Assembly (NCBI GenBank): GCA_002245135.1
Contig: NGBS01000025.1
Span: forward strand, 1 to 64,000
Origin: Proteromonas lacertae
Lineage: Eukaryota; Sar; Bigyra; Opalinata; Proteromonadidae
DNA: 64,000 nt
Reading direction: 5' to 3'
Part shown: one piece after another, positions 1 to 64,000 of the stretch
How positions within the stretch are numbered: position 1 is the first letter of the stretch
Layout of the letters: each line of letters opens with the position of its first letter
Notes under the pieces: generated by a model
Told to the model about the DNA's origin: nothing
What the model saw: the letters and a program-made list of their open reading frames with translations, nothing else
Database searches by the model: none
Translations under genes and position numbers: made by a program

Positions 1-12
1 TATAATTATATA

Positions 13-125
13 GGATTGATGACCAAGCAATTAAACTTACTACATCTCAGCGTTACAATAATACCTGTTACAAAGAAGTAAATGAAAAAATGAAAAGAAA
101 AGCTGATGAATTATATGAATTATAA
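13..125 (+). CDS. possible terminal exon of a gene entering from the left
   Basis: The first 12 bases look like an intron tail ending in ATATAG. An open frame follows, rich in Lys and Glu, and closes with TAA at 123-125. Only about 37 residues are visible and I recognise no domain. The segment just after it (121-178) is repeated at 2109-2166, so this may be part of a transposon rather than a host gene. Confidence 0.25.
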
Positions 126-148
126 AGTTTATTATTATTATTTAATAG

Positions 149-880
149 ATGAATCCTCAATCAAAGAAAAGACTATTAGATCCTGATTATAAGTAACAAT
201 TACATGAAATAGTTCATAGGCCAAAGTTAAATGCAGTCTATGGAACTATAGCTATAGGAGCAATTGATATTAAATTAGATTCATCATCACCATTAGAAGA
301 AAGTCGATTAGAATATGTTAAATCTGTTAGAAATAAAATTGGAACAATGCAGTTGGATATTATAGATGTAAGATTTATATTGGATTTATATACTTATGGA
401 AGTCAATTTGATCTATTATTAGAGAATGATGAAGGTTGAGGTACTATATATAACAACTAAAAATAGGGATATTTATATAATTAAGTCGGATAGTAGGTAT
501 TATACAACGTATCAGACATTAGTAAAAGGTATAAAGTATATTCATGTCATTGACTCATCTAGCAAAGGTAATTATAAAACAGATTTAGAGAAACTCAGAA
601 TTAAAGTTGGTAAATATAAAGATCAATTCAGGTTATTAGGAGATTTGTTTAAAGAATATATAGATACATTAATCAATACCAATTCATGTTTATTGAACTT
701 GGCATTTTTAAATCATATTGTTCAAAAATATCAACATCATCAATTACTTATGAAGAAGAACAAGAAAGCCATGGTTTAAGCTTTGTAAAAAAGATAAGAA
801 AGTATTTCAGTATGATGATAAGATTGTTTGTTACAAAGGTAAAGAAAGGGCTGGAAACATCAGTAAATGTGAAAAATTAA
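149..880 (+). pseudogene. decayed ORF chain upstream of a Ulp1-like protease
   Basis: Short open stretches follow one another in different frames: an ATG at 149 with an in-frame TAA at 194-196, then an open stretch to about 440, then 426-779, then 686-880. Coding-like sequence continues across the frame changes, which suggests one older reading frame broken by a stop and at least two frameshifts. I do not recognise a domain. The protease directly downstream suggests that the whole 0.15-1.5 kb block derives from a DNA transposon. The opening segment recurs at 2109-2166, where a GTAT...TAG intron is better preserved. Confidence 0.4.
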
Positions 881-888
881 TATGTGAT

Positions 889-1482
889 ATGAATACTAAT
901 TATGAGTTAAATACAGACGAGTTCACACTTCTACTACATTTCATCAACAATGACAATAGTCATGTTATTGATCCATTGGTACTATATCAGAGTGAAGCTC
1001 CCAATCACCCCATTCATCATAGTGGCACTTATTTCATTCCAGTATGCAGAGAACATCATTGGACAGTATGGGAGGTGGAATATGTAAAGAATGAATCCAT
1101 TACATGTTATATCCATGATTCAATGAAAGAATATACTCACGACTCTCAAGATAGAAGGTATCTATACTCTGATATTACATCATTATTTGACACAGAAAAA
1201 ATCGATATCTCTTATAAATGTAGTAAAATAATACCATTAGATTATGAGTTAAAGAACTTAAAACAAAAAGGTGATAAGAGTTGCAGTTATTTTGCATTGT
1301 TCTTTTTAGGTATAAGAAAGATGAATATGGAAATAGAAGATGTGGAACATATAGAATCTTTCAATATATCGTACTTTATAATGGATTTAAAAATGGTTTT
1401 AGCATCATTGGATAATAATGATAAAGCAAAGTTATATTGGTATAAAAAGCATAAACCATCATTCTATAGATTCAAATGCTAA
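889..1482 (+). CDS. Ulp1-like (C48/adenain-type) cysteine protease, transposon-associated
   Basis: The intact 197-residue ORF carries the hallmarks of a Ulp1-type cysteine protease. There is a catalytic His-Trp pair in CREHHWTVWEVEY (about residue 56), an Asp in YIHDSM (about 77), and a Gln a few residues before the nucleophile Cys in KQKGDKSCSYFALFF (about 129-143). Host SUMO proteases share this fold, but so do proteases of Maverick, MULE and other DNA transposons. The shortness, the decayed ORFs just upstream and the repeats around it favour a transposon origin. No polymerase, integrase or packaging ATPase is visible nearby, so the element class cannot be fixed. The ATG is the first in frame; the original start may lie in the decayed part. 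Confidence 0.6.
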   Translation: MNTNYELNTDEFTLLLHFINNDNSHVIDPLVLYQSEAPNHPIHHSGTYFIPVCREHHWTVWEVEYVKNESITCYIHDSMKEYTHDSQDRRYLYSDITSLFDTEKIDISYKCSKIIPLDYELKNLKQKGDKSCSYFALFFLGIRKMNMEIEDVEHIESFNISYFIMDLKMVLASLDNNDKAKLYWYKKHKPSFYRFKC

Positions 1483-2175
1483 CATCTATATTAATTCATT
1501 ATAATAATGGTTTATTGTAACTTGTTTGTTTGCAAATTTAACTTTTAAATAACAAATAATTAAAAGTATTTAAATTCATATTCATATTTCCTATTAAGCT
1601 TATAATATGTGTATGTAATACACATACTATAATTCATCTATCTATATATTAATATCAAAAATTACTCACAATTTATAACATTACCAAAGTGAATTACAAA
1701 AGAAAGAGTAGTTATTGTATAATATAGTTTTTTTTTTTTATTACGAAATAATTAAAAAAGATATACAAAAATATAAACAATTACTTATGAAATTAACGAT
1801 AAAAAAATAATTAAGGGGGTAAAAAAATTCAGGATTTACAACACATTTTTTTGTTTATCTCATCATCCAATTGAAATTATTTGAAAAAAATTTATATTAT
1901 TAATAAGCATAATATGTACATATATAATATGAAATAAAAGTGAACTAATTGGTGTAATAGTTGATATCGCGACATGTTGTATATGTTATATGACCACCTA
2001 TATATATCCCTTCATAACTCATTATGAGTAATAACATTATGTAATTAGTTTGTTTCTAAAGTCTCTAATTGCTCAACGGGGAGTTGTACTCAACGGGGAA
2101 CAACATGTATTATAAAGTATATTATTATTATATAATAGATGAATCCTCAATCAAAGTAAAGACTATTATGTTGTT
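1483..2175. other. AT-rich non-coding stretch with a repeat fragment
   Basis: No gene is seen. Positions 2044-2103 resemble the flanks of the foldback elements in this window (an AGTTTGTTT..AAAGT motif followed by two CAACGGGGA motifs). Positions 2109-2166 repeat 121-178 almost exactly. The foldback element at 2176 interrupts this second copy. Confidence 0.5.
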
Positions 2176-2693
2176 AAACAAACTAAATGTATATTCCTAC
2201 GTCTCTTGATGAAAAATTGCTACTTTCATACTTACTTTGTTATATGACCTACCTCTGCAGTTTACTTTTTGTTAATATAAATAGTTTGAATATTTGCGCC
2301 ATTTGTTTTCTAGAAATATTTGAAGCAAACTAAATGCATATTTAACTAATATAGACTAAAATAAGCTGAAATAATTAGAACAACTTAATGTTGATCATAA
2401 GACATTTAAAATAATAAAAGAAAATATTGAATCAACCTCTCTCAAGCCTACTTTTACATTTCTTTTTATATAATAATTATTATATTCAAATCATTTCAGC
2501 TAATGTATTTTAGTCTATATTAGCTAAATATGCATTTAGTTTGATTCAAAAATTTCTAGAAAACAAACTGCGCAAATATTCAAACTATTTATATTAACAA
2601 AAAGTAAACTGCAGAGGTAGGTCATATAACAAAGTTAGTATAAAAGCAACAATTTTTCATCAAGAGAAGTAAGAATATACATTTAGTTTGTTT
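2176..2693. mobile_element. foldback/MITE-like element with about 200-bp terminal inverted repeats
   Basis: The left arm (about 2176-2377) and right arm (about 2497-2693) are imperfect inverted copies. AAACAAACTAAATGTATATT on the left pairs with AATATACATTTAGTTTGTTT on the right, and the match runs inward through TTTGTTTTCTAGAAAT and TAGACTAAAATA. The roughly 120-bp loop contains CAAGCCTACTTTT, and the reverse complement of this motif occurs in related elements near 42040 and 60720. There is no coding capacity. I did not find a clear target-site duplication. Confidence 0.75.
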
Positions 2694-3119
2694 TGAAAGT
2701 GTCTGGTAGACAAACGGCCAACTATGACAAACGGCGCACAACAGAAACAATTAGAGAGGAAGTGCAAGATGCTACAAAGAATGGTCTTATTAATTGGGAA
2801 AAAGATTAGATGATATTTTGGAATATGGAATACAAGTTAGGTTAATAGTTGGATTTTCTTGGAAACTTGGAAACTTGGTAAAATTATTAAAGATAATTAT
2901 ATGTTAGGAGAAAAATAATTTCCTATACAAGTAGATTTTTATAATAATTTTATTATGATAAAAGAAATTGCAAACAGGAAAATGATGTGAATTTACTAAT
3001 TTAGGATATATCAGATGAAATGATTTAACAGAATGATATAAGTAAATGAATTTGTAAAATGAAAGATTACATAATAATATTTTCTATTATTTTCGTTACT
3101 ATCTAATAAGTATAACAGA
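2694..3119. other. decayed sequence between the foldback element and the DUF3431 gene
   Basis: The start continues the element flank motif (two ACAAACGGC repeats). Short broken coding-like stretches around 2745-2840 are interrupted by stops. The rest is AT-rich with no gene. Confidence 0.4.
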
Positions 3120-3779
3120 ATGATTTTAGTAATTTCTTCATGTAATAATAATAAAAAGCTAAATATTGATATTTCATTACTATTTTATAAAGTAGCTATT
3201 TTGTATTGTAATGAAAGTACAAAGCATATAGATTCATATGAAGGTGGCATGATGCTAGATTTTATAATAAACCAATATGACATTAATAGTAATAATAAAT
3301 ACATTTTTTTGCATGATCATGTTAAGTCATGGCATTACCCACAAAATATATATAATCGACTAAACTATCTTAAGAATACAAATTACTTAGAAGGAACAGC
3401 ATTTGGAGGTATCTATTGTGTATATATGCAATTTGGATGTAATAACTCATATGATAGAGATATATACATTAAACAAGCTTACGAAATTGATCAATATATG
3501 AGATACCATAACTATTTAAACTTATCAATCCAAATATTATCTCTAAATAAATATATATTTCCTTGTTGTACGACATTTGTAGTTGATAAAATGAAAATAA
3601 CAGCTTATCCAAGAGAATTATATATAAATATAAGGAAAGGATTAAAAAATTATGTTATTCAATATGGTAAAAATAAATTTTCAGCTATCTATATGGAATA
3701 TTTATGGGTTATTTTATTTGGAGTATTAGATGTATCTTATCCTCCTGATTGTAACATAAATACATTTATTCTTAAATAA
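3120..3779 (+). CDS. DUF3431-family protein (putative glycan-related enzyme)
   Basis: The 219-residue intronless ORF shows the conserved landmarks of DUF3431 in order: an acidic start and a DFIINQYD stretch, the FLHDHVKSWHYP motif (about residues 65-76), a paired-Cys CCTTFVV block (about 152), then a Pro-Arg-Glu-Leu-Tyr segment and the C-terminal YMEYLWVILFG motif (about 190-200). The biochemical role of the family is not established; it turns up near or fused to glycosyltransferase-like proteins. There is no clear signal peptide or membrane segment. The O-acyltransferase gene lies next to it, convergent and about 70 bp away. The ATG at 3120 begins the first open codons and is accepted as the start. 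Confidence 0.65.
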   Translation: MILVISSCNNNKKLNIDISLLFYKVAILYCNESTKHIDSYEGGMMLDFIINQYDINSNNKYIFLHDHVKSWHYPQNIYNRLNYLKNTNYLEGTAFGGIYCVYMQFGCNNSYDRDIYIKQAYEIDQYMRYHNYLNLSIQILSLNKYIFPCCTTFVVDKMKITAYPRELYINIRKGLKNYVIQYGKNKFSAIYMEYLWVILFGVLDVSYPPDCNINTFILK

Positions 3780-3847
3780 ATTGATAATAATAATAAAATA
3801 ATCTATAGATATAAGTAATTTCTAACATTATGATTATTAATAAAGTT

Positions 3848-5635
3848 CTATTTATGATCTATTTTTAACATAATATAATAGCTACATTTATCATTATACT
3901 TATATATACTATTATAATAAAAATATCGTGATATTATTTTTTCTATTCGTTTTTTGAGAATTATTAAATAGTTTATGCTAAAGTGATTATTGTCAGCATA
4001 AATTGGTTGATTATTATAATAAAAATAGCATTTCTTTTTATTTATAATTCTATCATCCCAAAACTTTACATTCTCTATTTTTTTGCAATTTAGTTTAACA
4101 TATGGCTTTGGTAATATACAAGTAGAATTTAACTGATTATAACAATCTTCTTTGTTTGGTTTTAAACAAGAATTAGGATCTGTTAAATGCCTGGGATTAT
4201 CATCACTAAGTAATACTTTGTTACACATTAAAGTGATATTATATATGGTATTATACATATTAGAAAGCTCAATTTGCTCATCAATATAATTTCCAATAAC
4301 ACAAAGACTAAAATTATGACTTTTTATAATAATTGATAAATCACTTGTTTTTATTATATTATTATATGCATGTCTATGAATATAAATATGAAGTAACTGA
4401 TATTGATATTTATATTTACCATGTAATAATGCAATTATATACTGTTGAATATGTGAATCACCAATAAACAACAAAGATGATTTATATATTTTTGAATTAT
4501 TATTCAAAAGGCAATAATTAAAAAGATGAAATCTAAGTTTGTTTAGTAGATCAGCTGTAGTAATATGTTTTACGCTCTTTAATTTTATTTTTGATTTATA
4601 ATCTAAAACAGTTATTAATTTAAATGATAATATTGTCGAACTTAGCGCTAATAAATATACTGATGAGGTATTAAGAATAAAATATCCTTTATAAAATTGT
4701 AATTCAATATAATTATGTAATAGAATAACAGTAAATGTCATTAAAATAATATAATTTGTGAATGAGTTAGTGACTATTTTTAATAGAGGATAATGAATAA
4801 GATAAATTGTATATGAGGTATTTCCAATAATGCACAGCATATAATTCACTAGTATACTGTTACTATTATTAGATATTATTATTATTAAACTTGAAAATAT
4901 AGGAAGACAAGCATTATAGCTAGGGTAAGATAATTTATCATTGTAAAAAAATGACATCAAAATCAATAAAATAATTGAAATATCAGGATTTATTATCACC
5001 TTATAAATATTCGTAATTGGAACAAATTTCATTAAAGCAGATAATAAAAATTCCCATGAACGACTTGATAGAAAGAAATATCCTTTATGTTTGTCTTTAA
5101 AGCCATAATTGACGCTTATTCCTATTGAAATAAATGACGATATAATATATAACATAAAAATGTAATTTTGTAATATCCAAATAATAAATGGTGAAATTAA
5201 ATAAAATTGTTCTTCTAATGACAATGACCAGTAATGTAAAAGAGGACTATCATTTAATCCATTATGAAAGTAATCTATTTTATTAAAATAGAAATAATAA
5301 TTCGCACATACAACAAGACAAGCTATAGCATCATATTTGTAATAACTAAAATTAGTTAAATCATATTTATATGAATAAAATGTAACTAGCAGAATTGTAA
5401 AAAATGAAGCTGGATATAATCTTTTTATTCGATCAGCATAGAATTTAATTAAAAAATTGGAACCTTTATCTTTAATCCTTTTTTCCACTGATTCACAGAC
5501 TAAATAGCCGGATATAGAAAAGAATATATCAACACCTATAAATCCTCCTGTGATTTTACTTGGAAACAAATGATAAAAAAGCACAAATAATACAGCAATT
5601 CCTCGCAATCCTTGAATATCATATCTATGTTTCAT
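3848..5635 (-). CDS. acyltransferase-3 (OafA-like) / SGNH fused O-acyltransferase
   Basis: The protein has 595 residues. It is a membrane O-acyltransferase of the OafA type, which brings an acyl group (usually acetyl) across a membrane and puts it on sugar hydroxyls. The N-terminus has the family signature DIQGLRGIAVLFVLFYH with the catalytic-type His, then GGFIGVDIFFSISGY, DRIKRLYPA and LLHYWSLSLEEQFYLI. Many hydrophobic segments follow. A C-terminal SGNH hydrolase domain carries FIGDSH (about residue 391) and a D-x-x-H motif in ADNNHF (about 548). The start at 5635 (MKHRYDIQG) places the signature at the N-terminus as in bacterial homologues. The gene is intronless. A sister gene of the same layout lies at 55242-57077. 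The family is mainly bacterial, so transfer is likely but not shown here. Confidence 0.85.
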   Translation of the reverse strand: MKHRYDIQGLRGIAVLFVLFYHLFPSKITGGFIGVDIFFSISGYLVCESVEKRIKDKGSNFLIKFYADRIKRLYPASFFTILLVTFYSYKYDLTNFSYYKYDAIACLVVCANYYFYFNKIDYFHNGLNDSPLLHYWSLSLEEQFYLISPFIIWILQNYIFMLYIISSFISIGISVNYGFKDKHKGYFFLSSRSWEFLLSALMKFVPITNIYKVIINPDISIILLILMSFFYNDKLSYPSYNACLPIFSSLIIIISNNSNSILVNYMLCIIGNTSYTIYLIHYPLLKIVTNSFTNYIILMTFTVILLHNYIELQFYKGYFILNTSSVYLLALSSTILSFKLITVLDYKSKIKLKSVKHITTADLLNKLRFHLFNYCLLNNNSKIYKSSLLFIGDSHIQQYIIALLHGKYKYQYQLLHIYIHRHAYNNIIKTSDLSIIIKSHNFSLCVIGNYIDEQIELSNMYNTIYNITLMCNKVLLSDDNPRHLTDPNSCLKPNKEDCYNQLNSTCILPKPYVKLNCKKIENVKFWDDRIINKKKCYFYYNNQPIYADNNHFSINYLIILKKRIEKIISRYFYYNSIYKYNDKCSYYIMLKIDHK

Positions 5636-5867
5636 TCCTGAACTTAGATGTCTTCTCCTTCTATCAGAAGTGTTCGTTAACACAGAAGAATCTTAAAGTG
5701 ACTTTCAATTTTGAACTTCGCAAGGAATACTTTAATTTAAACTAAGCAATCTATAGTATAAAATCAAATTACAAGAACAGGTTTATATTTTGTTTATCTA
5801 CACGACTTTATGATTAGAAAGACATACTACAAAACAAGTCAGCTAATAGTTGCTAGGGTCACTATCG

Positions 5868-5920
5868 GTCAGTATAGTTTTCAAAACCTACAACAGATAG
5901 GTTTTACTGACCTAAGATAA
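5868..5920. repeat. hairpin-forming AAACCTA/TAGGTTT motif
   Basis: AAAACCTA and TAGGTTTT flank a 7-nt loop, with GGTCAGTA and TACTGACC outside. The same words appear in the ends of the hAT-type element at 6884-8044 and in its partial copy at 53603, so this may be a remnant of a related element end. Confidence 0.4.
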
Positions 5921-5964
5921 TTATATATTTCAATCTCTTCCATTTATATTACTTTGAGATATTT

Positions 5965-6847
5965 TCAAGGAAGTTTTGATTTAACAATAATATTGTCTAC
6001 TTTATTTATTTTGCATTTTATTTTTTCGATAACATCATAACCTAGTATTGATAAATGTTTATACAGTTTTTCTATTTCAAACTTACCATTGTCATTTACA
6101 TTACCACATGATGCCTCTATATATATATACTCAGAACGATGAGATTTAAAGAAATTACCTCCTCCTTTTAATAAATCATATTCACCACCTTCTACATCTA
6201 TTTTGGTCATAGATATATTATATGGAATAATGTCAATAAAATCATCCAATTTCATTACACGAATTGTTTGATTATAATCAGGAAAGCTATAATACATAGA
6301 AGATGCTCCCCAATTATTCTTTAATATATATATATATAATTTGATTTTTTTCTTCTTTTCCTAATGCATAAGGATAAATTATTATGTGTTTATTAAAGAG
6401 TGGATTGGTAAAAGTTGTGACAGTAAATGGAAATAAATTATTTGGTAAAGGTTCAAATGCTATTACTTTCACTCCTACTTGAGCAAATAGAAAAGAACAT
6501 GATCCAATATTAGCTCCTAAATCAAGAAAGATACCTCTTCTTGTGCTAGAATTCCATAAATCAAATATTTTTTGACATTCATCCCATCTTCCATATTTCT
6601 TTATATGATTTGATATTATATCATTACTTCTTACATATTGAAGAAATGAAATATTTCGATATTTTGTTTTTGCAAAATAATAATATTGCTCATTTATTAT
6701 TGAAGGGGGAATTATTGATTTTAGTTTTTCTATTTTTAACTGTAATTTCTTTTTAAATCTGTAAATAAAATAGAAATATAATAAGCATGAAAGATATATT
6801 AAAAAGTTGAAGTACTGTATATTCTTAAACTTGAGTATAAAGAATGG
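5965..6847 (-). pseudogene. FkbM-family methyltransferase, frameshifted in a TA repeat
   Basis: FkbM enzymes are SAM-dependent O-methyltransferases, often acting on sugars. Reading the minus strand, the first part has a hydrophobic N-terminal anchor, then the SAM-binding block GIFLDLGANIGSC and VIAFEPLP, and a strand ending IIYPYALGKEE. The second part, in another frame, has NNWGASSMYY, LDDFI, MTKIDVEGGEYDLLKGG and a normal C-terminus. The two halves are contiguous in the family, and the frame changes inside an (AT)n run at about 6328-6341. A one-unit slip would shift the frame as seen. No ATG is found in the open frame, which starts at 6847; a hAT-type element begins only 37 bp upstream. It could be a pseudogene, a sequencing error at the repeat, or a length-variable gene. 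Confidence 0.7.
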
Positions 6848-6883
6848 TTATTGTTGATAGGAGATATATTAGATATTATTAAA

Positions 6884-8044
6884 CAGGGTTGTATAAATAG
6901 GTAACCTATAGGTTTTAGGTAAAACCTATAATCTAGCTTTGACCGTTGGTCGGTCAAACCTCGAGTATTATTTTGTTAAAATCTATTTTAATTACATACT
7001 GAGTAACATTTGTTTTATACAAACTATCATACTATATAAAATATTATTTCTGCTTATTGTTTTACTTTAGTTACTATAGTTGTGACTAAGATTGGTTGAA
7101 TTTGTATAAATATCTATACTAATATATTAAAATTCATCTACAAACTACTCAATAGTGATATTTAACATATTTATAAACAACTTATTATTTTGATGATTAA
7201 TTTATATTGATTACTATCTCTAAAAAACAAATATTAATGTAATTATAATAATAAATCTCTATTTCTGAATATTAATGATTTGTCTTCAATTAGTCTCTTA
7301 CTTTCTCAGTTTCTGAAAATAAATAAGCATTATAAAAATCTCTTAGAGGTATAATATATCCTAGTTTGAAGCAAAACCTTCTAAATTCTGGCGAGTCTAA
7401 TATTGTGGTACTGACTGCCTTGAAGGTTATGAATTTACATAGATCTTTGTTGACAGAATCTGAATTCACTTTGGCTTTTACCATATGTAATAATCTGAAT
7501 ATATTATTTTAATCACGTTTTCCAATACATTTTGAAGTAGTTAAAATGTTACTTCTCTAACATACAGCAATTGAATAAAATCACAACTCTTTTGATGCGA
7601 TAGGGGGTAATGTGATATCCCTATAGTTTCATATATTATAAATTCTTATAAATATTGAGTAATTATACATTTAAATGATCTAAATCTTAAAAAATAAAGA
7701 TTAACTTAGTCAAACCATCAAGCTTGATGTTTTTTTCTTTTATTTTTTTTATTCTATAATTAATTTAATATTATGTTAATTATATGTTATTGTGATTCAT
7801 CATTGAGAAATAGATCAAAATAATAGTAATATAAAAAGTGCATCGACCGACGGTCAAATTTGATATTTGAAAGATGATGTATTAAAAATTAATTTTGTAT
7901 ATATGGTTAGATTATATGCTTGTTAACTCATGTTCAATAGGAGGTCAACTAATAGTTAGTATAAGGAAGGTAAAGGTCAAGCTAAAGATATAGGTTTTGA
8001 CCTATAGGTAAACCAATATTTTTTGACCGAAAAATACAACACTG
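6884..8044. mobile_element. hAT-type DNA transposon, non-autonomous, with 8-bp target duplication
   Basis: The ends are CAGGGTTGTAT (6884) and ATACAACACTG (ending 8044), inverted copies of each other and typical of hAT termini. Both sides are flanked by the same 8 bases, TTATTAAA (6876-6883 and 8045-8052), the target-site length of hAT elements. Subterminal sequences repeat AACCTATAGGT and palindromes around GACCGACGGTC and GACCGTTGGTC. The only coding trace inside is the small ORF at 7290-7484. A transposase supplied in trans would be needed. The element lies between the FkbM gene and the TylF-like gene, immediately 5' of the former. Confidence 0.85.
7290..7484 (-). pseudogene. possible hAT transposase fragment
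   Basis: A 64-codon open stretch lies inside the hAT-type element. Its residues around LCKFITFKAVSTTILDSPEF and FCFKLGYIIPLRDF recall the region of hAT transposases with an LxxFI...PxFxxFxxxL...P.R pattern. It starts with an in-frame ATG but is far too short to be functional. Its position inside an element with hAT ends and an 8-bp target duplication is the stronger argument. Confidence 0.45.
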
Positions 8045-8121
8045 TTATTAAAATAACTAAATTAATACTCTACTTTGTTATTATTTTTTATAGAAGTAAT
8101 GGTTATATATTAATTCTATAA

Positions 8122-8937
8122 TTATTTTATCCAGTAAATTGCTTCGTAATATTTGTCTTTCCCTGGATGTTCATATTCATATATAATATCGCTATGTATA
8201 TTTTTTTTAACTCTAAATTCATCTACTGCTTTCTTGCATCCAGAAAAATATCCGTAATCATCAAATTCTATAATTCCGTTTTTATTCAATCTATCATATA
8301 AGTTTTCTAATAAAAACTTAGTATTTATATAATTATCAGCATCTAATCTAATATATGATAATTTTGGTATAGTAGCTTTAGGAATTGTATTTTCGAATAA
8401 TCCTGCAATAAAATGTACTCCTGTGCTTAGATTATATACTTTAAATAGTTGTTTCACTTTTTCAACAGAATTTAATCTAAGTCTATCTGATTCTGTTCCT
8501 TTAATTAGTTTTATTTCTTTTTGATCAGTTATAATAGTATTATTTGGAAATCCTGAAAATGTATCAAAAAGCCATACATCTTTATCATTAATTCCATTTG
8601 CTTTTAATATGCCTTTTGCATATAACATACCTCCACCTCTCCAATTACCAGCCTCAAGTATATCTCCTTCTATGTTATTATTAATTATTCTTTCTGTAAT
8701 TGTTCTAATGTTTTTAAATCTTAAATAAGATAGTACAGTAAACTCATTATTCTTATAGAAATTATTAAAAGGAGAATTTTTTCCAACTATTGAAAACTCG
8801 AGATATAATACTTCTCGTTGAATTTTTTCAATATTCATTTCTTTTTTTATCTTTTGAATATTATTTTGCTTATAATAGGAAAGTAAAAATAAAAATAAAA
8901 TTATAATTAAAAGAAATTTAATGATAAAATAAAACAT
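8122..8937 (-). CDS. TylF/MycF-like SAM-dependent O-methyltransferase, membrane-anchored
   Basis: The protein has 271 residues. Macrocin-O-methyltransferase (TylF) family enzymes methylate sugar hydroxyls. The signatures seen are LEAGNWRGGG (SAM site, about 94-103), VWLFDTFSGFP (about 121-131), IRLDADNYINT (about 196-206) and IIEFDDYGYFSGCKKAVDEFR in two adjoining pieces (about 222-242), with the metal-binding Asp residues present. A hydrophobic segment at residues 3-20 suggests a type II membrane anchor, as expected for a Golgi/ER or surface-glycan enzyme; bacterial TylF lacks it. The gene is intronless and lies on the same strand as the FkbM gene. The ATG at 8937 precedes the anchor directly. 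Confidence 0.75.
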   Translation of the reverse strand: MFYFIIKFLLIIILFLFLLSYYKQNNIQKIKKEMNIEKIQREVLYLEFSIVGKNSPFNNFYKNNEFTVLSYLRFKNIRTITERIINNNIEGDILEAGNWRGGGMLYAKGILKANGINDKDVWLFDTFSGFPNNTIITDQKEIKLIKGTESDRLRLNSVEKVKQLFKVYNLSTGVHFIAGLFENTIPKATIPKLSYIRLDADNYINTKFLLENLYDRLNKNGIIEFDDYGYFSGCKKAVDEFRVKKNIHSDIIYEYEHPGKDKYYEAIYWIK

Positions 8938-9142
8938 ATCATATATTTATTAATTTTACTATATGGAATGAAAATAAAATAAATATTTAGTCTTTTTCTT
9001 TTATTCTAACACCCTTAGATACTCTCTCTTCTATATCAGTAATATTAATTTTTGTCCCTGTCCCCGCCGAACTCAGTTTTATTTTGAATAAAAAAACAAA
9101 TATCTATAATAAGATTTAACTGTCTAAATTAATATCTTCTAT

Positions 9143-12100
9143 TTAAATCAAACTCATTATTATTATAACTGTCAATATCATGAATATATCACCAATTGTA
9201 TTAGATTTATCTTCCTTATGATCTTTCTCAGAATTTTCATTTCGATCTTTTTGACTTTGAGGAGAAGTAGAAGGAAGTGATTCTATCACTTTTTCATATT
9301 CATTTTCAATTTCAATGATTTTTCGAACTTCATATGTAAACTCAGAATCAATAATCTTGTCATCATTATTGACTTTATAGGCATTGATTCCTCCTTCATA
9401 TCTTAAAGCAACAGTTAATGATTGTTCGATTGAATTTCCACTTCCACAACTTCCACTACTTATTGAAGATCCACTTGTTAATGTTGTTCTTATTCCATTC
9501 TTACTTCGACTTAATCTATATTCTTTATAACAAATACCACTTTCAATATAAACTATTTTATCCTTTCCATAATATATTGTTATATTCAACTTAGATCTAT
9601 CAATTATACTATCTTCTTCATCTAATTCAATCACACTAATCATTTGATTATTTCGAACTGTTCCTATATCTTCTACATGCAAGAATTTATCTACATCAGC
9701 TATTCCATTCATCATTATATTTGCACCATCAGCACTATTCACTAATCGACCAATTTCCACTTTATTACCAACATATCGACTTGACATTTGATTTATTAAT
9801 TCAGTCATTTTATCTTCACAGTTTTGTTTCAACCATTTGAATGACATAAATTCAGGTAAATTGTTCAATTTACAGATATTTTCTATATAATTTCGATTAG
9901 CATTGTTATTCATATATCCACTGTAATCTTCATCTACACCAGCTGTATTGTAGATTGTATATCGAGATTCTTTATTCACACTTTCAACAAATTTTACTAT
10001 CTTCACTGTTAATGGTTTTCTTAATAAAGTATACTCATATACTAATGCTTCTTTTGTTGCAGATAAAGATTCTAAATCTACTTCAGTCATCCATTTACCT
10101 ATTGCTCCTTGACTATCTGGAATGGGTAAATAATCACCAGGTGTAAATCCAGCTTCTTCTAATAATGCTTTATTTGGTTTTATTGTATATACTTTATCAG
10201 TATTTACAAATATATAATCATCATAAATGGTTCTTTGGATAGTTGGTGTTGTATTATCATCTCCTTCTTTTGAAGATGTTGTAGTTGTAGTTGATTCTGG
10301 TATTGTTTTTGTATCATCTTCTTTGGTTATTTCTTTTCTACCTACTGGTAATGCAATATAACCACTTTCTTTTTGTCCTACTAACATTGATACTTTGGAA
10401 CATGTGTCAAATACTTCATTCTTTATTGATTTACAATTTGAATAAATCCATTCGAAATTTAATTCTTTTTCTTCACTTGAACAACCATATTTATTGAATA
10501 AGGATTTCACATAATCATTTACTACAATTTTACTTTCGACATAATTCTCTGTTCCACTTTCATAGATTGAATATTTTCCATCTATTGAGCTTTTCTTTGA
10601 AGTTGTACAGAATAATGTTGATTCTAATTTCACACTTCCATCTAAATTATAAACTACTCTCTTCTTTCCTACCATATAGTCAGTTAAATAACTTGTTAAA
10701 TCATATCTTTCACCTGTTTCTCTATCTTTCAAATTCTTTTCTTCTAATTTACAACCATTTCCTTCAGGTATTACACTTGATTCGATTAACATTGATTTTG
10801 TCACATTTAATACACTATCAACTATCATTGGATGAGTTTCACAACCTTCAATAATAGTATTATTTTCTTTACAATTTATATAAACAGTTCCATTATGAGG
10901 TTTAGCTAAGGATTTAGAATAATAGATTCCATTCATTTCACCTACAAATCTTGCTACAAATGGATCAACCATCTTTTCAATTGATTCTCTACAGTTAACT
11001 TGTAACCATCGGAATGAAGCAAATTCGGGTAATAATGGACAATTCTTATAGTTTTCTTTAAAGTAAATTCGATTTGCTTCTCCTTCATATCCACTATAAT
11101 CATAAATCATATTTATTAAATCATTTGCAGTTGGATTTTGAGTATCTTTCATCTTATACCATGCAAATTTACTACAACTTCCATCATAATTTTCATATCC
11201 ACATTTAACATCTTTATTTATTCTTTCAGATGGAATTAAGATCTTTACTGTTGTTGCTTGTCTTTTATTCAAGTATATATATTGAGTATAATCCTTTGTT
11301 ATATGTAATGTGATAATACTTCCTACATTCTGATTATCATTCCAACTACTACTACCTCCTTCATTTTCATCTAATGGAATTGGAGCATAATCACTTTCTT
11401 CATAATATTGAAGATCTTCTTTCATTTTGCTTTTATCTACCAATTTATAATCAATATCTGTTTCAATTAATTCATTTTCACCATATTTATGAGCTACAAC
11501 TGCATCATATGATCGAATTGATAATTTCTTTGGAATATTATTCAATATATTGTCATCTATATTTATCATTAATGAAGAGTGAGATTGGCAGTTTTCTTTT
11601 ATCCATTTATATGGTAATACAGTTTCATAGATTGGAGGAATTTCGGCACATTCTTTCAACATTTCCTTCAAATTTTTAGTTATAAAGACTCCTGAATCTA
11701 CATCATTCAATTTACCAATTCTATACTGAGTATAATCAATTAGATTATTTGTTTCTACATCATATTTTACTCTACTTCTTATTCCATCTTTCGTTTCAAC
11801 TACAAACAAACTTAAATCACCCAAATAACCATCTCTTTCACCAACTTTTACACTGATCACTTTATCTTCTCTTATAGAATGACTTTTCATATTCATTTTT
11901 ATATCAATATCTTTAATCAAACCCACTGTCATTATATAATCAGTATTTATGATTGGATTACCTTGTTCATCAAATGAAGATACTATATGATATGTTTCAT
12001 TCATTATATTCTTCGTTATATTAATTGATGTTTCAGGATGTAAAACTTTCATATCTTCTATTGATTCTTTTTTCACATCTTCAGAACAGTGAGTGTTTAT

Positions 12101-13843
12101 CCATTTAAACGAAATAAATTCACTTTCACATCGACATTCTGGTTTTGAGTCTTTCTTAAAGTAATTCACATTTGCATCACTACTACAATCATATCCACTG
12201 TAATCATCATCAATTGAATCTTCTAATATATAACAACTATGTTGTTTTTCATCATTTCGATTTAAAACTCTTCGAATTAATTTTGCTTCAAGTTTGGTTT
12301 TATTATTCTTTATTATATATTCATTAGCTGTATTAGATAAATACATTATTTCAGTCAAGTCTTTATTATCTTTCATTGGATATGGTTTTACACTAATTAC
12401 ACCATCTGTTGGTAAAATTGAGCTATAATCTTGATCTGCAAAACATGGCAATATTGATCCTTCTTTAACTGTATAATATACATCAGTATTGATTAATCCA
12501 ACTTGATAATATTTACCATCATAGCTACTAGATAAACTTAAATTCTTATCTTCGAATTGATGTGCTTGTAATGATGTAAATCTTCTAAAGGCAAAACTTG
12601 CTTCATATATATTATTATCACTTGTTTTTGTTAAATAACCTGGAATTTTAATATCATTATCATTTAATCTTAAGCTATAATGTGGACAATTTTTGCTAAA
12701 CCAAATGAATGAGATATATTCATCATTATTTTTACTAATATCACATTCACTACCACTTACATTATTCTTTAAGTATTCATCATTCAATATACCAGAATGC
12801 ATTAAACTAAAACCTGCAGTTGTATCAATAGTATAATTTGTATAATCATCTTTCGTATCACTATTTCCAACAGTTGTTGAACTTCCTTTATATATGTATC
12901 TATAAGTCAATTCACCTTCTTTTACAATATGAGCTGATGAACAGTTAGATAGTATAAAGTCATCTGTTACTATTGAAAAACTGGTTGTTGGATGAGTTTT
13001 TACATTTAATATTGGATATTGATCTTCAATTTTTCCTACTTTTACCAATTTTCTTTCTAAATAATACTCTACTTCTTCTTTAGTAGGAGCTTTACTTAAA
13101 ATATAAAAGTTATTAACATCACCACTTATTGAAGAAACTAATAATCCTGCTTCCATTAATTTCGCTGTTTCTGTGGCATTTATAGCTAGTAATACACTAT
13201 CATAACTGACATTACAGTGAGCATATAACCAGTTTAATGAGGCAAATTCAGGTAAATCAGAACAATTGTAATAATTCTTCATATAATTATTATTCAAATC
13301 ATTTCCTTCTAATCCTGTATAATCTGGATCATATTTGCCACCAACACTTTTACTTCTCCAATACTTTGAATCTACAGGTTTATGTGTAATACTACTATAG
13401 GAATTTGTTCCTTCAGACTCAGAAGTCTTTGTAATCCAATACACAATGGTCAATTCTAAACCTTGAGCTTTACTTACAGGTTTTGTAATTTCTTTGTGAG
13501 TATATTTCACTTTCAATGAATTACAACTAAGCCACACCTCTTCAGTTCTACCAGTTAATGTACAGTTCACTTCAGAAGCATCAATAAGACTACAGTTCTC
13601 ACCAGATTTCAGCAAATTCCAAATACCGTATACTACGGACTCTTCATTAACACTACCATATTTTGTTGAAGTTTCTACAGCTAAATTTCTTTCTTTGCTG
13701 GTTCTTTCAACATTATTCTTAATAACACCTTCCTTGAGTTTTTCATCTGCAGCTACATGACCATTACAAAGTGCAATGACTATAGAATATTACAAATTAT
13801 TTATTATACCCAACAGCAATGCAATAAATTCAAAACCTCTCAT
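9143..13843 (-). CDS. large repeat-containing surface protein, probably GPI-anchored
   Basis: Joining 13843-13810 and 13779-9143 across a 30-nt intron gives 1556 residues. The splice creates a classic signal peptide (MRGFEFIALLLVIALCNG). The body carries about seven degenerate repeats of roughly 200 residues. Most have an Asp-Tyr-[ST]-x-Tyr stretch, a Cys, and a closing motif like LPEFASFRWLQVNC, EFISFKWINTHC or ELNFEWIYSNC. Many N-glycosylation sequons are present. The very end is a Ser/Asn/Lys-rich hinge followed by a hydrophobic tail (IGDIFMILTVIIIMSLI) with nothing after it, which fits a GPI-attachment signal better than a membrane span. I recognise no named domain. A surface-coat or adhesion role is inference. 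Confidence 0.75.
13780..13809 (-). other. 30-nt intron joining the two halves of a signal peptide
   Basis: On the minus strand the intron reads GTATAATAAA...ATTCTATAG. Without splicing the signal-peptide exon runs into a stop at 13790. With splicing, the frame and a hydrophobic signal sequence are restored. Confidence 0.8.
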
Positions 13844-13994
13844 GGCAGTTAATAAAATGCTAATTTGACCCGAAAACCGACAGTTAGAATATCCTTGTTT
13901 TTTAGCAATAGAACCATTTAAAATGAAAAACACACTGTAAACATAACTAAATTCAATAAAACAAATAGAATAAAAACAAAAAATTAATGTAAAC

Positions 13995-16900
13995 TTAAAC
14001 AATTAAACTCCAAACCATCAAAGCTCTATCATTACCTCCAGTCGAAATAACATATCTATCATCACAACTAAATCTAACCATCGGAACATGGCTAGAATGA
14101 CCAATTCCTTCAAAATACTGATGATCTTTTGTAAGTACTGGATATCTATACAGTCTGACTTTACCAAAATCATCGCCACTAACTAGCAATTCACCACTGT
14201 GACTTCTATCACAGTAATTAATATCTGTACCATCTGAAGTATTAGCCCAAATACCTTGCACAGGCCAGCCTAATACACACGATTGAGTATACCATTTCAC
14301 ATCTTTCAATGAACTTGGTGTATTGATATGTTTTCCTTTCATATCGTAGAATAACAACTCATAATCACCATAAGTAACTTGTAAATATTTACTATCCACT
14401 GAAAAATCAAAATGTGATATATAACTATGACCAGCTTTACAAGTAGCAACACATTTTTGATATGAGTCAGACTGATTGTATATATACACCCTAGTATCAT
14501 GTGTACCAACTGCTAAATATTGTCCATTCGGTGAAAACTTCACATCACTGACATGTGACTTAGATATTTCTAAATTTTGACTAATCACACAGGATTTAAT
14601 ATCACTCTCAATATTTGATTTATTAGTATCGATTTGACTTAATTTCTTAAAATCATAAATAATAAAGCCACCTAAATTCTCATTATCAGTTCCTTTGGTA
14701 CTACCACTCCTCGTTCCACCCATCCTTCCACCTAAACCAACACATAATAATTTACCATCTACAGAATAATCAACAGCTCTAGCCATTCGAGGTAATTTCA
14801 CAATTCCTGTCATTGCTCTCTTGCTAATACTCCACATTCTCAGTGAGTTATCATCACCTACACTGATGATTTTATTACTATCTTTAACAGCTACTGTACA
14901 ACCCCATAATTCATCTTTACAATGTCCAGCTGCTAATCTTTCAATTTTACCTGTTGTCTTATTATCAACATCTATTTCTAATTCTAATATATCACTACCC
15001 ATTGTACCAATTAGTAATTTAGATTCATCATCACTGAAACATAGTGAAGCCAAACCATAATTCAAACAGGTAATATGATTCTCACATATATCAGATAATG
15101 TAATGGAATAAATATCTTTCATATTTCCATCCCAAATAATTATTTTACCTGATTTATCACCTGTTATTACACCATTACTGTATTTATAGATTGCATGAGC
15201 ACCAGCTTTATGATTTTTAATCACTTTATTACATGAATTGCCACTGAATAAATAAAGTGGACCTTTAGAAGTACCACATACCATTGTTGTCTCATTCAAA
15301 GAAGCTGCACAAACTAAAGTTGTAATTGGAGCACTTTTGAACAAAGCTCTTTTCTTTGTAACGGATGAAGCATTCCAGAAATTTCCATGTTTTACACCAC
15401 CACTCATAAATGTTCCATCATTAATCCATTCTACAAATAGCGTATTATTACCATCACCTTTATCACTACCTATTAATTTCACTTTTGTCCAATTATCATT
15501 GGATTTACCATATAATGCAACAGAATGATTACCATCTTGACCAACGGTTGCTAATTTCTTACCATCTGGACTGAAGGATAGTGCTAAAATACCTTTCTTA
15601 TGATATCCTTTGATTGTTGTACATAATTCACCAGTTGAACTATCCCATATATTAATAAAAGGCTTAGGACCAAGCTCACCAGTAGCAACATAGGATAATG
15701 TTGGATCAATACATAGACAAGTAATATCATCTTGATGATCTAAATTGAAGATTTGTGGTGCTTTTGGTGGTTGAATTATACCAACTGCAGCTACATGATA
15801 GACTATATTGCCAGTATTAGTATATCTTAAATTATTACGACTATTCTGAGCTGCATATCCAAATGCAGTGTTTAACTCCAATCTTTCACGAGGTAATGCT
15901 GGATTAACTGGTGGTGGTTTACTGGGTGCAAAAATTGCACCTAACCATGGTTTAACTGCCATGAATTCATCTCCACTGGATGGTATTTGGAATGTTTCTT
16001 TACTACTTACTTCTTTTGTTCTTTCTACGAGTAAACCATTATCATCATCTTCATCTCCACCATCATCATCTAAACTCATTAACAATTGTTCACCTGTCAT
16101 TTGTTCAGTACCATTTCGTTCAAACGACCAAACGATTGTACATCGATCATTACCACCTGTTGTTACTAAATATCCATAATTCTCTCTTGATCGAGGATTA
16201 TTACTATCTCTAATTTGAAATGGATCAAATTTTACATTTTGTACAAAACTACTATGTCCTGTACCTTGTACAAAATTAGATTTCTTCGTTACACATGGAT
16301 AATTAAACAATTTAACCAATCCAAAATCATCAGATGTAGCTAACAAACCTGTTTGATTATCTCTATCTAAGCTATTCACATCAGTTCCATCACTACATTC
16401 TGGCCATATTCCTTGAACCGACCAACCTAATACACAAGTTTGGCTTGACCATTCTGTATTTTTCATTGAAGAACTAGCCGTTATCTGTTTACCACTTGAA
16501 ACATCCCAAAATAATAATTCATAAGCACCACAAGTTGATTGTAAATATTTACCATTTGTTGAGAAATCAAAATGAGTAATATAACTAGAATGTCCACTTA
16601 ATTTCTTAAACAATGTTGGATTATCTCTACTAAAATTATATATATAAATGAAATCATCATGCGAGCCAACAGCAAACTTATCTCCTTTTGGTGTAAATTT
16701 AATATCACTAATCCATGCCTTAGCATCTTGTCTTTTATTCTTATTCCATAACCATTTCTTCTTCTCTTTATTATAAGTAATTACAACTATCCCACCTTCT
16801 CCTCTTACACTTCCTTTACCTACTCTTCCACCTAAACCAGCTACTAATGCATCTCCATTTGGATGATAACAGATTGCTCTGGACATACAATCTAATTGAA

Positions 16901-19900
16901 CTAAATCTTTTTGTCTAAATATATCCAAGTTCCAGAATCTTAGTGTTTGATCATCACCTGCTGTACAGCATTCATCCCATTTCATTGGATTCATTGCTAA
17001 TCCCCATAATTCATCAGCACAATGACCAACAACTAGTGGACCTTCTACTTCATAATTCTTTGATTTTATACCTGTTAATTCTAATACTTCACTACCTTTT
17101 GTACCAATCAATATTTTATTTTCATCTGAATTGTAACAGATACTTCTAATATCACTACTTTGTAAAACAATATTCTTCTTTTTACATAATTCATCTAAGA
17201 TAATAACTTCTTTTTTATTGTTATTTGTATCATATCTTATAATTCTTCCACCAGGATTACTCTTATTTCCAGCAACACCACATAATAAATCATTTTTACC
17301 ACTATATAAACAGTAAACAGCACCCATTTTCAATGAAACAATCTTTGTCAAATTCCTACCAGTGAATATATATAAACTACCATCATTACATCCAACAACA
17401 TGATTGCCACTGTTACTGCAATATTCAATAGATATAAATGTCTGTTGTTTACCTTTACTACCTAATATACCTCTTCTGGATGATATATTTTGACCTTGAA
17501 ATTCCCAAAACTTTATATGTTTAACACCACATTGAGCTACTACATTATTATCATCCCAACATATATCTAACACTTTATTAACATCACCTTTACTTTGAGA
17601 TTTTATCTTTGCTTTTTGCCAATCATAGATAGCAATTGAATGATTATCATCTTGACCAATAGAAGCTAATAAATCACCTTTCTTATTGAATGCAATTAAT
17701 ATAACAGCTCTCTTATGATAATTGGTTAATTCTTTAATCATTTCACCATTTTCAGCATCCCATATCACTATCTTTGGTTTAGCACCTAATTGACCTGTTG
17801 CTACAACTTTTAATTCAGGATGAATAGCTAATGAAACTATATCATCATTATGATTTTGATTGTAATATTGTTTATTCTCTTTTACATGGAAACTTATTCC
17901 TAATGCAGCAGTATGATATATTAAACTCTCATCATAAGAATATCTCAAGTTATTTCTCACATCTTGAGCTTGATAACCAAATGCCCATCTAATATCAATA
18001 GATACATCAGGTGCTGATGGATTAACTGGTGCATGGTTATCTGGTTCATGAATTGCACCTAACCACGGTTTAACTGCCAAGAATTCATCTCCACCATCTA
18101 ATCTATCTTCAAATGGATGAGATAATTCAGTCATATGATCTAAACCATCATCTTCATTATCTTCCACTATATTATTAAATGCATTAGGATCTCGATCATC
18201 ACTCTCATATCTCCATTGAAATACACTTCTATCATTACCACCTGTTGACCATACATACTGTTTAGATTTGAAATATGGTGTAAATCTTACATTAGTGACA
18301 TGACTGGAATGACCAATAAAACTAGAAAATGGACTATTTTTATTTACACATGGATATCTAAATAGTTTAACTAATCCAAAATCATCAGCTGTTACTAATA
18401 CATCTCCTTTGGGTGATAAATCTAAGCTATTCACATCAGTTCCATCACTACATTTTGGCCAAATACCTTGAACTCCCCAACCTAATACACAAGTTTGGCT
18501 TGACCACTTTGTGTCCTTCATACTAGAGCTGGCAGTTATTTGTTTACCATTGTTGGTACTCCAAAATAATAATTCATAAGCACCACAATTTGATTGTAAA
18601 TAACGACTATCTTTAGAGAAATCAATATGAGTGATATAACTAGAATGACCTTTACATCTTGTATTATATTGTAAACCAGGCCATTTATAGAGATAAATAT
18701 AATTATCATGAGAACCAACAGCTATTATTGAACCACAGGGTGAAAATTTAACATCACTAATCCACTGTTTAGAATCATGTCGAGTCTTTGTAATTTTCAA
18801 TGATTTTTCATTAATTGCAATTACCATTCCTTCATATTTATCATTTGTTTTTTTACCTACTCTTCCACCTAATCCACAGATAATATTCTTACCATCTATT
18901 GAATAAGCGCATGCTCTAGACATGGAGGGTAATACTGCTCCTCTAATCTGACTGTAAGTTAAACAATCGAATATTCTAACAGTATGATCATCACCAACTG
19001 TACAACATTCATTTGGTTTGGTTGGATTGATTGCCAAACCCCACAATTCATCATTGTAATGACCTGAGACTATTTTATTTATATATTCAGATGGAATTTT
19101 ATCTCTTTCAGCATTATTATTTATTCTATTGTATTGTATAACATATATTTCACTAAAGATTGTACCAACCAATAATCTATCACCACTTATACACAAGCTT
19201 TTAACTTGAACTTTAGAAGGTGGTACAACAATATTATCTTTCTCAATTAGACAAGTACAGAATTGAGATGTATTTAAATCAATTTGTTTCTTCATTTTCA
19301 TATTCATATCCCAAATAATAATCAAACCATCTTTACCACCAGATAATATCTCAGAGTTATTATTACAATATAATGTATGAACTGTTCCAGTATGTTTTTT
19401 ATATGATTTCTGCGCTGATCGACCCATCCATTGGTATATTTCACCTTTCGCTGTTCCTGTTAAAAATGAATCACTGGATAGTGGTAAAATACACGAAATT
19501 GTTTGTAACTGACATTTACCAAATAAACCATTTTGATTTTTCAATACTTTACCATTTAATGTCCAATATTTTAAGTGTTTTACACCACAAGTGACGAGAG
19601 TTGTATCGCTTAAGAATTTACATTCTAAAGTCTTTTCTTTTGAACCAGTTGCTGTAGAAAACTTCGTAAATGTATTCTTTTGGAAATTCAACTTGTGGAT
19701 AGCGATTGAATGATTATCATCTTGTCCAACACTTGCTAAATAATCACCTGATGGACTAAATGCTACAAATAATATAGCTCTTTGATGAAATCCACCAATA
19801 TCCATTAATATTGTACCTGGATCATTAACATTCCATATTATCACCTTTGGATTCTTTCCAATTTGACCTGTTGCTACATATTCACCAGATGGATGGATTG

Positions 19901-21070
19901 CTAAACATAATACATCATCATCATGACCAAAGTTGAATGACTGCTTCTTTTCATTGATATTTAAACATATACCTACTCCAGCACTGTGATAGACTATCTT
20001 ATTAGGATCTTTGGTGAAATATGCATTTTGATGACTATTCTGAGCAGCATAACCATAAATCCACTCTAAATTCAAAGAAGCATCTGGTGGAGAATTGATA
20101 ATTGGAGGTGGTTTACTCGGTGCATGAATTGCACCTTTCCAAGGTTTAACTGCCATGAATTCATCTCCACCAACAAACTGATCATTAAATTCTGGTTTAC
20201 TCTCTGGAATTTCTTCATTTTCTATCTCTTCACTGATTTGAGAGTATTTGGTTGTACAATTCAAAAACTGTTTGAAGTACTTATTTCCAAATAAGAAATA
20301 ATTAGTAAAGTCCTTGTGACTGACACTCTTAATCCAATTAGGTTTTCCATGTAATGTTGGATCAGAAGCAATTTCACCAAGTAAGTGAAAACAACTATCT
20401 AAAATAGTAGCATCTGATGCTATATCACGCTTATTCAATGAATTCATGTCATCTACAGTGTTTTCATCTGATTGTCTATTGAATTAATATAATTATAATA
20501 ATTTATACTGTAAACTAAGCACATGATGGTACACTTTATCAATACCAGACAATAATGATTTCATTGATAATAAGAACTCTTCTCTTGATAATTGACGGCT
20601 TTCTGTAGTGTTTGAATTGACATTGAAGTGGAATGCATCAAATAAATCTTCAATCTTGATGGAATCATCTAAATCTGCAAATAAGATGAAGAAATAAAGT
20701 AATTCATAAGCATCAAATTTGTTGGGATCTTGTTGCTATAACAAAATGTATAAAATCAATAATAAAATACATAGGGTGTTGAAAATGCTGGTAAAAAGTT
20801 CTTTACTCTTTCTCTAATATCTTCTGGATCATAATTCAAGGCTTTATCAAACCACAATACAACATCATCCTCTGTTACGAAGGTAGCATCTTTGTCTTCG
20901 TTGTTCACTAAACTCTGGTAATAGTTTCTGAAGATGTAAGTCAATTGCTGTTGATTAAAACCAGTAAATGTTGTAATGTCTGAAGTGAGGAATGTCTGTC
21001 TACCATTATCACTGTTCGTACCATTTACATCTTTCTCGTTGTAAACTATGCTTTTTAAAATCTCGTCCAT
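13995..21070 (-). CDS. EML-type protein: EF-hand-like N-terminus plus three HELP-WD40 modules
   Basis: Exons 21070-20771, 20735-20509 and 20475-13995 join across 35- and 33-nt introns to give about 2335 residues. The C-terminal 2000 residues repeat three times the EML/EMAP layout: a HELP motif (GDEFMAVKPWKGAIHAP, GDEFLAVKPWLGAIHEP, GDEFMAVKPWLGAIFAP, near 280, 975 and 1675), then tandem beta-propellers with many GxDDxxxxxW repeats. EML proteins bind tubulin and are found on microtubules and axonemes; triple-module forms correspond to EML5/EML6. The first 185 residues are a helical, EF-hand-like region with degenerate loops (for example FADLDDSIKIEDLF). Whether calcium is bound is unclear. The start at 21070 is the first ATG; the frame is open a little further upstream with no ATG. 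Confidence 0.85.
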
Positions 21071-21453
21071 AACCAAAAATTCAAAAAACGCTTTTTCAAA
21101 TTTCAAACTTGTTTGTTTGCAATTCAAACCTAAATCAAACTCACTCTATTTTTAATAATCGTTTTTATGTGAGATAATAGATATATTTCACGAATAATAT
21201 TTCTAAATGTTTCTTATGCTCATTGTCTTTAGTTTTCTGTAATTATATATTAGTGTTAAATAAATAATCAAAAAATTAACTATTTAGAATTTCTAAAACT
21301 ATAAATTCTCATAAAAATGCTTTCTTATAACATATAAAGTAGAAATATATCAATCACTCTTCTTTAAAAGGAAAAAAATCTTACAGTAAAATTCGAGCTT
21401 CAAACTTAAAGTAGTATTTTTCATAATACAATTTAATTTTCATTTTTCGGTTA

Positions 21454-22785
21454 ATGTCTTGCATTGATGTAGTTTTGGGAGCTCAATGGGGAGATGAAGG
21501 TAAAGGTAAGTTAGTTGATGTCTTAGCAACAAAGTATACTTTAGGTTTTAATTTTGTAGAGATTATGTCGCTTGTTGCAGAGTAGCAGGTGGAGCTAATG
21601 CTGGACATACCGTCATTGCAAAGGGAAAGAAATTACCTTTTCATCTTGTTCCTTCAGGAGTATTAAACGAAAAAGCCATGGTAATTATTGGAAACGGTGT
21701 AGTTATTCATTTCCCAAGTTTGATTACTGAGCTTGAATTACTTGACTCTGTTGGTATTGAATATAAAAGCAGATTCAAGATTTCAACCAGAGCTCAAATC
21801 ACTTTCGATTTCCATCAAATCTGTGATGGTTTATCTGAGAAAAAGTTAGGAGAAAAAAAGATTGGAACCACTGGTAAAGGTATTGGACCAACTTATTCAT
21901 CCAAGATAAACCGTTGTGGTGTAAGATGTGGTACATTATTACACTGGGATGTATTTGAAAAGAAAGTTAGAAATCTCTATGCAAAAGTATTATAATTAAT
22001 TAATTAATTATAAATTTAAATAGCTACAAAATGAGTTAGGACCATTCGATCATGATTTAGAAGAAGAATTAGGAAGATTCAAGAAGTATGCAGAAATGTT
22101 CAAACCTATGATTTGTGATACTGTCAGTTTAGTTCATAAGTTAATTAAAGAAGGTAAAGATATAATTATTGAAGGAGCTAATGCTATTATGTTAGATGTT
22201 GATTTTGGCACTTATCCCTATGTTACCTCTTCTAACCCTTCCATTGGTGGTTGTATTACTGGATTAGGAATTCCACCTCAAGCTATTCGTAATATTTATG
22301 GTATTGTTAAAGCTTATACTACCCGTGTTGGTGAAGGACCATTCCCTACTGAGTTATTAAACGAAGAAGGAGATAGATTGAGAAAGATCGGAGCTGAATA
22401 TGGAACTACCACTGGTAGACCAAGAAGATGTGGTTGGTTGGATTTAGTACAAGTTGCTTATGGTGCTCAGATTAACAATTACTCTGCTATTTGTTTAACA
22501 AAATTGGATTGTTTGAGTGATTTTGACGAAATTAAAATTGCTGTAAAGTACAAGCTTAATGGTAAAGAGATTGACTATTTCCCAAGTGAATTAGAAGAAT
22601 TATCAGCTGTTGAACCAGTATTTGAGACATTACCTGGTTGGAAATGTGACATTTCTAAATGTAGAAAGATTTCTGAATTACCAGAAAATGCTAAGAGTTA
22701 TATTAAGAGAATTGAAGCTATTCTTGAAATACCCATAAATTGGGTTGGTGTTGGTGCTGATAGAGATGCTACTGCCACAGTGTAA
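21454..22785 (+). CDS. ADSS: adenylosuccinate synthetase
   Basis: Exons 21454-21533, 21560-21986 and 22024-22785 give 422 residues, the usual size. The enzyme joins IMP and aspartate using GTP, the committed step to AMP. Clear signatures are the N-terminal [11 protein letters not shown] loop, [55 protein letters not shown] and LTKLDCL. The introns (26 and 37 nt) fall at GTATAC...TTGTAG and GTATTA...AAATAG, and removing them restores all motifs. The gene is divergent from the EML gene, with about 380 bp between starts. It is a housekeeping gene that anchors the core block. Confidence 0.95.
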
Positions 22786-23120
22786 ATGTGCTTATGACAA
22801 TTGATTGTTTATGATAAGAAATGACTTAAAATGCTCTATTTTTGAAATTAGAATATAGAGTGGTTTTGTGGGGTTTCTTTTCATAAAAAGAAAAATTGGG
22901 GTTTACAAGTTTTTTATATAGTGAAAAATTCTTTTCAAACATACTAAAGAGCAATTTTTTGTGTGTATTTTTGTTTTTAACTTAATAGATGTATATAAAG
23001 CTTTTTATAATTCTTTTATTACCTTTAAACTACATATGAAAATTCGTATTATATAATTATAGGTTTAATCAACCACATCGTCCTTTTGATGATGATTATC
23101 CTTCAGATTATGTTCCTGGC
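22786..23120. other. intergenic region, possible 5' exon of the TAZ/CW/ARID gene
   Basis: Mostly AT-rich, with T-runs after the synthetase stop. The last part (23063-23120) is open in frame with the next gene and reads like coding sequence (Phe-Asn-Gln-Pro-His-Arg-Pro then an acidic stretch), directly after an intron-like ATTATAG. An upstream exon is therefore likely, but I could not place its start. Confidence 0.4.
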
Positions 23121-25544
23121 ATGGAAAATGATAATGAGTTTAATCAAATAGGTAGTCCGATTCTAGGTTCTAGAAAACAGTCTTTTTCATCTTCTGTCTT
23201 AAGTGATGTTATGAAAGGACCATCTTTTCCTAATACAAGCGAGTTAATTAATCATGTAGCCACTTGTTCCAACTATTTATGTCCTTATGAGCAATGTCAA
23301 GAGCTTAAATTGCAATGTTTTCATTACTCGCTGTGCGATAGAAGAGACTGTAAAATCTGTAGTCAGCTTTCTGAGATATTAATGGAGCATAAGCGTTCAT
23401 GCAATCCAAGCCAGTGTTTCTTCATATTGTGTAGAAATACATTATTACCCAAAATGAATGATATGGCACCTCCCAGAAATAATCCTAATGGTGGTGGTAG
23501 TTCAAAATCTCGTCATAATAACCATTCATCCTCATCTCACCATAATTCCCATTCCAAGCAAAATCAACATCATCAACAACAACAACAAGCCATGCTTCAA
23601 GCTCAACATTCACCATTATCAATGATGAACAATAACAACATCCAACCCTCAATATCACCACAAATCAATATCAATGTAAAAACTGAAAATAAGAAATATT
23701 CATCTATCAATAATAATAATAATAATAATAATAATTCATCACCATCTTCATTAATTATGATCCAACCATCCACTACCAGTCCTTCAAATAATAATATCAC
23801 TACTCCATCCTCTTTAATGCTAAATTCATTAACTATCAGTACTCCAGCCAATAGCAATAACAATAATTCAAATATACCTATATCAATACAACCAAATAAT
23901 AATAATAATAATAATAATAATTCAAATATACCTATATCATCTCCCACTCAAACAATAATCGTTAAACAACAACAACAACAACCTCCTCCTCCATCATCAT
24001 CTTCATCTTCATCTCAACAACCTATTATAATCAATAATAATAATAATAATAATATCAAAACAATCGGTAATGGAGGAGGTATATTATGGTCAACAATGTT
24101 AGTTCAACCTGATCCTACTAATAAGGGAAAGTTATGTAAACATACACCACGTAAGATGTTGAAAGGTCAAACACAACAACCACCGATCTATGTACAATGG
24201 GTTCATTGTTGTCTATGTAATAAACTAAGAAAATTACCAGGACATATGGAGATAGCAAGATTAAAGGAGTTTAAATGCAATATGAACATATGGGATCCTC
24301 CTTATGCTGATTGTATAGTACCAGAAGAAGAAGATAAAGAAAATACAACGATTGATTTACAAGGTAATTATTTAGAATATGAACAGGAGAAAGAAGCATT
24401 TATGGAGAAACTAAAGCAATTTCATCGTGAGAGTGGTAGTGGAGTTGTATTAAGAACACCTACTTTAGGTAGAAAAGAAGTTGATTTATATAGACTATTT
24501 AGAGAAGTGAGTAGTTATGGTGGTGCATGTTCAGTAGTCTCTAAAGAAGGTACTTGGGCAAGGATATATCGAGGAATGGATAATTTTTCACCAACTGAAA
24601 CAAGTGCTTCATTTAGATTGAAGAAGATGTATAATAAGTATTTATTATCATTTGAGAAATTTGTATTTAATTTTGATGATACTTTACCATCATCTTCTAC
24701 TACTACTACAACTACAACTACAACTCCTACTACTACAAGTAATCCAGCAGGTAATATGATAGATAATAATAATAATAATACATCAAAACAATGGGGAAAT
24801 AATGGTAATACAAAATATACATACTTCCCAGCAGCTTCTGATAATAATAATAATAAGACTATAATAATGAGCAATATAAAAAACAATTCCAATATATGGA
24901 TATGTAGTGATTGTGGTACTAGAAATACGACTAATCAGTTTTGCAGTAATTGTCAAACTACAAGAAAGAAGCGTAAAACATCGAATGAAAGTAAATATAA
25001 TAATGAAATGAAACCTCCACCATCACATTTATATCAAACACCAAACACCACCACCACAACAACAACATCATCATCTACATTTACAGCGACAGTATCATTA
25101 TCTCAACAACAACAACAATCATCATCTACCTTTATGAATCCATTATTACAACCACCATCAATACCTGAACCACAAATGACTCAATCATCATCTTCATCTT
25201 CCTTAACTTCATTACCATCATCATCAACAACTACTGCAACTGATAATAATCCCAATAATAATGGTAATAATAATCAATTACCAAGAAAAGAATCAATTGG
25301 TATTTTATTCACAAGAAAAGAATCATATTACACATTACCTGCTGATGGTTCTACTCCATTATTAAATACAAATAATACACCTCCATCACAGTCTATTTCT
25401 CCTACTTCTTCATTTATTAATAGTAATACTTTTACTGCTATAAGAAGAGATTCTTTTAATTTACCTGAATTGACTCTTGGTCCATCTGCTGCTACTGATA
25501 TGGATATGTATTTGAGAAATACAGATTTACATAATGAACATTAA
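23121..25544 (+). CDS. TAZ - CW - ARID - RanBP2-type zinc finger chromatin protein
   Basis: From the ATG at 23121 the protein has 807 residues; a short extra N-terminal exon is possible. Domains in order: a TAZ zinc finger (about 42-110; HVATCSNYLCPYEQC, CFHYSLCDRRDCKICSQL, H..SC....C), long Asn/Gln/Ser/Pro runs, a CW zinc finger (about 355-400; QWVHCCLCNKLRKLPGH ... WDPPYADC), an ARID DNA-binding domain (about 422-516; VDLYRLFREVSSYGGACSVV, GTWARIYRGM), another low-complexity run, and a RanBP2-type finger (about 590-615; WICSDCGTRNTTNQFCSNC). TAZ domains bind transactivation peptides, CW domains read methylated H3K4, and ARID binds AT-rich DNA. The combination points to a transcription or chromatin regulator. 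I know of no protein with this set of domains. Confidence 0.85.
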   Translation: MENDNEFNQIGSPILGSRKQSFSSSVLSDVMKGPSFPNTSELINHVATCSNYLCPYEQCQELKLQCFHYSLCDRRDCKICSQLSEILMEHKRSCNPSQCFFILCRNTLLPKMNDMAPPRNNPNGGGSSKSRHNNHSSSSHHNSHSKQNQHHQQQQQAMLQAQHSPLSMMNNNNIQPSISPQININVKTENKKYSSINNNNNNNNNSSPSSLIMIQPSTTSPSNNNITTPSSLMLNSLTISTPANSNNNNSNIPISIQPNNNNNNNNNSNIPISSPTQTIIVKQQQQQPPPPSSSSSSSQQPIIINNNNNNNIKTIGNGGGILWSTMLVQPDPTNKGKLCKHTPRKMLKGQTQQPPIYVQWVHCCLCNKLRKLPGHMEIARLKEFKCNMNIWDPPYADCIVPEEEDKENTTIDLQGNYLEYEQEKEAFMEKLKQFHRESGSGVVLRTPTLGRKEVDLYRLFREVSSYGGACSVVSKEGTWARIYRGMDNFSPTETSASFRLKKMYNKYLLSFEKFVFNFDDTLPSSSTTTTTTTTTPTTTSNPAGNMIDNNNNNTSKQWGNNGNTKYTYFPAASDNNNNKTIIMSNIKNNSNIWICSDCGTRNTTNQFCSNCQTTRKKRKTSNESKYNNEMKPPPSHLYQTPNTTTTTTTSSSTFTATVSLSQQQQQSSSTFMNPLLQPPSIPEPQMTQSSSSSSLTSLPSSSTTTATDNNPNNNGNNNQLPRKESIGILFTRKESYYTLPADGSTPLLNTNNTPPSQSISPTSSFINSNTFTAIRRDSFNLPELTLGPSAATDMDMYLRNTDLHNEH

Positions 25545-25835
25545 ATAGTAATTAAAATAGATTCTTTAAATTATATTATATATATTTGTTTTGTTTTGTT
25601 TTATATAATTATTAATTGTTTTGTTGTGTGTTTTGAGGTGAAAATAAAATGAAAGAGTAAATAATAATTGTTAAAAGAAATGAAAATAATAGTTGATATG
25701 TCAAAAGAAAAATTTTTCTATTGGATTAATTAAATAGAAAATATGATGTAGAAATATTACATTTTTTATTATATAACATTTATCTCACCATAATATAACA
25801 TTTCAATAATAAGGAATTTTAATAAAACATATTAG

Positions 25836-26486
25836 TTATATCTGATCATACTTCAATACAGGTTTCATTATCTTTTCATTCATATTCTTTCTTTTATTAA
25901 TACTTCGAAAGTGAATTGTCATTCCAATTATCAATCCAACTACTGCAACAGATGCTACAACAGCATATATAATTAAAATCACATTATCATTACTCTTTAT
26001 TCTTTCATTTCTTGATTCATCACCATCTGCTAAGACACTAATTCGAATCTGTTGATTATTTGTAATATTTCCACTGATAGAAGTAATAGTGTATATCCTA
26101 TTACTTCTTTCTTTTGGAGAACCAGAGATCTTACCATTAATTACGTTAATTGACATTCCATATGGTAATTCTGGAGTTACTGTAATAGTATCAATATTGT
26201 CATGGATAATTGGAATTATTTCTCCCATTCTACCATTAATTAACACATTCTCATTATAGTCATAAAGTAATGGAATTCTATCACAATCATGAACTTCCAT
26301 CCATAATGCTATTCCATTCTTTTCAATACATGTTCTATATTTATACATATGATCACCACAGTATATTACTGTTGTATGATTGACATGCGTTGCAGGGTAT
26401 TCAGCTTCAGCATTACAGAATAATTGTTGAACATTATCAGCAGTTGATAATGTTAAAAAGATGAAGAATAAGAAAATATATTTCAT
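25836..26486 (-). CDS. small type I membrane protein with He_PIG-like Ig fold (copy A)
   Basis: The protein has 216 residues: an N-terminal signal peptide (MKYIFLFFIFLTLSTA), an ectodomain with a few Cys, a He_PIG-like segment (LPYGMSINVINGKISGSP), one membrane span near residues 170-192 (VILIIYAVVASVAVVGLIIG), and a short basic tail. He_PIG is an Ig-like module common in bacterial and protist surface proteins. The ATG at 26486 directly precedes the signal peptide. The protein is identical to copy B in the other arm of the inverted repeat. Its promoter would lie in the shared spacer. Confidence 0.75.
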   Translation of the reverse strand: MKYIFLFFIFLTLSTADNVQQLFCNAEAEYPATHVNHTTVIYCGDHMYKYRTCIEKNGIALWMEVHDCDRIPLLYDYNENVLINGRMGEIIPIIHDNIDTITVTPELPYGMSINVINGKISGSPKERSNRIYTITSISGNITNNQQIRISVLADGDESRNERIKSNDNVILIIYAVVASVAVVGLIIGMTIHFRSINKRKNMNEKIMKPVLKYDQI

Positions 26487-26717
26487 TTGTATTTTGTGGG
26501 ACAATGTTTGTGAATAAAATATCTATTTGGTGCTTTTGTGTTGTAAAAATGTCTCTCACATATGTTTAACTTTATATTATATTAATTAACACATCTATCT
26601 ATCACATATAAAACTGAATTACAGAAAGGACAGATATTTTCATTGAATGTAGTTTTTCATAATTTTAACACTGATTATTTACACTGTTACTATTATAAGG
26701 ATATTAAACTGTTATAT

Positions 26718-27029
26718 GACAAAACTACCTATTTATAATTACACAGGTTTACAAAAAAATAATGTTAACTATATACAAGCATACAAAAAATATCAATATT
26801 ATATATATATAGAATGAAATTGCTTACTACAGCATGAAATATATAACTTTAAAATATATTTAAGCTTGATTTCTATTCAAGCTTTTCATTTGAAATTCAA
26901 ATAAAAGGAGTAAGGATGAAGTTTACTCTTATTACAACCATGAAAAAGTAAGTTTTATAGAGAATGGATTTATCAATAGCTTAAATGAACTAGGATATTA
27001 AAAGCTAAAAATATATGTGTGGTTTTGTT
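26718..27029. promoter_or_regulatory. spacer of the inverted repeat, putative divergent promoter region
   Basis: The only unique sequence between the two copies is AT-rich, with no ORF of note. Any copy-specific regulation would have to come from here, since about 540 bp upstream of each ATG is shared. No defined motif is claimed. Confidence 0.3.
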
Positions 27030-27260
27030 ATATAACAGTTTAATATCCTTATAATAGTAACAGTGTAAATAATCAGTGTTAAAATTATGAAAAACTACAT
27101 TCAATGAAAATATCTGTCCTTTCTGTAATTCAGTTTTATATGTGATAGATAGATGTGTTAATTAATATAATATAAAGTTAAACATATGTGAGAGACATTT
27201 TTACAACACAAAAGCACCAAATAGATATTTTATTCACAAACATTGTCCCACAAAATACAA

Positions 27261-27911
27261 ATGAAATATATTTTCTTATTCTTCATCTTTTTAACATTAT
27301 CAACTGCTGATAATGTTCAACAATTATTCTGTAATGCTGAAGCTGAATACCCTGCAACGCATGTCAATCATACAACAGTAATATACTGTGGTGATCATAT
27401 GTATAAATATAGAACATGTATTGAAAAGAATGGAATAGCATTATGGATGGAAGTTCATGATTGTGATAGAATTCCATTACTTTATGACTATAATGAGAAT
27501 GTGTTAATTAATGGTAGAATGGGAGAAATAATTCCAATTATCCATGACAATATTGATACTATTACAGTAACTCCAGAATTACCATATGGAATGTCAATTA
27601 ACGTAATTAATGGTAAGATCTCTGGTTCTCCAAAAGAAAGAAGTAATAGGATATACACTATTACTTCTATCAGTGGAAATATTACAAATAATCAACAGAT
27701 TCGAATTAGTGTCTTAGCAGATGGTGATGAATCAAGAAATGAAAGAATAAAGAGTAATGATAATGTGATTTTAATTATATATGCTGTTGTAGCATCTGTT
27801 GCAGTAGTTGGATTGATAATTGGAATGACAATTCACTTTCGAAGTATTAATAAAAGAAAGAATATGAATGAAAAGATAATGAAACCTGTATTGAAGTATG
27901 ATCAGATATAA
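27261..27911 (+). CDS. small type I membrane protein with He_PIG-like Ig fold (copy B)
   Basis: This is the mirror copy of 25836-26486, with the same 216 residues. It has a signal peptide, a Cys-containing ectodomain with the PYGMSINVINGKISGSP turn typical of He_PIG, one transmembrane helix and a short Lys/Arg-rich tail ending KYDQI. Complete identity of both coding sequences and flanks means a very recent duplication, continuing gene conversion, or an assembly foldback. Confidence 0.75.
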   Translation: MKYIFLFFIFLTLSTADNVQQLFCNAEAEYPATHVNHTTVIYCGDHMYKYRTCIEKNGIALWMEVHDCDRIPLLYDYNENVLINGRMGEIIPIIHDNIDTITVTPELPYGMSINVINGKISGSPKERSNRIYTITSISGNITNNQQIRISVLADGDESRNERIKSNDNVILIIYAVVASVAVVGLIIGMTIHFRSINKRKNMNEKIMKPVLKYDQI

Positions 27912-28209
27912 CTAATATGTTTTATTAAAATTCCTTATTATTGAAATGTTATATTATGGTGAGATAAATGTTATATAATAAAAAATGTAATATTTCTACA
28001 TCATATTTTCTATTTAATTAATCCAATAGAAAAATTTTTCTTTTGACATATCAACTTTAATAGATGTTGTAGCGAAATGGTTAATAAAATCAACTGAACA
28101 ATCTAGAATTCCATTTTTCGCATGTGGTTTATATTTTGTGTTTATTTTAATAAACAAAAATATATTCGTTTCATTTAAAACGAACATATTTTTTCAATAT
28201 ATTTTTAAA

Positions 28210-28966
28210 ATGCAATATCCTGCTTGTCCAGGTGATTTTGCAAGTGGATATTCACCATTTTCTGTGCCTTCACCACTTTTTCAACCAATTGTACCTGTTA
28301 CAGATTCAAATTCAGGTATTTTAATGATTGTGTATATTTTTTATAGGCTTTATACTTAATGGTAATTTTCCTTATAAAGAAGGTGATAGAATTTATTTTA
28401 TTCAACAAAGAAACGGTGTTTCAGCTGTTACACCCACCACTTATATTCCTTTAAAAGTGGTTTCTAAGCATCAAATACTATCCACAGGTGGTGTTAGCGA
28501 AAGTAGACATGATGAAGAAGTAGAAAATAAACACTCAGAATCATCGTCTGTAGAAGATTTAAAAATTTCTACTCCAACTCCAGATGTGCTTCCAGAATTA
28601 GGAGATAAATCTTCTGAGCCAATCAGATTAAAATTACCAAAATGTAGTCGTTGTCATACAGAATTTGTGAATATAAAGAATGGAAGAAGAATGAAAACAT
28701 GTAAAGAATGTTTAAAAAGATCAAAATACAGTCAAAGAAGAAGTTTAAAACTAAAAGAATTTTTCACCAATAGCGTAATATGTAGTACATGTAACAGAAA
28801 TGTAGCTATGATGAAAGATGGAAAACAACTTCATACATGTGAAGCTTGTATTATGAAAAAGAAAGTAAAATATGAAAAACAAAAATTAAAACAACCTCCA
28901 AAACAACGTAGTGATAGTGACTTTGAATATGATTACGTTAATAGCATAGGAGTTCATAAAGTATGA
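28210..28966 (+). CDS. protein with two C-terminal zinc-knuckle-like motifs
   Basis: Exons 28210-28315 and 28347-28966 (31-nt intron GTATTT...TTATAG) give 241 residues. The N-terminal half is Pro/Ser-rich, then acidic. The C-terminal third has two similar cysteine motifs: CSRCHTEF...GRRMKTCKEC and CSTCNRN...GKQLHTCEAC, each followed by Lys/Arg-rich sequence. The C-x2-C...C-x2-C spacing fits small zinc-binding knuckles and suggests a nucleic-acid-binding or nuclear protein. I cannot name the family. Its 5' end starts about 150 bp outside the inverted repeat. Confidence 0.7.
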
Positions 28967-29313
28967 TGATGATGTTGATAATGATGATTTTGTTTGTTGT
29001 AGTTTAATTAGTCTTTTTTTAATTTTATTATACATATATATATCATAATTATTTACTTTTTTTAAAATATTGTTGTTGTTTATACATTAGAAGCAATACA
29101 ATTATTAAATTCATATAATTTATAATAATTGTGTATATCATTACTGTATAAGGTATAGCATACATACTATACACACATTTATATTATTAAATATAATACA
29201 TATTTGTTATTGTTTGATATTTATTTAATTTTGTAATCAAGTATTAGTAATCAAACTGAGCTATATATTACAGAAAACTATTTATAATAGAATTATTTTA
29301 AAGGATTTATACA
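28967..29313. other. AT-rich intergenic region
   Basis: No gene, RNA or repeat was recognised. T-rich stretches after the stop at 28966 may serve as the 3' end signal. Confidence 0.5.
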
Positions 29314-31988
29314 ATGAATAAGTTCCATTTTGGATCTAATTCTGCAACATCAAACACCGATGCTGTATAAGTATGTATCTTATTACATAGAAGAATAATA
29401 TAATTAATGTGCAAGAATTAAATCCAGAAAACGCTAAAATGAACAAATCGATAGATAACCCTCTATTTGTTGATCTAAGTCAAAAAAGTGATGATTCTGA
29501 TGGTTCTTCAACCACAGAGTTGGTTACACCAATACAGCAAAGTCCTTTAGATTCTAATTCTGGTGACTCATCAGCAACAGAGCTTGTAACACCACCAACA
29601 CAATCTTTATCACCTGAATTATCAGATAAACAAGTAATATCTGCAACTCAATTAGATACCAATTCCTCACCATTAAGAAGATTAAATGCACAACAAATGA
29701 AATTAAACCAACAAAACACATTTTCATTCCTGAATGAGAAAGAATCACCTTCCTCCTCAGTATTTGAGTCAATTTCAACTGATGATTCTGAGTTATCCGA
29801 TGCTGTTGTAGTTCCAGAAAATGCTCAAAGAATAAACAAACTAAAAAAGAAAGAAAGAAAGAGTGATATTAAACCAACATCACTTAAATTAATATATAGA
29901 ACTCCCAATTCAAAATCACCTTCATTTATTCAAAAGAAAGAAGAAGAAGAAAAAAGAAAGAAAAAATTGCATTCATTATATCATACATCTACAACGACTA
30001 CTACAAATTCAGATTCTTCTAGTTCTCTAATGGAAACCATATCAGTAGATACAACACCATTAAAAACAATCATTTCACCTCCTCCAAATCCTAAAAGATA
30101 TCCATTTATACCTATTGAAGAAGAAGAAGAAGAACAGGAAGAAAAAAGAGGAAAAAGGAAAACAAGTGAAGAAAAAGCAGAAGAAGAAGATAATAAATAT
30201 CAAATAACTGTTATATTACAACCTCTTGTTTCTGATAGTGGGAATGAAAATGATTCAAATAATAGTCATTCTTATAGTATTGAATCATCAGCAAATTTAC
30301 CATCGAAGTTTTCTTTTCCACCTTCTTTAGAGAATTTAATTACTAATTTGTTTTATACTGAATATTATAAAGATTTTCACGAAAAAGAGATGTTTAGAGA
30401 AATACAGAATCTATCAATTAAAACATTTGATAAGATTAATTTAACTATTTCAAATAATAGAAACAATAAAAGAAAGTATGAAGAATGTGGATATTGTACT
30501 GATGATGAAAATAGTGAGAAAACAACAGTTAAAAGATTTAGACCAAATAATTATCAAAATGAATTATTAGAATCACCATTATCAAATACTATAAACAATG
30601 TAATTCAACCAAGCAAAGAGTTTGTTGATATATTACATTGTAATGATGAAATTGAATTAAAAGAGTTTGACAGTAACTTGACATTTTATCAAACAAATAG
30701 TAAAATAGCTAATATCAATAAGTCTCACATTGCTACTACTATTTCACTAAGAAAGATGAGAAGTGAAAGTAAATTATTTGATGGAATATATTTCATGTTT
30801 ACAGGATTTAAGAAACAGTATAGTTATTATATTATTATTATATATATATACTATATAGTGATTTATATAATTCATTAATTAGTAAAATTGAGAATAATAA
30901 TGGAAGAGTAATAAAATCATTAAGTGATTTAAAAGAAGATGATAATTGTGTTGTCATTGTTATAGCTTCAGGTATTAAACAATGTAGAACTGCAAAATTT
31001 ATGTATAAATATAAATAATTATATATTTCTATAGTTATTCACTTGCATGTGGTTTACCTCCATTACATTATTTATGGATTGAAGATTCAATCAAAGAAAT
31101 GAAATTACAAAATTATGATAATTATTCATTAGCTGTTCAATATGAAGAAACTAAAACAATATTTTGGAATATTAATTTTAACTTTAAGGATTTAACAGAT
31201 CTTTATTTTTTGTTATTTAATGATTACACATTCACTTTATTAGGAAATGAAAAAGATATTAATAATTGGAAAATGATTATAATGGTATATATTCATTATA
31301 TATATATTATTGAGTAGAAATTAGGTGGAAAAATATATCCACTAAATAAATCACCTAGAACAAATCATCATTTTATTTTATGTAATAATATTAGCAATGG
31401 TGAAAATTATAATCATTATAAATATCCTGTAGTATTATATGATTGGATAATTGATTGTATTGTTAATCAGAATGTTGTTGATTATTATGACTATTTGTAT
31501 AAAGAAATACACATATTTAAAGGGATTAAGTATATTACTACTATTGATAATGATAATGGTAATGAAAATAGCGATATTTTTATTAATATAAATAGTAGTG
31601 ATAGTGATTTTGAAGGGATTGATAATACAAGAAAAGAAAAAAAGAAAGAAAATATAATATCAATATATTATAACAATTACAGATATAAAATAGGTGATTC
31701 AATTCAAATTAGGTTTAATAATGATAAAGTTTATTGGGTGTATATTAGTGAAATTAAGATAGTGAATGATCATATGAAGATAAATGGCTTAATTTATGAT
31801 AGAATATGTGAATCACCTGCAACATTGAAACTAACCACTAAATATATAACATTTACTGAAGAAAATGTATATTTTATATCTTATTTATATATTTTTAGAT
31901 TACTGAGATGATTTATGTGTTGAATAAAGGAGATTATGAAATGAAGAATTATACAAAGTGCGATGATGTTTTCCTTTTATCTGTTTAA
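29314..31988 (+). CDS. 53BP1-like DNA-damage mediator: tandem BRCT plus BAH-like C-terminus
   Basis: Six exons (29314-29364, 29391-30817, 30859-31002, 31035-31284, 31318-31866, 31899-31988) give 836 residues. The first 470 are Ser/Thr-rich, acidic and disordered. The BRCT pair starts at KLFDGIYFMFTGFKK (about 478) and continues with NGRVIKS, VIVIASGIKQCRTAKF and LACGLPPLHYLWIEDSIKE. A stretch KLQNYDNYSLA follows that closely recalls the inter-BRCT linker of 53BP1, then LGGKIYPL and VVLYDWIIDCIVNQ. After the BRCTs, a segment with YKIGDSIQIRF...MIYVLNKGDYE...DDVFLLSV looks like a BAH domain. BRCT pairs of this type bind phosphopeptides at DNA breaks, so a checkpoint or repair role is expected. 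The BAH call is weaker. Confidence 0.75.
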
Positions 31989-32093
31989 TTAATTTATGAT
32001 ATTTTTGTGTGATTTAAATCATTCTATTATCATTTTCTTTTTTCAAAATATATCAAGCCTAGCTTGGTTCTATTTTTGTCGTTTTTTGATATT

Positions 32094-35000
32094 ATGATTG
32101 TTTCACTGCCTTTTCCAGAGCACGGGTATTTCCATTTGTTTTATTTCATAGTTTTCTTGGGAAAAAGAGTGAAGTTTTAGAATATGATACAGAATTGACT
32201 GTTGGTAATGATGTAGTATTAGGTTTTAGAGAAGTTTTATGTTTAAATAGCGATTTTTTCAAAAAGAAGTTGGATCAACCTGTTGATGGTTTTTTTCGTT
32301 ATTCATTTAAATGTTTAGATCCAGTTTATTTCAGATTATACATCAATTATCTTCATTTTGACGAAGTATATTTTGAATAATATATTAATAAATAATAGTT
32401 GGTTATAACTCCAGCAAATATGACAAAACTGTATTGCATTGGCTGCAGTTGTAATGATGTAGATTTACAAGAGAATTGTTTAAAGTATAATCATTTATTT
32501 ATTAATATATATAGATTCTTACAAAATCTAACAGATGGTACAGCTTCGCTCAACAATGATCCACGAACAGCAATGGATATACAAATTCCAATTCATTTCA
32601 AAGATTTTGAACAAATAGTAATGAAGAAAACTATTCCATATTTAGGATTATACACAATTTCAATAGATAGACATTTAAATACAACTGCATTTCGTGTTGA
32701 TAAATCTACAATTTATACATATACATTTCCAATGATGTATTTAAACGAATATTTTCACGATTTAATAAATGCTCATAAAACTCAATTAGGTGCGATACAG
32801 ATGAAAGGTGAAATGGAATTATTCAAATTAATCATCATATATTTGAGTTATGGAAACGTATAATTTAGTTATTATAAATTTATTTTCAATAGATTGAATT
32901 AACCAATGAGAATGTAGTAAGAATCGCATTATTAGCAGAAGAATATGAAATTGCTACATTAGACATACACTGTAGAGAATATATAGTTAAAAATATCGAT
33001 TTACAAATGTGTTGGGAGATATACCCTTATTTAGATAGAGATTGTTTTGCTTCAATTATTATACAAGTTAAGAATGCGATTGTTAAGAACAGTAGTGCAT
33101 TATTCTCTGAAGAATATGTTACACAAGCTCCCTATGAATTATTAGAGTTTCTAATACAACAAGAGAATCTTACAGTTCCAAGAGAAGAGAGTATTTGTGA
33201 TGGTATAATTAAATATTATTTCTATAAGAAAAGAGATATTTCAAAAGATGAATCTGAGAGTATAATTATATTTTTTATATTCTTTTTAATAGAATTATAT
33301 CTGTTATCTGAGCAAATTCGTCGATTATTATATCACGTTCAATATCACAATTTAGCAATGGCTTATGTAGTAGAAAATCTCAAACCTTTACATATATTCA
33401 AGAATGATATATTTCAGTATATTTATGAAGAATGTGTGGATATAAAACACGGTGAAGTTGGATTTGTAAGGCATAGTAGGAATTATACTGGATATGTAAT
33501 TACATGGTGCAGAGAATTGGATAACTTTTTAGATGAGAAAGTATTATCAAGGCAAATACATTTTGATTTAGATAGTATATATATATATATATATAATATA
33601 ATAATAATTATTATTTTATTCAATAGAACCAACAATTGAATTATTATATAAGAATGATGCTGTTGCTCACTTATGTAAATTACTTGAAACATCAGTAGAC
33701 TTACCATTACAAGTAGTTATTGAATTAGTTCAAAATTTCTCAAAATTTCCAGAGTATAGAAATGATATATACAAAACATGTTATAAAGTGATTGTAAGAT
33801 TATATAAATATCATAGAAGTGCAACATTTGATGAATTATTAAAGACAATATTGCATTTAACATCCAAGTATGAAATCATGGAAGAAGCTTATAATGATAT
33901 TGGTCCAGAAATATTAGTTGATATTTACAACAATGGTAATGATCAACATAGATTGAATTTATTGAAATTTTTAAATTCAAACAATATATTAACATGTATA
34001 TATATATATTCAATTTTAATTATATTTTTATTGAAATAGATCAATTATTAACTGATTTAGGTGCTTATGGTGGTACAAATATATTAATTCACTTATTTAC
34101 CTCCAGTAATGAAGAGAGAAAGCATCAAATAATTACGGTTATTGCGAATATTCCAATAGATTATTATTCTTATCATGATATGTTAGAAACAGGGGGTGTA
34201 AGTATGTTATCTTTACTTTGGTACGAATTAAAAGATATTAATAAAAGAAATATTATATTTAAGATATTGCTGAATAGTAGGATGGGAAGTATAAATAATA
34301 TTTTTTTATTTGAATAGTTAATGATCTTGAAGCAATTGCAAATATTGGTGCAATTCCATTATTAGCTCAGTTTTATGTTTCTGGAAAAATCGATTTGAAT
34401 TTAAGAAAGAAAATAATGGAAACAATAATCAAATCAAATCCAAATGTTGTTCAATTAAGAGAAATAGGCCAATTATGTGGAATGGATATATTATTAGAAT
34501 TATTACAAAGCCGATTTACAGAGATAATAAATAATACATATTCTGTATTAAAAGAGCTGAATTGGTCACCAACTGGAGTTGCTTCAATAGATGAAATTAT
34601 AAAAGGATTAGATGTGATGAAGAGTGAAACAATTGATTTAACTAATAATGGTATTACATTTACTATGATTAAAGTGATTATGAAATATTTATTGTATTAT
34701 CCAAAAATTAATACTTTGATTTTATCTGATAATATTTTATTAAATGATGGATTGGAAGTTATTACAGTTGCTTTGAATAAATCATTAGGAAAACAGTTAA
34801 TTTCGTTGTATTTAAGACATAATTATATTAGTGAGTATGGAATGTATTTATTATGTTATTCATTACAATCTGGTGAATGTCCAATGTTGAAAGAACTTGA
34901 TATTTCAAGTATATATATTTATACATTAATACATCTGTATTTTTTGTATTTTCTATCTTTCTCTTTTTTAATGTAATTATATATTTATATATATTCATTT

Positions 35001-38000
35001 AGATAATAATATAAGTGATAAAGGTATTAGTTATCTAGCTTCAGCACTTCAATTCTCACTACAGACATTAGAAGTGATAAATATAAGTGGATGTAATATC
35101 ACTGATAATGGTTTAGAAGTATTTTGTGATAGTATCATAGATTCAGATCATAAAAATATAATTTCAATATATTTATCACATAATAAGATCCAATCATTAA
35201 GCTCCATTTCAAAAATCTTCAAAATGAATGGCTGTCCAAATTTGAGTTTATTGGATTTGTCTTATAATTATATTTCTTCAGATTCTTTCAATATTTTGTT
35301 AAAGACTTTGCTAGATGTTCATTATACTGATATTCAGTATTTATATTATGAAGGAAATAAAGAATTGAATGATAACTATTTGTTCTTATTAATTGATTTG
35401 TTTCAAGCTGGATGTTTGAAGAAATTGAGATATATGGGATTTGAAAGTATTCTTGTTATTTAATTATTTAATTATCGAATAGATACTTCAATTGGTGAAA
35501 CAGGAATAAACTCAATAATACCAAAATTCAAACAACAATATTGTAACAATTTAGAAACAATCACATTGTCAGGAATATTATTAAAAGAAAGAACATTCAA
35601 AATCCTTGCAGATGTTATTAGTTCAGGTAGTTTATCAACATTAAAGAATTTGAATTTATCTCGTTGTCAATTATCTAAAGAAAGTTTGAGAATTTTATGT
35701 GATGCAATAAAGTTGAAGAAAACACCAAACATAAAATCACTTCATTTATCATGTATATATATATATATATATATTCTTATAATAATTATTAAATAGATAA
35801 TGCTTTATCATTATATGGATTTGCATTATTAGAAATGTTACTATCCAGTGAATCACTGCCAAAATTAGAAGCACTTCATGTTGCAGTATGTAATGCAAAA
35901 GAAGAAGGAATAAAACATATTTGTACAGCTTTAAAAGATCATCCGTTATATTCATTAAAAGAATTAAATGTTGCTGGAAATGATATAAGAGATGGTGGGA
36001 TGAGAGTATTAAAAGAAACATTATTATCAAATTCATATCAACAACAAATGGAGTATTTAGATGTGTCTGTTAATAATTATACTGCCAATGGAATGAATCA
36101 TTTGTTATATATAATCACAAAATGTGATAATTTAAAGACAGTAAGAGCGTATGGTAATGAATCAACAGAAACAGGACTTAGAGAATTTCCACAAATTGTA
36201 TCTCAAAAAGTATCACATTCATCTATTGAGAATTTTTATTTCCACTGGATTACAATGGGAAATAATGGATGTATGTCTGTATGTAGAAGTATTGATACTG
36301 GATTCTTTTCAAATATAAAGATTTTGGATTTAGCTGATAATTATTTAGATGATTCTGGAATAACATATTTAGCTGAACCAATAGAACAAAAGCATTTGTA
36401 TAGACTTCAAACCTTAGATTTGAGTCGTATATTTATGCTTTTATAATTTATTATATAGATAATCATGTTACTGTAGAAGGTATTCAATTGGTTTTTAGTG
36501 TTATTACATGTGATACTTGTCCATATTTCCAAAATATATTATTAAGAGATAATTTACTTCATGATAAAGGATTTGAAAAGTTAATTGATTATTTGTCAAT
36601 AAATAATAATCATTTGGTACAGAATATTGATGTTGCATGTAATCAAATCACTTTATTATCAAGAACGATTGAATTATTCAAAGATAATGAATTACCAAAT
36701 CTTTTGCATATTGATTTTAGTGAAAATGAATTTACATTTGAAGAATTGGATAAATTCAGAAAGAATTTTATTAATTTATATAAACAGAAGAAAATATTAG
36801 TTCAATCAATCAAATTTATTAGTATATATATAATTCTTTTATTTTTTTAATAATTATTTCTATAGATATTGGTATTTCTCAAGACAAAATCTACGAATTT
36901 CAAGTTTCTCTTTCACTATATGGTCATCCAATATGTGATATAATTCAATGTAATTCTGAATACAGTGATATGTCAATATATATACCAATTTACAATGAGA
37001 TTCAAAAGGATTTAATTCCAATATTTCAAGCTATTCATGTTACATGTAAATTGTATAGCAACAAAACTATGATGCCATTTGTATTGTTATTCTTATATCA
37101 GTATCTACCAACAATTGCTAATAATCCAGAATTTACAAGTATATTATAATATTATAAATATTAATTCTATTATAGAACCATTATTAAAGGAATTAGGAAG
37201 AATTAAAGATTCAGATATTCAATGCAATTTATACTGCTCTTTAAAGAATTCTGCTTTACAACGAACATTATTAACGACATTAGATTATGATGAAGGTATT
37301 GCAGCAACAGTAAGAAGTTGTTTATGTTATGGCGGTTTCCCACTATTAATAACAGTGTATAATTTAGTGGATGATAAGATCAAGCCTTATTTGTTCAAAG
37401 GTTTAGAATCATGGGATCCAGACAAGAGAACGTTAAACCAATTGCATGATATTACCAATATAACAATAATGATCAGATTATCATTATCAAGAAATGAAAA
37501 AATATCAAAATTAGCTTTAGATATAATAGGTGAATGGGAATTAAAGAGTGAAAATGTGAGTGAAATAATTGAATTAGGAAGAAATCAGTTGATGTTTCAA
37601 ATATTTATTGTTTCAAATTCAAAGAATAAACAGACAATAATGCCATTTATATTACAAATAAGAAAGTTTACAAGAGATGAAGAGCAATTGGATATGACAG
37701 TGAAGAAATATGGTTTAGAATTGATATTAGAGTTTTGGTATTATACATTAGATGAAACAATGAAAAATGATTTGTTTAAATATTTGAATAAGAATCTGAA
37801 TAGTATAAATATATCTCATATTATTCATCTTATTTTTTGTAGATCAAACCATATCTCAATTGGCTGAAATAACAAATTATGAATTATTATTATCATTAAT
37901 AAACACAAATCATAACTTATTAGTTCCATTTTGTAATAAGAAATTAAGAGAATTGAATTGTATAAGTATGTTATTATACTTGAATAGATCATTTGACTGG

Positions 38001-40577
38001 ATATTCTGTTTTGGATGATGAATTAGTTGATGATGATGTAGAAACATTAGATTATGAACGTATAATAATTCCTATTATAATAATCATTCCAATAGATAAG
38101 TATATTAATGATGATATGTTTGAAAAGTTTTGTTCTGCAATAATATTATATAAGAAAATCAAATCGATAAATTTTTCAGATAATATGTTTGACTGTCAAG
38201 CTTTAAGTTATTTTAATATTGCATTAAAAAGAGATATGTTTCATTTACAGTCCTTAGATTTATCATGTATTTATAAATATTTAATTTTATATATTATATA
38301 TATAGATAATAATATTGGTACAGAAGGTTTACAATATCTAGCAAATGGTTTATCAATTGAAAATGGAAATGATTTGACATATTTGAATCTAAGAGCATCA
38401 AATCTAGAAGCTTCATCAATGATGTTTTTATATCAATTATTGAACAATTACACTCCAAATATTGAGTATTTAGATTTATCATGTATTTGTTATTATACTA
38501 TATGTATTTATATTTAATGAAATAGATAATAATATTCAAAGTAATGGAATGAAATGCTTTTCTGTAGAAGAGGAAGATAAGAGTAATAATAAAATTTACA
38601 AATTAAAAACATTAAAAATGATATGTATATAATATTTATATTTATATTTTATTAGTTTGTTTAATAAAAGAAGAAGGTTGTGAATATTTATCAAATCTCT
38701 TATTAAAATGCCCAGATATTATTGAATTAGATTTATATGGTAACTTCATTGAAATAAAAGGTATTGAGTCACTAACAAAATCATTTGGTCAAATAACTGA
38801 GTCAAAATTAGAAATTATTAATTTTGGTAGAAATTTTATTACAGGACAAGGATTAGAATGTTTGAGTGATATTTTTAATAAGAAAATATTAAGAAATTTA
38901 ATAAAGTTAGATTTTTCTAGAAATCCATTAAGAAGTGGTGGTTTGAGCTTATTATTATCGTTTTTAACATATGAAAATTGTCCAAATTTGGTTGATATTA
39001 TGATTGATGGTATTGAAATAGATAGTGATGGTTTAGAAAGCTTGTCAAACTATATGAAAACTGATATTAGAGACAATATAACAAGATTATCATTAAATAA
39101 TTGTATTCTTTTAATATATTAAAATACTATGTAAATAGATCATGATGATTGTTCAATTTGTAAGATATATTGGCGTATATATATAACATTAATATATTAT
39201 TTCTTTAGAATTTCAATTTGGTGATGAAACTCCAATTTACTTCAGGAAATTATTAATGAGAAATCAAACTTCATATTTATGCACAACATTTGTTCAAGCT
39301 AAAAGAAATCAAAGATTGTTGTTATTGGATATAATAAAGACATTTTCCAGTAAGTATTCACATAGTGGAAATAATCAATATTTGCAGCAAATAGAATATC
39401 CACTAAAATCCAATGAAATATTTAAAAGTGAAAGTTTCAATATGTTTAGTGATAGTCTTATTGGTGATATAAATAATAATAACATATGTGAGTGGAAAAA
39501 TCTTAACGAATTGGTGTTAAGTGGAAATATAATTAGTGAATCATCATTTTATATACTATGTGATTCTCTATCCAGAATGAAATCACCAAATTTAAAGAAA
39601 TTATTCCTTAATCGTATAATAAATTAATATAATAAATAAATATGTATAGATTGTGGATTGTCCAGTATTTGTGGAACATTCTTATCTCAATTTATTATTG
39701 GCAAATCGTTTGACAATATGGAAATATTAGAATTAACAGGAAATAATCTAGAAAGTGATGGAATTGAGATTATTGGAGCTTCATTTTTAGTGAGAGAAAA
39801 GTGTAATTTAATTTCATTTGATGTGAATAGTATAATTATATATTATTGTTTTATTAAAATAGATAACAATAATCATGGAAATGGAATAATTCCATTCTTA
39901 ACAGCATTATCACAAAGCAAATTCCCAAATATAAAAACATTGAATATTTCTGGTTCATTAAATGAAATAAAATGTTGGGAAATTTTAGATTTAATACTTC
40001 AAAGTAATACTGATAGAAAGATAGAAACATTAAATATGTCAAGTATAATAATGATTAACAATTATATATTTTAGATAATCCAATTAATCCATTAACAATT
40101 GTTTATACAAGAAATTCAATTCATACCACATCATTTCAATATTTAATAAATTTAGATGTTTCTGGTTGTAATGTAACAAAGAGATATTTAGAAATAATAT
40201 TAAGACAGAGTGATATAGAAAAGAAAACTGCCAATGTATCACAAAGAAAATCAAGACCATCAAGTTCAGTTACTGAGATAAGACCAGTTTTATATCATTT
40301 AGAATTATTGAATATGGGTAATAATCCAATTGAAGATGATGGATTTATGATGTTGATTGGATATATTAACAGACATTTGAGAAATACAGTGAAATACATG
40401 TATTTGTATAACTGTGGAATAAGTGATGTAAGTGATTCAAAAGTGATTAATTATTTATTAGATAGTGCAATTATGGAAGTTGATTTGTATGGTAATAAAT
40501 TAGATACTACTTCAACAAAGGAAATTCAGAATGTAGTAGTAGAAAAGAAGAAAGATTTTAGATTAATTTATATATGA
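32094..40577 (+). CDS. giant BTB-BACK / armadillo-like / LRR protein, 25 exons
   Basis: The model starts at ATG 32094 with a 26-nt first intron (32126-32151) and has 24 introns, 2520 residues and an exactly closing frame. Domains: a BTB-like fold near 20-120, a second BTB near 180-280 ending in GNIELTNENVVRIALLAEEY, a BACK-like helical part, armadillo/HEAT-like helices to about 750, RI-type LRRs (LDLS..NNI..EG) about 755-1423, a second helical block to about 1788, and LRRs again to the end. BTB-BACK proteins are often Cullin-3 adaptors; the LRRs would select a partner. Intron starts: 32366, 32858, 33260, 33575, 33996, 34289, 34909, 35447, 35753, 36427, 36822, 37139, 37803, 37966, 38060, 38267, 38483, 38625, 39103, 39175, 39614, 39830, 40043. 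Intron 1 is phase 2, introns 2-3 phase 0, and all 21 later ones phase 1. Confidence 0.8.
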
Positions 40578-40759
40578 TTATTGTTTTTAAATATTTACTA
40601 TTTTAATGTAGTTTTTTTTAAGAAAAATGAAAATCAATCAAATCAAGGCTTGATCATTTTCATTCTTCATTTCATTTTTTTATATCAATGACAAAAAATT
40701 AAAATTAAATAATATTCACATAAAGTAAATTATAACTATATAATCTAATTAGATTATAC
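40578..40759. other. short AT-rich gap between convergent genes
   Basis: The 3' ends of the BTB/LRR gene and the left palindrome gene face each other here. A nearby repeat of AAAATGAAAATCAATCAAATC and TGATCATTTTCATTCTTCAT can partly fold back. Confidence 0.3.
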
Positions 40760-41872
40760 TCAATTAATTAATTGATATAACTTTGCATTATCAAACACAC
40801 AGATGTTATTCATTTTGCATTTATTACCATATCTGTCTAGATAATACATATCATTATATCTAGATATGAAGCTGGGAATACTATCACCAACAAACGATAA
40901 TTCTTCTCTTTCAGCTGATACATTTATATCACTAACATGTCTCATATTCATATTTATTGCATCATATTGTCTATAAGTCTGTTCCGGTTTTGAATTGAAA
41001 AAATCCACAATTTCTTCTATACAACTCTTTAATGGAACTATTTTTCTGATTTCTCTATTATCATCTTTATATTTTATTACTATATTATCATCAGATTTAT
41101 AATTTGGCAGTTTAGATAAATAATTGGGTAAATCTTTATCAATTTTGTTTATTATGTCTTCAATTCCTCTTTTTGTAAATGGAAAGTATTTGGCTAGTAA
41201 GGGAGATAGGATAATTGAACTATTTGATGTGATTTTTAAGGATAATGGTGGAGGTATAGTCAGAAGTTTCATTGAAGATTTATTTTCTTTTTCTTTATTC
41301 TTTCTTTGCTGATTTCGAGATGAAGTAAGAGCAAATGGAGGTGAACTTATTCTACATACACATTTATAACAATTTATATTTGAATCATAGATCATTCCAA
41401 AAACATTAAAACAATATTGAGATTCTTTCTTTGGCCATTTTAAATTAAACATCCATGCTTTATATCTTTCATTTAATACGAATTCATTTCGACTATCCTA
41501 TTATATGATTAAATAACAACATTAATTATACATTGGACTTTCCAAAATAAAATGGTGCTTCCATTCTGTCATTCTCATCAAAATAAGTAATAGGCATTAT
41601 TGTACCTACATCAATTTCATTTGGACTTAAATAATATGAAAAATGACCACAAACAAATAATGTATCGTTGCAATTATTATATACTTTTATTCTAATACTT
41701 TGTCCACAAAATCCCGTGCTCTAAAAATCATATTAACGAATTATACTCTATGTTTGAAATTTATATGGTCTGGAAAGCATAAAATATGCTTATTTTGTGT
41801 AGTTTTATTATTTCTTCTATAAGAGCTCTTCCAATTAATGCTTGGGTCAAAGAATAAACTGACGTAGCTCAT
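40760..41872 (-). CDS. unknown protein, left copy of a diverged inverted gene pair
   Basis: Exons 41872-41747, 41720-41532 and 41497-40760 join across 26- and 34-nt introns to give 350 residues. I do not recognise the family. There is no signal peptide or membrane span. A central CRISSPPFALTSSRNQQRK stretch followed by a Lys-rich patch looks like a surface loop and basic segment of a DNA-binding or nuclear protein, but this is only a resemblance. Exons 1, 2 and the first part of exon 3, with both introns, match the right copy almost base for base. The last 100 codons are diverged and lack a 35-codon block. Confidence 0.7.
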
Positions 41873-41898
41873 TTTAGCAGTGTTTTTTGATTATCAAC

Positions 41899-42213
41899 CT
41901 TCATTACTCTCAATATTAAACTAATTTTCTTAAATTCTCTATTTTAATATTTCAATTACTACTACTGTCTAAAATACATTATTTGATATGAATATATTAT
42001 AATAAATTTTACAACAGCTTATTTAAAAAGGAAATAAAAAAGTAGGCTTGAATGAGGTTTGCATTCATTTTTCGTTTTTCGTTTTTCGCTACCTTAACAT
42101 CAAAATTAGTGTATTCTATTCATATCAAATAATGTATTTTAGACTGCAGTAGTGATTGAAATATTAAAATAGAGAATATAAGAAAATTAGTTTAATATTT
42201 GAGAATAATGAAG
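41899..42213. mobile_element. foldback/MITE-like element in the spacer of the second palindrome
   Basis: Inverted arms of about 95 bp (41899-41994 and 42117-42213) pair closely; for example AATACATTATTTGATATGAA matches TTCATATCAAATAATGTATT. The loop contains AAAAAGTAGGCTTG and three TTTTTCG repeats. Family sequence continues to the right to about 42350 (ATAAAAAAGT..CACAGATGCAGGTCATATGACAAACTA and the AGTTTGTTTTAAAAGT..CAACGGCG end). The left side lacks it, so the element is truncated there, exactly at the palindrome edge. A related copy is at 60690-60960. Confidence 0.7.
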
Positions 42214-42349
42214 TTCATAAAAAAGTGTATCACAGATGCAGGTCATATGACAAACTAATTGTATATTTGTTAATAACTCGTTATAACTAAGATAAAAATG
42301 ATATTAGTTTGTTTTAAAAGTAATTGTATGATGAGAGCGGCTCAACGGC

Positions 42350-42948
42350 GTATAATAGAAATGAATAATCATATAATGAAGTTTCTTAAAAATAAAAGTT
42401 TTTTGACATCTAATTTACGTGCTGCACCTTCTGGTTAGAGTCTTATTGCTTTTATCCTAGATAGTTCAGAAAGATTACTACAACTATTCACTATAAAAAT
42501 ATAAACAAATAAAATATAAAATTATGATTTTGTTTATTTACTATTTTGCTCATACCCTCATAAGTGTTATAATTAGCTAATAAACAATATTTTCCTATAA
42601 TACACTCTATCACATAACTACATATATAGCTTAGAAATTCAGGAAGAATAAATTATAAATATGCAAAGTACAATATATTTAATCCATTTTTGGTTTTCAA
42701 TCTCAACTCCATGGTTATAATAAACAATTCAAATTGCTATATTTACATATCAATTATTTATAATAAATACATATGTAATACCTCAACAAATATAGTAGCA
42801 AATGGAAATTCCAATAGTATGTATTTATAGAAATAATATATATTTAACGAATATGTATATCGAATTTTATTCTTTGTTTTTTTCAAAGATTTTAAAAAGG
42901 TTGATAGTTGAAAATATATTCGTTTTGTAATCAAAAAACACTGCTAAA
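42350..42948. other. AT-rich intergenic part of the palindrome spacer
   Basis: No gene was recognised. From 42928 onward the sequence belongs to the right palindrome arm and would contain the 5' leader of the next gene. Confidence 0.4.
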
Positions 42949-44166
42949 ATGAGCTACGTCAGTTTATTCTTTGACCCAAGCATTAATTGGAAGAGCTCTT
43001 ATAGAAGAAATAATAAAACTACACAAAATAAGCATATTTTATGCTTTCCAGACCATATAAATTTCAAACATAGAGTATAATTCGTTAATATGATTTTTAG
43101 AGCACGGGATTTTGTGGACAAAGTATTAGAATAAAAGTATATAATAATTGCAACGATACATTATTTGTTTGTGGTCATTTTTCATATTATTTAAGTCCAA
43201 ATGAAATTGATGTAGGTACAATAATTCCTATTACTTATTTTGATGAGAATGACAGAATGGAAGCACCATTTTATTTTGGAAAGTCCAATGTATAATTAAT
43301 GTTGTTATTTAATCATATAATAGGATAGTCGAAATGAATTCGTATTAAATGAAAGATATAAAGCATGGATGTTTAATTTAAAATGGCCAAAGAAAGAATC
43401 TCAATATTGTTTTAATGTTTTTGGAATGATCTATGATTCAAATATAAATTGTTATAAATGTGTATGTAGAATAAGTTCACCTCCATTTGCTCTTACTTCA
43501 TCTCGAAATCAGCAAAGAAAGAATAAAGAAAAAGAAAATAAATCTTCAATGAAACTTCTGACTATACCTCCACCATTATCCTTAAAAATCACATCAAATA
43601 GTTCAATTATCCTATCTCCCTTACTAGCCAAATACTTTCCATTTATAAAAAGAGGAATTGAAGACATAATAAACAAAATTGATAAAGATTTACCCAATTA
43701 TTTATCTAAACTGCCAAATTATAAATCTGATGATAATATAGTAATAAAATATAAAGATGATAATAGGAAAGTAGAAAAAATAATGAAATGTGAAAATTGT
43801 ATGCAAGCTTTACTAGAATTCCTAGAATCAAAACCAGAACAGACTTATAGACAGTATGATTTATATAAATTCATATGTTCAAGTCCAGAAGAAAAATACA
43901 ATTATTACAAGACAATGATAAGTATGGATATTAAGTCAGAAAAGTATTTTAGAAAATATGATGGAGTTAGTTGGAATATGAGACATGTTAGTGATATAAA
44001 TGTATCAGCTGAAAGAGAAGAATTATCGTTTGTTGGTGATAGTATTCCTAGTTTTATATCCAAATATAATAATAATATGTACTATTTAGATAAATATGGT
44101 AATAAATGCAAAATGCCACAAATATGCCTGTTAGAGTATTTACAAGTACATCAATTAATTAATTAA
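42949..44166 (+). CDS. unknown protein, right copy of a diverged inverted gene pair
   Basis: Exons 42949-43074, 43101-43289 and 43324-44166 (introns of 26 and 34 nt) give 385 residues. It equals the left copy through codon KYKDDNR in exon 3, apart from one Thr/Ile change. It then carries a different segment (KCENCMQALLEFLE...), an extra 35-residue block (KFICSSPEEKYNYYKTMI... region), then a shared MRHVSDINVSAE patch and a moderately diverged tail. No known domain was identified; the SPPFALTSSRNQQRK loop and basic patch are shared with the left copy. The mosaic suggests duplication with gene conversion over the 5' part and independent change in the 3' part. Confidence 0.7.
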
Positions 44167-44287
44167 ATGTAATTTAATTTTATGAAATAATATTTTACAT
44201 TTATATATCTGTAGTATAACAATTGGTTTACTTTTTGATGTGATAAAATGAAATGAAGAATGAAAAATTCAAGCTCTGGTTTGAATT

Positions 44288-47200
44288 ATGTTGATTTTAT
44301 TTTTCATTTTTCTTAGTGTCTCAGCTGATCCCAAGATTAGTGCTGAGGCCCTTAGTTCCAGTGAGTTAGCAGTATATGTAGATATGACTAAACAAGAAAA
44401 GAATGAGATTAAATCAATTAAACTAGAAATAGACACAGGCACATTTACAGAAGAGACTCAGATATTTAGATTAACAAATAACCCAGACTCTATGGCTTTT
44501 TTGCATGTAAAAACAGTAATTGACAATCCCATTAATGAAGCTCAATCCATTGTTTTATATCATGGTTTAATACCAAAGAAGATTGCTTTTTCGATTGTTA
44601 ACCCATCTGGAGATCGCTTATCAGGTACTTTTACATTTGATTGTTATAAAAATGGAGTATTTGTAGGTGAAACAACTGATTTAACTCCATTAATGCATCC
44701 ACATAATGTTCAGCTGTCCATAAATGAAGCATGCAAAGAAGAAATAGAATCTGTTACTATAGATAAGTATAATTTTATTAATTACTATGTTTTATTTTAT
44801 AGTGGAGTATATTATGTAACATTTAAACAAATTAGTGCAAATACATTGGATTTATTACTTCATAAGAACAATTTATCTCCAAATTCAGCAACTCTGTTAA
44901 TTCAACCAATTCAAAAGACTCCCTCCATAACTGGATTTTACTATATATTAGATCAAGGTCATCGAACCCCAGCAATACCATGGAATGCCACATTAGATCA
45001 ACTATATGCTGCTTTACACACTTTACCCACAATCGAAGGTATTAATGTGACTTTGACAAATCATCCAATATATACAAATGGTGGTAGAATAATTTCAATT
45101 ACTTTCTTGCCATTTAACAAGTATATTTTATATAAATGATTGCTCATTTTCTACTAATAGATATAATACACATGAGAAATTGATTATTCAAAGTGAATTA
45201 CATGGAGAAGGTGTTAATATAGTTGTTTGTGAAGGAAATGTAATTATTGATAATATATGTAAAGATATTCCATCTCATAAAGGATCAATGGTAAGTGGAC
45301 ACTTCAGTATAATTAATCCAACAAGTATATATATAAATATATTAAATATCAATTAATAGTTGTTCCAAAAGGAAGAAGAAGAAGAAGACAAGTTGTACAT
45401 AATTCAATAACAGTAGAAAATGGAATGGATATAACTGAATTACAAAATCAACTAAAGACAATAGAATACAACTGTATTATATCTCGTAGTGGACCAGATA
45501 TTTATAACGGATATATTTTCAGTTTATCATTTCCTTCATTAGATTTTTTACCCCCAATGTTAGTGAATAGTGATGGTTTAATAGGAAATGTAATAATAAT
45601 AAATGATACAGGTTATCCACAAGAAATCCAACAAATTGTAGATGCAAAATTACGTCAATTTTATTTACAATTGAAAGGAGAACATAAATACATATCAGAA
45701 GCTGTATTTTTGAATTATAAACAAAAAGATAATGAATGTGATGAAAAGATCAAAAATGCTCTTGAAAAAATGCCAAATATTGGAAGTGTAAGAGTGAATT
45801 GTATTGATGATGGTGAAACAATGAATAGTTTTATAACTTTCCGAGAAAAGAGTGGAGATATTACACCATTATTTATACCTGATATTGTAGTAAAAACAAT
45901 AATTCATAGTAACAATTTACCATTAAGTGGAGAATTTCGAATTGGATATGATGGAGAATATACAAAATATTTACCAATTAATGTGAATAGTGAAATATTA
46001 GAAAAAGCATTAAGTGATTTACCAACAGTTGGTAAAGTTTCCGTTGAAGATAAAGGATGTAGACCATTGGTGAATAATGGTTGTGAATGGGAAATTACAT
46101 TTATCCATAAGATTGGAGATTTACACAAATTATCCTTTGATAACAGTCGAATAAAAGGTACAAAACCTTATGGATGGTTATATGAATTATCTGATGGTGA
46201 ATTACCACCGTTTAATAGTTATCGAGGTGGTGCAAGATATAATAAAATGATTAATATTGAAAATAATAATGACAATACAATGAATATAATATTTGATAAA
46301 TTGAATAATGGTGTTATTTATTATATAAGAGGAGTTGTCACTTATCGAAATCAAAAGAGAAAGAGAAAAGCGATTTATAGTGTTCCTTTGATGATTAGAC
46401 CATCATTTATTGTACCAAAAACACCCAAAATGACAGTTGAATTAGAAAATGATAATACATTGAAATGTATATGGCAAAATCCAATATATTATAACGATAG
46501 TTTGATTATTTCACATTATGAATTATGTTGGAGTTATGATGATTTATATAATAGAAATTCAAAGTGTAATTCAATAGTAATATCATATAATAATGAAAAT
46601 TATAATCAAAAAATCGAGAATATTGATAAAAGTAAAATTATTTATTTGAAATTATCAATTTATTATATTTGTAATGATAAAACATATTGTTCAAATACAT
46701 TACCATATTATACATCCTATATACCTGTTGAAATAAAACCAACTAATGATTATAACAATTATTATCGATTATTAGATATTTCACCAACAGTTAGTGATGT
46801 AACGGATAGTTCATTAAAATTAACTTGGGATAATATTCCAACTGATGTAATTACAAAAGAGAATATATTAAAATATAAAGTGTATTATTGTCATTTAAGT
46901 AATGATGATAATTATAATATAAGAAGAAGAAGTCATGATTTACCTGTTTTACTATTCAAAAAGAAATGTAATTTATTGAAAGAATTAAACAATGAAAATA
47001 CATTTTTGAATGTAATAAAGTTGAATAGTGAATTATATCATTTATTCTTCGTTGAAATCTATGAAAAAGAAGAAAATAAAATATCATTAATGCAATCAAC
47101 AAACTCAATATCTTTAAAGTCAAAATATGATATATCTTATACAATAGTATTAACCAATAATTATACATATGATTTGAATAAAGAACAACAAATATTATTA

Positions 47201-50200
47201 TTACCATCATATTATAGTGGAAAAATATTATTTAGATTTGATAATAATGAAAATAATGATAATTATAAAGAATTTGAATATAATCAATCAGTTTCAATCA
47301 ATGAATTTAGTAAATTTTTAAGTGATTTATATATTAATAAAGAAAGAATTGGTTCAATTATCTTATCACATGATAGTTATTATGATAAAACAAGATGGTG
47401 GCTGAAATATCAAAAATATGGAAATATACCAATACTAATAGCTAGAATAATGATAGATGAGAATAATTATGTTGAATATAATAGTTATGAGATAGTAAAA
47501 GGAGAAATAAATACAATAGATTTTGATTTATATAAAAGTATTAATCAGAAAACAAATGAGAAAATAGAAAATTTGAATTATTTTATTGAAATTTATAAAC
47601 TGTTAGAGAATGGAACATTTGAATGGGTTGAAGATACACCTCAACCACAATTACAAAAACCAATTTATTATTCAAAATATTACACTATAATCAATAATAA
47701 TAAGTGTAATTGTGATATATCATTTATATATGAGAATAAACAGAGTGAAAAGAGTGTTAAAATCAATGAATTAAAAAGTGAAGATATAATTTCAATGTTA
47801 AATTCAATCGGAATAAATGAAGATCAATATAAATACATATATCACAACAATCCAATAGAATTTGAAATATTCTTTTATATATCAACAATCAATATCAACC
47901 AATTCAATATGATATTATTAAATAATGAAGAATGTGAATTATCACATTCATCGCAAAGTTATCAATTATTAAATGATGATAATTTCTATTATTCCACCAC
48001 ATTTTTACCTTATGAAGATATTCCTTATTATATAAATATATTAGAATTACATCAAGGTGGTCTAATTGGTTATTATTATGATAATATGTTTTTATATAGA
48101 AATCCATATAAAGTAGAAATCAACAGTGAAATTAATTATTTGAATTATCCAATCGTTAAATCATATTCTTCAATTAAATGGATTGGAAAATTAAAAGTTG
48201 AAGTTAGTGATGTTTATAGTTTATATGTAGAAGGTGAAAAAGGTATTCGATTATATATAAACCATAAACTATTCTCAGATCATTGGATTTACCCACAATC
48301 TGAATATGGAAGAGAAATATACTTGGATAAATCAATTTATTATGATATAGTAATAGAATATTATAAAATGAACAGTAATTCATCATTTGCATTCTATTAT
48401 AGTTCGAGTACAATTCCAAAGACAATAGTTCCATCAACATGTTTATATTATACAATTGAAATGAGTGAAAAACCACAATTAATATCGAATATCTCAAATC
48501 AAGCTTCTTATACAACATCATTCACATATGGTTCAGGAATTGATTCACCAAAAAGTGAAAAAGAAAATATATTCTTTATCCAATCAAAATATATTGATGG
48601 TAAAATTAAATTAACAGATGGTGATAATTATGAAGTATATATAATTGATAGTGAGAATAAGAAAGAATATTTGAATGTAGAATATGTAGAAAATGGTTTA
48701 TATTCAGTGAAATATCGATTAAATGAAAGTGGTAATTATGTAATTTATGTGAAATTGAATGGTCATAATCTATGGTGTGGTTATAATCAATTATTACCTT
48801 GTTCTCCTCATTATATTAATGCAGTTCCAGAAAATGTAAAATATACAAAAATAGAGGTAAATTTACCGTCATATGGTAATGTAGAAGATTTTATTCAATT
48901 TAATGCAATTCCCAAAGATGATCATGGAAATATAGCTGTTACAAATGAAGATAAAGATAAAGAAAATGAATTTGAATTATATATGATTTTACAATCAAAT
49001 GATTCTTATAGAATCAAATGTAAAGTGAATGATTTATTAGATGGAAGATATTTAATCGATTTTATACCTTTATTAAGTGGTTATTATTATCCTGAAGCTA
49101 GTAATGTGAATGGATCAATTAGAGTAATAAATGAAGAAGAAAAATTACCAATTATAAAGATTAAAACATTACCATTTTCATCAGCAAATACTCAATTTTT
49201 GAATGTTGAAGAGAATAATTATAATGATAATAATAATAATGGAATTGGCTATATTGATATATTATTAAATGATAAATACAATAATCCAATTACAACAGAT
49301 TTAAATGATATTATATTAACAATGAAGATATATAATGAAGAAAATATAATTTATACTTCATCAATATCATATAAAATGATATTTAGTAATAATAATATGG
49401 ATGGAAAAGAAAGTAGAAATACATTTTCATTGAAATATAACTCAATATCATTGGATAATTTACCTTTAAATATCACTAGTTCAGCTTTAACATCATTATT
49501 ATTATTATCAATTGATGAAAATGTGAAAGTAAATATTATTGAAGATTATAATGGTGATAAAAATGAGAAAATATTCATCATTATAATAATCTCACCAAAT
49601 TATGTGAATTTAGAAATAGAAAATGATAATGTTATAAAGTTAATACCATTAAATACAGATAATTACTATCGATTGTATTACCAAACAACTGTAAGTGGAA
49701 AATATACAATTGATTTGAAAGTAAAAGATGTTGATATTGATAAACATCCCCAAATTGAAATAAATAATAATAATCAAAAGATTGATTATTTACAAACAAG
49801 AATAAAATATGAAAATTCAGTAGAAGCTGGTAAAGAAGGTAATATTGAAATGTCATTTTATACATCCTGTCAAGTTGATAAATATGTATTAAAAGTAGAT
49901 ACAAAGAAATTATCACCAAATGAAGGAGATAATAATAAGATTGAAAGTCAAAAATATCAATATTATAGAATAATAATGAATGATAAGAAAAGAGGATATT
50001 TTCAATTGAAATATAAAGACAATTATAGTAAAAGAATATCAAATTTAGATGAAATAGAGAATGAAATAATGTCATTTAATCTTAGTAATATTGAGATATA
50101 TAGTAATAATAATGATGATGATGATGAATATATGTTAATGACAATTTATAATGAAGAAAATGAAAATGAAAATGAAAATACAATTGAAATAGTGAATAAT

Positions 50201-52333
50201 ACAAAAAATGGATTGGTATTTGAATTATTAGAAAAAGGTGAAATGATGAAAAAGAATTATTATCAATTAAAAATAAATAACTATACATCAATACCTAAAC
50301 AGATTTCCAATATAAATATCAATGAAATAACATCATTATTGAATAATTCAAATGAGATTGAATCATTTGATATTTATGAAAATAAAATAGAAGAAACAGT
50401 CTATTTATATACAATAATAATAAACAAATATAAAAATATAAATCAAAATGAATCAATAGAATTGATAAGTGATTCAAAATTAAATGGTGCAATTCAATTG
50501 GTTCATATTCAAAATTATCTTCCACCAAAACCAATAATATTTAACCATGAAATTCATTCAAATATAAACATTAGTTTATCACTTACTCCAACAGTTAATA
50601 ATGATAATGATTATAATATTACAGATAGAAATATAGTGAAATTGAAATGTAATAGTAATGAAAATGTAAATATCACAATAATATTTGATGAAATAATGTT
50701 TAGAAATTTTACATTTCCTTCAAATATCACTATTGAAGAATTAAAGAAAGAAATGGAAGAAAATGGAATAATATTGAATATTATAAAAGAAAATAATGAA
50801 AATGATTTACTATGTGATAATAATAGCGAAGTTACAATTACAAATACAAATTCATCGTTTAATATGCTTTATTCAAATAATAACAACAACAACAATTTAG
50901 AATTTAGAATAATTAGTTTAGGAAAGATTAAGTCAAATTTGTATGAATTAGTTGATTCAAATCCTTTTACAATCAAATTTACATTTTCTGCTTATAAAGC
51001 AAAAGAATATGAAATTAATTGGAGAATAAATGAAGAAAATGATAATTACTTCACATCTTTTAGATTAAGAAATATTTATATTTATCCAAGCAAACCATTT
51101 GGATTAAAATCAGTTCATAATTCTCCCAATTTTGGTTTTGTTGGAATTTCAATAGAATTTAATGTTTATTTATATGATAAATACTCCAATCCAATAACAA
51201 CAATAGAAAATGAAACAAATATAATAATGGAAATAACAAATAGAATTAATAATTATACAACAGATAGAATCATTCCAGAAATAGAAAAAATTAGATCAGA
51301 TAATAACCAAAATGATTATTTTAAAGTGAAATTTGTATATAGCAAAAGAGGTCATTTAGTAGTGAAATTATTACTTGAAGATAAAGGATTAAATGTATTA
51401 TACTATCAGGATCAATTCACTGAATATCCAATTTTAGGAAATTCATATCATTGTCCAATAGAATTTGTGAATTGTAAAAGTACAGATGTAATAACACATT
51501 TGAATGAAACAAAATATGGAAATACTATTAATAGAAAGAGAATATTAGATAATAATGAAATAGTTGAAGATTTAGTTTATAGTGTTAGTTATTATGGATA
51601 TATAATAATTCCTGAAGATGGAAAATATTTATTTTTATTTCCATCTAATAATGGAGTAAGAATAACAATAGATAGAGAAATAATATATAACAAATGGATA
51701 AGATATAATAATGAAGTTGTTATTGATAATAAAATCTTGACAAAAGGAAAACATGAAATATTTATTGAAACTAGACCATATGATGTGAATAATAAATTGG
51801 AATTATATTTCTATTGGCAATATAATGATGATAATAATAGAGAAATAATACCAGAAAGTTCATTTAGATATATAAAGCCAATTCAAAATGGTAATTTTAT
51901 TGTTGAAATATTACCAAATGAATTGATTTATAATTACTTTATGGAATATTTATTGTCAAATTCATCATCATTACAATTGAATGAAATGAATAGTTTATCA
52001 ATGAATTATACTAACAATGATTTATTGAATATAATAATGAACAATTGTGAATTAAGTAAAGAGAATGAATTGTTTAATTCATTGTTATTTGATTCAATAT
52101 ATAAAAGTAAATGTGAAAATGTGAAATATAGTTTTAACTCAACAATCACAGATGAATTGATTAATGTTGATTTAGTAAAACACTATACAGAGAAAAGAAA
52201 TGAAAATGAAAATAGAGGAAGAAATAGTAATGATGATAATGAGATTGTTGATTTATCATATAGTGAATGTTGTGAATTGATTGGAGTTCAAAATAAGAAT
52301 GAAAATATTGGAAGAAGAAGAAGAAGGCATTAA
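44288..52333 (+). CDS. giant secreted PA14 / FN3 / filamin-type protein
   Basis: Exons 44288-45120, 45161-45324 and 45360-52333 give 2656 residues. A further likely 36-nt intron (44767-44802, GTATAA...TTATAG) keeps the frame and would remove 12 residues. The N-terminus is a signal peptide (MLILFFIFLSVSAD). Next come repeats of a module with an LxxLPTxGxVxV pattern, then an FN3-like part near 46430, a PA14 domain (about 48040-48450; GGLIGYYYDN, VEGEKGIRLYINHKLF), filamin/Ig-like blocks (about 48830-49130 and 51080-51400), and a second PA14 (about 51590-51880; FLFPSNNGVRITIDREII). PA14 is a carbohydrate-binding beta-barrel. The C-terminus is a basic Arg-rich tail with no membrane span, so the protein is probably secreted or held on the surface. 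Similar layouts occur in several protists. Confidence 0.8.
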
Positions 52334-52509
52334 TTTAGATATTTCATTTCTCTTTTTTGTTTTAATTATTCCTTGAAATTAAATCAAAACTATAATAATG
52401 AAAAACAGGGATGTATGCTAATATTTTCTACATTACAATGTATTTACAATTATATATTTAATTAGATTTATATAAAAAATTTGAATCTTTATATATCACT
52501 GTTTGACAT

Positions 52510-53409
52510 TTATTCAATTTTTAATATAGAAATAATACATTTCTTTATGTTCAATGCGTTTTCAATATTTATTCCATGAATAGCTAAAGATAAATAATAA
52601 TCACTACATTGGTTAAAATTCCTTTTTCTTTTATAATAACTATTTAGTTTTATTATTGATATGTTATAATTTTTGAAATAAATACCCATTTGAATATCTT
52701 CTCTATATATTAGTTTATTACTTTTTATATCTATATTGTTTATAAATCTAATCCATGAAGGAAATATAGGAAGTATATAAAAATTACCAGCAACAAATTC
52801 AGGCAGTTTATTATAAGAATATATTGAGAAAGGTATATAGTTTGTATCATTTATATTTCTTTTTGTATGCATGGATGGGTAATAAAATCCATATATTACA
52901 TTTTTATAATAATTATTTATATTTATGTATAGGTTTATTAATTGAATATTAGGATAAACATCACTATCTACTCTTAATATATAATCAAAAAATCTAAAAT
53001 TGATTAATGTCCAATTATAAAATAGAATTGTTATTAATGTCAAATTGAAGTAGCTATCAAAAATAGAAAACTGAATAACATCCTCTTCTATTTTATTAAT
53101 ATTATTACTATATCCTGCAATAAAGATGATTTTATAATGCAATATAATCATATCTTTTCCCCATGTATATCTAATTATTTTTCTTCTGAATGTATCTTTG
53201 ATACATATAGGTATAACTACAAGATATTTATAGAAATCATATAATTCTATATTATGTAATGTAAAGAATATATGTGGACTGTTTAAGTGAATATTATTAC
53301 TCTTGCTTTTATATTTTTGACATTCTTCTGAATTTATATCTTTACATGCTAAATAATGTAAAAGAATAATAATAATTAATAATGAAATATTTAGATTAAA
53401 TATTTTAAA
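52510..53409 (-). CDS. GT31-like beta-1,3-glycosyltransferase, start unresolved
   Basis: The open frame runs from about 53409 to the stop at 52510. The first in-frame ATG (53151) lies downstream of conserved residues, so it cannot be the true start. Signatures of the GT31 galactosyltransferase family occur in order: RRKIIRYTWGKD, FIAGYS, EEDVIQFSIFDSYFNLTLIT, NWT, then YILRVDSDVYPNIQLI with the DxD-type metal site and later EDIQMGIYFKNY. A hydrophobic stretch (SLLIIIILLHYLA) near the 5' end would be a type II Golgi anchor. An upstream mini-exon carrying the ATG is likely. The enzyme would transfer a UDP-sugar to a glycan acceptor in the secretory pathway. Confidence 0.75.
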   Translation of the reverse strand, partial: FKIFNLNISLLIIIILLHYLACKDINSEECQKYKSKSNNIHLNSPHIFFTLHNIELYDFYKYLVVIPICIKDTFRRKIIRYTWGKDMIILHYKIIFIAGYSNNINKIEEDVIQFSIFDSYFNLTLITILFYNWTLINFRFFDYILRVDSDVYPNIQLINLYININNYYKNVIYGFYYPSMHTKRNINDTNYIPFSIYSYNKLPEFVAGNFYILPIFPSWIRFINNIDIKSNKLIYREDIQMGIYFKNYNISIIKLNSYYKRKRNFNQCSDYYLSLAIHGINIENALNIKKCIISILKIE

Positions 53410-53602
53410 TCACACAAATATAAAATAAAAATATATAACATAATATTCTATTTGAAAAGTAAGCTTAAACATTCATCAAGAGTTAGTGTTAAAGAAACCC
53501 ATTTGTTTAATTTCTACACAAGATTTATGAAAAAAAAATAGCATACATAAAGCTGATATAGTATAAAACATCTGTAATATAATAAACATATAGTATAAAA
53601 AG

Positions 53603-53910
53603 CAGGGCTGTAATATAAGTAAAACCTATAATCTAGCCTCGAGCATTATTTTGTTAAAATCAATTTTAATTACTTACTGAGTAACATTTGTTCTATACAA
53701 ACTATCATACTATATAAAATATTATTCCTACTTCCTGCTTTACTTTAATTACCATAGTTAGAATAAGATTGGTTGAAATTGTATAGATATTTATACTAAT
53801 ATATTAAAATTCATCTACAAACTACTCAATAGTGATATTTAACATATTTATAAACAACTTGTTATTTTGATAATTAATTTATATTGATTACTTCTAAAAA
53901 CCAAATACAT
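53603..53910. repeat. partial copy of the hAT-type element end
   Basis: CAGGGCTGTAATAT at 53603 corresponds to the left terminus at 6884. The next 300 bp match 6920-7230 at high identity in the same orientation (GAGTAACATTTGTT, CTACAAACTACTCAATAGTG, AACATATTTATAAACAAC). A 22-nt palindromic stretch present at about 6938-6960 is missing here. No right end was found, so the copy is truncated. Confidence 0.8.
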
Positions 53911-54021
53911 AATAACCATAATATAAAAAAGACTTGTTGTACTTAATTACTAAATTAATTTCATGTTTCGGAATAAAGTAATATCCTAAAGCTTAGGGTA
54001 TTACTTTGATCTCTTTGATTA

Positions 54022-54648
54022 ATGGAAAAATCAGGTGCTGATACCTCTGTTCCAGGTCATTCCAGAGCATATGGTGATGCTGTTCATAGATATTTAAATG
54101 AAAATGAAAATGATAATGCCAAAACAATCCTAGATTCCTACAATGGCAGAATTTACCAGACAGATATGGTAGATATTTTAGATATGTTCCAGACTTTTTA
54201 AAAAAGACGTTGGACTTATGACAGATATCCTAATACTCCTCGTAGAGCTCTATATAAGTTTATGAGATTACAATATATTCCACAGATCATCCAATATTTA
54301 AAATAAAACCTGATATACAGAATGACCTTATATATGGAGAAAATGATTAGGAGTAAATAGAATGTATTTATAATCTCCAGGATGGCTAATGAGGTTTTTT
54401 AACGTAAGTATAAAAATGTGAATACACAAAAAAGGCAGGAATGGGATAATTATATAGAAAAAACTCCTCCACCTCCAGTACAAGAAGAGGATGATGACAA
54501 AAAAGAAAACGAAGTGAAGCTGTTTTTGATGAGGATGATGTAAATTATGAAGTTTGCATCAGATGTCAAGAAGATGAATGATCTCATGGAATTATTGGAT
54601 GCTAAGATTCCTTATTTTAGGAAGATTGAAGAGCAAGGATCTCATTAA
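54022..54648 (+). pseudogene. decayed ORF of unknown type, probably transposon-derived
   Basis: The sequence starts with a clean ATG and about 60 codons (MEKSGADTSVPGHSRAYGDA...), then continues in coding-like fashion through several stops and frame changes: an RRWTYDRYPNTPRRALYKF stretch, then a Pro-rich acidic part and KKMNDLMELLDAKIPYF near the end. I recognise no domain. It sits between the truncated hAT copy and a degenerate foldback element. Confidence 0.4.
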
Positions 54649-55241
54649 TTAAATGATAATGATAATCCCCTCATTGTTAGTGTTATAGTTACTTCGAATC
54701 CTTTTCTATAACATTCCCTTCTTTTCTAGTCTATACTATAGTCTAGTCCCCACACAGTAGCGGCTGGTCACATAGACTGATAATCACTCATAACATGGAC
54801 TGAATTTTTTACTATAATGATATATAAGGAAAGGAATTTGAATTTCATCATCAAAGACTTTTCCTCAAGTCAATATCGAGGAAAGGATTTGAATTTCATG
54901 CATTTATATTATACACTGGGATGATTAAAATACATTAATTCTAATTAGAACACCCTTAAAAAACAAATAATAAAATTAAATTCAAGCCTCTTTCAAGCCA
55001 ACAATTTACATTCTTTTAGACAGGGATAAGTAAATATTCTTTAATTCTAAACATCTCAGTTAATATATTTTAGTTTCTAGTAGTGAATGAAACACTTAAT
55101 CGAAATTTCATTAGTAAGAATATGCATTTTGTTTGTTTTAAAAGTATCTGGTAAACAATAACTATATTAGACATAATAGTAAAAGATGCTGTTATTGATT
55201 AACCATCTTAACTTGGTACTTACCAACTGAAAATTTAAATA
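54649..55241. repeat. intergenic region with a degenerate foldback-family fragment
   Basis: Within about 54940-55165, CTCTTTCAAGCC, CATCTCAGTTAATATATTTTAG and TTTTGTTTGTTTTAAAAGTA recall the loop and right end of the element at 2176-2693. An imperfect direct repeat GGAAAGGAATTTGAATTTCAT / GGAAAGGATTTGAATTTCAT lies at about 54829-54900. No gene is seen. Confidence 0.45.
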
Positions 55242-57077
55242 ATGAATTTTAGAAATGATTTACAGTGTGTTAGATTTTTTGCTATGCTTTTTGTTTTCTA
55301 TTTTCATAAAAAGAATAAATATTTTAAAGGAGGATTTATAGGTGTTGATATATTCTTTACTTTATCAGGATATTTTATAACAGGAAGTTTAATAAGAAAA
55401 ATAAAAGAAAGAAAGTATTATGCACTATTCTATCGAGGTAGAATACTTCGTTTACAACCTATGTCAAACTTAATGTTGTTTTTAATATATATTATATCTA
55501 TATCAAATCCATATATTTCTTATAAAAGAGCAAAAGAGATATTATCTTGTTTGTATTCATATGCTAATTATTACTATTATTACATATCAGTTAATTATTT
55601 AGAACAATCAATTTCGCTTAATTCTACTCCTTTATTACATTATTGGTCCTTATCTATTGAGAATCAGTTTTATTTAATATGGCCAATTGTGATTAGATTA
55701 TTATCTAATAAATATTTAAATTATTCTCTGCTTATACTGTTCAGTATTGCTTTCATGTTTTCTTTGTTAATAAGCCATAAAAGAATAAGTTATTCATATT
55801 ATTCATTTGAAGTTAGATTTTGTGAATTGGTATTTGGATCATATTTAACTATAGCACATAAAATAAATATAGTAGAGCGTCATTTTTTATATGATTTTTT
55901 TATAATCACCATGTGGATAATAAGTAGTTATATATGTTCGCTTGGTAATTATCCTAACTACAGAATGATTTTTCCTTTAGCAACCTCTTTCTTAATGTTA
56001 TATCAAGATCCTAAGAGTTATTCGTTATTTTCAGTAAGATTATTCCAATATTTAGGGTCTATATCTTATTCATTTTATATAATACATTATCCAATAATTA
56101 GTAAATACCCACAAGTCACTCTATACATTGTAATAATAATGAGTATTTCCTGCTTTTATTTAATTGAAGATAATTTTGTGAATTTAAAGATATCTTTGTA
56201 TAAAACATTTTCCTTTAGCTTATTGAGTATTATTTTTATTACATTTCTTCAATATAAATCTATTAAATATTTTCAAAAAAGAAATTATAATTCCGTTAAC
56301 TGTACTAATGCTTTTCCAGCAGATGATAAATTCATTTCAGAATGTATATTTATTAATACTAAACATAAAATACAAAGAATGGATAGAACGTATATTCTTT
56401 TGGTAGGAGATTCACATTTGAGACAGTGGAATGAAATATTGTTACCTATATATAAATCTACAGGTTTGTTTGTTGTATTTATTATATTTTGGATTAATTA
56501 TTTTTTAAATGACAACTATTTGATAATGAAAAGAGTTGTAAGTATATTAGGAAATCCATATTATACTTATGAATCTTTTTATTCAAACCCCAAATATAGG
56601 AATATTGTTTTTCTAAAGAATTACATATTATTTAATTATTATCTAGCTAATATCTCAATAAAAGTGATTATAATAGTTGATAATCCTTCATTAAATTATA
56701 ATCCTCACATATATTATACAACAAATGAAAACAATTCAAACTTATTTTGTATAATAAATATAAATTGCACAACAGATATACAACCAATTATTAATGTAAA
56801 TAATATAGCGTATATAAATCTTACATCTCATTATTGTTCAAACAATAAATGTTATATGTTTAAAGATGGATATAGAATATATTCTGATTCTCATCATTTA
56901 ACTAATTGTTTTGTAAATATACTTAAACAAAATCTATATAAACAACTAATGTTTTTAGACAAAAGCATTTATATTACTAAGATTGATAACATTTCTTATT
57001 GCTACATACAATATGATTCATTATATAAAAAGTTTTCACATTCCATAAATGAAAAATTGTCATATGTGAAAGTATAA
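55242..57077 (+). CDS. acyltransferase-3 (OafA-like) / SGNH fused O-acyltransferase, second copy
   Basis: The protein has 611 residues, intronless, with the same layout as the gene at 3848-5635. The N-terminal signature is altered (FRNDLQCVRFFAMLFVFYFH) but keeps the Arg and His. GGFIGVDIFFTLSGYF, RGRILRLQP and LLHYWSLSIENQFYLIWP follow, then several membrane segments. The SGNH domain has VGDSH (about 388) and D-x-x-H in YSDSHHL (about 548), almost the same spacing as in the first gene (391 and 548). Sequence identity between the two is modest outside motifs, so the duplication is old or the genes were acquired separately. Likely role: O-acetylation of a glycan at a membrane. Confidence 0.85.
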   Translation: MNFRNDLQCVRFFAMLFVFYFHKKNKYFKGGFIGVDIFFTLSGYFITGSLIRKIKERKYYALFYRGRILRLQPMSNLMLFLIYIISISNPYISYKRAKEILSCLYSYANYYYYYISVNYLEQSISLNSTPLLHYWSLSIENQFYLIWPIVIRLLSNKYLNYSLLILFSIAFMFSLLISHKRISYSYYSFEVRFCELVFGSYLTIAHKINIVERHFLYDFFIITMWIISSYICSLGNYPNYRMIFPLATSFLMLYQDPKSYSLFSVRLFQYLGSISYSFYIIHYPIISKYPQVTLYIVIIMSISCFYLIEDNFVNLKISLYKTFSFSLLSIIFITFLQYKSIKYFQKRNYNSVNCTNAFPADDKFISECIFINTKHKIQRMDRTYILLVGDSHLRQWNEILLPIYKSTGLFVVFIIFWINYFLNDNYLIMKRVVSILGNPYYTYESFYSNPKYRNIVFLKNYILFNYYLANISIKVIIIVDNPSLNYNPHIYYTTNENNSNLFCIININCTTDIQPIINVNNIAYINLTSHYCSNNKCYMFKDGYRIYSDSHHLTNCFVNILKQNLYKQLMFLDKSIYITKIDNISYCYIQYDSLYKKFSHSINEKLSYVKV

Positions 57078-57093
57078 TCAACAATAGAAATTA

Positions 57094-57390
57094 TTATTGT
57101 ATATGTAATAATTCTTTTGATATACTAATATCATATTTTAAATATTTACAAGAAGATGAAATATCAAGTTGTGTAACTCTTGTAAACCAAACATAACTAT
57201 CCTTTTTATCATTGTTTATTATTTCATCAATATCACTATTAATTATGTGTCTGCTATTGTTATAACTTCTGTATATACAATCATTAATTTTTAAAATCTT
57301 TCCAAAATATTCTTATCACATATTGCAATGTAACTAATAATCTTATTTGAAAAAGTGTGTCTGCTGAGTATGGAATGAAATATTATCTTA
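57094..57390 (-). pseudogene. short frameshifted coding remnant
   Basis: On the minus strand, an open stretch (SRHTFSNKIISYIAICDKN) is followed, after a frame change, by KINDCIYRSYNN ... DSYVWFTRVTQLDISSSCKYL and a TAA at 57094. It reads like the end of a real protein, perhaps a glycosyltransferase given its neighbours, but no motif proves this. Confidence 0.35.
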
Positions 57391-57585
57391 ATCTATGCAA
57401 TAAATTTTTGTTTAATAAAACTTTTGAATTGTTTCTTTTTGTTACACAGAATAATCAATTATTTCGTGATTAGTCACATAATATCTATAATGTAGTGCTA
57501 TATAAAAACAAAATAATAGTATATTAAAAATATATAAATTCATTATATTGTAAATATAAAGGTAAAAAATCTTTAAGAAATTCAA

Positions 57586-58395
57586 ATGACTAATGAATTA
57601 ATGTTATATTCAATTATTTTTATTATTATGATACATATATATATAAAGTCTAATACTTATTATACAAAAGATTGTATATCATTAATATTACCTTCAACTG
57701 AAAATGACTTTTTAAAATGTTATAAACAATTCTTTTATTTTCGTAAAAGTTTACTCATAGCAAAAGAAGTTATAATTGTAGTTAGTTCTGTTACAAATTC
57801 TACTAAAATAAAAGAAATTATAAAAAATATATCTTATAAAGGTAAGATAGTTCTAGGTATTAGAAAAAATAATCATAATGCAGCTTCAAATAGAAATTAT
57901 GGATTTGAACTGAGCAAGTGTGAAATTATTTCTTTTTTTGACATGGATGATATAATGTCAATAAATAGATTGTCTATATTGCAAAATGTATTCATAACTG
58001 ATGAAAGAACAGAATTTATTTTACACAAATATACATACATATGTAATAATATTAATAATAATATAAACCCTAAATATTCTATACATTACAGATATAATTT
58101 CTCTTTTCAATATATACATAATTCTTATAAATATAGTAAATTTAATGGAAAACATGGAGTTTGGTGTTGTTACTATATAAAAGAAATAAGTCAAGAACTA
58201 ATTCATAATGGATGGCCTACAATGCGAAGGTATGTTATGGAAAGAATAAAGTATAATGAGAAGGAAAATGTTGGTGAAGATTCTAATTTTAATGCAAGAG
58301 TAATATTAAGTGGTTATAATGTATCTATTCTGAATATTAATTTGGGATATTATATTAAGAGAAATTTATGCTTATTCTATCAGAAATGTTACTAG
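57586..58395 (+). CDS. GT2-like glycosyltransferase, type II membrane protein
   Basis: The protein has 269 residues, intronless. A hydrophobic segment at residues 5-20 acts as a membrane anchor. The GT-A core shows CISLILPS (start of the fold), NHNAASNRNYGFELSKCEII followed by SFFDMDD (DxD-type site, about 117-122), an acceptor-region GVWCCYY, and VGEDSNFNARV corresponding to the catalytic-base ED motif of GT2 enzymes. It would transfer a nucleotide-activated sugar. The neighbouring GT-B gene is convergent and only 35 bp away. Confidence 0.7.
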   Translation: MTNELMLYSIIFIIMIHIYIKSNTYYTKDCISLILPSTENDFLKCYKQFFYFRKSLLIAKEVIIVVSSVTNSTKIKEIIKNISYKGKIVLGIRKNNHNAASNRNYGFELSKCEIISFFDMDDIMSINRLSILQNVFITDERTEFILHKYTYICNNINNNINPKYSIHYRYNFSFQYIHNSYKYSKFNGKHGVWCCYYIKEISQELIHNGWPTMRRYVMERIKYNEKENVGEDSNFNARVILSGYNVSILNINLGYYIKRNLCLFYQKCY

Positions 58396-58430
58396 ATTTA
58401 GTTTTTGAATAAATTAAAGAATACTAAATA

Positions 58431-59453
58431 TTATAAATGCTTTAGCATATTGGATAAAGAAAATCTACAGTTTGAGTAATTCATTACCTTTTCTGATAAT
58501 ATAAGAGGATTGAATGTAATGTTCAGTATGTAATTTAAAATATCAAAAGAACCTGATATATTTGTATCTAGTTCTTTTAAAAAACTTCCATAACCTTCAT
58601 CTATAAATTCTATCTGATGAGATATAGGCCAAACGCCCATCAGTTTCATTTCAACCAATGATAGCGCACCAGTATCATAAAAAGAAAAATATATGACAAA
58701 TTTTGACTTATTAGCTAAATTCATTAGCTTTTGTTTTGAATGACTTCCATATCTTAAAATTTCTATTTTGTAATTCTTTTCCCTTAAGTAATTTACTAAT
58801 ACTCTTTCATCATTTACTTTGGATTGATCTGCGTATTTTATATATATTAATACATCTATAGATCTTTGATTATAACCATTTATTTTAAGTATTTCTTTAT
58901 TTATTTCAATACATGGCTTTAATAGTAGATATTTAAAGTTGTAGAATTTACATTTTGTGTAATGTTTTATATGATTTTTAACTCTGTTTGAATGAACAAT
59001 ATATGCTTTTATTCTTTTCATTATAATACACCAATACATTTCATAAGTATTATTTATAGGACTATTAAACCATTTTATAGGAGTAACAATTGGTCCATAT
59101 AATATTCTCCTAAACATCTTTCGATAAGAATTATTATTAATTTGAGTAATAAAGTAAGGTAATTCTAGCCATATAAATGTATTTTTATTATTTATCAATT
59201 TTAGGATTACATCTATAGATATTGTTTCTTTATGAAATAAAATGGCTATCTGAGTTAAAATTTTGTCTTTATTCCATTTATATATTGCATATTTTATATA
59301 TCTTGATAGAGAAGAAGGACCTCCTCTTCCTTTACTTGGAAATACGACATATAAATATATTTTATTTCTCTTTCTTTTATATAAAATATATAGCATAAGA
59401 GATATAAACAGAAATTTATTTAAATTCCAACTTCTATTATAAATATCTTTCAT
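58431..59453 (-). CDS. GT-B-fold glycosyltransferase (GT4/GT1-like)
   Basis: The protein has 340 residues, intronless. An N-terminal hydrophobic segment (NKFLFISLMLYILY) fits a type II anchor. The N-terminal GT-B motif is FPSKGRGGPSSLSRYIKYA (glycine-rich, as in GT4 enzymes). The C-terminal lobe has the nucleotide-sugar region ISFYDTGALSLVEMKLMG-like (read FSFYDTGALSLVEMKLMG) with the conserved Glu, where GT4 enzymes have an ExFGxxxxEAMAxG motif. The match is weaker than for the other enzymes, so the family number is tentative. Confidence 0.6.
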   Translation of the reverse strand: MKDIYNRSWNLNKFLFISLMLYILYKRKRNKIYLYVVFPSKGRGGPSSLSRYIKYAIYKWNKDKILTQIAILFHKETISIDVILKLINNKNTFIWLELPYFITQINNNSYRKMFRRILYGPIVTPIKWFNSPINNTYEMYWCIIMKRIKAYIVHSNRVKNHIKHYTKCKFYNFKYLLLKPCIEINKEILKINGYNQRSIDVLIYIKYADQSKVNDERVLVNYLREKNYKIEILRYGSHSKQKLMNLANKSKFVIYFSFYDTGALSLVEMKLMGVWPISHQIEFIDEGYGSFLKELDTNISGSFDILNYILNITFNPLILSEKVMNYSNCRFSLSNMLKHL

Positions 59454-59586
59454 TTATTAATATTTATAATTAACAGATTGTAAGATTGACATTAATCTAA
59501 GATAAAAACTATTCTATATTAATACTAAAATGATCTACAAAAATGATATTAATATAGAATAATTTCTTTATATATCAAACTCTAAA

Positions 59587-59811
59587 TTGGAAATCATATA
59601 TAAAGATTTATTATCTTCATTTTGTGGTTATTCTAATATTCATTTTTATCAAAAGTCAATAGATTACTTTGGAGATCCATTAAATCAATCATTAAATCTT
59701 CATTACTGGTATTATTGCTTACAAGAACAATATTATCTTTTGTTTGCAGTATTTATATTACAAAGAAATAATAATGTACAATATATTGTAGAATTTACAT
59801 TATTTCTATAA
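59587..59811 (+). pseudogene. acyltransferase-3 gene fragment
   Basis: About 75 codons with no ATG match the region around the LLHYWSLSxExQFYLI motif of the two full-length acyltransferases: CGYSNIHFYQKSIDYFGDP followed by LNLHYWYYCLQEQYYLLFAV. Sequence before and after is missing. It is a remnant of a third member of the family. Confidence 0.65.
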
Positions 59812-59905
59812 TCAATGTTGTTTATATTTAAATAAAAGAATTCAAGATTAATTCCTTCATCTTAATTATATTTGTCTTTTATAATGTAAAGGTAGTATAT
59901 AATTT

Positions 59906-60616
59906 ATGTTTGCTAAAAATCTATTAATTCTTTTAGTTATTCTATTATTTTTAAGTATTTGTAGTAGAAATGAATTTAAGATATTAAAAAGGTCATATAT
60001 AAAAAATGTATCTGAAAAAATAAAAAGGAGAGAAGATTTAGGAAGTTGGCTTGAAGAAGAAAAATTTGAAAGTGGAATAGAAATAGGTGTACAGAATGGA
60101 TATTTTTCTAATGTTTTAATTAGAAAATGGAAATCATGTAAATTATTCATAATGGTAGATCCATGGTCGAAACAGAATTTCTATGATGATGCAGCAAATG
60201 TTGATGATTCTCAACAAAATCATTCTTTTCAAAATGCAATAGATGTAGTTAAAAAATATTCAAAAAATGTAGAATTTGTAATTCTCAAAACTACCAGTGA
60301 AAAAGCAGTAATTTATTTAAACAATCAGCAATACGATTTCATTTATTTAGATGGAAGACATGATTATAATAGTGTAAAGAATGATATAAAATATTACTAT
60401 CCTTTAGTTAGACCAGGTGGAATATTAGCAGGACATGATTATCAAGATGAAAATGGAAATGAGTGGAAAATGGATAAATATGGTAATGTTAATAATAATA
60501 AAAAAGCAGTAAAAGCAGCAGTTGATGATTTTGCATCTGATAATAAATTAAATATAATTACAACAAATGAAAGGAATTACAAAACGTGGATGATTAGAAA
60601 ACCTATATATATTTAA
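59906..60616 (+). CDS. class I SAM-dependent methyltransferase (Methyltransf_24 type), membrane-anchored
   Basis: The protein has 236 residues, intronless. Residues 4-20 (LLILLVILLFLSICS) form a signal anchor. The SAM site GIEIGVQNGYFSNVL (about 57-71) is followed by FIMVDPWSKQ (acidic second motif), YDFIYLDGRHDYNSVKNDI (about 139-157) and VRPGGILAGHDYQDE. This pattern is typical of small methyltransferases found in glycan and cephalosporin-hydroxylase-like clusters. The substrate is unknown; the anchor and neighbours suggest a glycan. Confidence 0.7.
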   Translation: MFAKNLLILLVILLFLSICSRNEFKILKRSYIKNVSEKIKRREDLGSWLEEEKFESGIEIGVQNGYFSNVLIRKWKSCKLFIMVDPWSKQNFYDDAANVDDSQQNHSFQNAIDVVKKYSKNVEFVILKTTSEKAVIYLNNQQYDFIYLDGRHDYNSVKNDIKYYYPLVRPGGILAGHDYQDENGNEWKMDKYGNVNNNKKAVKAAVDDFASDNKLNIITTNERNYKTWMIRKPIYI

Positions 60617-60689
60617 AATAAATTACATAATCAGATATCTTATTATTGGGTGATTCATATAATATGACGTGAATAAAATACATATAAAT

Positions 60690-60960
60690 TTAATAACAGC
60701 TTATTTAAAAAGGAAATAAAAAAGTAGGCTTGAGTGAAGTTTGAATTCATTTTTTCATATATTCATATCAAATAATGTATTTTAGACTGTAGTAGTGACT
60801 GATACATTAAAATAGAAAAAATAAGAAAATTAGTTTAATATTGATAATAATGAAGTTCATAAAAAAGTATATCACAGATGTAGGTCATATGACAATCTAA
60901 CTATATATTTGTTAATAACTAACTCGGAACATCATAAATATCATATTAGTTTTGATTGAA
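60690..60960. mobile_element. foldback-family element, loop plus right half
   Basis: About 250 bp match the element at 42000-42300: ACAGCTTATTTAAAAAGGAA, TCATATCAAATAATGTATTT, AAGAAAATTAGTTTAATATT, CATAAAAAAGTATATCACAG and GGTCATATGACA. The left inverted arm is absent. Confidence 0.7.
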
Positions 60961-61660
60961 TCATTCTGCAATGTAGAGTTCAGACATACGGGGATTTCCG
61001 CTATAGGGGAAGAACAATTTCATCCAACAAAGATGATTATCACTTTTACCATCACTTTTAAACAAAAAACAAATTTTTTGACTCAAAGAACTAATACGAA
61101 CGTCAAGCTCAAATTTGTAGTTTTATATATTCTCATATAATTTCATCTAATAAATACACATTTAAAGAGAATTTTATATACATAATTTTTATTACAGTAT
61201 ATAATTATACATTAATAAAATATTACTATCTTATCTTTTTACTTCTTTATATATATGCATAATGTTTATATATTTAAATAAACCATTTTCGTTGTTTAGA
61301 TAATCCTATAATATCAATTAATAATAATAGATTAACCCATAAGATGATTTTTATGTTTAATATGCAATTATGCTTTGTATGTGCTTGTTGAAAGACCTTT
61401 TGTTATAGTATTAATCTTTACATAATATCCTAATTTAATAAAATATATTTGTTATGTTATGATGCTATAATTAATTCAAATAGAATCAATAATATTCTCA
61501 ATTCAAGAATATGCTAAGAAGTATAAATAGTGTATAATAATAGTGAATTTGTATGTCTGAAAAAGATTTACATTATCAACAATGTAAAAACTGTAAATAA
61601 TGTATTGAGTTCGAAATTGGTAGTTATTACTTTATAATTTGAATATTTATAATTAAATAA
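60961..61660. other. AT-rich intergenic region
   Basis: No gene is recognised. A 62-codon open stretch at 60952-61140 spans the element edge and does not look like a real protein. The remainder is A/T-rich. Confidence 0.5.
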
Positions 61661-62488
61661 ATGAAAAAATTTAAAAGTATATATGATTTAATAGGATGTG
61701 TAGTATTTATTATAATTATATTAAGTTATATAACTTCAACTTTTAAATATCTATCAGTTATATTATTTAGAGTATCATTACCTACTTATAATCAATTATG
61801 TAGAATTGTAATATATAAAAGACAATTGCCAATTACTTATAAAGTTGTAATTTTAACTGATTCAATTATAAATAATAGTATTTCTATTGATACTTTCTTT
61901 GTTGATCGAAAAGAAGTTATAAATAAATACCCAGAAATAAAAAGAATGGGTGGTGGTTGTAAAAATAAATCTGATTCTTTTTATATGTGGTTGTTGCATT
62001 CTGAACATTATTTATTGTGGGATAATATATATCATTTAAAATACAAATATTTATGGGTATTTGATCAGGATGTAATTTATACAGGAAATATCTATAACTT
62101 CTTTAAAAAATATGATAAATATAATGATGATTTAATAACATATCATTACACTCCATATTATTCAAAAGGATGGCATGATTGTGTCACAGAAGAATATAGA
62201 AAAAGCAGATCAAATATGACATATTATGTCGCTACTCATTTTCATAGACTATCCAAAAACTTGATAAATGCATTAAAAATGGAATTTAAACTTAAAAGAC
62301 ATGCTCAAGTTGAACAAATGATAATAGAAACTGCTTTATATTATAATTTAAGTATTAAAAAAATGGATAAAATAGATTATGATAAAAAAAGAGGTTTTGG
62401 AAAATGTATATATACTAAAAAAGAGTATGATAATCTAATAAATGAAAATTCTACAAAAAATATAATATATCATCCTGTGAGATACTAA
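61661..62488 (+). CDS. putative GT-A glycosyltransferase, type II membrane protein
   Basis: The protein has 275 residues, intronless. A strongly hydrophobic N-terminus (IYDLIGCVVFIIIILSYI) acts as an anchor. A DxD-like site is seen in KYLWVFDQDVIYTGNIYNFF (about 126-145), followed by an acceptor-type loop with Tyr/His-rich sequence and HAQVEQMIIETALYYN near the end. The pattern resembles eukaryotic nucleotide-diphospho-sugar transferases with a single metal-binding DxD, but I cannot assign a family number. Its TAA overlaps the proposed ATG of the pyrophosphorylase by one base (TAATG). Confidence 0.5.
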   Translation: MKKFKSIYDLIGCVVFIIIILSYITSTFKYLSVILFRVSLPTYNQLCRIVIYKRQLPITYKVVILTDSIINNSISIDTFFVDRKEVINKYPEIKRMGGGCKNKSDSFYMWLLHSEHYLLWDNIYHLKYKYLWVFDQDVIYTGNIYNFFKKYDKYNDDLITYHYTPYYSKGWHDCVTEEYRKSRSNMTYYVATHFHRLSKNLINALKMEFKLKRHAQVEQMIIETALYYNLSIKKMDKIDYDKKRGFGKCIYTKKEYDNLINENSTKNIIYHPVRY

Positions 62489-64000
62489 TGCTATTCTCCG
62501 ATTTTGTTTTATATTATTATGGTTACTATTTACTATTATGCTGCAATCAGAAAAGAATAATTGATGAGGCAAAAACTAACAATAGTATTAATAATTAATA
62601 TATTCTAGATTTAAAAGCTATATGTTTTTCAATTATATATTATAATCAGCTATTAGAAGATGGAATAAAAGAATATATAAAAAGATCTAAAAGAACATTA
62701 CACAAATATAAAACCTTAAACTGTTTTAAGATAAATCACATATCACATCCTCAAAGTATTAACATATCTTATTTGGATAATTCATTTATAAAGAATGAAA
62801 AAATTGGCGTGGATAACATACAAAAATGTGGATTTGTCCTAGTTGCAGGTGGATTAGGTGAGAGACTGAATTTAGATTCAATTAAAGTACATATTTATAT
62901 AATATATTTTTAGTTATCTTTAAATGTAGATCAAATCAGTGGATTATCGTATTTGAACCTATATTTTAATTATATAAAATCATATCAAACAAGTAAAAAA
63001 TTTTCAGCACATGTATGTATAATGACTTCACAGTCTACTGATAAAAGTATTAAACATTATCTTGAAGAAAATAAATACTTTGGTTTAAATAAAAATGACA
63101 TAATTACAATTCAACAAATAAATGTCCCTTCATTTCGTGATGAAGATTGTAACTTACTATATGATAATTACAAAATTGTTACTAAACCTCATGGACATGG
63201 TGATATTCATTATCTATTGTACTCTGTATATAAATATTTATATTGTAGAAAGGAGTGTTAGATATATGGAAAGCAAAAAGTTTAGATTATATAGTCATTT
63301 TTCAAGACACAAATTCACTAGCATTTGAAGCAATTCCTGTTTTAATAGGAAGTACTATAGATAATGGTGTAGATGTTAACTATTTAACTACAGAAAGATT
63401 TAAAGGAGAAAAAGCATCAATTCTATGTTCTTGTAAAGAAGAAGGTAAATATTATAATGTAAGAGCAATAGATTATTCTCTTTTACCAAAACTATTTGGA
63501 GAAGATATAAATAATTGTAATAAATCAGAATCTCAATATCCAGCTGTAACAAATATAATATGCTTTAAATTAAGCTTATATTATGATACATTAAAAAATC
63601 GAAAGATATCACTTCCAGAATACATATTATCTAAAGATTTTAAATCATTCAGACTTGAAACAATTCTGCAAGATTATATATTACTTACTGATAATAATTC
63701 GAAAAATATTAGTCTAAGTCTACCAAGATGGTTATGTTTCAATCCAGTAAAAGAAATGTCTAACTATTCTGATTTTTATACACCAGATAGCGGAGAGAAT
63801 AATATATATATTAAAAATTGTAAGAAATTATCTCAATTAGGATGGAAAATAGGAGAAGAATGTGCTATTATTATAGATCCTTTAATTAGTAATACAACAG
63901 ATAGAATTGTTGAGCATTTTAAAGGAAATATAGTAATTGGAAATAATTCTAAGCTTGTTATAAGCGGAAATGTTTATATAAACAATTTGCGCTTACAAGG
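62488..64000 (+). CDS. UDP-sugar pyrophosphorylase (USP type), partial at the window edge
   Basis: Exons 62488-62584, 62609-62886, 62914-63225 and 63249 onward join across introns of 24, 27 and 23 nt. The enzyme makes UDP-sugars from UTP and sugar-1-phosphates. The plant/kinetoplastid-type USP signatures are clear: FVLVAGGLGERL (nucleotide loop), KPHGHGDIHYLLYS, IVIFQDTNSLAFEAIPVLIG, YPAVTNII, then LETILQDY and WLCFNPVKE. The frame is open at 64000 in the C-terminal beta-helix part (GNNSKLVISGNVY). The start is tentative: the ATG at 62488 overlaps the previous stop, and a fusion by an alternative intron (about 62476-62548) would also keep the frame. It probably supplies donors to the glycosyltransferases nearby. 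Confidence 0.8.

What the first reader, a model, noticed from the sequence alone, without database searches (positions are those of the whole stretch)
33260..40074. Twenty-one consecutive introns, all phase 1
In the BTB/armadillo/LRR gene, introns 4 to 24 all split a codon after the first base; I checked this by exon arithmetic. The introns in the LRR blocks fall at the same spot of the repeat (after LDLS, before the N of the NNxI turn), so exons start with AT-AAT. The first three introns have other phases. Chance would give this far less than once in a billion. Exon-wise repeat duplication explains the LRR part, but the armadillo-like part shares the phase too.
Basis: seen in the sequence. 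Interest (0 to 1): 0.75.

Follow-up and report, generated by a model that had tools for sequence, protein, structure and literature searches.

The report
Repeat-protein gene with same-phase introns
A protist gene built of two kinds of protein repeat has 21 predicted introns in a row that all cut codons after the first letter, most likely because introns at repeat borders were copied along with the repeats, a gene architecture known from plants, animals and ciliates.

Summary
Independence would give 1e-10 to 1e-12, but the introns are not independent. Ten sit exactly at one LRR position (LxxLxLS|N) learned from other genes of the genome (P 6e-14). Six in the armadillo-like parts are 3, 2, 5 and 1 repeat lengths apart. 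Other LRR and ARM genes read here have mostly phase-1 introns at these registers, against 48 of 179 in the remaining sampled genes; some have other phases. One ankyrin gene shows the same architecture in phase 0, with similar exons. So the phase goes with the repeat family. Two families agree by chance with probability 0.39, so the armadillo part needs no special cause. Rice LRR-kinases, human NLRP3 and Tetrahymena LRR genes are built alike. New member of a known kind. Repeat duplication with intron loss is favoured; repeated intron gain at a preferred codon is not excluded.

The parts
32094..40577 (+). predicted BTB-BACK / ARM-like / LRR / ARM-like / LRR gene, 2508 aa, 25 introns
   Evidence: model; Pfam: BTB 2.5e-5 above its cut-off; BACK 5e-4, Arm 5e-4 and ARMC5 1.4e-4 below theirs; LRR_6 7e-15 and 7e-17
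32126..32151 (+). upstream intron, phase 2 (weak score)
32366..32398 (+). upstream intron, phase 0
32485..32514 (+). upstream intron, phase 2 (3n and stop-free, weaker)
32858..32892 (+). upstream intron, phase 0; by eye the same BTB position and phase as an intron of another BTB gene, L006
33260..33292 (+). phase-1 intron 1 of the run; end of BACK-like part, no repeat register found; 3n and stop-free
33575..33626 (+). phase-1 intron 2, ARM register probable (rank 71 of 2508, not the local best)
33996..34039 (+). phase-1 intron 3, ARM register (rank 91, local best; 123 aa after the last)
34289..34317 (+). phase-1 intron 4, ARM register (rank 4, local best; 83 aa after the last)
34909..35002 (+). 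phase-1 intron 5, exact LRR register LDIS|N
   Evidence: rank 1 of 2508
35447..35482 (+). phase-1 intron 6, exact LRR register
   Evidence: rank 17
35753..35796 (+). phase-1 intron 7, exact LRR register
   Evidence: rank 11
36427..36458 (+). phase-1 intron 8, exact LRR register
   Evidence: rank 19
36822..36865 (+). phase-1 intron 9, LRR register by eye only (rank 103, not the local best), border to second ARM-like part
37139..37175 (+). phase-1 intron 10, ARM spacing only (ARM profile rank 1922)
37803..37842 (+). phase-1 intron 11, ARM register probable (rank 43, not the local best; 209 aa after the last)
37960..37987 (+). phase-1 intron 12, ARM spacing only (39 aa after the last; ARM profile rank 2106)
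38060..38095 (+). phase-1 intron 13, LRR register by eye, downstream half only (rank 374); 3n and stop-free
38267..38305 (+). phase-1 intron 14, exact LRR register LDLS|YNNI; 3n and stop-free
   Evidence: rank 4
38483..38525 (+). phase-1 intron 15, exact LRR register
   Evidence: rank 2
38625..38655 (+). phase-1 intron 16, exact LRR register
   Evidence: rank 23
39103..39138 (+). phase-1 intron 17, one codon off the LRR register
39175..39208 (+). phase-1 intron 18, after a 36-nt exon; no register
39614..39649 (+). phase-1 intron 19, exact LRR register
   Evidence: rank 16
39830..39862 (+). phase-1 intron 20, exact LRR register; 3n and stop-free
   Evidence: rank 38
40043..40074 (+). phase-1 intron 21, exact LRR register LNMS|N
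   Evidence: rank 9

Best explanation
The gene codes for a BTB protein, found only in this genome so far, whose ARM and LRR arrays grew by duplication of repeat units whose border carried an intron. In the LRR family the border intron split the codon just before the conserved N of LxxLxLS|N; in the ARM family it lay between the third helix of one repeat and the first of the next; both happened to be phase 1. Every repeat or block of repeats copied with such introns at both ends has a length divisible by 3, so copying keeps the frame and reproduces the phase. Later intron loss at most borders left introns at a subset, so exons now hold whole numbers of repeats (ARM exons of 3, 2, 5 and 1 repeats; LRR exons of about 1 to 7). 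Shown here: the predicted phase run, the LRR register, the phase-1 majority in other LRR and ARM genes, the stability of positions between paralogues, and similar exons with border introns in one ankyrin gene. Inferred: the duplication-plus-loss history of this particular gene, the ARM fold and the scaffold role.
For: A position profile of 32 LRR introns from 8 other genes ranks 10 of 21 target introns in the top 38 of 2508 residues, each the best local position (P 6e-14, the cut set at the rank of the weakest of the ten). By a motif rule over all 156 predicted genes fetched, 11 are LRR genes, and 18 of the 21 introns inside their arrays (in 8 of the 11; L044-L046 are paralogues) are phase 1, against 48 of 179 in the remaining sampled genes (P 2e-7). 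In 5 ARM genes 21 of 24 introns are phase 1, 19 of them inside the arrays; with the dissenting ARM gene L043, 21 of 27 (P 5e-7). ARM-part introns lie 123, 83, 209 and 39 aa apart, i.e. 2.96, 2.0, 5.04 and 0.94 x 41.5 (P about 2.5e-4; four distances chosen by me, see against); 4 of 7 introns of those parts rank in the top 100 of the ARM profile (P 8e-5, cut chosen by me). Four LRR paralogues 52-61% identical share 3 to 6 introns at identical columns and phase. Ankyrin gene L047: 6 of 7 introns phase 0, 4 of them at one ankyrin position (AxxN|), exons 33-43% identical, some end to end. Junction DNA has little shared sequence: at most 0.7 bit at any position for ARM introns and 0.3 bit for ordinary phase-1 introns.
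Against: No exon-bounded similarity remains between the LRR exons of this gene; matches among exons start and end anywhere, and introns of adjacent exons are no more alike than others. Of 35 LRR-register sites that I kept from the 45 best (ten dropped by eye), only 10 carry an intron; these have A as second codon base in 9 of 10 cases against 10 of 25 without intron (P 0.01), which also fits gain at a preferred codon. The other distances next to the ARM-like parts, 94, 197, 91 and 24 aa, include neighbouring domains and are not multiples. Introns 33260 and 39175 lie in no register; 37139 and 37960 score low in the ARM profile. The ARM-unit HMM gives only negative scores on this protein, and the single-sequence fold of one ARM exon gives only non-significant beta-catenin matches. 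L041_-2737 (LRR) has phase-0 introns in its array, L029 one of phase 2, and L043 (ARM) none of phase 1. Another ankyrin gene, L039, has a phase-2 intron in its array, so one phase per ankyrin family is not shown, and ankyrin repeats resemble each other anyway.
Confidence: 0.7

Rival explanations
1. The repeats were already in place and introns were gained many times in parallel at one favoured codon of the repeat (NAT codons such as the N of LS|N), so the common phase reflects target preference and not copying.
For: Intron-bearing LRR sites are NAT codons in 9 of 10 cases; sites without intron have A at codon position 2 in 10 of 25 (P 0.01, sites picked by me). Introns occupy a minority of borders. 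No exon-bounded duplicates remain in this gene.
Against: Weak junction motifs in ARM and other phase-1 introns; the LRR gene L031 with similar LDLS-N motifs has no intron in its array. Exon +1 A is also common after ordinary phase-1 introns (50 of 80), so the codon effect may only be splicing constraint. Paralogue positions are stable.
Confidence: 0.2
2. ARM and LRR cassettes share phase 1 because the gene was assembled by exon shuffling, for which only cassettes of one phase class are compatible; the shared phase is then selected and not coincidence.
For: The protein alternates ARM-like and LRR stretches, and the changes near 36822-37139 and 37960-38060 lie at or between phase-1 introns (domain limits by eye).
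Against: Sharing by chance has probability 0.39. The first ARM-to-LRR change lies inside exon 34318-34908. I did not search for other ARM-LRR composite genes.
Confidence: 0.08
3. The phase run is a by-product of the gene-finding and several introns are not real.
For: 4 of 21 are multiples of 3 without stop; no RNA evidence; a weak phase-2 candidate lies inside the run.
Against: 17 of 21 must be removed to keep the frame. The splice model uses intron bases only; in a control with one real intron put at random into each of 6 intronless ORFs, 30 times, it recovered 180 of 180 at the exact place, all three phases (an earlier, faulty version gave 59 of 125).
Confidence: 0.02

Closest known systems
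Rice/plant LRR receptor-kinase genes (PMC3050792; abstract and passages seen)
   Same: introns of one phase at one position of the xxLxLxx motif, separating one or more whole LRRs; explained there by exon duplication
   Different: phase 2 at the first Leu of xxLxLxx, with many 72-nt one-repeat exons; here phase 1 just before the N, exons of about 1 to 7 repeats
Human NLRP3 and other NLR LRR domains (PMC6642158; abstract and passages seen)
   Same: exon border always at the same place of the LRR beta-strand; two-repeat exons. One exon here is also 171 nt (57 aa) and four are 57-60 aa
   Different: NLRP3 LRR exons are all exactly 171 bp; here lengths vary. The phase is not stated in the passages I saw
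Tetrahymena 90-bp-exon LRR genes (PMC6564038; abstract and passages seen)
   Same: protist with long runs of one intron phase in LRR genes, read as clonal expansion of exons
   Different: phase 2, exactly 90-bp exons, thousands of genes; here phase 1, no fixed exon length, and ARM repeats share it
Ankyrin gene L047 of the same genome
   Same: border introns mostly of one phase, 4 of 7 at one repeat position
   Different: phase 0, with similarity between exons still visible in the protein

Membership tests
LRR genes with exon-modular arrays | introns at one fixed position of the LRR | tested here: met
   10 of 21 exact; 3 more by eye or one codon off
LRR genes with exon-modular arrays | array introns of one phase | tested here: met
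   21 of 21 in the run, if the weak candidate 34808-34831 is not an intron
LRR genes with exon-modular arrays | exons hold whole numbers of repeats | tested here: met
   LRR introns 148, 90, 210, 121, 57, 59, 33, 149, 147 (12+135), 60, 60 aa apart; exception: the 36-nt exon at 39139-39174
LRR genes with exon-modular arrays | exons recognisable as duplicates of each other | tested here: inconclusive
   only generic LRR similarity, not exon-bounded
Tetrahymena 90-bp LRR genes | exons of exactly 90 bp, phase-2 introns | tested here: not met
   LRR-part exons of 36 to 630 nt, phase 1
Introner-type mobile introns | introns similar in sequence to each other | tested here: inconclusive
   over 25 introns mean pair score 9.75 against 8.99 for base-shuffled introns (sd of means 0.13), so somewhat alike, perhaps from TA runs; best pair 27 (introns 33575 and 35753); adjacent pairs not more alike, 9.79 against 9.74
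Armadillo repeat proteins | Pfam Arm match above the curated cut-off | tested here: not met
   Arm 20.5 bits against 20.6, ARMC5 21.8 against 79.9
Armadillo repeat proteins | all-helical repeats of about 42 residues | tested here: inconclusive
   exon spacing fits; the 122-aa exon is predicted all-helical at pLDDT 67; Foldseek: first hit a designed repeat protein, beta-catenin next, E 0.33 or worse; the other exon folded, 208 aa, was unusable at pLDDT 43

The most novel reading that the evidence does not exclude
In this genome introns are gained repeatedly at one codon of a repeat motif (NAT before the conserved turn), so that two unrelated folds, ARM and LRR, each acquired same-phase introns without exon duplication; intron gain would then be steered by repeat-protein codon context.
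Probability: 0.15. Interest if true: 0.55.

Novelty: new member of a known kind. Interest (0 to 1): 0.3.

Why it matters
It shows that a striking intron statistic in one gene reduces to the history of its repeats, and that LRR, ARM and ankyrin genes of one protist genome can each carry border introns at a register of their own. That makes this genome a good place to separate repeat duplication from parallel intron gain: the same register can be compared across repeats with and without introns, and across families of different phase.

Tried and rejected
Genome-wide phase-1 bias: rejected, 93/48/38 for phases 0/1/2 in the remaining sampled genes. General tendency of introns in one gene to share a phase: weak, 8 of 49 other genes with three or more introns are uniform against 4.8 expected (P 0.08). 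Recent exon duplication in this gene: no exon-bounded matches. Close paralogue of the first LRR part elsewhere in the genome: none seen; best match outside this gene E 3.5e-13 at 28% identity (676-aa query, 66 of 319 candidates scored). Orthologue among 5.8 billion proteins: none seen, 5 hits of 5996 candidates, four fish NLR entries and one unnamed, best coverage 25% (only proteins of similar length sharing short words can be found). Host identity: adenylosuccinate synthetase hits are mixed, best 58% unnamed, then 54% an entry labelled Plutella, 56% Blastocystis and many fungi at 53-57%; not settled. Structure of exon 37178-37801: pLDDT 43, unusable. NCBIfam scan of the first 734 aa: nothing. 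Paper searches: nothing found; listings (8 papers; 1; 5; 6) seen, none opened; of 15 papers listed two were opened by passages; one search gave the Trichomonas paper, passages seen; the NLRP3 paper was opened by its DOI from memory.

Corrections of my own steps: one search failed (coordinate slip); one search used a wrong first exon and frame, replaced; the simulation gave 59 of 125 exact, I believe because start positions were mislabelled for ORFs near region ends; it was replaced (180 of 180, 6 ORFs, one intron each). The gene finder was seeded with introns of this gene (five of them kept in training); retrained on the sample alone it gives 94/66/40 for the whole sample. The three LRR/ARM genes of the random sample (17 of 17 phase 1) were first noticed through a filter on phase 1, so that P value is biased; the objective count is, for LRR only. 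The chosen ARM list left out L043; it is counted. Loci L041-L046 were chosen by me from domain hits, mostly for short open frames, not for phase; L047 for clustered ankyrin hits.
Full report
What is there. The window lies in a 50.2-Mb, AT-rich genome of unknown name, eukaryotic to judge by its introns. Between 32094 and 40577 on the plus strand a single spliced frame of 2508 aa is open if 25 short introns are removed. The first four have phases 2, 0, 2, 0; the following 21, from 33260 to 40074, all begin GTA, end TAG and have phase 1. Seventeen of the 21 must be removed to keep the frame open; four are multiples of three without a stop. Pfam finds BTB above its cut-off, BACK, Arm and ARMC5 below theirs, and LRR_6 strongly in both LRR stretches. 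A weak 24-nt phase-2 candidate inside the run (34808-34831) was rejected because it would delete an LRR core. No RNA evidence was available.

Is it chance. A small gene finder with codon usage for exons and a splice model built on intron bases only, so that exon bases at the junction cannot steer the phase, was run on 20 regions of 10 kb taken by coordinate: 197 introns, phases 93/67/37. Leaving out three LRR or ARM genes, the sample gives 93/48/38. Retrained on the sample alone it gives 94/66/40 for the whole sample. A control with single real introns placed at random in six intronless ORFs was recovered 180 of 180 with the right phase; a first, faulty version of this control gave 59 of 125. 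With these rates 21 of 21 has a probability of 1e-10 to 1e-12 if introns were independent. They are not.

The LRR part. A residue profile made from 32 phase-1 introns of eight other LRR genes of this genome was scored over all 2508 residues. Ten target introns fall in the top 38 and are the best position in their neighbourhood (hypergeometric P 6e-14 with the cut at the weakest of the ten). Three more (36822, 38060, 39103) fit by eye or are one codon off. Distances between successive LRR introns are 148, 90, 210, 121, 57, 59, 33, 149, 147 (12+135), 60 and 60 aa, near whole numbers of LRRs. In the eight chosen LRR genes 32 of 35 introns are phase 1. By an objective motif rule over all 156 predicted genes, 11 are LRR genes and 18 of 21 introns inside their arrays are phase 1 (P 2e-7). 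The exceptions are two phase-0 introns in L041_-2737 and one phase-2 intron in L029. LRR gene L031 has no intron in its array.

The armadillo-like part. In five other ARM genes 21 of 24 introns are phase 1; 19 of these 21 lie in the ARM arrays, after the third helix of the repeat by eye, the other two are early introns of L042. One more ARM gene, L043, has only phases 0 and 2, one of them near an ARM border in phase 0, and two importin-like ARM genes (L033, L034; importin by recall) have no intron above the score cut in their arrays. In this gene four distances between introns of the ARM-like parts are 123, 83, 209 and 39 aa, 2.96, 2.0, 5.04 and 0.94 times 41.5; the distances 94, 197, 91 and 24 at their edges, which include other domains, were left out. 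Four of seven introns in those parts rank in the top 100 of the ARM profile (P 8e-5). The fold itself is weakly supported: Arm is 0.1 bit under its cut-off, an HMM of ARM units gives only negative scores, and the predicted structure of exon 33629-33994 is all-helical with pLDDT 67 and has beta-catenin among its best but non-significant matches.

Why one phase for two folds. With the phase rates of the remaining genes, two families agree by chance with probability 0.39. The one intron-rich ankyrin gene read here (L047) has phase 0 in 6 of 7 introns, four of them at the same ankyrin position, and its exons are 33-43% identical, some from end to end; ankyrin repeats resemble each other in general, so part of this is not exon history. 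Another ankyrin gene (L039) has a phase-2 intron in its array. So this genome has same-phase repeat genes in more than one phase. Two introns of the run, 33260 and 39175, fit no register; both being phase 1 has probability 0.07 to 0.12.

How it arose. The best-supported account is duplication of repeat units carrying border introns, followed by loss of many introns. For it speak the fixed register, the phase-1 majority in other LRR and ARM genes, the conservation of intron columns between paralogues that are 52-61% identical, the weak junction motif outside what the LRR protein motif imposes, and the similar exons of the ankyrin gene. Against it: no exon-bounded similarity is left in this gene, and LRR sites with introns have A as second codon base more often than sites without (9 of 10 against 10 of 25, P 0.01), which fits parallel gain at a preferred codon as well as splicing constraint. 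I therefore keep parallel gain at about 0.2.

Known precedents. Rice LRR-kinases have phase-2 introns at one LRR position, read as exon duplication (PMC3050792, abstract and passages). Human NLRP3 has 171-bp exons with the border always at the same place of the strand (PMC6642158, passages). Tetrahymena has nearly 50,000 90-bp exons, more than 96% of them separated by phase-2 introns (PMC6564038, abstract and passages). In Trichomonas, four of six introns in ARM-type genes are phase 2 and two lie in the 5' UTR (PMC12316389, passages). What differs here is phase 1, uneven exon lengths, and the occurrence in two repeat folds of one gene. I searched for papers joining LRR with phase 1 introns or with intron phase and duplication, and ARM with intron phase, and saw no report of this combination in the listings; that is a statement about those searches only.

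Function. The domain order suggests a cytosolic scaffold, with BTB as partner or ubiquitin-ligase adaptor and the arrays as binding surfaces; this is inference from family knowledge. No orthologue was seen among 5.8 billion proteins.

Noticed in passing
25836-26522 (-) and 27225-27911 (+): Inverted pair of ORFs whose 228-aa translations look identical, i.e. an inverted duplication with about 0.7 kb between the copies.
   Followed up: no
40760-41497 (-) and 43324-44166 (+): Second inverted pair of closely similar ORFs directly downstream of the gene, alike over long stretches but different towards the C-terminal part.
   Followed up: no
13995-20483 (-): One open 2162-aa frame with what look like three tandem WD-repeat modules (EML-like by my own recall): a contrast to the intron-rich LRR/ARM genes.
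   Followed up: no
32858-32892 and L006_+1414: The phase-0 intron in the BTB domain lies, by eye, at the same place as in another BTB gene of the genome (LSYGN|IELTNE and MHGFN|VELNQD), an intron shared between distant paralogues.
   Followed up: partly
L047 (C283:241901-245900): Ankyrin gene with 6 of 7 introns in phase 0 and exons 33-43% identical to each other.
   Followed up: yes
39139-39174: 36-nt exon between two introns in a stretch where the LRR pattern is weak; by eye, joining the outer splice sites directly would create a stop.
   Followed up: partly
introns of the fetched regions: First exon base after phase-1 introns is G in 1 of 80 cases in ordinary genes (5 of 32 in LRR, 2 of 21 in ARM genes) but in 22 of 147 phase-0 and 8 of 63 phase-2 introns.
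   Followed up: no
L004_-459: Another BTB gene (found through the BTB search) with five predicted introns above the score cut, all phase 1, outside my LRR/ARM set.
   Followed up: no
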